A DNA stretch of 38,809 nucleotides from a virus, in IMG/VR virus record IMGVR_UViG_3300022657_000051, positions 1-38,809 of that record. One strand, 5' to 3'. The translations under genes were made by a program, and so were the position numbers. The notes beneath the pieces were generated by a model. That model ran no database searches and was not told where the DNA came from. It saw nothing but the letters and a program-made list of their open reading frames with translations. Shown here piece by piece: positions 1 through 38,809 of this stretch. Every line of letters begins with the position of its first letter. Within the stretch, counting starts at the first letter, position 1.

Positions 1-465
1 TCATGCCGCACCTCCGTCCAGAGACAGTAGGTTGTGCTGCTTGATCAAGCCAATGACCTTGTCCGCATAAGCCGGGTCGGTGGCATAGCCTGCCTGCGCC
101 AGCGTCTTGGCAAACGCCTGGGCAGTGGTGCAAGCAAAGCAGGCCTTGTAGCGGGGGTTGCGCTTGAGGAACGTGGCGTGATCGTCGATGCTGGCCTGCC
201 AACTCGGATACTTGCGCCAAAGGGCTGGCACCACCACCCACTGCCCCTTGATGAACTCCTTGGTGTTCAGGGTCAGGGTCTGACCGCGCCAGAGGCTATC
301 AGCTTTGATGCCGAAGAGGTTGTTGCCGTTCCTCGCAAGGCCAGATTCTCCCCAGGCAGATTCAAGCGCGGCCTGCGCGATCGTGATGCTGGCAGGAACA
401 CCCGTGGCTTTGAATGACGCGACTGCGGCCGTGGTGAGCCGCATGATGAATTCACTGGGATTCAC
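1..465 (-). CDS. Endolysin, GH73 glucosaminidase (FlgJ-like)
   Basis: Predicted peptidoglycan hydrolase that cleaves the glycan strand at the end of the lytic cycle. The 154-aa protein is a single glucosaminidase domain. It carries the family pattern ALESAWGES (residues 34-41), whose first Glu (E35) corresponds to the catalytic Glu of FlgJ/GH73, followed by NNLFGIKA and, near the C-terminus, the AGYATDPAYADK segment typical of the fold. There is no signal peptide, so export would rely on the neighbouring holin. The start codon overlaps the holin stop in an ATGA junction, so the two are translationally coupled. No Rz/Rz1 pair is visible. The fold assignment is confident; the exact bond cleaved is a family inference. 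Confidence 0.88.
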   Translation of the reverse strand: MNPSEFIMRLTTAAVASFKATGVPASITIAQAALESAWGESGLARNGNNLFGIKADSLWRGQTLTLNTKEFIKGQWVVVPALWRKYPSWQASIDDHATFLKRNPRYKACFACTTAQAFAKTLAQAGYATDPAYADKVIGLIKQHNLLSLDGGAA

Positions 466-845
466 AGCATCCCCTTCACTTCCTTGGCCACCTCGTCGAT
501 CGAGTCATCCCGACGCTTGTCGATGAACGCAAAGGTCCAACGCACCATTGCCCACCCTGGCAGGCCACACGCAAAGATCAACCCACCCAAGGCACACAGC
601 CCCATGGTTGAGAACGCCCAGTGGTGCAGTCCAAAGTGCTCGACGGTCATGGCGCCACCGCCGATGCTGGACACCACGGTGCTGATCAGCCCAACGGCCC
701 ATTCCCGTTTATTTCGTGGCGGTGTCATGAGCATGACCACTACGGCGGCCAGTGTGGCCCCACTGGCTACTGCCGCTGCGGTGCCTCCAAAGGCTTTATA
801 AGCGACGGCCGCACTTGCCACACCAGAGCTTGTCGGTTCGGGCAT
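462..845 (-). CDS. Putative holin
   Basis: This 127-aa protein has two or three hydrophobic segments (about residues 15-40, 52-70 and 78-105 from the chosen ATG). It ends in a charged tail rich in K, R, D and E, the architecture of small phage holins. Its position directly before the endolysin with a 4-nt overlap supports the call. The ATG at 845 is chosen because GGAG lies six bases upstream; a TTG at 857 in the same frame would swallow that site. I do not recognise a specific holin family, so the function rests on topology and context. Confidence 0.65.
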   Translation of the reverse strand: MPEPTSSGVASAAVAYKAFGGTAAAVASGATLAAVVVMLMTPPRNKREWAVGLISTVVSSIGGGAMTVEHFGLHHWAFSTMGLCALGGLIFACGLPGWAMVRWTFAFIDKRRDDSIDEVAKEVKGML

Positions 846-860
846 ACGAGTCTCCAAAGT

Positions 861-890
861 AAAAAACCCGCGTGACCAAAGCCAGGCGAG
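861..890 (-). terminator. Possible intrinsic terminator before the holin
   Basis: On the minus strand CTCGC pairs with GCGGG (one G-T pair) around a long loop and is followed directly by six T. It lies between the radical SAM gene and the holin. The stem is short, so this is a weak candidate. If real, the lysis genes need read-through or antitermination. Confidence 0.4.
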
Positions 891-929
891 TAGGTGTTGA
901 AATGGATAGTCAAAGAAGAGTAGCTGGAC

Positions 930-2291
930 TCAGGCTGTAAAAGCTCGGTCGTAGCTCAAGATCGGAATCACGCGCTTGGTGGCCACTTCAGGAACCCCAC
1001 GTACTTCTCCGAAGATGTCTTTTCGGTCATTACGAAAATCGCCATCGATATAAAAAGGAATGCAGCCGGTCAGGTATTCAATAGCAGCGGCCAGAAACGG
1101 CAAGTTGTCCGAGTAGGCGACGTCGCAGCTAGCGTCCCAAAACTTGCCTTCTAGGAACATGCAGGAGCCCTTGCACAGTTGCAGCACCGGGCAGCTCGCA
1201 CAGTCTTTGCGCTTACTCCAATGAGTGGAGGTGCGCATCTTTACAGCCTGTAGGTTTGACAAACGGCCGATGCCGTGCGGCTGGCCATTTGGTGCGGTTG
1301 CGGTGGCGCTCACGTTCTGACAAGTCAAAACGTTACCATGCAAGTCCACTGCGATGTTGTCGGCCTTATCCATTCCACACTTCTGGCCAAGAGCAGATGC
1401 AGGGCGCACAGTGCGAATCGACTGCACGAAGTCCATGATCTTTTGCTGCCCGATGCTGAAGCTCGCAACTGTGCCCAGGCGCAGCTCCTTGTAGGCCATG
1501 GCGCGGAAGCCAATGTGATCGGCAGGCGTCTGTAATATCGAGGCAAGGCCGCCGTCGTCATATGGATCAATGAATGAGCCCTCGCCAATGCGGACATCCT
1601 GGCCAAAGCGTTCTTGCAGCCATACCTGGACGTGTGCGCGGCTGCGGTTATCAGCGTGCAGCATGGCATTGACGCTGATGCGGCCTTGTGGATGCAGGCG
1701 GGCATACAGGTCCATGATGGCCGCGCGCTTTTCGGGATCGTCGAGTGGGTCCGCGCCGCGTGCGTGATAGCCAGGGCCGTCGTGCGACAGGCCGACACCA
1801 AACCCCATGCGGTCCAGCCATTCGTTCTTCTCAGTGTCCAGAAGGCTACCGTTGGTGATGATGCTGAAGTTGGCTTGTGGGTAGAGCTGGCGCAAGCGCT
1901 CGGCCAAGGGCTTAAGCGTCTTCCAGTACACGAACGGTTCGCCACCCCAGAACTCGATGCGCTCCGGCGGCTCGATCATGGCGTCCATGAGTTGAGCGAC
2001 AAATGGCTCGATGTCGTCCGGGTTGCTGGACTCAGCGTGTGGCACAAAGCGCTGGCTGCAATAGCTGCACTCGTAGTTGCACGAGAGGCCCAGGCTGACC
2101 TTGAGCGTGCGGATGCTGCCCTTTCGACCAGGCTGATCGACGGACACTGCCGCCGCATCACGGTAGGAGCTGGGCTTGGCTTGCACCACAGGCTTGCCGT
2201 CATCCCAGTTCAGGGCAGAAGTTTGATTGTCGTAGTGCAGACGGACTTTCTGGCCGTCCTGGCGGAGTGCGTAGATAGTGAAGGCGGTCAT
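930..2291 (-). CDS. Radical SAM/SPASM domain maturase
   Basis: A 453-aa radical S-adenosylmethionine enzyme. The SAM-cluster motif CNYECSYC (C71, C75, C78; CX3CX2C) is followed by GGEPF at 116-120 and ITNGSLLD at 145-152, as expected of the partial TIM barrel. The C-terminal part holds a full SPASM signature: C305, a 13-residue gap, GX4C ending at C324, then C364-X2-C367-X5-C373-X3-C377 and a final C389. Such enzymes mostly modify ribosomal peptides or proteins (PqqE, AlbA, anSME and relatives). The start at 2291 is chosen because the upstream oxygenase stop overlaps it as TGATG; the longer frame to 2402 would run into the oxygenase gene. It sits last in the fibre, 307-aa, oxygenase operon, so the likely substrate is a neighbouring virion protein. 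No sulfatase is nearby, so an anSME role is unlikely. Family confident; substrate inferred. Confidence 0.9.
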   Translation of the reverse strand: MTAFTIYALRQDGQKVRLHYDNQTSALNWDDGKPVVQAKPSSYRDAAAVSVDQPGRKGSIRTLKVSLGLSCNYECSYCSQRFVPHAESSNPDDIEPFVAQLMDAMIEPPERIEFWGGEPFVYWKTLKPLAERLRQLYPQANFSIITNGSLLDTEKNEWLDRMGFGVGLSHDGPGYHARGADPLDDPEKRAAIMDLYARLHPQGRISVNAMLHADNRSRAHVQVWLQERFGQDVRIGEGSFIDPYDDGGLASILQTPADHIGFRAMAYKELRLGTVASFSIGQQKIMDFVQSIRTVRPASALGQKCGMDKADNIAVDLHGNVLTCQNVSATATAPNGQPHGIGRLSNLQAVKMRTSTHWSKRKDCASCPVLQLCKGSCMFLEGKFWDASCDVAYSDNLPFLAAAIEYLTGCIPFYIDGDFRNDRKDIFGEVRGVPEVATKRVIPILSYDRAFTA

Positions 2292-2977
2292 CAGAACCTC
2301 ATTTCTTTGTGAAGCTCGATATAGCTGTGGCTGACGATTTGAAGGTTCGCAACGATGCAGACGCGCGTGCCTTCGCCACGGTAGGGATTTGTTTCGTGCC
2401 AAACATAAGCTGGGTGAATGATGGTTTTACCGGTGTAAGGCGGGATCGAGACCACCTTCTCCCAGTACGGGTAGTTCACTGCGCCACGAGGGTCTTGCAG
2501 CAACAGGGCGTGCGTGCCGTGGCGGTACGACTTGCCAAGCTCGGGGTCGTTGTGGTCCGGGATGTCCAGGTAATGAATCAGGACGTGATCCACGGACTGG
2601 TGATAGTGCGGAAAGGTGCGTCCGCCTGATGTCTGCACATTGCCAAAGCACCGCCCTGCGATCGTCAGCTCATCGGCCTGCTCGATGTTGAGCGCGAGGC
2701 GCAGGTAGTCCCGATACGCATTGCACACGATCTGCTCAAACGCGACGATGGCGTTTTTCTCGGGATGCTTGTGCGCCTCGGCGAACAGGTTGTAGTGGGT
2801 CGACGCGTAGAACTGCTTGGACTGCATGAACTTGAAGAAGTCCGGCGAGTTTTCGGCGAGCTTTTCGCGGTCCTCCTCCTTGCGCAGCAAGACGGAAATG
2901 AGCTGCTGGCGCATTTCCTTGGGCAGGTCAAGATCGAACTCCGCGATGGGAGTAACCCAGTGGTTGGTGATCTTCAT
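2291..2977 (-). CDS. 2-oxoglutarate/Fe(II)-dependent oxygenase
   Basis: A 228-aa protein with the pattern of the putative 2OG-Fe(II) oxygenases of the PF13759 type. It shows a proximal histidine pair in FPHYHQS (H124, H126), a beta strand HVLIHYLDIP, an LLLQDPRG segment near 158-165, and a distal motif HPAYVWHETNPYRGEGTRV. There H194 is the likely third-position iron ligand and R205 the likely 2OG-binding arginine. I cannot fix the acidic ligand (D130 is a candidate). Known relatives hydroxylate amino-acid side chains or small molecules. The ATG overlaps the stop of the preceding gene (ATGA) and its own stop overlaps the radical SAM start (TGATG), so the two enzymes should be made in step. 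Action on the fibre tail, for example Asn hydroxylation, is inference. Confidence 0.8.
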   Translation of the reverse strand: MKITNHWVTPIAEFDLDLPKEMRQQLISVLLRKEEDREKLAENSPDFFKFMQSKQFYASTHYNLFAEAHKHPEKNAIVAFEQIVCNAYRDYLRLALNIEQADELTIAGRCFGNVQTSGGRTFPHYHQSVDHVLIHYLDIPDHNDPELGKSYRHGTHALLLQDPRGAVNYPYWEKVVSIPPYTGKTIIHPAYVWHETNPYRGEGTRVCIVANLQIVSHSYIELHKEMRF

Positions 2978-3897
2978 GCGACCACCTCAAAGGGCACGTC
3001 TAACATGCCGCTGAAGTTGCGCAAGCCGACCTTCACCTTGAAGGCGTCACCAGCCTGGAGGCCAAGCGCGCCCACCTTGAACGTGGCCAAACCGCCAACG
3101 GTCTGCACTCGCTTCATCGGAAGATAGCCGCCGGTCTCTTCCAAGTACAAGTTGGTGTCCTTGCCTTCATCGCTTGCAAGGCGGACCGTCACTTCGGCGT
3201 ATCTGTTGGATGCAACCTGACCGCCACCACTGACCAGTTCCACGGCCGGAAACGCCTGATCTAAGTCGGACAGGTAGTTGTAGTCGCTCGCCTCAACAAA
3301 GCCATCGATGTTGCTTTTGTACCCCAGGGAAAGGTTGTATTTGAGGGTCATGCTGCACTGAGTCAGCGGTGTGCTCGCAAAGGGTTGGTAGATGAAAAGA
3401 TTGCTGGGTGTCCCCAGGTTTCTGACCGAGCGCATCGGGTGCATCTTGGTGGACGTTTCAAAAGCAATCGCGTTATAAAACGGGCGTAGGTTGCCTTCAT
3501 AGTCCACGCCGCACACCCAGACCGTAGCGTCGGATTTTTCTCCGCTACGGATGGACGGATCATCCAGGTCCAGCAAAGAATATGAAGCTGCCTTAAAGTA
3601 ACGCCCTGCCAAATTTGGTGCAAGTGATTCACCCCTAATCAAAGGCTTTCCCAATTGCACATAGGGAAGTCGGTCGTGGTACACCCCAGTCACCTTGGGC
3701 GGTAATTGACCTGGCACGAAATGCCCTTCAAAGCGCAGTGACCGGATGCTTTCGGATTGATCGTCACCCGGATCAGCATCGGCCTCAAAGATGTGCTTCT
3801 CAATTTCTGTGTAGGCGGTCAGGCAGACAATCCGTTCGGTGACCACCAGGTCCAGGAAAACTGGATATGACATGCTGGATACAGCTTTGCGGAACAT
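2974..3897 (-). CDS. Unknown tail-operon protein, probable virion component
   Basis: I do not recognise this 307-aa protein. It is rich in short beta-type segments. The last 90 residues (from about 215) look like an Ig-like or small beta-sandwich domain with alternating hydrophobic pattern and a final LDVPFEVVA strand, as is common in tail-tip proteins. The start at 3897 is well supported: AGGAGG lies five bases upstream and its first base is inside the fibre stop codon, so translation is coupled to the fibre. The next ATG in frame (residue 9) lacks such a site. It could be a fibre-associated structural protein, an adaptor presenting the fibre tail to the two downstream enzymes, or a second substrate. 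No catalytic motif is visible. Confidence 0.7.
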   Translation of the reverse strand: MFRKAVSSMSYPVFLDLVVTERIVCLTAYTEIEKHIFEADADPGDDQSESIRSLRFEGHFVPGQLPPKVTGVYHDRLPYVQLGKPLIRGESLAPNLAGRYFKAASYSLLDLDDPSIRSGEKSDATVWVCGVDYEGNLRPFYNAIAFETSTKMHPMRSVRNLGTPSNLFIYQPFASTPLTQCSMTLKYNLSLGYKSNIDGFVEASDYNYLSDLDQAFPAVELVSGGGQVASNRYAEVTVRLASDEGKDTNLYLEETGGYLPMKRVQTVGGLATFKVGALGLQAGDAFKVKVGLRNFSGMLDVPFEVVA

Positions 3898-3906
3898 TGG
3901 TGCCTC

Positions 3907-4887
3907 CTAGCAATTGCACTGACAGTTGCAGTTGCAGTTTGTGTAATACCGAACCATTCGATGAGAAATCTGGCCACCGTTGTCCATGAGTTCGTGGTTG
4001 ATGAGGTAATGCGGACCACTGCCATAACAGTTGATGACGTTTTCTTCACCCAATTGAAAGGCCGTGGGGCTTCCCGAGGTCACCTTGGAGCTGATCGGGC
4101 GAACACAGTTGCCAACGGATGAAAAGAAGTAGTCGTGCAACCAGCCGTAGTTGGCAGTCCACAAGGAGCCGCCGTTGTTCATGTACATGTCCCAGTTACC
4201 GTCGGTCTTTAAAAATCCCATTAGGTTGCTGTTGACGTGCAGGTAACGGGTGCTGCCCTGGTCTGTGTCGTAAAAGTCGATCGTGGGGGATGTGCTTTGC
4301 ACGGTCTGACTGGGCAGCGTCAGGCGCCCGCTCATGCTGTCGCCTGTGCGGGCCACGCGTCCTGACAAATCGATGCTGACGGTGGCATTGCCATTGGCAT
4401 CTGGTCCGCCGCCATTGACCGAACGCACGAATGCTGTTGAGTCATAACCGTCCAGCCGATCGGAATCCGTTGCCTTGGCGCTGATCCCCAAGTAGGCCGA
4501 GTTGTGGTTATGCGATGCCGAAGCGAATGCACTTGCTTGCTGGCCATCGAGCAAGTCTGCATCAAGTCCAGACCCTGAGCCATCCACTGTGAGTAGCTTG
4601 GCCAGAACGTCCGCAGCGGTGTACGCAGCGGCATTGAGCTTGGCCGCAAACTGGGCATCGATCCCACTAGCCAGGTCCATGATGAAGCGCCAGTTATCGG
4701 GATTGGTGCCGATCAGCTGGTAGAGCTTGAGCTGGTCTGTGCGGTAGCACAGCATGCCCACTTGCTGGTTGGTCGTCGGAAACGTGGTACCGCTATTGCA
4801 GGAGATCGCCGTCTTGTCGTTGTTCAGGATCTCAATTAGTGAGTCAGACAACGTGCGCGACGATGGGATGTCGGTGAAGTTTTGCAT
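3907..4887 (-). CDS. Tail fibre-like protein with Cys-Asn C-terminal tail
   Basis: A 326-aa receptor-binding or tail-fibre protein. It has the DxLDGxxxxxF repeats common in fibres (LDADLLDGQQASAF at 108-121 and DSDRLDGYDSTAF at 141-153), a TGDSMSGRLTLP motif at 181-192, and a C-terminal region with GWLHDYF and YLINHEL. The last ten residues alternate Asn or Gln with Cys (C318, C320, C322, C324, C326), and Cys is the final residue. Four further cysteines lie at C30, C47, C261 and C287. Fibres of this type are trimers, so the tip would present 15 closely spaced thiols. AAGG upstream of the ATG at 4887 gives a reasonable ribosome site. The repeats support the fibre call; the role of the Cys tail is discussed as a finding. 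Confidence 0.82.
   Translation of the reverse strand: MQNFTDIPSSRTLSDSLIEILNNDKTAISCNSGTTFPTTNQQVGMLCYRTDQLKLYQLIGTNPDNWRFIMDLASGIDAQFAAKLNAAAYTAADVLAKLLTVDGSGSGLDADLLDGQQASAFASASHNHNSAYLGISAKATDSDRLDGYDSTAFVRSVNGGGPDANGNATVSIDLSGRVARTGDSMSGRLTLPSQTVQSTSPTIDFYDTDQGSTRYLHVNSNLMGFLKTDGNWDMYMNNGGSLWTANYGWLHDYFFSSVGNCVRPISSKVTSGSPTAFQLGEENVINCYGSGPHYLINHELMDNGGQISHRMVRYYTNCNCNCQCNC
3910..3939 (-). other. (Asn/Gln-Cys)x5 C-terminal tail codons
   Basis: The last ten sense codons of the fibre gene read Asn-Cys three times, then Gln-Cys and Asn-Cys, and are followed at once by TAG. Both Cys codons and both Asn codons are used, so this is not just a perfect DNA repeat. The stop codon overlaps the AGGAGG site of the next gene. 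It is a candidate peptide substrate or a metal/disulfide tip; see findings. Confidence 0.85.
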
Positions 4888-4901
4888 GATTAACCTTTAT
4901 G

Positions 4902-6254
4902 TCAGTACCCCTGAGCAATCCAGGTGAATGAGCCGGTCACTCGGGTGCCGGAACTGTTTTCGAGGGCGGCAGTGAAGCCGATCGTGGTGACTGTGCCGAG
5001 CAGCCGAGGGATGGCCACGGTGGTGCCTCCCTTGTGGGTCATGGTCACCTCCGGCGCGACCCTAAAGCTGCGCGAGAAGTAAATCGAGGCTCCGGCCGCT
5101 GGATCGGTGATCTGGGCAGTACCTCGGTCGAAGATGTCAGGCACGTCAACCGTCACCCGCAATCCGTCAATGAATGCTCGGTCAGAGTTGCGTGAATTCA
5201 GAATGGCTCGGAAAAGCGCGCGACGGTAGGTGTAGTCGCCTTGGATGAAATCCCGGAAGTCGGTGTACCCGGGCGGGTGACCGGCCTCGACGATGGCAAC
5301 GAAGTCCTGTTCGGTGATCTCGCTGCTGCCAACGATCATGTCGCTGATCACGCCGTTGGCATGCCTGCGGTACTGCTCGGCAAGCGCCAAGGACTCCTGC
5401 GCGGTCAGTCTGATTGCTTTACGCAGCGCATCCGATACCGCAAAGCCCTCGGTCAGATTTCGGCGGTAGGCTACTGTTCGACCCAGTGCTTCGCCCAGGG
5501 CGACAGCCTCGGCCACTCGCTTGACCGTCTGCCGCGCAGCCTTGTCGATCGCACCAAATGCCTCCGAGAAAGGTTTCCGGAACTGCTTGGCTCCCAAGTC
5601 GCTCACGCCCAGGCCTTCGCTGATCCGCAAGATGAATGCGATCAGATCGGTATAGGTCTCCGCAAACGCGACCGCCTCTGAGATGCGCTTGGTCATCTGC
5701 CGATCCAAGTCGTCACCTAGCCCGAAGGCTTCGAATGCGTTCTTGGTCACCCCCCGTTGAGGCGTCTCCGACATCGGCAGGCTTTCGGCCAGGCGCTTAA
5801 CACTTCCCTGGCGAATCACATCAACCCAAGCCAGGCTCTCGGCAGTGGTCTTTGTCAGCACTCGGTTTAGGTAGTCGGAGGCTTGGAAGGACTCCCGTAC
5901 CTCCTTGCGACTGGCTTTACCGACAGCCTCGCCGAAGGACATCGTTTCCACCCAACGAAGTACATAGGCGATCAGGTCTGAATAGGTTTCCCCAAACCCG
6001 ACAGCTTCTGATTCGCGCAGGGTCAATTGCTTGGCCAGCTTTTCTGCAATCGCCAGCGTCTCATTCGATCGCTTGGTCCACTGCCTGCCGGTGGCCTCAA
6101 CGAAGGCCAGCGTCACAGCAACAGCGACGTTGTAGACAGCCGGATAGGCTGTGGTCCAGTTCTTTCCGGCGCTGGCGCTCGACCATGTAAAGCCAGCCGA
6201 TGCCCATGTGTACCTTGCACCCTGGGTCTCGCTGACCGTCACCGTGTCGGGCAT
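4902..6254 (-). CDS. Repeat-rich tail protein with H-type lectin-like end
   Basis: A 450-aa minor tail or fibre-shaft protein. Residues about 44-300 consist of some 13-14 degenerate repeats of about 18 residues with the theme (A/S)E(A/S)(V/L)A(F/L)(A/G)E followed by a basic stretch. Two longer blocks (ETYSDLIAYVLR at 89-100 and ETYTDLIAFILR at 199-210) are nearly identical. The last 80 residues (FSRSFRVAPEVTMTHKGG and onward to FTWIAQGY) resemble the H-type lectin-like ends of siphophage tail-tip proteins, which may bind glycans. The N-terminal 35 residues include repeated short Trp/Ala/Ser segments. It sits between a small tail protein and the fibre. The start has only a weak ribosome site, but the gap to the upstream stop is just five bases. 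Confidence 0.72.
   Translation of the reverse strand: MPDTVTVSETQGARYTWASAGFTWSSASAGKNWTTAYPAVYNVAVAVTLAFVEATGRQWTKRSNETLAIAEKLAKQLTLRESEAVGFGETYSDLIAYVLRWVETMSFGEAVGKASRKEVRESFQASDYLNRVLTKTTAESLAWVDVIRQGSVKRLAESLPMSETPQRGVTKNAFEAFGLGDDLDRQMTKRISEAVAFAETYTDLIAFILRISEGLGVSDLGAKQFRKPFSEAFGAIDKAARQTVKRVAEAVALGEALGRTVAYRRNLTEGFAVSDALRKAIRLTAQESLALAEQYRRHANGVISDMIVGSSEITEQDFVAIVEAGHPPGYTDFRDFIQGDYTYRRALFRAILNSRNSDRAFIDGLRVTVDVPDIFDRGTAQITDPAAGASIYFSRSFRVAPEVTMTHKGGTTVAIPRLLGTVTTIGFTAALENSSGTRVTGSFTWIAQGY
5355..6125 (-). repeat. Tandem ~18-residue protein repeats
   Basis: This is the coding stretch for the degenerate 18-aa repeats of the tail protein (about 13-14 copies). The repeats are visible at protein level, with the SEAVAFAE / AEAVALGE / QESLALAE type core. 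At DNA level they are diverged apart from two similar blocks that encode ETY(S/T)DLIA(Y/F). Confidence 0.7.
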
Positions 6255-6259
6255 TTCGA

Positions 6260-6706
6260 TCAGCTCATCGTGAAGGTGAAGACCGCGGTCAGGCTGTCAT
6301 CTGCGCCCTTGTTGACCACTGGAAACACCACCCGGTCGAGCATGATGCCCCCGGTCGCTGCGTTGAATACCCCGGCTTCGGTCAGAGCGCCGGTGCTGTC
6401 GCCCGCCAAGAAGTCCGCGCTGAAGGTGAAGGTCTTGGTGCCTGCCGTGTGCGCGTAGGTCGCGGCATTTCGGTCAATTTCGGTCACCAGCGCCGACTGG
6501 GTGGCCGCCGCCGCAGTCGTTCCGGTGCCCAGCGCAATAAAGCCCATCACGGCGGGTCGGCTGGCGGCTTTGCCAATGGCGTCAGCAATGAAGTCAAAGC
6601 CAACGTTGACGATGATGTTGTCTTTGTGGACCGTCTCGACCTCACCGCTTGCACGGCGAAGGATCAGGGTCATAGCACCGTGAAGCTGCATCGATTCGTC
6701 GATCAT
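6260..6706 (-). CDS. Conserved minor tail-associated protein
   Basis: A 148-aa protein of unknown exact role, placed directly after the tail-tip gene TipJ. It contains a hydrophobic/Gly pattern VMGFIALGTGTTAAAATQSAL (about residues 53-73) and TEAGVFNAATGGIMLDRVVFP near 109-129, which I associate with small tail/baseplate-associated structural proteins of siphophages. It has no enzyme motif. GAGGA lies six bases before the ATG. The product is probably a virion component attached to the fibre region; the family is not named with confidence. Confidence 0.6.
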   Translation of the reverse strand: MIDESMQLHGAMTLILRRASGEVETVHKDNIIVNVGFDFIADAIGKAASRPAVMGFIALGTGTTAAAATQSALVTEIDRNAATYAHTAGTKTFTFSADFLAGDSTGALTEAGVFNAATGGIMLDRVVFPVVNKGADDSLTAVFTFTMS

Positions 6707-6721
6707 GAAAAGTCCTCGTTA

Positions 6722-6762
6722 AATGGAAAAGAAATGGCGCTGCCTCTTTCGAGAGCAGCGCC
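6722..6762 (-). terminator. Hairpin/terminator after TipJ
   Basis: An 8-bp perfect stem, GGCGCTGC/GCAGCGCC (6736-6743 with 6755-6762), is followed on the minus strand by a T-rich ATTTCTTTT. It stands in the gap between TipJ and the accessory tail genes and could split the late transcript so that the fibre-modification operon is expressed at a different level. Confidence 0.5.
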
Positions 6763-6792
6763 ACGGTTGGGAATGGGTTGAAAAACTGGGGG

Positions 6793-9700
6793 CTAGTACA
6801 GACGCAGACTGGTAAAGGCTCCGATTGGCGCAAGCGCCGAACTGGCTGACTCCACATCACCCCCCATCCGACCGACAAAAAGCCGTCGCTCGATGGCGGT
6901 CTGGCACACGCCGATGCAAACGCGGTCCGTAACCGAGACCCCAAAAGGCACGCTCACTCGCCTGGACAGTTGGTCTTCGAGAAAGAACGCACCCGTCGTG
7001 GCGTCAAAGCCCACTAGAAGCGATCCTGCGGGGCCAAGAGCCGCCCAGATCACGCAGGTTGTGACCTCTGACGGTATGAACCAAAAGGAGGTGTGAAACA
7101 CCGATGGGATGCTCACCGTCCAAGCCACGCGGGTGGTGTCTTTGACCATCAGACCGTCGCCATATCGGCCGGCGGCATAGGCGACGCCTGCCGCCTGGCT
7201 TGAGACTGGATTGCCTAGCCCCGCGGTAGAACCGTTCAGACGCCATCCATAGATCTCACCGGCTTGCAGCGCATCTTCTCTGGCGATCTGGAAGCGGGCA
7301 TCCACGTTGGCGATCGCGCCGTCATAGGCCCACTGGCGCCTGGCAGCATCGCTGCTCCATGGGAAATTCGCCTCCAGCCATGTGGTCCGGTCATCAACTG
7401 AGGCCCCGAGGCTGTTGAGCAGCGTGTTCTGGGCGCGGATGGGTGAAACAAGATCCACCTCAAAGAGGTACTCAGCCGTCTGTGCACCGGTGCTCATACG
7501 CAGGGCGTTTCGACCGTTGACCGAGACGACCGAAGCGAAGTGCTTAGTGCCAGGGAATCCCAGCGCCTGCTCATCACGTGCCAAGATCAAATTGGCGTTC
7601 TGCGGCTGAGCAACCACCGTCGACACAAAGGTCGGCGTGTCACTGTAGATGCCTGGGGACGCAATCGCCTTGATCCAAAACTTGCGCTCTCCATCAAACC
7701 CTGAGGGCAGCGTGTAGCTGGTGGACTTGACCTCAGCCACAAAGAGCGAGGCATCCCAGGCCGCGCCCTCACGAAGCTCATACCCGACAACTTCGGGTTC
7801 AGGATTGGGCTGCCACCGAAACTCTAGCCGGTTGGCCGACTGAACCACATCGAACTGACGCACGGTCGAGGGCGCTTGTAGGCTCAGCACAAAGGTTGTG
7901 ACGTGGGCGCTGTAATTGCCCGAAGTGTCGTAGGCCCGAATGTGATACGGGTAAAGGCCAGCCGCGCTCTGGTCGTGGACCATCTGCGTGCCCGCGGTTT
8001 TGGCGACCAACTGGCCGTTATCCCAGCCAGTTCCTACACGGACCTCGTAGCCCGAAAGGTCTGCATCTTGGAGTTCATCCCAAGAAATCAGCAGATCGGA
8101 GACTCGGCGCTGGACCGAAAAGCCCGTGACATCCGACGGCGGCAGGGTCTTGCCCAGAACCGTTGTGCTCAGTGTCGCAGGAACACTCTCCTTGCGCGTG
8201 ATCCCGATCGCACGCAGGCTGAATTCATACGCGCCTTCTTGCGCATCCCGGATTTCGACGTAGTTGGCACTGGTGAGCGGAAGGCTCACGAAGTTGCCGC
8301 CTGCCACCCGGTAGGACAGTCGGTAAGCGACTGCGGTCTGCACCTCGTTCCAGGACACCTGAACCAGCACCTGGGCCTGGTCTTTGACACGGTACAGACT
8401 CTCTTGCATGAAGAGCCCAGTCGGTGCCGGTGGCATATCCGACAGGACGGTGATCGAGCGGGGCTGCAATGCCAGCCCTTTTTCAATCGCATCGAACTTA
8501 CTCGGGTTGTGAGCGAGTGCGGTGACTTCGTGCACCCCAGGATCCCGCTCGGCGACCGCTACCACCCGAAAGAGTTGCGGCTCGATGATGGACGAGGAAA
8601 GCACCCAAATGGCACCAGCCTGCGGCGCCGCACTGAATGGGATCGTCACCGTCAGGGCTCGACCCGAAATCGGACCTACCAGCCGCTCCTCAACCAACCC
8701 AGTGGGCAGAATGACCGATAGCCTCCATGGGAGATCCGCTGGCAGGTCCTGATCCAAAGTGACCGTGCTGGCAGTTGCCGCAGCGATTCGGCCCCCAAGG
8801 CGCATGCCGCCTCGAACTGGATCAGCGACCTTGATGACGTCACCCGGACGCACCACGGCACCCTCCAGGCCCGTGCGGAAGGTGACGATCTCGGATTCCG
8901 ACTGCTCGGAATACAAGAGCCACTTACCCACGCGGTGAGCCTGGCCCCTTGAGGTACATCCCAGCGCCGCGACTTCGCTTTGCACGATGCCGTAGCGGGC
9001 GATGCCGGCGGCGTCCTCGACGTACTCCACCTTCTGGCGGTAAAAGTCTTCGGGGTCGTTCCATGTGACCAAGGCCACCGTGTGCCGCGCCTTCGCCGAA
9101 GACCCCTGGTAGGCAAATTCGCCATCCACGACATTGCTGGGGGCAAACTGGTAGACCGGATCAGCGGGTGCATCCTGCGTGACCGTGATCGCGCCACCGG
9201 ACCAATACACCATGCCCCGAAAGATCGAGGCCATGTCCTGCACGACCTTATAGGCCTGCTCCCGCGTCTGGAGGTACAGGTTGCAAGTAAAGCGCGGCTC
9301 AACCCCCCCCAGCCCGTTTGGAACCAACTGGTCGCAGTATTGGGCCACCCGGTAGAGCGCCCACTTGTCGACTTGGGCCTCAGGGATGTAGCCACCCAAG
9401 CCATAGCGGGTGCTGGTCACCAGGTCGTAAAAGCACCAAGCAGGGTTATCGGTCCAGGCGATCTTGAAAGTGCCATTCCACACACCGCTGTAAGCGCGCG
9501 TTGCTGGGTCGTAGTTCACGGGAACACGAACCCGCAGCAACTTCATGTCATAGCTGCGCCGCGGGATGCTCGAGAACTGGGACGCATCGACGCGAAGCGC
9601 TACCAGGGCACTGTTGGGGTAGCGCAGCTTGCTCTCGATGACCTCGGTGTAGGACTCCACAAAGGTCTTGTTCAGAATCGCACTTGAGGTCGAGTCCGCC

Positions 9701-10308
9701 GTGATCCGGCGCACGCGGATATCCCAGGGGCCACTGCCCGCAAGCGGCACGTAGTAGCTGCGTTGGTACTTGGTCGTAGTCTTACCAGAGATCGTGTCGT
9801 TGATCATCTCCACGAACCCACCTCCGTTCACTTGGCGATCGATCGCAAAGTTCACCGTACTGCCATTGAGATCGCCATTGGTCGTGTCCTGGTTGGTCAA
9901 CTGCGGCACGCTCACCTTGACCCGAACGGCATCAACATCCGGGTCGGTGATGGAGCGCACCACCGGCTGGCTCGCCTTGACCTCTACGCCGACGACTACC
10001 TCGTTCTCAACGGACGAGAATCCGGGCAAATAGCTTTGCTGCTGGCTGCCGTTGCGGGTCTCCAGAGTGACGCCTGAGAAATTGGTCGAGCCATCAGGGT
10101 TCTGAATGGGCGTGTCGTCCAGGTAAACCGATTGCAGGCCGTCGACCAGCCCCTCGATCTCACCCTCGGAAATGAGGTCAACCACTCGCGCATAGGCTTT
10201 GGAACGCAGGCTGTCGGGCGCCTCTTGTGCCACACGGGCGCTTCCTCCACCGCCTTTGCCACCACCGCCCGCACCAATGATGAGTTTGGTGACGTTGAAT
10301 CTACTCAT
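6793..10308 (-). CDS. J: Tail tip / host-specificity protein TipJ (lambda gpJ-like)
   Basis: An 1171-aa central tail-tip protein that closes the tail tube and carries fibre or receptor-binding domains. The N-terminus has the typical Gly-rich stretch and the conserved EAPDSLRSKAYARVVDLISE and GEIEGLVDGLQSVYLDDT segments of the gpJ family. Phage tail-hub domains follow to about residue 600, and then two to three fibronectin-III-like domains (about 640-900, with the SWDELQDADLSGYEVR-type signature). The last 250 residues form a concanavalin/LamG-like region (FHTSFWFIPSEV, TTGAFFLEDQLSRR). The start overlaps the TipI stop (ATGA). Length matches lambda gpJ (1132 aa). Confidence 0.95.
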   Translation of the reverse strand: MSRFNVTKLIIGAGGGGKGGGGSARVAQEAPDSLRSKAYARVVDLISEGEIEGLVDGLQSVYLDDTPIQNPDGSTNFSGVTLETRNGSQQQSYLPGFSSVENEVVVGVEVKASQPVVRSITDPDVDAVRVKVSVPQLTNQDTTNGDLNGSTVNFAIDRQVNGGGFVEMINDTISGKTTTKYQRSYYVPLAGSGPWDIRVRRITADSTSSAILNKTFVESYTEVIESKLRYPNSALVALRVDASQFSSIPRRSYDMKLLRVRVPVNYDPATRAYSGVWNGTFKIAWTDNPAWCFYDLVTSTRYGLGGYIPEAQVDKWALYRVAQYCDQLVPNGLGGVEPRFTCNLYLQTREQAYKVVQDMASIFRGMVYWSGGAITVTQDAPADPVYQFAPSNVVDGEFAYQGSSAKARHTVALVTWNDPEDFYRQKVEYVEDAAGIARYGIVQSEVAALGCTSRGQAHRVGKWLLYSEQSESEIVTFRTGLEGAVVRPGDVIKVADPVRGGMRLGGRIAAATASTVTLDQDLPADLPWRLSVILPTGLVEERLVGPISGRALTVTIPFSAAPQAGAIWVLSSSIIEPQLFRVVAVAERDPGVHEVTALAHNPSKFDAIEKGLALQPRSITVLSDMPPAPTGLFMQESLYRVKDQAQVLVQVSWNEVQTAVAYRLSYRVAGGNFVSLPLTSANYVEIRDAQEGAYEFSLRAIGITRKESVPATLSTTVLGKTLPPSDVTGFSVQRRVSDLLISWDELQDADLSGYEVRVGTGWDNGQLVAKTAGTQMVHDQSAAGLYPYHIRAYDTSGNYSAHVTTFVLSLQAPSTVRQFDVVQSANRLEFRWQPNPEPEVVGYELREGAAWDASLFVAEVKSTSYTLPSGFDGERKFWIKAIASPGIYSDTPTFVSTVVAQPQNANLILARDEQALGFPGTKHFASVVSVNGRNALRMSTGAQTAEYLFEVDLVSPIRAQNTLLNSLGASVDDRTTWLEANFPWSSDAARRQWAYDGAIANVDARFQIAREDALQAGEIYGWRLNGSTAGLGNPVSSQAAGVAYAAGRYGDGLMVKDTTRVAWTVSIPSVFHTSFWFIPSEVTTCVIWAALGPAGSLLVGFDATTGAFFLEDQLSRRVSVPFGVSVTDRVCIGVCQTAIERRLFVGRMGGDVESASSALAPIGAFTSLRLY

Positions 10309-10898
10309 GCTGCAATCTCATCCACGTCGATACCGGCACTGATCACCGCTGAGCCCACAATCAATCGGCCGTAACCCACCGGAACGGGATGCCCCTGGGC
10401 GGTGGTGTTGACAGCACCATTGAAGCTGTAGCTTGGCTTGTTTTCTGGGCGCTCTGAGGGCTCCGTGGCCTTCGGCGTAGGCGCAATCATCTGCGCCACG
10501 CCACCAAGAATCATGGCTGTGCCTACCGAGTAGAGCGTGGCCTGTGACAAAAACGCGCCCGACGCCGCCCAGCCCAACGGGTTCCACCAAGCGACTGCCA
10601 ATAAGGCTGCACCCAGCAAGATCTGACCGAGGCCATTACCACCTGCACCAGAGACCACCGGGGCAATGGTGATGCGGCTCTGTCCTGTCGGCTCATGCAG
10701 ACGATCCAGCGTCAACGCCTCGCGACCAGCCAGCACACGGTACCCCACGCCACGCTCTCCTGAGGCGACCAGTTCTCGTTCAAAGGCCGGGAAATTGGCC
10801 GCCAGCGCTCTTATGGCCTCGGCAGCCGATGAGATGGCCAGGCTATGCCTGCGGCCAAAGCGGCGTCCAAGCTCACCAAGAAGAATGATTGTGACCAT
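10305..10898 (-). CDS. I: Tail assembly protein TipI (lambda gpI-like)
   Basis: A tail-tip assembly protein of 197 aa. The N-terminus MVTIILLGELGRRFGR is the canonical beginning of the gpI family. A Gly/Ala-rich, hydrophobic centre follows (GGNGLGQILLGAALLAVAWW), and the C-terminus has the PVPVGYGRLIVGSAVISAGID motif, also canonical. I chose the ATG at 10898 because it gives the family N-terminus and a 26-nt overlap with TipK; a start at 10946 would add 16 unrelated residues. It lies between TipK and TipJ as in lambda. Confidence 0.9.
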   Translation of the reverse strand: MVTIILLGELGRRFGRRHSLAISSAAEAIRALAANFPAFERELVASGERGVGYRVLAGREALTLDRLHEPTGQSRITIAPVVSGAGGNGLGQILLGAALLAVAWWNPLGWAASGAFLSQATLYSVGTAMILGGVAQMIAPTPKATEPSERPENKPSYSFNGAVNTTAQGHPVPVGYGRLIVGSAVISAGIDVDEIAA

Positions 10899-11589
10899 GT
10901 CTGAGGATGTGTGTTGTGACTTTTTGCCAATAGCCGCCGTAGACATCTCGACTGGAAAGACGCCCCTGCAAGTGATGAAGGATCTGCCCGTCTCCGAGAT
11001 AGATTGCTGCGTGATTCGGAACGGGCGACGCCACCTGCATCAGGAAGCAATCCCCAACCTTTAGTTCATCGGCATCCACCGGGAAGAAGCCAGCATGGGC
11101 AAAGTTCTCCAAGTAAAGGTTCTCCCCGCGCTTCCACCAGTCGTCAAAGCGCGCGAAGTTGGGCAATTCCACCCCGCGCTCTGCTCGGAACCAGTCGCGC
11201 ACCAGTGCGTAGCAGTCGAGCACGCCGTGAGACCATTCGCGGCCTACCAAGGGAGCGACGTAACCCGACGGATCGATACTTGCCCAGGTATCGCTCGGCA
11301 CACTCACGATGTGCCAAGGCAAGCCACTGGCCTCACACGCCACCCGGTCAGCCTGACTCGGCTCGGGCGGCAGACCGGGGTGGCTGTGCACGACGGCAAC
11401 GATCTGGCCCTGCTCATCGGCTTTGGCGTAGTCCTCGGGATGAATCACAAACTGGTCGGTTCCAACTCCAAGGTTTCGGCACGGCCAGTAAACTTCACGA
11501 CCTTTTCGAATCAAAAGGAGTCCGCAAGACTCGCGAGGGTAGGCTTGCCGAGCGTGATCGAGCGCCAGGGCTTGGTTCTCGGGCAACAT
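10873..11589 (-). CDS. K: Tail tip protease TipK (JAMM + NlpC/P60)
   Basis: A 238-aa two-domain protein. The N-terminal JAB/MPN metalloprotease domain has E20 (PRESCGLL), the zinc histidines H68 and H70 (VVHSHPGLPP), S79 and D81. The C-terminal NlpC/P60 domain has C126 (GVLDCYALV), H193 (PNHAAIY) and a following LHHL. In lambda-like phages gpK is needed for tail assembly, and the P60 domain may cut peptidoglycan. The start at 11589 overlaps the TipL stop (TGATG); the longer frame to 11661 would add residues from inside TipL. Confidence 0.93.
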   Translation of the reverse strand: MLPENQALALDHARQAYPRESCGLLLIRKGREVYWPCRNLGVGTDQFVIHPEDYAKADEQGQIVAVVHSHPGLPPEPSQADRVACEASGLPWHIVSVPSDTWASIDPSGYVAPLVGREWSHGVLDCYALVRDWFRAERGVELPNFARFDDWWKRGENLYLENFAHAGFFPVDADELKVGDCFLMQVASPVPNHAAIYLGDGQILHHLQGRLSSRDVYGGYWQKVTTHILRHGHNHSSW

Positions 11590-12293
11590 CAACGCATCAG
11601 CCCTGCAGCCGGAAAGCCACCGAACGGCAACTCGGCGTTTTGCCCAAACCGGGCCTTGCACGATGACAGGCGCTTGCCGCAGATGTCCAGGCTGCTAGAG
11701 CCAACCGCCTGGTCGTTGGCATTCAGGTAGACCGTACCGGTGTAACCACACTCTGCCCCACGGTAGCGCCAGGGGCACACGTTTTGAACGATCTGCCGAC
11801 GAGGGAGTGTGACTCCCTCCAGATCGAACGATGCGGCCAACTCAAACTCGACCACATCCCGCGTTTCTCTGGACTTGCGGTCGACGTAGTACACATCATC
11901 CGCGAATTCGGCCGAAGGATCGGCCGTCAGATTGACGCCGCCTTCAAAGTTCACCGCGTCGAGGTATTTAGCAAGCGTCCTCTTGCGCGTGATCTTGGCA
12001 CCCACCAGGTCCTGGTAGGTGAGCACAAGCGCCGTGATGACGCCTGTGACATTGGCCACCCGCAGGCGCGGCCGTGGTACCTGGCCGTTGCCATTGAATT
12101 CGAAGCCTTCGACCTCAATGGGAAATGCCTCATAGGCGTTGCCCTGCCAGACGACCCGCTGCTGCAAGGCATTGGTTCCGGCATGAAAGCGAATCGGCCC
12201 CTGGCCAAACAGTGCCAGATCCAGCACAAAGAGTTCAATCACGCTACTGGGCGCGAGCTTCTGGATTTCGGAAGTGATGGCTGCTGTGGTCAT
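11589..12293 (-). CDS. L: Minor tail protein TipL, Fe-S cluster protein
   Basis: A 234-aa lambda gpL-like tail-tip protein. Four cysteines near the C-terminus (C173, C182, C205, C212), in the context CPWRYRGAECGYTG, LDICGKRLSSC, match those that hold an iron-sulfur cluster in lambda gpL. The N-terminal half is the beta-rich hub domain with YEAFPIEVEGFEFNGNGQVP. The start overlaps the TipM stop by 4 nt, and the stop is shared with TipK. The order M-L-K-I-J is the same as in lambda. Confidence 0.92.
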   Translation of the reverse strand: MTTAAITSEIQKLAPSSVIELFVLDLALFGQGPIRFHAGTNALQQRVVWQGNAYEAFPIEVEGFEFNGNGQVPRPRLRVANVTGVITALVLTYQDLVGAKITRKRTLAKYLDAVNFEGGVNLTADPSAEFADDVYYVDRKSRETRDVVEFELAASFDLEGVTLPRRQIVQNVCPWRYRGAECGYTGTVYLNANDQAVGSSSLDICGKRLSSCKARFGQNAELPFGGFPAAGLMR

Positions 12294-12628
12294 GAAAGGT
12301 CGAACACCTGCTTGAAAGTAGCCCGTACCGTTTCGACGTTGGGCTCATCGATTGATCGGCTCCACTCTTCACACACGAACTTGGCGGGAGTACTGCCGGG
12401 CGGTGTCCAGTCAAATGGCTGAACGGCACCGCGTGCGCGTAAGAATGCATCAATCGCAGCCGCCTCGAAGTTTGTACGCCCACGAAACTCCAGCGACCAG
12501 ACCTGGGACTGGGTATTAATTCCAAAGGCCAAGCGCTGCTCGTAGCCGTCACCAAAAGCCACACGACGAACATTGGGTCGAATGGATAAATTGGCTCCGA
12601 TCGAAGGGGTCCAAGTAAAGGTCGTCAT
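12290..12628 (-). CDS. M: Minor tail protein TipM (lambda gpM-like)
   Basis: A 112-aa tail-tip protein of the gpM family, recognisable by RRVAFGDGYEQRLAFGIN at residues 21-38 and PFDWTPPGSTPAKFVCEEWS at 73-92. It connects the tube end to TipL. It abuts the tape-measure stop with no gap. Confidence 0.92.
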   Translation of the reverse strand: MTTFTWTPSIGANLSIRPNVRRVAFGDGYEQRLAFGINTQSQVWSLEFRGRTNFEAAAIDAFLRARGAVQPFDWTPPGSTPAKFVCEEWSRSIDEPNVETVRATFKQVFDLS

Positions 12629-15091
12629 CTACACCGCCCTGCGCCCGTCAAGCAGGCCTCCTGCACGCTTTTGAGCAAGCAGTTCTTGGCGTACTGCACT
12701 GGCTATCGCTCGGCCAAGATCCCTTCCGCCCGAGTCATCCCCATGGCTGGAAGCACCGGCATCGGAGACGCTTACAGATATGTTGAAGACGTTTCCACTG
12801 GATGAACCACTGTTCATAGTGACCGGAATGGAGCGCCCGTCTGGCAGCGGTACATAGGCCTCAGGCTTGCTGCCCTCTCCAAACAAAGCCAACTGAGGCG
12901 AGTTGGCAATGCCGCCAGAGGCGTAGGTGTGCAGCGCCATAGGTCCAGTTGAAGTCATCACGCCCCCATCAGCGAACCCAAAGAAACTACTCATGGCCTT
13001 GGCCAAAGGAAGGGTGATGGCGCGTTGGGTCTGGATCCGAATCAGGTCTGAAATGATGGAATTAGCAAGAGACCGGAAATCGAGCTTGCCTGTCATCACA
13101 AAGTTCACCAGCGCATCCGTCATCCCGTTGAAGGCGCGCACTGTGGCCGACTCCATCTGCTTGCCAATTTGCTCGGCCTCTTCAGCCACCAGACGCAGTC
13201 CCTTGGCAAAACCTGCCTCTGGGTCCGCCAGTTCCTTCACGCGCTGATTGAGCAATGTGGCACCGTCTGCAGCTTGGCGGGCGGATTCCTCGATCTTTTT
13301 CAGCGCATCGGCCAGCTTTTCATTGCCCGGGGCGGCCTCTACCAACTCGCGGGCCTGAGCTGCCATCGTAGCCAGTTGATTTGCGCTGTCCCTACGGGCT
13401 GCTGCCAGGCGGCGCAGAGACTCCAGCTCGCTGATGGCACCTGTCTCACGAAGCGTCTTGACCTGCTCCTCGATCGCACGAAGTTCGCTTTGCCCCCGCG
13501 CGGCCTGCTCGGCCAAATCCTTCATCGTCTCGCCCGGGAGCCGGATCTGGCGCTCCAGATTGGACTGCTGGGCCTCACGCTCGAGCTTTTGGCGTTTCAG
13601 GAGGATCTCTGCAAGGCGGTCTTGCAGCTTGAGCTTTTCCTGGGTGGTCTTGGCGACCGACTCCAGCCCACGACGCAAAATCGCTTCCTCCTCATCCGTC
13701 AGTGCCCGCAACCTCTCAGTGAAGTCCTCCTGAGCAGCCAGACGGGCCTCAGTCGCTTCCTTGAAGCTGATGTAGCCCTGGCTTTCATAGAGGTCGATGA
13801 TGCGTTGCCGGTCTTTGAGGATGGCACTCTCCACATCCACCTGCCCCTGTAATCGCTTAATTTCACTGTCAATGCCTGCCATGGCGTTCGCAGTGACGGC
13901 GCCAGTTGCCGTGCTGTAGTTCAGGCGCTTCCTGGGCGTAGACGCTTGCGTGACGGCATTTGAGGCCTCAGTACCCTTGCGAATGTCCTCGAATCTTCGC
14001 GTGACCGCATCGGCCAGCAGCGGCATATCCCAAAGGTCAACATAGTTCTGGTTGGCCTGAGCGGCGATGGCGTTACGTTTATCGAGGGCGGCTTGCAGGC
14101 GTGCGCGGTTTTCCTCTGAGAACGGGTTCAAGCCCTTGCCACCCGCCAAGAAAGTGCCGGCAAGTTCGATGTCGGCCCAGACAGCAGAGAAGCTGCCGAT
14201 CACCGACTTGATGGTGTGACCAATTCCCCGCAAGGAATCGATGACAACCGCGATGGCGTAGGCCGTCTTTTCTGCCCAGTTGGTGAGCGTGCCCTCAGAG
14301 CGCAGGCGCTGCACGCCATCAACTGCGTTGTCCGTTCCCAAGACCACGTTTTTGAGCTCTTGGTACAACACCGATATCGAGGGGATTGCAGCGGTAACTA
14401 GGGTCTGCGCCACAAAGTTCGATTCGGCACGCATGCGGCCCATGGCCTTGGAGGCCTGGTCGGCTTCCTCGATCTGCTTGGCAGTCAGCCGAATATTGAG
14501 GTCCTGGTTCTCCGCCAGATCCTTGAGGAAGGGGAGCATCGTTGCCCCGGACTTCCCAAACAGCTCCATGGCGATGGCTGTCTTGCCTGCGCCGTCCTCA
14601 AACTCGGCCAGTTTGAGCGCGACATCGTTCATGACTTCAGCGGGATCACGCAGGTTGCCGCTTGCGTCCTTGGCACGCACTCCCAGGAACTGGAGGGCCT
14701 TGGTCGCACCGGCTGTTTCGTCATCAACACCCGCCAGCCCTTTGGACAGCTTGGACAGGTTTGTGCCAATAGCCTCCATGGCCGTGCCTGAGATGGTCGC
14801 GACCGGGGCGAATCCAGACAGCGCCGCAGCGCTCGCGCCCGTTTGCTCCGATAGGCCCTGAAGAGCCGCCGCCGCTTCCACAGTGTGTGTCACAAAGTCG
14901 CGCAGTGCAGCAACCGACGTGGCTCCAATTGCCACAGCAAAGGCTGTCTTGGCTACGCTGGCCACCTGTTGCATCGACGCTTTCATATCGTTGGCGTGGC
15001 GATCCAGCAGGCGGGCTGTGCGTCCCAAGTCTTCACGAAACTCGGCAGTTTCAGCCGAAAGTTTGACGACCAAGGAGCCTAAATCAGCCAT
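12629..15091 (-). CDS. H: Tail tape measure protein (lambda gpH-like)
   Basis: An 820-aa tape measure that sets tail length and is later ejected. It starts MADLGSLVVKLSAETAEFRED, a typical beginning. It holds a hydrophobic/Ala-rich stretch at about 45-95, a long coiled-coil region (about 400-640) rich in E, K, Q and R, and the C-terminal motifs FADGGVMTSTGP and ALFGEGSKPEAYVPLPDG that mark the family. The ATG at 15091 has AAGGTG six bases upstream. The same frame continues 5' without a stop through the gpT-like region to the gpG slippery site, which is unusual; see the finding on the T-H junction. Confidence 0.92.
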   Translation of the reverse strand: MADLGSLVVKLSAETAEFREDLGRTARLLDRHANDMKASMQQVASVAKTAFAVAIGATSVAALRDFVTHTVEAAAALQGLSEQTGASAAALSGFAPVATISGTAMEAIGTNLSKLSKGLAGVDDETAGATKALQFLGVRAKDASGNLRDPAEVMNDVALKLAEFEDGAGKTAIAMELFGKSGATMLPFLKDLAENQDLNIRLTAKQIEEADQASKAMGRMRAESNFVAQTLVTAAIPSISVLYQELKNVVLGTDNAVDGVQRLRSEGTLTNWAEKTAYAIAVVIDSLRGIGHTIKSVIGSFSAVWADIELAGTFLAGGKGLNPFSEENRARLQAALDKRNAIAAQANQNYVDLWDMPLLADAVTRRFEDIRKGTEASNAVTQASTPRKRLNYSTATGAVTANAMAGIDSEIKRLQGQVDVESAILKDRQRIIDLYESQGYISFKEATEARLAAQEDFTERLRALTDEEEAILRRGLESVAKTTQEKLKLQDRLAEILLKRQKLEREAQQSNLERQIRLPGETMKDLAEQAARGQSELRAIEEQVKTLRETGAISELESLRRLAAARRDSANQLATMAAQARELVEAAPGNEKLADALKKIEESARQAADGATLLNQRVKELADPEAGFAKGLRLVAEEAEQIGKQMESATVRAFNGMTDALVNFVMTGKLDFRSLANSIISDLIRIQTQRAITLPLAKAMSSFFGFADGGVMTSTGPMALHTYASGGIANSPQLALFGEGSKPEAYVPLPDGRSIPVTMNSGSSSGNVFNISVSVSDAGASSHGDDSGGRDLGRAIASAVRQELLAQKRAGGLLDGRRAV

Positions 15092-15418
15092 TTTTTTCAC
15101 CTTATGAGAGAACAGGGCCTTGAAGCGGGCGACATTCAGGCGCGCGTTGCCTTGGGGCGCTGATCGTTCTATGAAGGGCATGAAATCCTCAGGCGTGAAT
15201 GCCCTGGCGTCCTTGGTGCGATGGGCGTTGGCAAAGGTCGCAGCAACCACGCCGCTTCTCAGATCGGCACGCACTTCGCCAAAGGGCTCCAGCTGGTAAA
15301 AGGCCATCCACTCAGTCAGCTCATCCGAACCCACACGGGCCAGCAACTCACGCACGGGCATGCCCAGGGCGAGTGCCAGCCGAAAGACTGAGCGCCTAAA
15401 GGGATTGGCCTTTAGCCC
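15092..15418 (-). CDS. T: gpT-like tail chaperone segment, -1 frame of gpG
   Basis: This is the -1 frame reached from the end of the gpG-like gene. It encodes NPFRRSVFRLALALGMPVRE, then LLARVGSDELTEWMAFYQLE and PFGEVRADLRSGVVAATFAN, the conserved gpT/DUF4035-type domain of siphophage tail assembly chaperones. It has no good independent ribosome site, so expression as a G-T fusion through frameshifting is expected by analogy with lambda. Unlike lambda, no stop codon separates it from the tape measure: the frame reads on through FSHKVKK into MADLG. Confidence 0.82.
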
Positions 15419-15756
15419 TTTTTTGCAACGTCTACCTGATCGACGCCGATACCGTTAAGGCGCTGTGCGACAGAGAAGACACGATCGAGAGCACGAGCAC
15501 TCTTACGCCCCAGCGCCGTGATCTCGCTGTCGTCAAACAGACGATCGCCCTCGGTATCGCAAAGAGTCAGTGCCACCAACCGGGCACGCACGTTCTCCAT
15601 GCGACCATCTTTTGCAAGGAGGCTAGCCTCAAAGGCATCACGATCAGTGCCGCTCATGGTGCGCACCAGGACTTGGCCTCCCCACTCTGGAACACTGACT
15701 GTTTCGCGCGGAAGATCTTCGGCAGCCAAGATGGCGTCTTTGGAAAGAATAGTCAT
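15412..15756 (-). CDS. G: Tail assembly chaperone (lambda gpG-like)
   Basis: A 114-aa chaperone that coats the tape measure during tail assembly. The segment ENVRARLVALTLCDTEGDRL, then FDDSEITALGRKSARALDRV, is characteristic. It ends AKKG-stop over the slippery heptamer. Two ATG codons compete: 15765 lies one base after GGAGG, while 15756 lies ten bases after it, so 15756 (MTILSKDAIL) is preferred. The gene follows the tube protein directly, as in lambda (V then G/GT then H). Confidence 0.88.
   Translation of the reverse strand: MTILSKDAILAAEDLPRETVSVPEWGGQVLVRTMSGTDRDAFEASLLAKDGRMENVRARLVALTLCDTEGDRLFDDSEITALGRKSARALDRVFSVAQRLNGIGVDQVDVAKKG
15418..15424 (-). promoter_or_regulatory. -1 frameshift slippery heptamer A AAA AAG
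   Basis: On the minus strand the gpG reading frame is GCA AAA AAG GGC TAA, so A_AAA_AAG is in the correct phase for tandem -1 slippage. The shifted frame leads directly into the gpT-like domain. The position, one codon before the gpG stop, matches known G/GT chaperone frameshift sites. Confidence 0.85.
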
Positions 15757-15761
15757 GTGAT

Positions 15762-16175
15762 TCATGCCTCCGTGATGTCGCCGTCAATTTCAATCGTGAC
15801 GCTGGCCTCAACCACGGCGTCCACGCCACCCTGCACGCTGAACTGCGTGACATAGCCATAGAAGGACCACGTTGCAAATGGAGTGGTATCGGTAAAAGTG
15901 ATCTTGAACTGACGTCGTACCCGGTTGGCACGATCGGTTCTCAGGCCTTGGTGCACCAGATCGTCAGGGTTGTAGTGCAGGGTCAGAGACAACTGCCCCT
16001 CGTCCCGCAGACCCACGCGCTTTTCCTTGGCGGTAGAGGCCAGATTGGTGACGTCAATCACAGCGGCCTGCCCGCCAGGCCCCTGAAACGAGACCACGTT
16101 GGGGATGGTTTCAAAGGTTGTTGTGCCAAATCTGGCGATGGTGATGCCTTGTGCGGTAATCGCAGTGCTGCTCAT
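15762..16175 (-). CDS. Major tail (tube) protein
   Basis: A 137-aa protein in the lambda gpV position. It has the beta-rich tube pattern, including IDVTNLASTAKEKRVGLRDE and GQLSLTLHYNPDD (about 40-72) and FTDTTPFATWSFYGYVTQFS (about 94-113). It polymerises as hexameric rings around the tape measure. The ribosome site AGGAG lies seven bases before the ATG. It has no extra Ig-like domain, unlike lambda gpV, and is shorter. Confidence 0.88.
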   Translation of the reverse strand: MSSTAITAQGITIARFGTTTFETIPNVVSFQGPGGQAAVIDVTNLASTAKEKRVGLRDEGQLSLTLHYNPDDLVHQGLRTDRANRVRRQFKITFTDTTPFATWSFYGYVTQFSVQGGVDAVVEASVTIEIDGDITEA

Positions 16176-16205
16176 GCGTTAGCTCCTGTTTGTGATGCGG
16201 ACTCT

Positions 16206-16541
16206 CTACCGGTGGTAGGTGTAGTCAACGCTTACCCGGTACAGCCGGGCCTGTTCTTCAAAATCTGAGAGCCCCATGCGCACATCGGCGACGGTGCTCT
16301 TGTCTGCCAAGAGTGCATCCAAGACTTGGTCTTGAAGCAACAAGGCCTCTTGATACGTTCTGGCATAGGTGTCGACCTGCACGCGCACGCGCTGCAAGCC
16401 GTGAGGACCATCTATGCCGAAGATATGTTCTTGCACGATGGGCGTATAGACGATGGCTGGGTACTGTGCGTCTTGAGCGGCGACAAGCGCATAGACCTCG
16501 CCAGCCGCCAAATCCTTGATGGCGTTGTAGAAGTCCTGCAT
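16206..16541 (-). CDS. Tail completion/terminator protein (DUF3168-like)
   Basis: A 111-aa protein with the DUF3168/gp17-like pattern (YPAIVYTPIVQEHIFGIDGP, QVDTYARTYQEALLLQDQVL). Members cap the tail tube or join it to the head. It lies between the HK97 gp10-like protein and the tube protein, the usual place of the tail terminator. Confidence 0.83.
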   Translation of the reverse strand: MQDFYNAIKDLAAGEVYALVAAQDAQYPAIVYTPIVQEHIFGIDGPHGLQRVRVQVDTYARTYQEALLLQDQVLDALLADKSTVADVRMGLSDFEEQARLYRVSVDYTYHR

Positions 16542-16543
16542 GA

Positions 16544-17032
16544 TTACTTTCTGTTGAGCGCTTTGGCCTCAAGTTCGATGCGGTCTGACAGGCGGTCTTT
16601 CATTGCTTGGACAGCTTCGCGACGCTTGGCCTCAAGGGCTGGTCGAAGGAAAGGCTGTGCTCTCATCTTTCGCGTGCCGAATTCCAGAAATCTCCAGTAC
16701 CAGGCATCCTGCGAAAGGGTGCCTTTCTTGCCTTGCTTGCGGTACTTTTTTCCATGACGCACGGTCACAAAGAATGTCTGTCGGGTCAGGGTTGAAAGCT
16801 CAGGGATGTGTTTCATGATCACTGAGCGCTTGAGCGTTCCCGGTGGAGGCTGATTGGGTCCCAGCGACTGAGCCGCCCTGGGAGCACGAAGTCTTGCCTC
16901 GTCGCGGATGACTTTTGCTCCAGCGTACACGGACACTCGTAACCCGTTCTTTGCAACTCGATCAGGTAGCTCGCGGAGTGCCTTGGCCAACTCGGCTAGC
17001 CCTTCGACTTTGACCGTTTCATGCTTAGCCAT
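16544..17032 (-). CDS. HK97 gp10-like head-tail/tail completion protein
   Basis: A 162-aa protein with the HK97 gp10 family look: VKVEGLAELAKALRELPDRV near the N-terminus, GAKVIRDEARLRAPR (about 38-52), YWRFLEFGTRKMRAQPFLRP (about 111-130) and a basic helical end. The ATG at 17032 gives an 8-nt overlap with the preceding gene; the longer frame to 17221 would add residues that are the shadow of that gene. It takes part in joining head and tail. Confidence 0.87.
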   Translation of the reverse strand: MAKHETVKVEGLAELAKALRELPDRVAKNGLRVSVYAGAKVIRDEARLRAPRAAQSLGPNQPPPGTLKRSVIMKHIPELSTLTRQTFFVTVRHGKKYRKQGKKGTLSQDAWYWRFLEFGTRKMRAQPFLRPALEAKRREAVQAMKDRLSDRIELEAKALNRK

Positions 17033-17375
17033 CGTCAAGCCCTTCCGACGCCAGCAGGATGATCTGCGTGCGCTTTTCATCCTCATTGAGTGCCGAATGA
17101 ATGTTGAAGATCCGTGCCTTGTAAAGCACTCGCATCTGAGCCACCTGTTGCGGGTTGTCAAACAAGCTCTGGTACCGGACGATGATCTGATGCGATAACT
17201 CCGCTGAGATCCGGTTGGCAATTACGGCTTCTTTTCCAGACAGCGGCTGGATGTCCGCCCACACAGTCGCAACATCAAGCCAGGATCTGCATGGTGCCCC
17301 GACACTATCTTTGATGGTGCTGGGGCGCTGGATTTTGATGCGCCGTGTGAGCATGCCTGCGCTGATTGGGTTCAT
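17025..17375 (-). CDS. Head closure (stopper) protein, SPP1 gp16-like
   Basis: A 116-aa phage head-tail joining protein (PF05521 type). It has LTRRIKIQRPSTIKDSVGAP near the N-terminus and VWADIQPLSGKEAVIANRIS (about 37-56). This family plugs the connector after DNA packaging. The start overlaps the preceding connector gene by 4 nt, and the order connector-stopper-gp10-terminator is standard. Confidence 0.88.
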   Translation of the reverse strand: MNPISAGMLTRRIKIQRPSTIKDSVGAPCRSWLDVATVWADIQPLSGKEAVIANRISAELSHQIIVRYQSLFDNPQQVAQMRVLYKARIFNIHSALNEDEKRTQIILLASEGLDDG

Positions 17376-17995
17376 ATGAAGGAAACCTTGAAAGGGTCAA
17401 GCAACCCATCTACAAAAGGCAAGGGCTCAATACGTCCACGAGAGAGTGCAGCCACTTCCTCTCGATGCGCATACAGGCTGCCAACTCTGAGCTTGATCCA
17501 GCTCTTAATCCCCTCGGGAACCGATGCCGCCGTCCCGTATCCAGCGTCGAAGGTGACGGATACCGCGCCAATTTGAGGAAGAGCAATCGGCCAGATCTGA
17601 CCGAACACAGGTGTGATCCTCGCTGGTTCACAAGCTGTGTCGACCGTGTAATTACTCGCAGGCATGGACTGGAGTACGCTTGCCATGTCGAGGTAGTTAA
17701 TGGACACCACGTTCAAGACGGGTGACTTTTGGATGAGGATGGCATGCCCAGGCAATGAGAAAGACTGTCCAGCGGGCACGCCCATGAGGCTTGGTCCAGG
17801 AAAGCTATCCATAACCAGTTTCCATCGTGCAGACATCAACTGCCTGTTGGTGATGGTCTCTGCTGCTTGTCTTGCTGCAGCGATCAATGCTTGGATCAAC
17901 CCATCGTCATCATCGAAATCCACCCGCAGATGAGTCTTTGCCTCTTGAAGAGAGACGGGCTCGCCTGCGGGAGGGGTGATCAATTGCATAGGCAT
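17372..17995 (-). CDS. Head-tail connector, phiE125 gp8 / HK97 gp6-like
   Basis: A 207-aa adaptor that binds the portal and starts the head-tail interface. The N-terminal motif PVSLQEAKTHLRVDFDDDDG, then LIQALIAAARQAAE, is the hallmark of the gp6-like/phiE125 gp8 family, and the C-terminal half has LPQIGAVSVTFDAGYG and PEGIKSWIKLRVG. GGGGAG lies nine bases before the ATG at 17995. Confidence 0.88.
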   Translation of the reverse strand: MPMQLITPPAGEPVSLQEAKTHLRVDFDDDDGLIQALIAAARQAAETITNRQLMSARWKLVMDSFPGPSLMGVPAGQSFSLPGHAILIQKSPVLNVVSINYLDMASVLQSMPASNYTVDTACEPARITPVFGQIWPIALPQIGAVSVTFDAGYGTAASVPEGIKSWIKLRVGSLYAHREEVAALSRGRIEPLPFVDGLLDPFKVSFI

Positions 17996-18016
17996 GCGAT
18001 TGGTCTCCCCTCAGGA

Positions 18017-18466
18017 TTAGACGACTTGCGCGACTGCAGCCTGATTGCTTGCATCACCCGGTGCGAACCGGGGATTGAATCCGAGCAGCTGCGCAGAAGT
18101 CAGGCTGGCGGCAACGCCCACAGTCACCGAGAGGCGAACGTAGGCATAACCGTTTGTGACATCTAAATCCTCAGGACGCAGATTGATGATGGCCTGCTTT
18201 GCAGAGCCACTACCGGCCTGAGTCAGTTGAGTGATGGTCTTTCCAGTTATATCCTTAGCTCCGGTGCCGGAAGCATCCGTTGCCTGCTGAATCTTCGCGT
18301 CGAGCGTGGCACCAGTGCCAAGGACACCGCTTTGAATCAGCGCTAGCAGGTTGTGATGATTGCCTGCAGAGACCCAACCTGTCGTTGCAGTGCCCGCAGC
18401 TTGACTGACGGGGTCGAGGGTGGCCAGAACCGAAAACAGTTCGCTGCCTTTTGCATTGGGAAACAT
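18017..18466 (-). CDS. Putative head decoration or capsid-associated protein
   Basis: A 149-aa protein between the major capsid gene and the first connector. It is rich in Ala, Gly and Thr and holds AIINLRPEDLDVTNGYAYVR and LSVTVGVAASLTSAQLLGFN, an NPRF motif and no enzyme signature. In HK97-like phages this slot often holds a capsid-associated or decoration protein. AAGGAG lies seven bases before the ATG. The role is inferred from position and composition. Confidence 0.6.
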   Translation of the reverse strand: MFPNAKGSELFSVLATLDPVSQAAGTATTGWVSAGNHHNLLALIQSGVLGTGATLDAKIQQATDASGTGAKDITGKTITQLTQAGSGSAKQAIINLRPEDLDVTNGYAYVRLSVTVGVAASLTSAQLLGFNPRFAPGDASNQAAVAQVV

Positions 18467-18495
18467 CAGAGTTCTCCTTATGGTTCAGGCGACGA

Positions 18496-19812
18496 TCAAC
18501 GTGCGCCAAGTTGGACAAAGGGCGACATGGTCGTGCTGCCCTTAGCGGGGGAGATCGGCGCAGCGATCTTGGATTGGCCATCCATGCGGAATGTCGTGCG
18601 AAATGCAGTGAGATCCGCATCGAAATACAGGTGCATGGAAGTTGCTGTTTGCATGCCACCTGCCTTGGTGATCGTCTGGTAGTAAGACAGATCAGCCAGC
18701 AACACATCGCCCGCAGCGGAGAAAGTGTTGGCGTGCTGAGAGACAAATACAGGACGACCGAGCAAGGTGCCGTAGGGCGAGACCTGAATGCCTCCCGGAT
18801 TCATGCCAGTAGGCAGGTAGATCGGGTAGTTGCCCAAGGTGAGGGTGAACAGTGCAGGCAGCACATCGTTGTTCACGATCCAGACGGCCTTGCCAAATGA
18901 GCCGGGTGGCAGGCGCGAGATCATCTTGGCCAGGTTCTGCGCCAAGAGGGTCTGCGTGGTCTGTCCCGATTCCTTGGCCACTGTCACCGTGGTGGCGTTG
19001 GTCATGCAACCCACCGGCAGGCCCGTGCCCGAGCCGAACAGAATCGACTCGTTGGTCTTCCAGCGAATGGAGGTAGCGATCTTGTCGGGCAGGTAGGTGG
19101 ACAGCGCATTGGTGTCGTCCAACAGCTCATCAGTCACAGGCACGAGCGCCATCAGCTTTTTAAGGCGCAGGGTCGACAGGCCCAGCACTGGTTTGGTGCC
19201 AATCGCCGAAGTTGCCTCACCTTGCCAATAGGCCCGGATGCCGTTGGTACCCCAAGGCGTGGTCTCATCCTTGGGAAACGCCATCGTGTTGCCTGTGATT
19301 TCCACGTTGTCGGTCATAGGCAAGAGGGAGTCCTCGCCCAGCGACAGCTGGAAAATCTCTTGTGCGAACTGAGGAGGAACCAAGAAGCCGCCATCTTGGG
19401 CAGAACCTTCGTTGCCGAAGGAGCTCGGAGCCACGGCACCTCGGTTCATGCCGATGAGTAGACGCTCATCAATCGAGGCACCAGGATTTTGTGCATGGCG
19501 GACAGTTTTAAGGAATTCGCCAACGCTCTTGAAGCCATGCTTGAGGTCTGCGGCTGCGTTATCCATAACTGTGATCACAGAAGCATGGGGCAGTTGAGCC
19601 GTGTAGTTCATCTGCGCTTCTTCTGAGATCAAGGCCGCCTCTCGATCGATAGCAGCAGAAGTTGCCTCGATCTTTGATTTCAGGGCTTCAAAAGCACTGA
19701 TTTCTTCCTCATTCATGTCACGCTGCTCAGCGGCAGCGATGTCGGTTAGGGATCGAGCGTCCTTGACCAGGGTTGCTTTGCGAGACTGAAGCTCGCGGAG
19801 TTGCTTACTCAT
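18496..19812 (-). CDS. Major capsid protein, HK97 fold
   Basis: A 438-aa capsid protein. The N-terminal 80-100 residues form a charged helical delta-domain (MSKQLRELQSRKATLVKDA and on), which acts as built-in scaffold and is probably removed by the S49 protease. The rest shows HK97-fold signatures such as GGFLVPPQFAQEIFQLSLGE (about 142-161), NTMAFPKDETTPWGTNG and FGSGTGLPVGCM (about 260-271). The ATG at 19812 has GGAGA eight bases upstream; the longer frame to 19911 starts inside the terminator hairpin region and is rejected. Confidence 0.94.
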   Translation of the reverse strand: MSKQLRELQSRKATLVKDARSLTDIAAAEQRDMNEEEISAFEALKSKIEATSAAIDREAALISEEAQMNYTAQLPHASVITVMDNAAADLKHGFKSVGEFLKTVRHAQNPGASIDERLLIGMNRGAVAPSSFGNEGSAQDGGFLVPPQFAQEIFQLSLGEDSLLPMTDNVEITGNTMAFPKDETTPWGTNGIRAYWQGEATSAIGTKPVLGLSTLRLKKLMALVPVTDELLDDTNALSTYLPDKIATSIRWKTNESILFGSGTGLPVGCMTNATTVTVAKESGQTTQTLLAQNLAKMISRLPPGSFGKAVWIVNNDVLPALFTLTLGNYPIYLPTGMNPGGIQVSPYGTLLGRPVFVSQHANTFSAAGDVLLADLSYYQTITKAGGMQTATSMHLYFDADLTAFRTTFRMDGQSKIAAPISPAKGSTTMSPFVQLGAR

Positions 19813-19832
19813 GGATTGGTTCTCCAGAAATG

Positions 19833-19865
19833 AAAAAACCGCCTGGTCGAAATGACTCAAGGCGG
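19833..19865 (-). terminator. Intrinsic terminator before the capsid gene
   Basis: On the minus strand CCGCCT and AGGCGG form a stem (19860-19865 with 19839-19844), followed at once by six T. It lies only 21 bases before the capsid ATG. It may act as an attenuator or a processing hairpin that stabilises the capsid mRNA. Confidence 0.6.
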
Positions 19866-19900
19866 CGACAGGGTTTGCAACCAACGGGTCGCAGGTGGGC

Positions 19901-19922
19901 GCATCCCTCAACGGAGGGATGC
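19901..19922. repeat. 8-bp inverted repeat between protease and capsid genes
   Basis: GCATCCCT and AGGGATGC form a perfect stem with a 6-base loop. It has no T-run on the minus strand. Together with the neighbouring terminator it makes the leader of the capsid gene a double hairpin, perhaps an RNA processing or stability element. Confidence 0.5.
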
Positions 19923-19939
19923 AATAAATATGAAATGAA

Positions 19940-20866
19940 TCAGATCAAGGCGAGTGCGTCTCGCGCTTGCTTCAATCGCGATTGACCGCGTGGCACAGAG
20001 GTCTTGATGCTGGACTGCATCTTGGCAAGGACTTCATCGAAGGTTGAAATTCCATCGACCATATTCATTGCTAAAGCTGCATCAGCGCCAAGCACGCGAC
20101 CTTCTCCCATTCCATCTCTGACATCGCTGATCGAGACTCCTCTTCCAACGGCAACTGCTTCAACGAATGCGTTGTAGTAGTCGTCCACACGGGATTGCAT
20201 GAAGGCCTGTGCCTGCTCGTCGAGCGGAAAGTACGGGTTGCCTTCGACCTTGAATTTGCCCGCTGAAATCAGGGTGGGCTTGACCCCTTCTTCTTCCAGA
20301 GCCTTCGAATAATCGAAGTGTGCTTGCCACACACCGATTGAGCCCACCTCGCCACCCGGGGTGACGTAGAACTCGCTGGCCGAACAGCCAATCCAATAAG
20401 CAGCAGACGCCGCCAGGCTGTTGGCCACGGCAATGACCGGCTTTTGGGCGCGGGCCTTGACGATTTCGCTGGCCAGCTCACTGACTCCATAGACACTGCC
20501 ACCAGGGCTGTCGATGTCGATCAGGATCTGGCCGACAGTGTCATCGGTCAACATCTGGCGCAGGACCGAAGTGAACTGCTGGGTGCTGGTGCTGCCCGGC
20601 CCGGAAATGTCATCGACCATGTTGCCGCGCTGCGTCACCACCCCGTACAGGGGTAGCACCGCGATGCCCGTGCCCGTGCTGGCGGCTGCCAATTGTTTTC
20701 GGGTGTCACGGATCAGACGATCGGTGTTGACCTGAAACAGGGTCTCGTCGTTGGGCGGCTCGCCAGCAGACCAGCGCGTCAGGATGCCGGACATGGCCTG
20801 CAAACGCTCGGGCATCAGCGCCCATGGCGTGGTCAGGAATTCGGAGAGCAGAAGTTGTTTGTTCAT
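19940..20866 (-). CDS. Prohead protease, S49 family (SppA/lambda gpC-like)
   Basis: A 308-aa ClpP-fold serine protease that matures the procapsid. DIDSPGGSVYGVSEL lies at 118-131. The nucleophile is probably S154 in the segment NSLAASAAYWIG, and the general base is K204 in SAGKFKVEGNPY (202-212), the Ser-Lys dyad of S49 peptidases. A short C-terminal part (after about 270) could be a remnant scaffold region. The start overlaps the portal stop by 4 nt. There is no separate scaffold gene. Confidence 0.92.
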   Translation of the reverse strand: MNKQLLLSEFLTTPWALMPERLQAMSGILTRWSAGEPPNDETLFQVNTDRLIRDTRKQLAAASTGTGIAVLPLYGVVTQRGNMVDDISGPGSTSTQQFTSVLRQMLTDDTVGQILIDIDSPGGSVYGVSELASEIVKARAQKPVIAVANSLAASAAYWIGCSASEFYVTPGGEVGSIGVWQAHFDYSKALEEEGVKPTLISAGKFKVEGNPYFPLDEQAQAFMQSRVDDYYNAFVEAVAVGRGVSISDVRDGMGEGRVLGADAALAMNMVDGISTFDEVLAKMQSSIKTSVPRGQSRLKQARDALALI

Positions 20867-22347
20867 GTGTTCATTCCAAGTTGAATCAGGGAAGTAGCCA
20901 GTGCGTTTTCCTCAAAGGGCTGTGTTTGCTGTTGCGCCCAGGTACGCACATGGCTCTCATTGAGCCCAAAGGCCTGGGAGATCAGATGGATCTCATTGGT
21001 ATCAAGGGCGCCTTTGCGTGCAATTCGCCTGCCCAATCGGCTTGCGTTTGACTGCACCAGCTTGCGAAAGCGCATGCTCATCTCCTGATCACCAGAGGGT
21101 GCATCGTTCTCGTTGGGCTCTGAGTCGTTGGGTTCGTTTTCCTGCTCGACCTCTTCGGCGTCCTCTTCTTCCACCATGTTCAGCGGGCGAAGGGGTTGGT
21201 CTAAGCCTTGCAGCGGGTTGAGGTTTTCTGCAATCCGTGCCACGTTGCGGGTGAGCCAGCCGTTTTGGATACCGCTTTGGTAGTAGGCTGAGCGGCTGGC
21301 CGCATCCCCGCGCATCAGGTTGGCAAAGTCGAACTCGACTTCCAGTTGGTCACCATCGAGCATGAGGTCCGACTCGATCGAGGCCTCCCAGCGCTCGGCC
21401 CAAGGCGTCATGGTGTGCATGACGAATTCCAGGCTCTGCTGCTCGATGTTCGAGAATGTCGCTCGATCCAAGTCCGCGATCATGTGTGGAGGCACCCGGA
21501 ACAGCCGGGCGATATCCGTGATCTGGAACTTGCGCAGCTCCAGGAACTGTGCGTCCTTGTTCGTGACCCCCACCTCATGGAACTTCATGCCGTTTTCCAG
21601 CACCAGGACTTTGCCCCGGTTGGAGCCGGACTGCGCCGCCTGGTAAGAATCCCTGAACACCCGCTTGGCCTCAGGGTCCTTGAAGGTGCCGGGAAATTCG
21701 ATCCAGCCGCCCGTGGGTTTGGCGTCGTTCGTGAAGAACCTCGCCCCGTAGTCCTGAGCGGCCAGGGCCATGCCCAGACTCTCGCGGGCCAACTCGATGG
21801 GGCTCATGCCCATCAGACCGTCCGAGGACAGGCCGCGCAGGTGCCAGATCTGCCCGCGTGGGAATACGGTTTCATCCCCGTTTTGCATCCGAACCCGGTA
21901 TCGAAAGTCCCCGCTGTCCATCACCTCCATGCGCACCCGGTCTGGGTGAATCGGCATGAGCTCGGTGATTTCTCCCTTGGGGTTGGCGATGATCTGGCAG
22001 AAAGCATTGCCTCGCAAAGCCAGGTGCCCCTGCAGCATCTCTCGCCACTCGAATGGGTTCTGGAACCGGTTGGGCTTGCGGGCCAGAAGGCCGTAGAGCC
22101 AGTGATCGATCACCCGATCCTTGCCTCCGTCCTTGCGCTGGCGGTAAACCACCACCGGAAGAGATGCCATGGTCTCCGACAGGATGCGCACACAGGCATA
22201 CACCGCCGCGAGCCGCAACGCCCCGTCAGGCGAGACGCGCATGCCTGAGGCGCTGCGCACCGACACCGGTTCAAAGAAGAAGTCTCCCCAAGGGGATCGG
22301 TCACTGCTCGAGGCTCTGAATCGATCGATGAATGTGAAAAGTCCCAT
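20863..22347 (-). CDS. Portal protein, HK97 family
   Basis: A 494-aa portal that forms the 12-mer DNA gate of the head. Family signs are RLAAVYACVRILSETMASLP (about 45-64), HLALRGNAFCQIIANPKGEI and LMGMSPIELARESLGMALAAQ (about 177-197), and IARLFRVPPHMIADLDRATF (about 286-305). A Glu/Asp/Asn-rich acidic linker near 400-435 precedes a basic C-terminal segment, longer than in HK97. It is four bases downstream of the large terminase stop. Confidence 0.94.
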   Translation of the reverse strand: MGLFTFIDRFRASSSDRSPWGDFFFEPVSVRSASGMRVSPDGALRLAAVYACVRILSETMASLPVVVYRQRKDGGKDRVIDHWLYGLLARKPNRFQNPFEWREMLQGHLALRGNAFCQIIANPKGEITELMPIHPDRVRMEVMDSGDFRYRVRMQNGDETVFPRGQIWHLRGLSSDGLMGMSPIELARESLGMALAAQDYGARFFTNDAKPTGGWIEFPGTFKDPEAKRVFRDSYQAAQSGSNRGKVLVLENGMKFHEVGVTNKDAQFLELRKFQITDIARLFRVPPHMIADLDRATFSNIEQQSLEFVMHTMTPWAERWEASIESDLMLDGDQLEVEFDFANLMRGDAASRSAYYQSGIQNGWLTRNVARIAENLNPLQGLDQPLRPLNMVEEEDAEEVEQENEPNDSEPNENDAPSGDQEMSMRFRKLVQSNASRLGRRIARKGALDTNEIHLISQAFGLNESHVRTWAQQQTQPFEENALATSLIQLGMNT

Positions 22348-22351
22348 TGCC

Positions 22352-24070
22352 TCAGAGCACCATCAACTCATAGTCGGATCCGAGCACCACCGAGTCCCCC
22401 GGTTTGATCGCCCTTGAGAGAGCCATGATCAGTGCAACGATACCGTCTATCTTGTTTTCTGCTCGCTCCTTGCGTGGATAGATGTTGTCTTTGACGTCCA
22501 GATGCGCCACCACGTTGCTGGCCATCCAGGCCAATACCGGGTCGCCGTCATGGACGAGCTTCTTTTGCAGGACCAAGGCTTCAAGCGTCTTCATCGGTTC
22601 GCTGAAATTCAGCACCGTGGGGCGCACCTCGATCATGGGCAGGCCCTCGGCCAGCATCCGGGTCGAGAGCTGCGTGGCCTGGAATGGGTCGAAGGCCACC
22701 GCTTGAATCTCGTAACGGGTTGCCATGTCCAGCAAATCCGACTCGATCCAGCCAAAGTCGATTACGTTGCCCGGGGTGACGATGAGCCGCCCCGAATGCA
22801 TCCAGCCGCCGTACTGGCTGTTGCCTGCGCCGTTGACCGTGTCCTCGGGCAGGTAGTACTTGCCAAAGGTCACGTAGGCGTCCGAAATCTCAGGATGCCG
22901 GAACACCGCTACCAAGGCAGCAATGTCAGTCTTACTGGCCAGGTCCAGGCCAATCCAGCAGGGCTGGTCTTCGAATTGCTCAATGAAAATCTCGTGCTCG
23001 GTACAGGCATCCCAGTAACGCATGTCCATCCAGGCCGTGTCGGCGTTCACCCATTCATTGAGGTGTTTGGTCTTGAAGTTGTTGACGGCGCTGGGCAGTT
23101 GCATGGCTTTGGCCTGCAGCGGCCCGAGCACCTCGGACCTCACCGAAATGCCCCAGTTGGGGTTGGCCTTGATGAGTGATTCTTCAGTTGTCCAGTCATC
23201 CCCATCATCAAGCCCGTAGATGATCCCGAACTGGGTGTCATCCTCGAAGACGCCATCAAGCAGCTTGGTCACGAAGGAGCGGACCTCGTAGCAGATGCCA
23301 GCGCGGTTGCTACCCGCCGTGGTGATGACCCACAAGAGCGAGTTGTCCCGCTTGCCGGTTCCGGTTTCGACCACGTCGTACACCGTACGGGTCTTGTGCG
23401 CATGCAGTTCGTCGATGCAACCAAAGTGAATGTTCAGACCGTCCAGCGTGGAGCCCTCGGCTGAGAGTGCTTCAAACTTTGACCCAGACGACAACACGTT
23501 CATGTTGTGCGCCCCGACGTTTACCGAAAACCGGTTGCGAAACCCCGGGCTGCGGCGCGCCATGGTCTGGGCATCACCAAACACGATGCGAGCCTGGTCA
23601 CGGGTGGTGGCCAGCGAATACACCTCGGCACCTCCCTCACCATCGGCAGCCAACATGTACAGGCCTACCGCAGACGACAGGGTGGACTTGGCATTGCCTC
23701 GTGGAACCTCGATGTATGAGCGGCGAAAGCGTCGCGTCCCATCGGCCTTGACCCATCCGAAAACCGTCGTGAGGATGAACACCTGCCACGGCTCCAGCGT
23801 GATGGGCTCTCCCGCAAGCGGCCCCTTGACGTGCGGCAGCCGCTCAATAAAAGCGCACAGATTGTCCGCCGGGTAGTAGGTCTTGCCGCTCCTGCTTGTG
23901 AGCTTGGGATTGAACCGGTAGGGACTGGTCTTGCCCTTGTACTTCTTCAGATCACTGAGCTGCCTCTGGCAGGCCGCCTTGACCCACTTGCACGCGAGAA
24001 TCTCTCCGGCCACGACCCTCTCTGCGTACATCTTGGCAATGTCCGCATAAGAATTACGACCTGATTGCAT
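22352..24070 (-). CDS. Terminase large subunit (HK97-type)
   Basis: A 572-aa DNA-packaging motor. The ATPase part has a Walker A-like PRGNAKST (123-130) and Walker B FGCIDE (216-221). The nuclease part has acidic residues in WIGLDLASKTD (about 381-391) and VAFDPF (about 463-468). The N-terminus (SYADIAKMYAERVVAGEILA) matches the family start. No strong ribosome site precedes the ATG. The gene is cut off from the small subunit by 3 kb of foreign-looking DNA, so its transcription must come from read-through or from a promoter I could not identify. Confidence 0.95.
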   Translation of the reverse strand: MQSGRNSYADIAKMYAERVVAGEILACKWVKAACQRQLSDLKKYKGKTSPYRFNPKLTSRSGKTYYPADNLCAFIERLPHVKGPLAGEPITLEPWQVFILTTVFGWVKADGTRRFRRSYIEVPRGNAKSTLSSAVGLYMLAADGEGGAEVYSLATTRDQARIVFGDAQTMARRSPGFRNRFSVNVGAHNMNVLSSGSKFEALSAEGSTLDGLNIHFGCIDELHAHKTRTVYDVVETGTGKRDNSLLWVITTAGSNRAGICYEVRSFVTKLLDGVFEDDTQFGIIYGLDDGDDWTTEESLIKANPNWGISVRSEVLGPLQAKAMQLPSAVNNFKTKHLNEWVNADTAWMDMRYWDACTEHEIFIEQFEDQPCWIGLDLASKTDIAALVAVFRHPEISDAYVTFGKYYLPEDTVNGAGNSQYGGWMHSGRLIVTPGNVIDFGWIESDLLDMATRYEIQAVAFDPFQATQLSTRMLAEGLPMIEVRPTVLNFSEPMKTLEALVLQKKLVHDGDPVLAWMASNVVAHLDVKDNIYPRKERAENKIDGIVALIMALSRAIKPGDSVVLGSDYELMVL

Positions 24071-24116
24071 CTGTTTTTAGATCCCATTTTTTGTCTCATG
24101 AAAAACTGAACTACCC

Positions 24117-24146
24117 AGCCTCACACTATTGAGCCGCAGTGAGGCT
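24117..24146. repeat. 8-bp inverted repeat upstream of terL
   Basis: AGCCTCAC and GTGAGGCT form a perfect stem with a 14-base loop in the divergent gap between the large terminase and phasin genes. It could be an operator or a boundary hairpin. The nearest T-run on the minus strand is about ten bases away, so a classical terminator is doubtful. Confidence 0.45.
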
Positions 24147-24239
24147 AGAGAACTGGCTCTAAAGCGATAGGCATTTCATAGTTTCTTCATATTTCGGCCA
24201 TAACATTTACACATTCAAATTTTTTCATTAGGAATGAAC

Positions 24240-24788
24240 ATGCAAAACCACATCAAACCCCAAGTCGAAGCATCATTGAGCGCTGCCTTTGAATTGGCTG
24301 ACCTGTCTTTCTCCCAAGTGGAGCGCCTGACTCAGCTCAGCCTCGAGCAAGCCAAAGTCAACGCTGAGCTGGCCAAAGAGCAACTGCACAGCATCATGGA
24401 TATCAAAGATCCTGCACGCGCTTTGGAGTTGGCTAAGTCCATCTTGGAAGACTCTGCCAAAAATTTGGCAGGCTTTGCTGCCACCGCTTTTGAGTTGACC
24501 CAAGAGTTCCAAGCCGAAACCGCTGCCTTTGCAGAAGGCCACTTTGACCACGCCCACGCTTCGGTGAACAAGGCTTTGGCAGAGAACCTCAAAAACGCTC
24601 CCGCTGGCTCCGAAGCTGCTGTGAGCGCTGTCAAGGCCGCAGTTGACGCTGGCAACAAAGCCCTCGCTGAAGCACGCAAGAACGCCAAAAAGACAGCAGA
24701 GCTGGCCCAAGAAGGCCTGGCTAAGCTTAAAGAGCATGCGCCCAAAGCAGCGGTTAAGAAGCCTGCTCGTCGTTCAACTCGCAGTTAA
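24240..24788 (+). CDS. Phasin family protein (PHA granule-associated)
   Basis: A 182-aa Ala-rich helical protein with the phasin-family layout: FELADLSFSQVERLTQLSLE at the N-terminus, a long amphipathic helix and repeated Ala/Lys/Glu heptads. It ends in a basic tail (AAVKKPARRSTRS) like that of DNA-binding phasins. Phasins coat polyhydroxyalkanoate granules. AGGA lies six bases before this ATG; the ATG at 24234 lies directly on it. The gene is on the opposite strand to the packaging genes and has its own strong terminator, so it looks like an independently expressed cargo gene. The family call is good; PHA binding is not proven. Confidence 0.85.
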   Translation: MQNHIKPQVEASLSAAFELADLSFSQVERLTQLSLEQAKVNAELAKEQLHSIMDIKDPARALELAKSILEDSAKNLAGFAATAFELTQEFQAETAAFAEGHFDHAHASVNKALAENLKNAPAGSEAAVSAVKAAVDAGNKALAEARKNAKKTAELAQEGLAKLKEHAPKAAVKKPARRSTRS

Positions 24789-24808
24789 TTCGGCGCTTGA
24801 ACAACTTA

Positions 24809-24836
24809 AAGGCACCTGCGGGTGCCTTAGTTTTTT
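24809..24836 (+). terminator. Intrinsic terminator of the phasin gene
   Basis: AAGGCACC and GGTGCCTT form a perfect 8-bp stem around a 4-base loop, followed by AG and six T. It ends the phasin transcript 20 bases after the stop codon. Confidence 0.9.
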
Positions 24837-24862
24837 CAAAGTACGTGCTTTAGGAGAGGGGT

Positions 24863-25084
24863 ATGAATTCGCAACCGCCAAGCAACTTGTCAACTAGATC
24901 CTGCCAAGTATGCGCTTTTGCATTGTCATCTGAGAGCTCAGATACGTCTCTTCGCTGTGGGCGCTCATACTATTTGCAACCCGCCAACTCCCGCAAGCAA
25001 GAGCGCATGGACAACTACCCGGTGGTCAATTCAACAGGTGGGTGTGAGCACTGGAGTGCCAAAATCCAGAAAGTGTTGGACTAA
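24863..25084 (+). CDS. Small Cys-containing protein, putative zinc ribbon
   Basis: A 73-aa protein with C14-X2-C17 (CQVC) and two later cysteines (C32 in LRCGRSYY; C61 in GGCEHWSAK), which could bind zinc. The strong site AGGAGAGG lies three to four bases before the ATG. It sits between phasin and UspA on the same strand. The pattern of short Cys protein with MDNYPVV and a CxHW end recalls small host proteins of betaproteobacteria, but I cannot name a family. Confidence 0.6.
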   Translation: MNSQPPSNLSTRSCQVCAFALSSESSDTSLRCGRSYYLQPANSRKQERMDNYPVVNSTGGCEHWSAKIQKVLD

Positions 25085-25287
25085 TTTGCTACCCTATAAA
25101 CACAAGTAAAAACAGCGACTAGCTGAGCATCCTAGGGTTTTTGCGGTCTCTCGACCAGATATGAATTGCTAATCTAGTATTTCGACATGGAGGGCAGGCA
25201 AGCCATAAGAACCCGTGGCGAGTCAAACAGTCGAAGTCAAACTCACTGAACGTCAAATATCTGCAAAAACTTAATTGAGGTGATGAT

Positions 25288-25725
25288 ATGTACCAAAACA
25301 TTGTTCTCGCATACGATGGTTCAGCTGAGAGTCAACAAGCGCTCCTTAACTGTAAGGAGATTTCGCAGTGGCAACACGCCCGCGTTCACCTCTTGGCCGT
25401 TGTTCCCTATGAGCTCGTATCAATGGGGCCGGAAAGCGCTTTTTACAATCACGATGAAAGCAAGCGCGAGCGCGAACGATGCAAGACAGTGCTTAACGAG
25501 GGTGTCGCAGCCCTAACCGCAGAGGGACTCGAAGTGCATGGCCAACTGCGCGATGGCGAGGCCGTTGATCAAATCGTTGACTATGCACAAAGCGTCAATG
25601 CCGATCTGATTGTGTTGGGGCACAAGCATCAAGGCAACTGGCTCGAGCGCTGGTGGCGTGGCTCAGTCTCAAAGAGCTTGATTGAGAAATCGCACTGCAG
25701 CGTGCTGATCGTGATTTTGAAGTAG
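25288..25725 (+). CDS. Universal stress protein (UspA family)
   Basis: A 145-aa single-domain Usp. It begins MYQNIVLAYDGSAESQQAL, as Usp proteins do. Residues about 105-130 hold the nucleotide-binding end DLIVLGHKHQG followed by the RGSVSKSLIEKS helix, a variant of the G-X2-G-X9-G(S/T) ATP motif. Usp proteins help survival in starvation or oxygen stress. GAGGTG lies just upstream of the ATG. Three copies of GTCAAA occur within 70 bases upstream (25222, 25236, 25252), a possible but weak operator. Usp genes are host-type; in a phage this is accessory cargo. Confidence 0.88.
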   Translation: MYQNIVLAYDGSAESQQALLNCKEISQWQHARVHLLAVVPYELVSMGPESAFYNHDESKRERERCKTVLNEGVAALTAEGLEVHGQLRDGEAVDQIVDYAQSVNADLIVLGHKHQGNWLERWWRGSVSKSLIEKSHCSVLIVILK

Positions 25726-25763
25726 CCAGTTGACAGTTAAATGCACCACCAAGCTGTTGCCCC

Positions 25764-26057
25764 TTAGTCTGAATCTTCCGGTTTTTTGAGCAAACTGCGC
25801 GCAAACAAATCTCCCGCAGTGGGTTGCTCTTTTCTCTTAGCTACCTCACGACAAAACCTCACATAGCCCATCGGACTGGTCTTTTTGTAGACCCCAAACA
25901 GGGTCATCAGATCGCCAACTTCAAATCCGCTTTGCTTGGTCAACTCTTCAAACCCAATTGGCTTATCACAGTTTTGCTCGATCCAAGCGCACAGCTGATG
26001 GACCTTCTGCTCTGTTTCAGGCGAAAGAAATAATTTTGATTTGCTGATGGTGGCCAT
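25764..26057 (-). CDS. AraC-type HTH protein, single domain
   Basis: A 97-aa protein with the AraC/XylS DNA-binding domain pattern: VHQLCAWIEQNCDKPIGFEE followed by LTKQSGFEVGDLMTLFGVYK (first HTH) and TSPMGYVRFCREVAKRK near the end of the second. The first HTH is complete and the second is compressed, and there is no effector domain. The ATG at 26057 is preferred to an in-frame TTG at 26063. A TATAAA box lies six bases before this ATG, which could make a leaderless message. It may regulate the neighbouring stress and phasin genes; this is inference. Confidence 0.7.
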   Translation of the reverse strand: MATISKSKLFLSPETEQKVHQLCAWIEQNCDKPIGFEELTKQSGFEVGDLMTLFGVYKKTSPMGYVRFCREVAKRKEQPTAGDLFARSLLKKPEDSD

Positions 26058-26147
26058 TGCCAATTTATATCAGCAATTCGTGAAAATAATAACTTGCTTC
26101 AAGTCGAAACCTACCCTTGAGGCAGGTCACTAGCTATGAAAATAATT

Positions 26148-26220
26148 TGGCGACGCGAGATGGAATTGAACCATCTGTGTGCGGTTATCTGACTCGACCC
26201 CGCCTGCAACCAGCCGCGCC
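26148..26220 (-). tRNA. tRNA-like element or degenerate tRNA
   Basis: On the minus strand the 5' GGCGCGG can pair over all seven positions (two G-U) with the 3' TCGCGTC, which is followed by G and an encoded CCA. Immediately inside is a perfect T arm, GATGG-TTCAATT-CCATC. The 38 bases between acceptor and T arm do not form normal D and anticodon arms; they can form one hairpin with a GCGG/CCGC core, and no anticodon can be read. It may be a decayed tRNA, a tRNA mimic, or an old attachment site. A functional tRNA is unlikely. Confidence 0.45.
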
Positions 26221-26312
26221 AATAAGTTCATTTTGGCGATGGCTGATCCATTGAGAATAGTGCTTTCCCCTATTTGTGGGACCTAGACCTTATGGCTTTA
26301 GCCGATACGTCA

Positions 26313-26693
26313 TTAAGCTCGCAAATCCACCATATGCAGCCCATCCAGTCTCAAGGCTGGCGCCTGCGCGTGGGTTGGTTGCTTTGCTCTTAAGGGTTGT
26401 GCATTGACCCATGAACTCTTGATTTCCTTGGCCAATTGCTGCGCTAGGTAGATGCTCCCAACCTCTAAGAATTTGCCTAACCGCGCAAACTGAGGGTTAG
26501 CCATGGTCGTGGCATCAAAATTAACCAGTGCTTGAAGGGCATGCCTTGCCGCGTCCAGATTCCCGCTATTGATCGCCTCAAAAAGTGCAAGCACCTTTTG
26601 GCGATGTTGCTGCTGCTTGTCATGTGACGCTCCGCCGTTTCCAGCAAAGTTTCCCGAGCGGGCGTTCACCCGCATCATGTTCGCGGTTTCCAT
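26313..26693 (-). CDS. Unknown protein under a palindromic promoter
   Basis: I do not recognise this 126-aa protein. It has a low-complexity N-terminus with a HDKQQQHRQ stretch, then helices (KVLALFEAINSGNLDAARHA, LQALVNFDATTMANPQFARL, then IYLAQQLAKEIKSSW) and a Pro/Gln-rich tail. The ATG at 26693 is chosen because GAAGGAG lies six bases upstream; the in-frame TTG at 26708 lies before that site. A near-consensus promoter with nested palindromes drives it, so it is probably regulated. Possible lysogenic or stress factor. Confidence 0.65.
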   Translation of the reverse strand: METANMMRVNARSGNFAGNGGASHDKQQQHRQKVLALFEAINSGNLDAARHALQALVNFDATTMANPQFARLGKFLEVGSIYLAQQLAKEIKSSWVNAQPLRAKQPTHAQAPALRLDGLHMVDLRA

Positions 26694-26752
26694 AGACGGC
26701 TCCTTCAAGTACTGACTATTTCATGCAAGCCTTTCTGGCTGGGTTGATGGGT

Positions 26753-26820
26753 GATTGACCGTTTCTTCGGACAAAGTTTGATATTTCAATAAAAATTGAA
26801 TGTCAAGAAATCGGTCAATC
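26753..26820 (-). promoter_or_regulatory. Sigma70 promoter nested in two palindromes
   Basis: On the minus strand TTGACA (26806-26801), a 17-base spacer and TATCAA (26783-26778) form a strong promoter. The spacer holds a perfect palindrome, TTCAAT-TTTT-ATTGAA (26785-26800). The whole is flanked by a second inverted repeat: GATTGACCG with TTTCTT (26753-26767) against AAGAAA and CGGTCAATC (26805-26820). The layout suggests control by dimeric repressors or a cruciform. Confidence 0.7.
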
Positions 26821-26901
26821 GCTAAAAAACACGCATAAGTTATGCCAGCCACTTAGCGGCAACAACGTGCCGCCGTTGTCTCGATGAGCTGACCCTGAAT
26901 G

Positions 26902-26937
26902 AAAAAGCCCGACCAAATCAAAGACTCAGTCGGGCTT
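26902..26937 (-). terminator. Intrinsic terminator of the small RNA
   Basis: AAGCCCGAC and GTCGGGCTT form a perfect 9-bp stem (26905-26913 with 26929-26937), followed on the minus strand by a run of T. It would also stop transcription coming from terS toward terL. Confidence 0.85.
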
Positions 26938-27061
26938 GACTGTAGGCACTGGAGTCCTACTGTCGGGTGCGTGGACGGAGGTGAGAAATTAGACCTCCCC
27001 ACGCGAGCGGCATGGATGTCGCTCTTACGGGTAATGCGAGCCAAGATTTCTCTTTGGACGC
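26902..27061 (-). ncRNA. Structured small RNA, P4-CI/P1-C4-like candidate
   Basis: A promoter at 27068-27096 and a terminator at 26902-26937 bracket about 160 bases with strong structure. GCGTGG pairs with CCACGC, and inside it GGAGGT pairs with ACCTCC around a 10-base loop (26969-27004, with a 2-base bulge). A second hairpin GTAGG/CCTAC spans 26942-26960. The only frame through it is a TTG-start 63-aa peptide containing RSNFSPPSTHP, a type of peptide I recall near phage antisense immunity RNAs (Ash-type ORFs). This recollection is unverified. The unpaired UCUCACCUCC-type sequence could pair with ribosome sites. Structure seen; family inferred. Confidence 0.55.
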
Positions 27062-27067
27062 GCTTCG

Positions 27068-27096
27068 ATGCTAGAACTTCTTTTCTGGCAAGTCAA
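27068..27096 (-). promoter_or_regulatory. Sigma70-like promoter of the small RNA
   Basis: TTGACT (27096-27091), 17-base spacer, TAGCAT (27073-27068) on the minus strand. It matches the -35 consensus at five of six and the -10 at four of six positions. Predicted transcription start near 27061. Confidence 0.65.
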
Positions 27097-27129
27097 CACC
27101 ATAATCTAGGTGAAACCTGAAGTAGCAAT

Positions 27130-27591
27130 CTAACCGGCGATATCGGACCAAGGGTCCATCTCATCATCCGCAGCCTCCATAGGCAAGGTGACTCTCGATC
27201 TCGATGCGGGAGTGAACCCCATCTCCGTGGCCGCTTTGGTCATGATTTGCGCTTGTTTGTTAGCAATCGCTAGATAAGGCGACTGCATTGGTACGCCGGT
27301 GTTTGGAGCTTTGACGAGTAACCCTGTTTTTGCGATGCCCGATTGAGCCTTTCGGTAAAGGTCTGCAGCACATGCCCAGACCTCAAGCACCGACATGTCC
27401 AACTTCTTGAGCAGATTGGGCGGTGCGCACTCAAGCGCATATCTCCAAGCAGCCTTTGCCCCATCGGGCATGTAATCAGGTGGTTCAACCAAGTCGCCAA
27501 TTGGCTTTGGTTCGCGCAAATTCGTTCGGCACTTTTGAAGCGTGCCTTTGATTTGCTTAACTTTGGTGGGTAGCGGTTTTCGACCGGCCAT
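27130..27591 (-). CDS. Terminase small subunit, P27 family
   Basis: A 153-aa DNA-recognition subunit of the packaging enzyme. The N-terminus MAGRKPLPTKVKQIKGT is typical of the P27 family, and LVEPPDYMPDGAKAAWRYAL and LLVKAPNTGVPMQSPYLAIA (about 92-111) are conserved. The ATG at 27591 gives the family start; the frame to 27639 would add unrelated residues. A short G/C hairpin (27606-27617) lies upstream of the start. The gene is normally adjacent to the large subunit; here it is separated by 3 kb. Confidence 0.92.
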   Translation of the reverse strand: MAGRKPLPTKVKQIKGTLQKCRTNLREPKPIGDLVEPPDYMPDGAKAAWRYALECAPPNLLKKLDMSVLEVWACAADLYRKAQSGIAKTGLLVKAPNTGVPMQSPYLAIANKQAQIMTKAATEMGFTPASRSRVTLPMEAADDEMDPWSDIAG

Positions 27592-27701
27592 AAATATCCA
27601 TCTCTGGGGGAGCCCCCCTAGTTCAATTTGCACGCGCAAAAATTTGAGCAGGCGCGCGCATCTGTGGCGCCATCCTGTAGAGATTCACCCCCCCTACCCC
27701 C

Positions 27702-28082
27702 TCAGGAGAGGGGCTGGTTGCGCAGGGATGCCGTCTCTGAGGCGGTCTTGGCGTTGTGACAGGGCACGCAAAGGCTTTGCAGGTTTGAGCGATCAAAGCG
27801 CTCACCGCCTTTCTTGACCGGAACGATGTGATCGACCACGTTGGCGGGCTGGAGCACGCCCTTGGCCTGGCACCTGCAGCAAAGCGGGTTATCCCGTAGC
27901 ACCGCTCCACGCGTGTTACGCCACCTGGTCGACTGATAGAAGCCCAACTCGGTGTCGAACCCACGCCGCGCACGCCCGTACTCACGGTGCACTTGGAGCT
28001 GGTGATTGGCGCAGTAACCGGGCACGTTCAGCACCTGCGCACAGCCCGGATATCTGCATGGAGTAGGCGCACTTCTCGGCAT
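27702..28082 (-). CDS. HNH endonuclease
   Basis: A 126-aa HNH nuclease. Zinc ligands are visible as CRYPGC and GYCANH at the N-terminus and CCRC (68-71) with CVPCH (about 106-110). The catalytic region reads VVDHIVPVKKGGERFDRSN (about 82-100). HNH proteins next to terminase genes of HK97-like phages help cut DNA during packaging. The position right before terS fits this. The gap 27592-27701 holds no gene I can support; a cos site could lie here but I cannot recognise one. Confidence 0.9.
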   Translation of the reverse strand: MPRSAPTPCRYPGCAQVLNVPGYCANHQLQVHREYGRARRGFDTELGFYQSTRWRNTRGAVLRDNPLCCRCQAKGVLQPANVVDHIVPVKKGGERFDRSNLQSLCVPCHNAKTASETASLRNQPLS

Positions 28083-28187
28083 CTCAATCGGCCTTCAAGG
28101 AATAAGCGACAGCTTGAAAAATTGACTTGGCTTCCTCTTGAATCAGAGCGTCAATGCTCTACATCGCAACAAACAAAGGAGAGTGCA

Positions 28188-28385
28188 GTGATTACCGAAA
28201 CAACCACCTTCACCGTCGACGAGCTTGGATTCATCCAGCTTGCCTTGAACAAGGTTCTGGTCGCTGTCGCCAACGGCGAGCTCGACCTCAACAACCTGGC
28301 CCGCAAGGAACTCGCTAACCGAGGCCTGGACAAGCAAGGCCAGTGGGTTGGCTTTGACAAAGCCAATCAGATCCACAACGCATGA
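28188..28385 (+). CDS. Small phage protein of unknown function
   Basis: A 65-aa acidic protein starting with GTG (MITETTTFTVDELGFIQLAL). AAGGAG lies six bases before the GTG, and the upstream extension of the frame lacks a ribosome site. It is the first gene of a five-gene plus-strand operon that points away from the HNH gene. In the leader, AGAGC and GCTCT (28146-28161) form a small hairpin. No domain recognised. Confidence 0.65.
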   Translation: MITETTTFTVDELGFIQLALNKVLVAVANGELDLNNLARKELANRGLDKQGQWVGFDKANQIHNA

Positions 28386-28396
28386 GGACCCAAACC

Positions 28397-28600
28397 ATGA
28401 AACAACCCGACAAACAAAAGGTCATCGAGAAGATCGCGCTCGACCATCTGTTCATCGAAACGCTCGAAACCCAGCACCGTGATCGGCTGGACTTTCACGA
28501 CGTCTCGGTCTGGGCGATCAAGAGCGCGCTTGAAGCCGCCTACGCCGCAGGGATCGCAGCAACAAAAAACACATCAACAACATCGAAAGGAAAGAAATGA
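28397..28600 (+). CDS. DUF6900-like small protein
   Basis: A 67-aa protein whose segment LDFHDVSVWAIKSALEAAYA, following IETLETQHRD, resembles the DUF6900 family of small phage/plasmid proteins of unknown role. GAGGA lies eight bases before the ATG at 28397; an earlier in-frame ATG at 28382 overlaps the previous stop and is possible. Its stop overlaps the next start (ATGA). Confidence 0.72.
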   Translation: MKQPDKQKVIEKIALDHLFIETLETQHRDRLDFHDVSVWAIKSALEAAYAAGIAATKNTSTTSKGKK

Positions 28601-29049
28601 AACTCACGGACACCCAGCGCAGCCTGCTCGAAGCAGCAGCCAAACATCCTCAACAAATGTTGACCGACTTTCCGGCCAATCTCAAAGGTGGCGCACTCAT
28701 CAAGGTCCTCACCGCCCTGGGCAACGCAGGACTGGTCGCCCGATACGCCAATGCACCCGAAGGCAGCATGCAGCTGGTGATCACACCGGAAGGCCTGACA
28801 GCGATCGGCAGCACGCCAGGGCACACCCCCAAGCAACGCGAGGGCACCAAACAGGCCACCCTGATCGAGTTGCTCAAACGCCCTGAGGGCGTGAGCCTGG
28901 CCGAAATGGTTCAGGCCACCGGCTGGCAGCAACACACCGTGCGAGGCGCCATGGCCGGAGCATTGAAGAAGAAACTGGGCTTGACCATCGTGTCAGACAA
29001 GACCGATGGTCAGGAACGCAAGTACCGCATCACCACTACAACCGTTTGA
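28597..29049 (+). CDS. DUF3489-like winged-helix protein
   Basis: A 150-aa protein. The C-terminal half, KQATLIELLKRPEGVSLAEM followed by VQATGWQQHTVRGAMAGALK and KKLGLTIVSDK, is the pattern of the DUF3489 family, a probable DNA-binding winged helix. The N-terminal half repeats a similar fold (TDTQRSLLEAAAKHPQQML). It overlaps the preceding gene by 4 nt. Likely regulator or DNA-binding accessory; target unknown. Confidence 0.8.
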   Translation: MKLTDTQRSLLEAAAKHPQQMLTDFPANLKGGALIKVLTALGNAGLVARYANAPEGSMQLVITPEGLTAIGSTPGHTPKQREGTKQATLIELLKRPEGVSLAEMVQATGWQQHTVRGAMAGALKKKLGLTIVSDKTDGQERKYRITTTTV

Positions 29050-29056
29050 GGACCTC

Positions 29057-29416
29057 ATGAACCCCATCAGCATCACCATTGAATCCAAGCCCACAACCAT
29101 CAACTTCGACGGCCGCGAAATGCAGGTGCAAAAGCTCAGCATCCCGTTGCCCTTTGGCCGCAAGCCTACAGACATCTCCGACATTGCTGCCAGCGGAGTC
29201 GAGGCGGTCTATGTGACGGAGATCCGGGAGATGGACCCCGAAGAATTCGATGGCTTCAAATTGAACTTGGGAAAGTCTCGCGACTGGCTCAAAGGCAAGG
29301 GAGGCGATTACTGGGATGGCCGGTTGTGTGTGATGGTGCACGCACCCGGGCGACCCTACTTGTTCATCGATCCATCCGGAGGAGACAGCGTTCGCTATCT
29401 CGCGCGTCTGGGCTGA
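29057..29416 (+). CDS. Unknown phage protein
   Basis: A 119-aa acidic protein beginning MNPISITIESKPTTINFDGR and ending GDSVRYLARLG. GAGGA lies a few bases before the ATG at 29057; the longer frame from 29006 overlaps the DUF3489 gene and is rejected. The beta-rich start and the LFIDPSGGDSVRYL end give no function. It is in the plus-strand operon seven bases after the previous gene. Confidence 0.65.
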   Translation: MNPISITIESKPTTINFDGREMQVQKLSIPLPFGRKPTDISDIAASGVEAVYVTEIREMDPEEFDGFKLNLGKSRDWLKGKGGDYWDGRLCVMVHAPGRPYLFIDPSGGDSVRYLARLG

Positions 29417-29482
29417 TCAGTCGCGAAGAAGCAACTGATCGGAAAGATTGGTTGAACCGCTTTACTTCTGATCGAAGTAGAG
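29415..29482. repeat. Two hairpins in an intergenic gap
   Basis: GATCAGT/ACTGATC (29415-29421 with 29434-29440) and CTTTACTTC/GAAGTAGAG (29460-29468 with 29474-29482, one G-T pair, loop TGATC). They lie between two plus-strand genes and may stabilise or process the message. No T-run follows. Confidence 0.45.
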
Positions 29483-29515
29483 CGTTCATAGAGCCATCGC
29501 AACAAGGAGAACCAA

Positions 29516-29770
29516 ATGGCAGCCATCAACACCACCACGCAAATCGAAAACAACTACGACCGATTCATCACCGAGCTGACCGCCCTGACCCGCAAATACG
29601 GGGTGGCCATCCAGTCGGTGGGCGGCGTGTACCTGGCAGATGAGCGGGGCGATTTTGACAAGGTCACTTACAACGCCGACATAACCAGCGGCGACCTGTA
29701 TCCGAATTCCCGGGAAACTGAGATCAGGCACCTTGCACCGCAGGGACCTCTTGAACCGGTGCATCAATAG
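29516..29770 (+). CDS. Small conserved phage protein
   Basis: An 84-aa protein with ENNYDRFITELTALTRKYGV and AIQSVGGVYLADE, followed by KVTYNADITSGDLYPN, a pattern I associate with small uncharacterised proteins of betaproteobacterial phages. AAGGAG lies eight bases before the ATG. The last 16 codons overlap, tail to tail, the end of the methyltransferase gene, so the true conserved part may end near DLYPN and the rest be an extension. Confidence 0.62.
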   Translation: MAAINTTTQIENNYDRFITELTALTRKYGVAIQSVGGVYLADERGDFDKVTYNADITSGDLYPNSRETEIRHLAPQGPLEPVHQ

Positions 29771-31001
29771 CAATGGAGGTCAGCTCGACGAACTTCACGC
29801 CATCGCCCTCACGCACCGCCTGCTGGCCGGTGTATTCCTCCCATCGTTTGACGATCACATCCGCGAACTTGGGGTCCAGCTCGATGAGGCGGGCCTGTCG
29901 TCCGGTCTTCTCGCAAGCGATCAGAGTGGTACCCGAGCCACCAAAGAGGTCTAAAACGATGTCTCGGCTCTTGGATGAATTTTTGATGGCTCGCTCGACC
30001 AGCTCAACCGGTTTCATAGTCGGGTGCAGGTCATTGACCCGAGGCTTGTTGTAATTCCAGATATCCGACTGATCGCGGTCACCACACCAGAAGTGATCAA
30101 CGCCTTGTTTCCATCCGTACAGGATGGGTTCGTACTGACGTTGATAGTCCGATCGGCCAAGGGTGAAAGTGTTCTTGGCCCAGATGATGAAAGTAGACCA
30201 TTTGCCGCCTGCATCAATCCATGCTTTTTGTAGCGTGTGCAGTTCTGAGGAGCTCATGCAGACGTAGCAGGCTCCTTTGGTCACCACCAGCAAGTTAAGG
30301 CAGGCGTCGTACAGAAATTGGTAGAAGCCGTCGCCCAAGGCGTCGTTGAGGATACGTCGATCTTTGCCCCGCATCTTGTCCTTGGCGCTGTTGCCATAGT
30401 CCACGTTGTAGGGCGGATCGGTGAATGCCATGTCCGCGAGTTGCCCACCCATGAGGCGTTCTACATCTGACAAGACCGTTGAGTCGCCACACAGGAGGCG
30501 GTGGTTGCCGAGAATCCACAAGTCCCCAGTTCTGGATACGGGATCTACTGGTGCTTCTGGGATTGCATCATCTTCGGTCAAACCACCGCCTACTTGATCA
30601 CCATTTAGCAGGCGCTCAATCTCATCGTCCCCAAAGCCGAGCAAGTCGAGATCAAAATCCACGCCTTGAAGCTCTTGCAATTCGAGCTTGAGTAACTCTT
30701 CATCCCAACCCGAGTTCAACGCGATTCGGTTGTCGGCCAGGATGTAGGCCTTCTTTTGTTCAGGGCTCAGATGGCCCAGCTCAATGACGGGCACCTCTGT
30801 TAATTCAAGTTTTCTGGCAGCAGCCAAACGGCCGTGGCCAGCGATCACGCCCTTGTCGCCGTCAGTCAAGATTGGATTGGTCCAACCGAACTCACGAATG
30901 CTGGCAGCGATCTGGGCGATTTGTTCTTCACTGTGGGTGCGGGCGTTTCGCGCATACGGGATGAGCGAATCGACCGGGACCATTTGGATCTCGGGTTTCA
31001 T
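29724..31001 (-). CDS. ParB-domain DNA methyltransferase
   Basis: A 425-aa fusion. Residues about 5-100 are a ParB/Srx-like domain (MVPVDSLIPYARNARTHSEE; GVIAGHGRLAAARKL at 51-65). The C-terminal part is an adenine-N6/cytosine-N4 methyltransferase with motif IV DPPY at 195-198 and the SAM-binding motif DLFGGSGTTL at 351-360, the order of the beta class. It probably protects phage DNA or masks sites from host restriction. The ATG at 31001 is chosen because the frame above it is not conserved-looking. No restriction endonuclease partner is nearby. Confidence 0.9.
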   Translation of the reverse strand: MKPEIQMVPVDSLIPYARNARTHSEEQIAQIAASIREFGWTNPILTDGDKGVIAGHGRLAAARKLELTEVPVIELGHLSPEQKKAYILADNRIALNSGWDEELLKLELQELQGVDFDLDLLGFGDDEIERLLNGDQVGGGLTEDDAIPEAPVDPVSRTGDLWILGNHRLLCGDSTVLSDVERLMGGQLADMAFTDPPYNVDYGNSAKDKMRGKDRRILNDALGDGFYQFLYDACLNLLVVTKGACYVCMSSSELHTLQKAWIDAGGKWSTFIIWAKNTFTLGRSDYQRQYEPILYGWKQGVDHFWCGDRDQSDIWNYNKPRVNDLHPTMKPVELVERAIKNSSKSRDIVLDLFGGSGTTLIACEKTGRQARLIELDPKFADVIVKRWEEYTGQQAVREGDGVKFVELTSIAIDAPVQEVPAVQGA

Positions 31002-31059
31002 GAGCAAATCAGGGGAGTAGTGCTGCCCTTGATCGCAGTGAATGCGCCAACAGGAAGCA

Positions 31060-31100
31060 GAAATGAAAAGTGGAAAGGAATGTCTTGCACTCCTTTCCAC
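31060..31100 (-). terminator. Hairpin with T-tract ahead of the methyltransferase
   Basis: GTGGAAAGGA and TCCTTTCCAC form a perfect 10-bp stem (31070-31079 with 31091-31100) with an 11-base loop, followed on the minus strand by TTTTCATTT. It lies in the 180-base gap 31002-31180, which has no gene. It could end the replication operon or be an operator for the methyltransferase. Confidence 0.55.
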
Positions 31101-31180
31101 ACCGTAGCTGAAAATGTACGCTCAAATGGGATGATTTGTTGCAAGGGCTAAATTCGCTCACCCACCACCTCACGCCCGCA

Positions 31181-31612
31181 CTACATATCAACCTCTCCAA
31201 TTCCCTCTAATTTCCTCTGTGAAATACCCAAGGCGTTGAGTTGATCTGCCACCGTCTGCAACGCTCGTTGCCAACGTCGCCAAGCAGTGGTCCTGTCACA
31301 CGCAAATCGACGACCGATCTGATGCCAGCCATATCTCTTGGCACGCATCCAGACTAAATGCCTCTGGTCTATCTCAAGCCATTGGACCCACTTCATGGTC
31401 TCCAGCATTCTTTCAATTGCCTCAGGGCTTGGGCTCATTGGCCTGTACACCCGCTCGGTATCTGGGTAACGAGAGGGTGTTTGCATGGCCAGTGACATCC
31501 ATGGATTGTTGTAACCCTGAACGCGGACGGGTGGAAGTCGGCAGGCCGTATGAGCGGCGTCAAGAAACCGGGCTTCCACATCATCCATGCCCCATGTAGA
31601 TTTTCTATCCAT
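31181..31612 (-). CDS. DUF6362-like HTH protein
   Basis: A 143-aa protein with DVEARFLDAAHTACRLPPVR (about 10-29) and a C-terminal helix-turn-helix (KRYGWHQIGRRFACDRTTAW then RRWQRAL), the pattern of the DUF6362 family. AGGAGG lies five bases before the ATG at 31612. It overlaps the preceding gene by 8 nt. Probably a late regulator or packaging-related DNA-binding protein; role unknown. Confidence 0.77.
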   Translation of the reverse strand: MDRKSTWGMDDVEARFLDAAHTACRLPPVRVQGYNNPWMSLAMQTPSRYPDTERVYRPMSPSPEAIERMLETMKWVQWLEIDQRHLVWMRAKRYGWHQIGRRFACDRTTAWRRWQRALQTVADQLNALGISQRKLEGIGEVDM

Positions 31613-31811
31613 GCTTACCTCCTGAACCATAGAGGCGCTCGCCAATACGACGAATGAACTCCCGCTCAAGGAAGTCCAGCCGTTCGTCTTGATCTGAGAC
31701 AACCAGGATGTGTTGCTCACGCCAACCTGAACGCTTGACGGCATCCAGATCTGTCACGACAGGCTGCACTTTGCCAAGAGCGCAGCGATACGGTTGTGCT
31801 GGGACTTTCAT
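31605..31811 (-). CDS. Small phage protein, unknown
   Basis: A 68-aa protein (MKVPAQPYRCALGKVQPVV). Its C-terminal half (QDERLDFLEREFIRRIGERL) looks helical. AGGAGG lies six bases before the ATG at 31811, which supports this start over 31862. It sits between the resolvase and the DUF6362-like gene, overlapping the latter by 8 nt. No function recognised. Confidence 0.6.
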   Translation of the reverse strand: MKVPAQPYRCALGKVQPVVTDLDAVKRSGWREQHILVVSDQDERLDFLEREFIRRIGERLYGSGGKHG

Positions 31812-31812
31812 C

Positions 31813-32286
31813 TCACGCCTCCTGTGTCGTCTGACGATCGCGTGCCAGATAGGCCAATGCAATTGCGTCTGCTTCGTTGTCGTCTGCAGGCTGGTGACCG
31901 CGTGCTTGAACGCTTGCGATCATTTCTTCCTTACCTGCATTGCCCTTGCCGGTAGCATGCTTCTTGATCGTGCCGACCGGTATGCCTTCGTAGGGGATCT
32001 GATGGTGCTCACACCAGGCTGTCAGTTGGCCCATGAAGCCACCGTATGCATGGGCGGCATCCACACCCACATGCCTGCGTACTTCTTCAAACACGACCAG
32101 GTCAACGCCTGTGGTGCATTGCTTCACGTCCGTGAGCCAGCGTTTGAATTTGAGGAATCGCATGCCACCACCTTCGAAGCGTTGGGGCTTAAAGGATTGA
32201 CTTCCACTTGTGATCTGACCGTCTGCACCCATCAAGGCCCATCCAGTCGTTGTGCCCAAGTCCAAGGCAAGAATCGTCATGTTCAT
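31813..32286 (-). CDS. RuvC-like Holliday junction resolvase
   Basis: A 157-aa RNase H-fold nuclease. Catalytic acids are visible as D9 (LALDLGTTTGW), E67 or E68 (VVFEEVRRH) and D136/D140 in PADDNEADAIALAYLAR, with a basic segment GTIKKHATGKGNAGKEEM between. It would resolve branched phage DNA before packaging. The ATG at 32286 has GGAG five bases upstream. A further in-frame ATG lies six bases later (32280). Confidence 0.88.
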   Translation of the reverse strand: MNMTILALDLGTTTGWALMGADGQITSGSQSFKPQRFEGGGMRFLKFKRWLTDVKQCTTGVDLVVFEEVRRHVGVDAAHAYGGFMGQLTAWCEHHQIPYEGIPVGTIKKHATGKGNAGKEEMIASVQARGHQPADDNEADAIALAYLARDRQTTQEA

Positions 32287-32412
32287 TTCGTCTCCAGAAT
32301 TTGATCGGGTGACGGGTTGGACAGGTTTCACGGTTACTCCTCTATCGTGTGTGTGCGCGCACGCGTGAGGGGTTAATCAGTAAGACTGTCAAATCCGTCA
32401 CCATGGTTTGGT

Positions 32413-34683
32413 TCAATCGTCTCGGTATGGGTAGCCACTGCCGCTATGAGGCTTAGGTCGTAGACTGATTCCCGCGATTGCGCGTGCACCGCCATGCAGT
32501 CGGCATTTCTCGAACTTACGGGTCGACATCAGCTCCGAAAACCGCTTGATCGAGCCCACGTACTCGCCAGCACGCTCAGCCCATTCGCGCCAATCAGTGA
32601 ACAGATCCGATACGCCTTCGCGATGGGTCTTGCTCAAAATGCAGCGTTCTTCGATCCATTGGCCCAAGGCGTCTTCCGCTTCGAAATACTCCTCAGTTGC
32701 CGAGACCACGCACTCGGGTGGACGCAGGCCATCGCGTTGCCAGGCGATACACCCTTCGACCGCCCAGGCCAAAATACCGTCACGCTCTGCGTACAGTTTC
32801 TCGGTCAGCTTGCCGTCACGCCTCTCGGGCGGGATCGTCACCGTGAAGGGGATCAAGTGCAGACGCCGCTTCATCGCCTCATCCACATTACGAATCGATG
32901 GCTTGTGGTTGCCTGCGATCAGCAGCTTGAACTGCGGGATGTACTCGAAGAAGTCCTGTCGCATGAAGCGAGCAGACACCTTGTCACCACCCGTGATGGC
33001 CTTGACCTTGGACTCATTCCAGCGCCTGCCTTGCTCGGTTTCCACTGACGCGACAAAGCGTGCGCCGCGCAGACCTGCCAGGTCGGTCGGGTGACGATCG
33101 CCCCGGGCATCCATGAAGGTGTCCATGGGTGCGCTCGTGGCGTAGTCGCCCAAGATGCTGGCCAAGGTATTGACGAACACCGACTTGCCGTTCGCGCCGG
33201 TCCCGTACAGAAAGAACAATGCATGGGCGCTGGTTGCCCCGGTCAGACAGTACCCCGCCATGCGCTGCAAGTACTCCTGCAAAAGCAGATCGCCGCCGGT
33301 CACGTCGTTCAAAAACACTTTCCACTGTGGACAGTCACCCTTTGGTGTGGCCGTCGCAATCTTGGTCATGCGGTCTGCACGGTCATGCGGACGCGTGACA
33401 CCCACCTTGAGGTTCACTACGCCACCAGGGGTGTTGAGCAAGAACAGGTCTGCGTCCCACTCCTCAGTGGTGGATGCATGACGGCGATCCGACCTGGCCA
33501 TACGATCGACACCACCCACGGTGCTACTAGCGAGCAACTTGGCTGCGAGGCGGTGGGAGTCCACCTTGAGTGCGGCCTCGCGGCAGATGGCGCGAATGAG
33601 GTGATGGGACATCAAGGTCTCATCGGGCTGCCAGCGGCAACCGGTCCACACCAGCCACTTTCCCCAAGCCGCGCAATAGCGCCACTCGTCGGCATAGCGA
33701 GATGTGAACGCCAGCGTCAGCGCATCATCGGTCGCCCACACCGTGGCGTCTTGAGTCGTCATGGCCTTGGTGGTCTTCACGCACATACGCGGCCCAGAGG
33801 CAATGAACGTGGTCACATCAAAGCCCTCGAGCAGTGCATCGGCAGCGTCCCAGCCATCAGCCTTGTCATCGGGCGGCAAGAGCACATCGCAGGAATGCGC
33901 GCCTGCATCCAGGACAGCTTGCGCCGCCGCCATGGCGTACTCCCAGCCTGGCTTGTCTCGGTCGGGCCATATCAAAACGGCCTTGCCTGTAAGTGGTGAC
34001 CAGTCGGTTTTGTCCACCGGTGCATTGGCCCCGTGCATGGCAGTCGTGGCTGTGATTCCAGCGGCGATCAATGCCTGGGCACACTTCTCACCCTCTACCA
34101 AGATCACCCGATCGGCACTGACCATCCCCGGTTGGTTGAACAGGGGGCGAGGATCGGGTGGGGCCATCTTGCGACGCTTGGCGTCCCATGGACGGAACTC
34201 CTTCTTGCCCCCGGGCGGGTCATAGCGATAGACCACTGCGATCAGATGTCCGGCGGGGTCAAAGTAATCCCACTTGGCCGTGGCTGGCCCCAACTCGTCG
34301 ACCGGAGCTTCCTTCTTGGCTTTACGTGATTGGGTCGGTGCTGCCTGGCCAACCAGATCCGCCGCGTAGTCCAACACCCGAGGAAAGTCGGATTGAACGT
34401 CTGCCCCAAGGTAAGCAGCAATCAACCCAAAGACATCTCCGCCGTCGCCCGTGGCGCGATCGGTCCACAGTCCAGCCTTCTCCCCATCAAGGACGACCTC
34501 CAGGCTGTCGCCGGGACTGCCCAGGACATCGCCCATCAGGAACTTGCCACGGCGCTTCTTGCCAGCGGGAAACAGAGTGCTCAGCACCGATTCCAGGCGA
34601 TCGATTAGCGACGCACGCAACTGCTCCCGAGTAGCGTCTGTGTCTTTGTGTGCAGTTGAGTCGTTGTCATTGAAATCAAGCAT
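32413..34683 (-). CDS. Replicative primase-helicase (TOPRIM + D5/SF3)
   Basis: A 756-aa replication protein. An N-terminal zinc-poor primase-like region leads to a TOPRIM domain (VEGEK at 196-200; PDRD near 240-243). After a linker comes a D5_N domain and an SF3 helicase with Walker A GTGANGKS (494-501), followed by a conserved NHKPSIRNVDEAMKRRLHLI segment, and a C-terminal Pox_D5-like wing. It starts phage DNA synthesis. The start overlaps the HTH gene stop by 8 nt. Confidence 0.94.
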   Translation of the reverse strand: MLDFNDNDSTAHKDTDATREQLRASLIDRLESVLSTLFPAGKKRRGKFLMGDVLGSPGDSLEVVLDGEKAGLWTDRATGDGGDVFGLIAAYLGADVQSDFPRVLDYAADLVGQAAPTQSRKAKKEAPVDELGPATAKWDYFDPAGHLIAVVYRYDPPGGKKEFRPWDAKRRKMAPPDPRPLFNQPGMVSADRVILVEGEKCAQALIAAGITATTAMHGANAPVDKTDWSPLTGKAVLIWPDRDKPGWEYAMAAAQAVLDAGAHSCDVLLPPDDKADGWDAADALLEGFDVTTFIASGPRMCVKTTKAMTTQDATVWATDDALTLAFTSRYADEWRYCAAWGKWLVWTGCRWQPDETLMSHHLIRAICREAALKVDSHRLAAKLLASSTVGGVDRMARSDRRHASTTEEWDADLFLLNTPGGVVNLKVGVTRPHDRADRMTKIATATPKGDCPQWKVFLNDVTGGDLLLQEYLQRMAGYCLTGATSAHALFFLYGTGANGKSVFVNTLASILGDYATSAPMDTFMDARGDRHPTDLAGLRGARFVASVETEQGRRWNESKVKAITGGDKVSARFMRQDFFEYIPQFKLLIAGNHKPSIRNVDEAMKRRLHLIPFTVTIPPERRDGKLTEKLYAERDGILAWAVEGCIAWQRDGLRPPECVVSATEEYFEAEDALGQWIEERCILSKTHREGVSDLFTDWREWAERAGEYVGSIKRFSELMSTRKFEKCRLHGGARAIAGISLRPKPHSGSGYPYRDD

Positions 34684-34903
34684 CCGACGACTCTCCTTTC
34701 GCCTCTGCTTCTGCTTTCGCTTGCATCCAAGCCATCAATTCACTGACCTTGAAGCGGACCATCTTGCCGACGCGGTAATGCGGCAGGCCAAGACGCTGGC
34801 GCTCTTTGGGATGGGTGAGTAAGTAGATGGGCACTTTCAGGCAGTAAGCTGCCTCGCGTGCATCGACCAGTCTTTCGGTGAGGATTTGATTAGCGTCCGT
34901 CAT
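34676..34903 (-). CDS. AlpA/excisionase-like HTH protein
   Basis: A 75-aa MerR/AlpA-type DNA-binding protein: VDAREAAYCLKVPIYLLTHP and LPHYRVGKMVRFKVSELMAW. It may act as excisionase or transcription factor. The ATG at 34903 has GGAG a little over five bases upstream and overlaps the nuclease end by 14 nt. It has a Glu/Ala/Lys-rich tail. Confidence 0.75.
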   Translation of the reverse strand: MTDANQILTERLVDAREAAYCLKVPIYLLTHPKERQRLGLPHYRVGKMVRFKVSELMAWMQAKAEAEAKGESSDA

Positions 34904-35635
34904 TGCTTTGTCTCCAGCACCGGTCCTGCCATGCGCACATCCGGCATTCAAAATGAGTTGGGTCTTGATAGGCGCGAACGAGCAGTTCGCCCACGTCGGT
35001 TGCAGAGATCACCTTGAGCGCACGGTCTGACATGCGCTGCGCTAATGCCGCATCAAAGGGCACGAGCTCGGTGTAGATCTCCATGGTGTCGGCGTTCACC
35101 GCCGTGAAAACCGCAGGGTTTTCGTGCAGCTCCAGGTAGGCCTGATACAGCACCACTTGAGCGTGATAGATCGGCTTGGAGATGGCCAGCTTGTTTTTTC
35201 GAGGTCGCGCCACGACTTAGAACCGAGGCACTTGTTCTCCCACAAAGCGGGGTACTTGAAGCCATCGGGACCGCCGACGATCACGCCATCAATGTGTCCA
35301 GCCAGTCGGCCGTCCAGTGCAGCAAAGCCAAATTGCTCACCATTAGCCTTCGTCGTTCGCAGATCAAAACCTGCGTCGCGAAGCCACTTGATCATGCTGT
35401 CTTCAGATAGATGGCCACGCTCGAATATGCGAAGCAGTCGACCAGGATGCTCACGACCAGGATCTACAGGGGCCTTTGCAAATTCGTATTGCAATGCCCG
35501 TTCACAGGAGACGCCCAAACGGGACGCTCCGAGGTAAGTCCTTGGGCGTTGCTCAGCTTGACGCTTTTGCAATCCCGCATCGATCAACGCGCTAACCTGG
35601 CCCGAGATGCTGGAGGATGAATTGAAGTCCATCAT
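34890..35635 (-). pseudogene. PD-(D/E)XK Fe-S nuclease, frameshifted
   Basis: A RecB/Cas4-like exonuclease split in two frames. The first part (35635 to about 35195) has C44 (SCERALQ), D116 (GHIDGVI) and E133-X-K135 (WENKCL), the core of the PD-(D/E)XK nuclease. The second part (about 35195-34890) has the HAQVVLYQAYLELHE helix and three cysteines in FECRMCAWQDRCW, which with C44 would bind a 4Fe-4S cluster as in Cas4/AddB. The frames meet at a run of six A (35194-35199 on the minus strand). One extra A restores SWRDLEKNKLAISK and the full reading frame. It may be a real deletion, a sequencing error, or slippage that still yields some enzyme. The start overlaps the previous stop. Confidence 0.83.
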
Positions 35636-36117
35636 TTCTTCTCTCCTTCCACCACCCAGGGCAAGTCATCCTCCAAGTCGGCAAACGGGTGTGCCAGAGG
35701 ATCGGGCGTCGGTTGCATTCCACGCACAGGCGGAAACTTCGACTGCTCGTGGTGCGCCAGCATGGCTTCGGTCCAGCACGTCACGATGGCATCGATGACG
35801 CGTAGGGCTTCCGCTTCTGAATACTCGCCCAGAGGTTTGGCGAATCCAATCTCGCCAGCCGACTCACCGAATGCCTTGAGGCATTTCTTCATTGAGGCCA
35901 GTTCAATATCAGAGGGATCGATCATGGTGACCTCCTTGATATCGATCCGCCCATCGAGCACGCGCTGCCAGTTCCCGTACATCGCATGGAACACGTCCTG
36001 ACATTTTTTCGAGCAGAAAACCCAGTCGATTGGGTAGCGCCGGGGATTGCCCACACCGTGACGGTTGTCGGTGTGGCCGAAACCCCGGGCCTGTCTGTTG
36101 CAGACCCAGCATTTCAT
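35632..36117 (-). CDS. DUF6511-like zinc-finger protein
   Basis: A 161-aa protein with CWVC at 3-6 and CSKKC at 35-39, a likely zinc site, and the segment YPIDWVFCSKKCQDVFHAMY. MIDPSDIELASMKKCLKAFG (about 65-84) is the second conserved part. It matches phage DUF6511-type proteins, function unknown. AAGGAGG lies four bases before the ATG. Confidence 0.8.
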   Translation of the reverse strand: MKCWVCNRQARGFGHTDNRHGVGNPRRYPIDWVFCSKKCQDVFHAMYGNWQRVLDGRIDIKEVTMIDPSDIELASMKKCLKAFGESAGEIGFAKPLGEYSEAEALRVIDAIVTCWTEAMLAHHEQSKFPPVRGMQPTPDPLAHPFADLEDDLPWVVEGEKK

Positions 36118-36126
36118 TGACCCTCC

Positions 36127-36750
36127 TTACTGAGCCCAGCTCGGCTTGCCCGAGACAGGTGCGCGTTGAGCCTGAGCAGCCGAACTATTGGCTGGGGCGC
36201 TGCTGGCAGAAGGGGCTTGATAGGTGGCGGCAGGACGCTGAACTGCTGGCGCTCCCGAGGACGAGTAGCCGGGTTCACCAGGTTCCACGGCGATCTTCAC
36301 CACGTTGCGCAATTCCCCGCGACCGTCCTTCTCGACATCGATGCGGGCCATAAACTCGATGCCATCGAGCTCATGAAAACCTTGAATGCGACGCGCCGCT
36401 GCCGCTTGGGCAGAGTTGTCTTGCGGTGAGATGTTGCGCGAGGAGTTGAGCACCGCACGGATGAAGGTGCGTCCCATGTTTCCCCACGCAGGACCTTTGT
36501 TGCTTTGCAGACCGACGTTCGACCACATCTTGCGACGGGCATATTCGCCGTCCAAGATCACGAACTCACAGGCCAGGAAGATGCTGCCCGTCTCAAAGCT
36601 CTGAGTTGCATAGCCACCCGTCCAGCCTTGTGCTGCATCGTCATGACCACCGGGCTTGATCGTCATGCGCACCGGTGCCACCGTGCCCTTGGGGATCAGG
36701 TCAAAAGATTGTTGTTGTTCAGCGTCGTTGAAATCGTTCCAGGCGGACAT
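36127..36750 (-). CDS. Putative ssDNA-binding protein (DUF669-like)
   Basis: A 207-aa protein starting MSAWNDFNDAEQQQSFDLIP. The central beta-rich part (GSIFLACEFVILDGEYARRK, MWSNVGLQSNKG) suggests an OB-like fold. The C-terminal 50 residues are Ala/Pro/Gln/Ser-rich and disordered, as in single-strand binding proteins. It sits next to the Sak4-like ATPase and nuclease, so it would coat ssDNA in recombination. Similar phage proteins are labelled DUF669. AAGGAG lies five bases before the ATG. Confidence 0.7.
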   Translation of the reverse strand: MSAWNDFNDAEQQQSFDLIPKGTVAPVRMTIKPGGHDDAAQGWTGGYATQSFETGSIFLACEFVILDGEYARRKMWSNVGLQSNKGPAWGNMGRTFIRAVLNSSRNISPQDNSAQAAAARRIQGFHELDGIEFMARIDVEKDGRGELRNVVKIAVEPGEPGYSSSGAPAVQRPAATYQAPSASSAPANSSAAQAQRAPVSGKPSWAQ

Positions 36751-36753
36751 GGT

Positions 36754-37572
36754 TTACTCCTTGATGTTTTGAGGTTGGGTTGCGGCTGCGCACTTTTCGA
36801 TGAGCGCGAGCAGGTTTGGGGGTTCGAGCATTTCGAGCTGGCCCGAGCGGTCTTTGGCTGGAAAGCCATAGGGGTTGAGCGTGTGCGTGACGAACGCGCG
36901 ATACGGCTCGCCTTCATCGCTCTTGATCTCAGCGAGCGTCACGACCTCATCGACGATGCCGGGCAATTCGGCTGCAGTCTTGGAGCCATCGATTTGCGGG
37001 ACAAAAATCTTGCGATTGAAGTCGTCCAGTCGCTCGTCCAAGATGGCCACAAAAACAACGTGCTTGCCGCGCGCGTGTTGCAGGTGCATGAGCGCACCCA
37101 GCATTTCCGAACCAAGCAATCCATACGCACCACGGGTGTCTGGCTTGCCTGTACGGTCAGAAACTGCCTGCGGCTGTGTCTTAGCCCAGATGAGCGCCAG
37201 ACGCGCAAGCACTGTGATGCTGTCCACGAAGTAGCAGTCGTACTTGGCCAACTGAGCGGGGTCGCCATACTGCTCACAGACATGCGCGTAGTGCGCCTGC
37301 GAATACGGAGCCTCAGGTGGCAGCGCAGGGTTGGGACCAGCCAAGAACACAACCAAGTCACGGAATTCAGGCCAGGTGGTCGGGCGCACGCAGTCACCGC
37401 GCCAGTCTTTGACAGCGAGGTCGCCTGCCTCAAGATCAACGAACAAGGTCTTGTCTTCAGGCAGTGTCTTCAGCTGGGTGGTTTTTCCGATGCCACTCTT
37501 GCCGAGCAGAACCAGCTTCACGCCCTTTTTCTCGCGCAGGCGCTGATCAGCGGTAATGATTGGAAGTCCCAT
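36754..37572 (-). CDS. Sak4-like RecA-fold ATPase
   Basis: A 272-aa AAA/RecA-fold protein with Walker A GKSGIGKTT (24-32) and Walker B-like CYFVDS (113-118). It recalls phage Sak4 single-strand annealing/recombination ATPases, which work with a phage SSB and nuclease, both encoded downstream here. The ATG at 37572 overlaps the BRO stop as TGATG; GAGGTGG lies upstream. A GTG at 37575 is an alternative. Confidence 0.82.
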   Translation of the reverse strand: MGLPIITADQRLREKKGVKLVLLGKSGIGKTTQLKTLPEDKTLFVDLEAGDLAVKDWRGDCVRPTTWPEFRDLVVFLAGPNPALPPEAPYSQAHYAHVCEQYGDPAQLAKYDCYFVDSITVLARLALIWAKTQPQAVSDRTGKPDTRGAYGLLGSEMLGALMHLQHARGKHVVFVAILDERLDDFNRKIFVPQIDGSKTAAELPGIVDEVVTLAEIKSDEGEPYRAFVTHTLNPYGFPAKDRSGQLEMLEPPNLLALIEKCAAATQPQNIKE

Positions 37573-38327
37573 CACGCCACCTCACGCAGTTCTTGAGCGA
37601 CGCTCGGATTCCAAAGGATCTGGTAACCACTGTGGCCATTGCGCGAGTACGGCATCGCTTCCGCCCATGCCTCACCCGGTTCGGTCAGCTCCCACTCATC
37701 ACGCTCATTGCGCACCTGCAGACCCAGGTTGGCCAGGCGCAGGTTGGTGGTCTTGGCTGAGAGGCCGACCAGCTTGCCCAGTTGCGTGGCATTGAGAGAG
37801 CAGATCGGCTCGTTGGCTGCAGGCAGAGCGCGACGCAAGGTCTCGATGGTCAGCCCGGTGTTTTCATGGATGCAGGTCAGCGTGGCCGCCATTGCAATGC
37901 CCGCCTTCACCCCTGGCACCTTAGCCACTGCCTCACCAATCAGAAGCAGTGAGGTAACTCGGTCTTGAGTAGGTGCGGGCAATGCAGCCATCGCAGGCAC
38001 GGCATAAGAGCCGGTCTTACGGATGGCGGGCAGAACCTCATGCGTGACCCAACGCTTAAATCGTTTTGCTTCTGCTTTACGACTACCGAGCACGAGGTTG
38101 TAAAGGCCAGACTCGCTGACCACGGTCATGGACTGACTCCCGCCAGGGGTCGGAATTGAATTCCGATCCTTCTCGTCATCGTCCAGACGAGCAACCGCCT
38201 TGTGGGTTTCCGGCAGTTGCAGGACCGCACACACGTCAGCTGCGACAAACCAGGGATCACCTTGCTCGTCTTTCACGACACGAATTTCTCGACCTTCATA
38301 GTCGAACGGCATCAATTGCTGATTCAT
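37572..38327 (-). CDS. BRO-N domain antirepressor-like protein
   Basis: A 251-aa protein. The N-terminal BRO-N domain is clear: GREIRVVKDEQGDPWFVAAD and VCAVLQLPETHKAVARLDDD, then VVSESGLYNLVLGSRK and RFKRWVTHEVLPAIRKTGSY. The C-terminal part (about 170-240) looks like a winged-helix KilA-C-type DNA-binding domain (SLNATQLGKLVGLSAKTTNL). Proteins of this kind act as antirepressors or early regulators. GGAGG lies seven bases before the ATG. Confidence 0.88.
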   Translation of the reverse strand: MNQQLMPFDYEGREIRVVKDEQGDPWFVAADVCAVLQLPETHKAVARLDDDEKDRNSIPTPGGSQSMTVVSESGLYNLVLGSRKAEAKRFKRWVTHEVLPAIRKTGSYAVPAMAALPAPTQDRVTSLLLIGEAVAKVPGVKAGIAMAATLTCIHENTGLTIETLRRALPAANEPICSLNATQLGKLVGLSAKTTNLRLANLGLQVRNERDEWELTEPGEAWAEAMPYSRNGHSGYQILWNPSVAQELREVA

Positions 38328-38329
38328 GA

Positions 38330-38809
38330 TCAGACCTCCGATTCAGGGGAAATGTGGAAAGAGGGCTTGCCTGCCTCGACCGTGCGGGCATCGGCGAATT
38401 GCTGCTGCAATGCGGGGGGCCAGTTCGTGTACCGAGATTCAGGCACCGACAACTTGACGTCGAGGTAGCTCTCAACGGCCTCGCCAGAGGCGACGATGCG
38501 CTCGGCGATGGTCTTGAGCTTTTTCTGATCCCAGGAGACTTTCTTGGGCAGATCGAACTTCACGTGTAAGCCATCGGCTTTGACGTGAGCGGTTCCGAAA
38601 TCACGCCCAGAGGCGTTGAGGCTCTCGCGACCTTGAGCACCGAAGCGTTGGTCCAGAGCACCATCCAGTTTTGTGCGAGCCGCTTTGAGCCAGGCAATGG
38701 TCTGATCCAAATTGGTATCGACCTCCACCAGTTGCTGCGCAGGTAGGTTGGCCAACTGGGAAACAGACATCTCAGCAATGTCGGCAGGGAAAATGGACAA
38801 GTCGTTCAT
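38330..38809 (-). CDS. Early phage protein, unknown
   Basis: A 159-aa protein (MNDLSIFPADIAEMSVSQLA), its ATG being the last three bases of the window; the gene may begin further out. It has a helical N-terminus, a DQRFGAQGRESLNASGRDFG segment and a KVSWDQKKLKTIAERIVASG segment. I recognise it only as a type of uncharacterised phage protein in recombination regions. The stop lies two bases before the BRO start. Confidence 0.65.
   Translation of the reverse strand: MNDLSIFPADIAEMSVSQLANLPAQQLVEVDTNLDQTIAWLKAARTKLDGALDQRFGAQGRESLNASGRDFGTAHVKADGLHVKFDLPKKVSWDQKKLKTIAERIVASGEAVESYLDVKLSVPESRYTNWPPALQQQFADARTVEAGKPSFHISPESEV

Follow-up and report, generated by a model that had tools for sequence, protein, structure and literature searches.

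The cassette and its genes

The window, by which we mean the whole analysed stretch of 38,809 nucleotides (IMG/VR virus record IMGVR_UViG_3300022657_000051), comprises a tail module in which the gene of host specificity protein J is followed, a few genes downstream, by the fibre gene P0004. A minus-strand row of four genes (fibre, P0003, oxygenase and SPASM radical SAM enzyme, rSAM) had been described in a sequence-only reading of this DNA, and all four genes are indeed present, forming one operon (Table 1). The gap between the fibre gene and P0003 measures 9 bases and contains GAGG, while P0003 and P0002 overlap by 4 bases. P0001 runs from an ATG at position 2291 down to position 930; a 490-aa form with a TTG start is an upstream extension from the ORF finder.

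Table 1. Genes and features of the cassette and its surroundings, with the basis of each assignment.
Feature	Position	Strand	Basis
P0001 radical SAM/SPASM (453 aa), candidate maturase, PHROG family 1802	930..2291	minus	motifs, profiles and fold
P0002 Fe(II)/2OG oxygenase (228 aa, PF13759), putative accessory tailoring enzyme	2291..2977	minus	profile match
P0003 (307 aa), recurrent partner, Ig-like C-terminal domain at residues 216-307	2974..3897	minus	fold and family counts
P0004 tail fibre (326 aa), candidate substrate	3907..4887	minus	ORF; hits to PHROG tail fiber families, lowest E 3.5e-10
Cys-tail codons, NCNCNCQCNC	3910..3939	minus	read off the sequence
P0005 (450 aa), structural-looking, upstream neighbour of the fibre	4902..6254	minus	often co-conserved with the fibre
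Central tail fibre/host specificity protein J, context gene	6793..10308	minus	PHROG 31

P0004 is assigned as a tail fibre by its matches to PHROG tail fiber families and its position after gene J, and both observations give moderate support to a place for the fibre in the virion. Its C-terminus is YYTNCNCNCQCNC, with a Cys at every second residue, and the five alternating Cys that had been claimed for it are found as such. The same tail peptide recurs at loci L004, L007, L012 and L128. Across phages, NCNCNCNC is encoded by 14 different DNA sequences. As the peptide is conserved while the codons vary, the tail is not a DNA microsatellite, and an origin by chance or DNA repeats was discarded. 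In the (X-Cys)n stretches of the rSAM loci, X is Asn in 69%, Ala in 12% and Asp in 11%; some positions carry Gly, Arg or Tyr, so the X residues cannot all be one type of acceptor. The tail-bearing proteins fall into at least six families without any BLAST link once the tail is removed, and gene order differs between their loci. At most loci, the protein that ends in the tail is about 300-1000 aa long, contains fibre-type parts and adjoins gene J or S74-type fibres. Small Cys-tailed proteins (81-133 aa) also occur, stand-alone or in tandem (e.g., L036, L040, L104).

P0001 carries the rSAM motif CX3CX2C (C71, C75, C78), GGEP at 116-119 and the seven SPASM Cys (C305, C324, C364, C367, C373, C377, C389; pattern tested: C, Gx4C, Cx2Cx5Cx3C, C), all of which are invariant among 65 relatives. 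Gln325, directly after the second SPASM Cys, is conserved in at least 90% of relatives. The protein exceeds the cut-offs of PF04055 (32.8 versus 29.5 bits) and TIGR04085 (32.4 versus 27 bits). Among the curated profiles searched, it stays far under those of all named maturase families, including the PapB ranthipeptide maturase NF047865 (57.3 of 340 bits), QhpD TIGR03906 (46.8 of 453 bits) and SCIFF (30.3 of 425 bits); therefore, its substrate chemistry cannot be read from its family. A viperin-like defence function was rejected, as only the rSAM core (residues 70-172) matches (50.6 of 180 bits) and a SPASM domain is present. The predicted fold has CteB, a thioether-forming maturase, as its best solved-structure match (5wgg, Z 24.0, rmsd 3.9, 346 residues aligned), a VIA-align alignment covering residues 1-407; anSMEcpe (Z 20.7) and EpeE (Z 13) match as well. 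In the model, the N-terminus forms three strands without the RRE helices, and no complete RRE fold is seen.

P0002 scores 38.7 bits against PF13759 (cut-off 27) and 28.4 of the 62.5 bits needed for TIGR02466, and its candidate metal ligands H124, H126 and H194 are conserved across its family. For P0003, a fold search identified the C-terminal part as Ig-like (intimin, Z 11.0, 88 residues); at full length, only unnamed phage proteins match, and tblastn against named phages yields no match.

Co-occurrence of the Cys tail and the radical SAM enzyme

A blind DNA search of viral contigs with the pattern N-C-N-C-[ND]-C-[ND]-C-stop returned 47 loci. The same rSAM family is encoded in 44 of these records, and the remaining three are truncated by the contig end. 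In the reverse direction, 127 rSAM loci offer 4.5 kb or more of upstream flank, and 116 of them contain an (X-Cys)n stretch; after dereplication, the figure is 63 of 70 uncut loci. Five loci (L019, L150, L162, L170 and L193) have no recognised tail. A survey anchored on the fibre gave 94 loci at which P0004 relatives have both tail and rSAM; no rSAM-less relative was found among those with at least 5 kb downstream. Cys-tailed relatives lacking the enzymes had been named as a finding that would overturn the earlier proposal, and for the rSAM none came to light in this survey. As this survey comprises no fibre relative devoid of both tail and rSAM, it cannot demonstrate co-loss. In one host family, the rSAM background is 5 of 301 genomes, and all five show a tail, tail+Hint or YcaO-type context. 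The tail motif as used there, a false-positive control only, occurs in none of the 301 genomes, rSAM genomes included, whose tails end differently. The association is thus near-absolute in both directions and seen in three collections, and the pairing of Cys-tailed fibre and SPASM enzyme put forward earlier is borne out. Many freshwater phages encode a fibre-type protein with an alternating Asn-Cys tail, and its gene almost always adjoins that of an rSAM of the peptide-cross-linking kind.

The other two genes are less constant. The sequence-only reading had suggested looking for both a SPASM and a PF13759-type gene beside such tails; the former is there, but the latter did not hold up, as some 2OG-like gene occurs at only 79 of the 116 tail-bearing loci and other families replace the PF13759 gene. 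On these gene counts, we regard the oxygenase as an accessory enzyme, replaceable by other 2OG-like families and outside the core. The P0003 family is present at 75 of the 116 loci. At 24 of the 116, no P0003-like gene and no recognised 2OG-like gene is present, so what stays constant beside the rSAM is the tail.

Most of the seemingly tail-less rSAM loci do possess the stretch, with an autoprocessing Hint domain immediately behind it, and a motif search for this tail+Hint arrangement found the rSAM in four out of four cases. In the fibre of Achromobacter phage JWF, PF05203 matches from residue 308 (47.5 bits, cut-off 32.1), immediately after NCNCDCNCNCSC. At L155, L195 and L070, PF05203 stays below its cut-off, but the domains start with CFPAGT or CFVKGS. 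Achromobacter phages JWF and 2-1, B. paludis MSh1, L070, the Rhodospirillaceae loci and L255 no longer count as exceptions, for the tail precedes a Hint domain. NWKGL, considered as a new shared C-terminal motif, was dropped, being the end of the Hint-bearing part. This Hint variant, the frequency of P0003 as a partner, the sister clade in RiPP clusters and the stand-alone or tandem Cys-tailed proteins all go beyond the sequence-only reading.

A putative maturation of the fibre tip

We consider it likely that an (X-Cys)n-tailed fibre-type protein and a dedicated SPASM rSAM form a two-part core that modifies the virion. The near-constant pairing argues strongly for the Cys tail as the substrate of the rSAM. 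The enzyme would bind the freshly made fibre at its flexible (Asn/Asp/Ala-Cys)n tail and modify this tail covalently. As a first guess, the likeliest products might be intramolecular thioethers from Cys to neighbouring Asn, Asp or Ala carbons, which would turn the distal fibre end into a compact redox-stable cap. Oxygenases of the 2OG type, which vary between loci, may next hydroxylate this tail, possibly at Asn, and the P0003-type protein could act as a partner, a chaperone or a second tip protein. At tail+Hint loci, self-cleavage would leave the tail as the mature C-terminus. Such a cap might conceivably serve host contact or tip stability.

The rSAM could also act on the tail without making thioethers, by epimerising alternate residues (D/L, as in PoyD/EpeE products) or by a C-C or C-O cross-link at Asn. 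The strict two-residue period with Asn does resemble peptides with alternating D residues, such as polytheonamide, and EpeE is among the fold matches, albeit a weaker one than CteB (Z 13 against 24). Yet, a Cys at each second place calls for a reason, which thioethers provide, and the sister clade retains just a single C-x-C, so we hold this alternative to be unlikely. CxC repeats are general metal binders and metal ions are known at spike and fibre tips, so the tail could be a metallothionein-like metal-binding or disulfide tip within a joint cassette, the rSAM targeting P0003, a host target or another item of the tail module. All cassette genes sit in the fibre region, in keeping with this. 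We nonetheless judge it improbable: the P0003 family is missing from about one third of the tail-bearing loci at which the tail is constant, the tail sits on six unrelated families in differing gene orders, the rSAM is retained in the tail+Hint forms too, and the YcaO/RiPP sister clade is a peptide-modifying lineage.

The small and tandem Cys-tailed proteins, together with the relative L170, which adjoins a C39-peptidase ABC exporter, would fit a role outside the virion, in which the Cys-tailed proteins give rise to free peptides for secretion, such as a bacteriocin or signal carried by the phage. This is quite improbable, as the tail mostly ends large fibre-type proteins encoded beside gene J or S74-type fibres, and Hint cleavage would leave it on the fibre side. 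Oxidation of Cys to formylglycine, the reaction of anaerobic sulfatase-maturating enzymes, would give an aldehyde-bearing tip, and anSMEcpe is close to P0001 in fold and also matches in sequence. However, its catalytic Asp277, which stands directly after the second SPASM Cys, aligns with the conserved Gln325 of P0001, and the C-x-P/A-x-R motif is absent from the tails, making this reading very improbable.

Under the preferred reading of a modified Cys tail, the fibre tip is probably hardened or decorated with chemistry so far known from peptide natural products. We lean cautiously towards the wider view that unrelated tailed-phage groups took up an RiPP-type rSAM system for covalently cross-linked host-recognition fibre tips, as a virion-maturation class not described before; oxygenases would be accessory to it, and in some lines a Hint domain would expose the tip. 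No description of a Cys-tail and rSAM system was found in the literature searched; preprints and most subscription papers lay outside its scope, so an earlier description is possible. If true, radical SAM peptide chemistry would serve virus assembly, and many environmental phages would hold naturally matched maturase-substrate pairs in which the substrate is simple and repetitive. The system would provide a new and tractable modification that brings its own tag, a C-terminal Asn-Cys repeat, and possibly a new route by which receptor-binding tips of phages could be hardened or functionalised. PHROG 1802, so far annotated only as radical SAM protein, would gain a function. Cultured bacteria carry the locus (Limnohabitans, with L. 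parvus II-B4 at L131, and Thalassobacter stenotrophicus, with CECT 5294 at L181, L182 and L207), which makes a specific test possible.

Relation to known systems

RiPP pathways are recognised by a modifying-enzyme gene beside that of a ribosomally made substrate whose core motif is conserved, the place taken here by the (X-Cys)n partner; the cassette genes of the window include none for leader removal or small-product export. Like P0001, CteB/SCIFF and other ranthi- and sactipeptide maturases (PapB, TIGR03974) combine an rSAM core and a seven-Cys SPASM domain with an adjoining Cys-rich substrate gene. Identity to this group is only 14-18%, under family cut-offs, the P0001 model lacks the full RRE helices, and the candidate substrate is a large fibre with a C-terminal Cys stretch instead of a short precursor. 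QhpD, a protein-crosslinking SPASM enzyme, introduces thioether cross-links into a true protein subunit, but its substrate is another and it is non-viral. One side clade of the rSAM, nested within the phage sequences (SH-aLRT 99), is chromosomal and occurs in RiPP-like clusters of Variovorax and Ramlibacter with a YcaO/nitroreductase enzyme and a small peptide with DCGC. The Variovorax/Ramlibacter clusters share with the phage loci a related rSAM and a precursor-like peptide with C-x-C; they differ in being chromosomal, in having a cyclodehydratase (PF02624, 150 bits) and in having neither an (N-C)n tail nor a fibre. P0002 matches the phage 2OG-Fe(II) oxygenases (PHROG 81, PF13759), from which it differs in general by its tie to Cys-tailed fibres and its replaceability by other 2OG-like families. 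Finally, some mycobacteriophages glycosylate their own virion proteins with phage-encoded enzymes. There, as proposed for this locus, phage genes modify their own virion, although the enzymes and the chemistry differ and no Cys tail is involved.

Layout of the window

The window, an entire IMG/VR record, carries a siphovirus-type genome of 38,809 bases, with the central tail fibre/host specificity gene J, the tape measure, terminase and further head-tail genes on the minus strand. The radical SAM/SPASM enzyme (rSAM) P0001 contains the rSAM triad and seven out of seven SPASM cysteines, and is followed by a glucosaminidase-type lysis gene. Elsewhere, two host-type genes lie between the terminase subunit genes, and a DNA methylase is fused to a ParB-like domain.

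Coordinates of the cassette and of other features in the window
Feature	Position	Strand	Remark
J	6793-10308	minus	upstream of cassette
148-aa protein			downstream of J, before P0005
P0005, structural-looking	4902-6254	minus	downstream of J
P0004, fibre	3907-4887	minus	C-terminal end NCNCNCQCNC
P0003, partner protein	2974-3897	minus	after fibre
P0002, Fe(II)/2OG oxygenase	2291-2977	minus	after P0003
P0001, rSAM	930-2291	minus	after oxygenase
Terminase, large subunit	22352-24070
Phasin (PF09361)	24234-24788	plus	opposite strand, within packaging module
Universal stress protein (PF00582)	25288-25725	plus	opposite strand, within packaging module
Terminase, small subunit	27130-27639
N4/N6 DNA methylase-ParB-like fusion	29724-31019	minus

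Co-occurrence of the Cys tail and the rSAM

With P0001 as query, 72 loci were found in viral contigs; bacterial genomes, searched with a profile, added 80 rSAM loci, many in Limnohabitans, Rhodoferax, Polaromonas, other Burkholderiales and Rhodobacteraceae-type genomes. Counts refer to the 127 rSAM loci that have 4.5 kb or more of upstream sequence. By a fixed rule, 103 of them encode a C-terminal (X-Cys)n tail, and a shorter one (e.g., NCRCNC) is recognizable by eye in four more; in seven a Hint (autoprocessing) domain comes after the tail, two have an internal tail, six belong to a YcaO-type clade and five show no recognizable tail. Dereplicated, the set contains 70 uncut loci, and 63 of them bear a C-terminal, Hint-linked or internal tail.

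The reverse search of viral contigs used only the DNA pattern for N-C-N-C-[ND]-C-[ND]-C-stop, without reference to the enzyme. It matched 47 stretches, some near-copies of each other, with an rSAM in the examined DNA for 40 and elsewhere on the same record for four. The other three cannot be assessed because their DNA ends 72 bases, 348 bases or ~1.4 kb past the tail, in the last case within the oxygenase gene. A second pattern, in which a Hint start directly follows the Cys tail, gave four records, all with an rSAM. Queries with P0005 and the fibre body without its tail retrieved fibre relatives with tail and rSAM (n = 94) or tail-Hint and rSAM (n = 2; a single contig). In the Limnohabitans parvus family, 1.7% of the genomes (5/301) encode the rSAM: three with a tail, one with tail-Hint and one at a Ramlibacter-type YcaO locus. 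The sequence-only reading had linked the Cys-tailed fibre to the SPASM enzyme; forward and reverse counts establish this linkage as real and far stronger than a single window could show. Related Cys-tailed fibres without the rSAM, which would have spoken against it, were absent among fibre relatives with at least 5 kb downstream.

Constant and variable parts of the cassette

Tail and rSAM are the constant pair of the cassette. Mere linkage is insufficient as an explanation, because this pair persists while the tail proteins are unrelated, the gene order varies and the records differ in size and type. With tails removed, the tail-bearing proteins (n = 117) form six groups without mutual BLAST similarity. 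The order is tail-P0003-oxygenase-rSAM here, tail-rSAM-P0003 in three loci (L084, L085, L110), and in L023 the rSAM directly follows the tail; the records range from ~40-kb siphophage-type genomes to contigs above 100 kb. The tails count three to nine repeats, with Asn (69%), Ala (12%) or Asp (11%) as X, and 87 of 120 distinct tail proteins carry a further Asn-Cys within the last ~60 residues ahead of the tail. Third codon positions vary freely (AAC 310/AAT 176; TGC 402/TGT 238).

The oxygenase, included in the cassette by the earlier reading, is indeed present in the window and many loci but is optional: 2OG-like genes occur in 79 of 116 tail-bearing loci, belong to several families (17, 3, 16 and 24) and at times number two or three per locus. 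P0003-like genes occur in 75 of these 116. The P0003 model (pLDDT 88.8) has an Ig-like C-terminus of 90 residues (Z 11.0 to intimin), while the remainder matches solely unnamed phage proteins; P0003 is likely a structural or assembly partner.

Other loci hold additional genes. Two desaturase-like proteins without a Pfam match, with HxxxxH, HxxHH and HDEHH motifs recognized by eye, lie between 2OG-like genes and rSAM in the Cys-tail cassettes of L017 (4298-5815) and L020. Immediately upstream of the main rSAM, L054 (6942-7958), L055, L057, L165 and L169 encode another radical SAM protein, shorter at 338-362 aa. Family 5 (L025, 7303-7998, and relatives), whose 230-260 aa proteins match no known family, replaces P0003 in Hint-type and some other loci, just before the rSAM. 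Thalassobacter stenotrophicus CECT 5294 (L181, L182, L207) carries the tail-oxygenase-rSAM cassette three times plus a fragment. In L073 (8001-9356), the rSAM is split over three frames and the tail has become NCNCDRNCGC; this locus may be decaying, or its sequence may contain an error.

The tail runs into a CFPAGT-type Hint start in Achromobacter phages JWF and 2-1, B. paludis MSh1, L070, L255, L195-L199 (in part) and L208-L210. JWF, a temperate siphovirus, infects Achromobacter xylosoxidans (PMC3899368). Its gp28 (L002, 6844-8295), deposited as a Hint-family protein, is actually a fibre with Cys tail and Hint. On the rSAM tree the Hint label requires at least four changes and was therefore exchanged on more than one occasion. 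If the protein is cleaved at the Hint start, the Cys tail would become the mature end, which would fit the idea that the phage needs a C-terminal tail.

Proposed function and related maturases

The rSAM probably modifies the Cys tail of the fibre, a function we propose with reasonable confidence; oxygenases may add an optional tailoring step. Provided that the tail is modified, we put thioethers as the product at roughly even chances. On the rSAM tree, tails occur in both deep halves, and the Variovorax and Ramlibacter enzymes form a nested clade (support 99), and their genes adjoin those for a nitroreductase-YcaO fusion and for a small DCGC-containing peptide. The L170 enzyme adjoins a C39-peptidase ABC exporter. 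These side lines make a C-x-C peptide substrate more likely for the phage enzymes.

The predicted structure of P0001 (pLDDT 93) is closest in fold to CteB (Z 24.0), solved as a thioether-forming maturase, followed by ChlB (21.9), anSME (20.7) and TigE (18.5). Unlike anSME, P0001 has Gln in place of the catalytic Asp. Its best NCBIfam match, though far under the cut-off, is PapB, described in the cited source as forming thioether links from Cys to Asp or Glu (PMC9413430).
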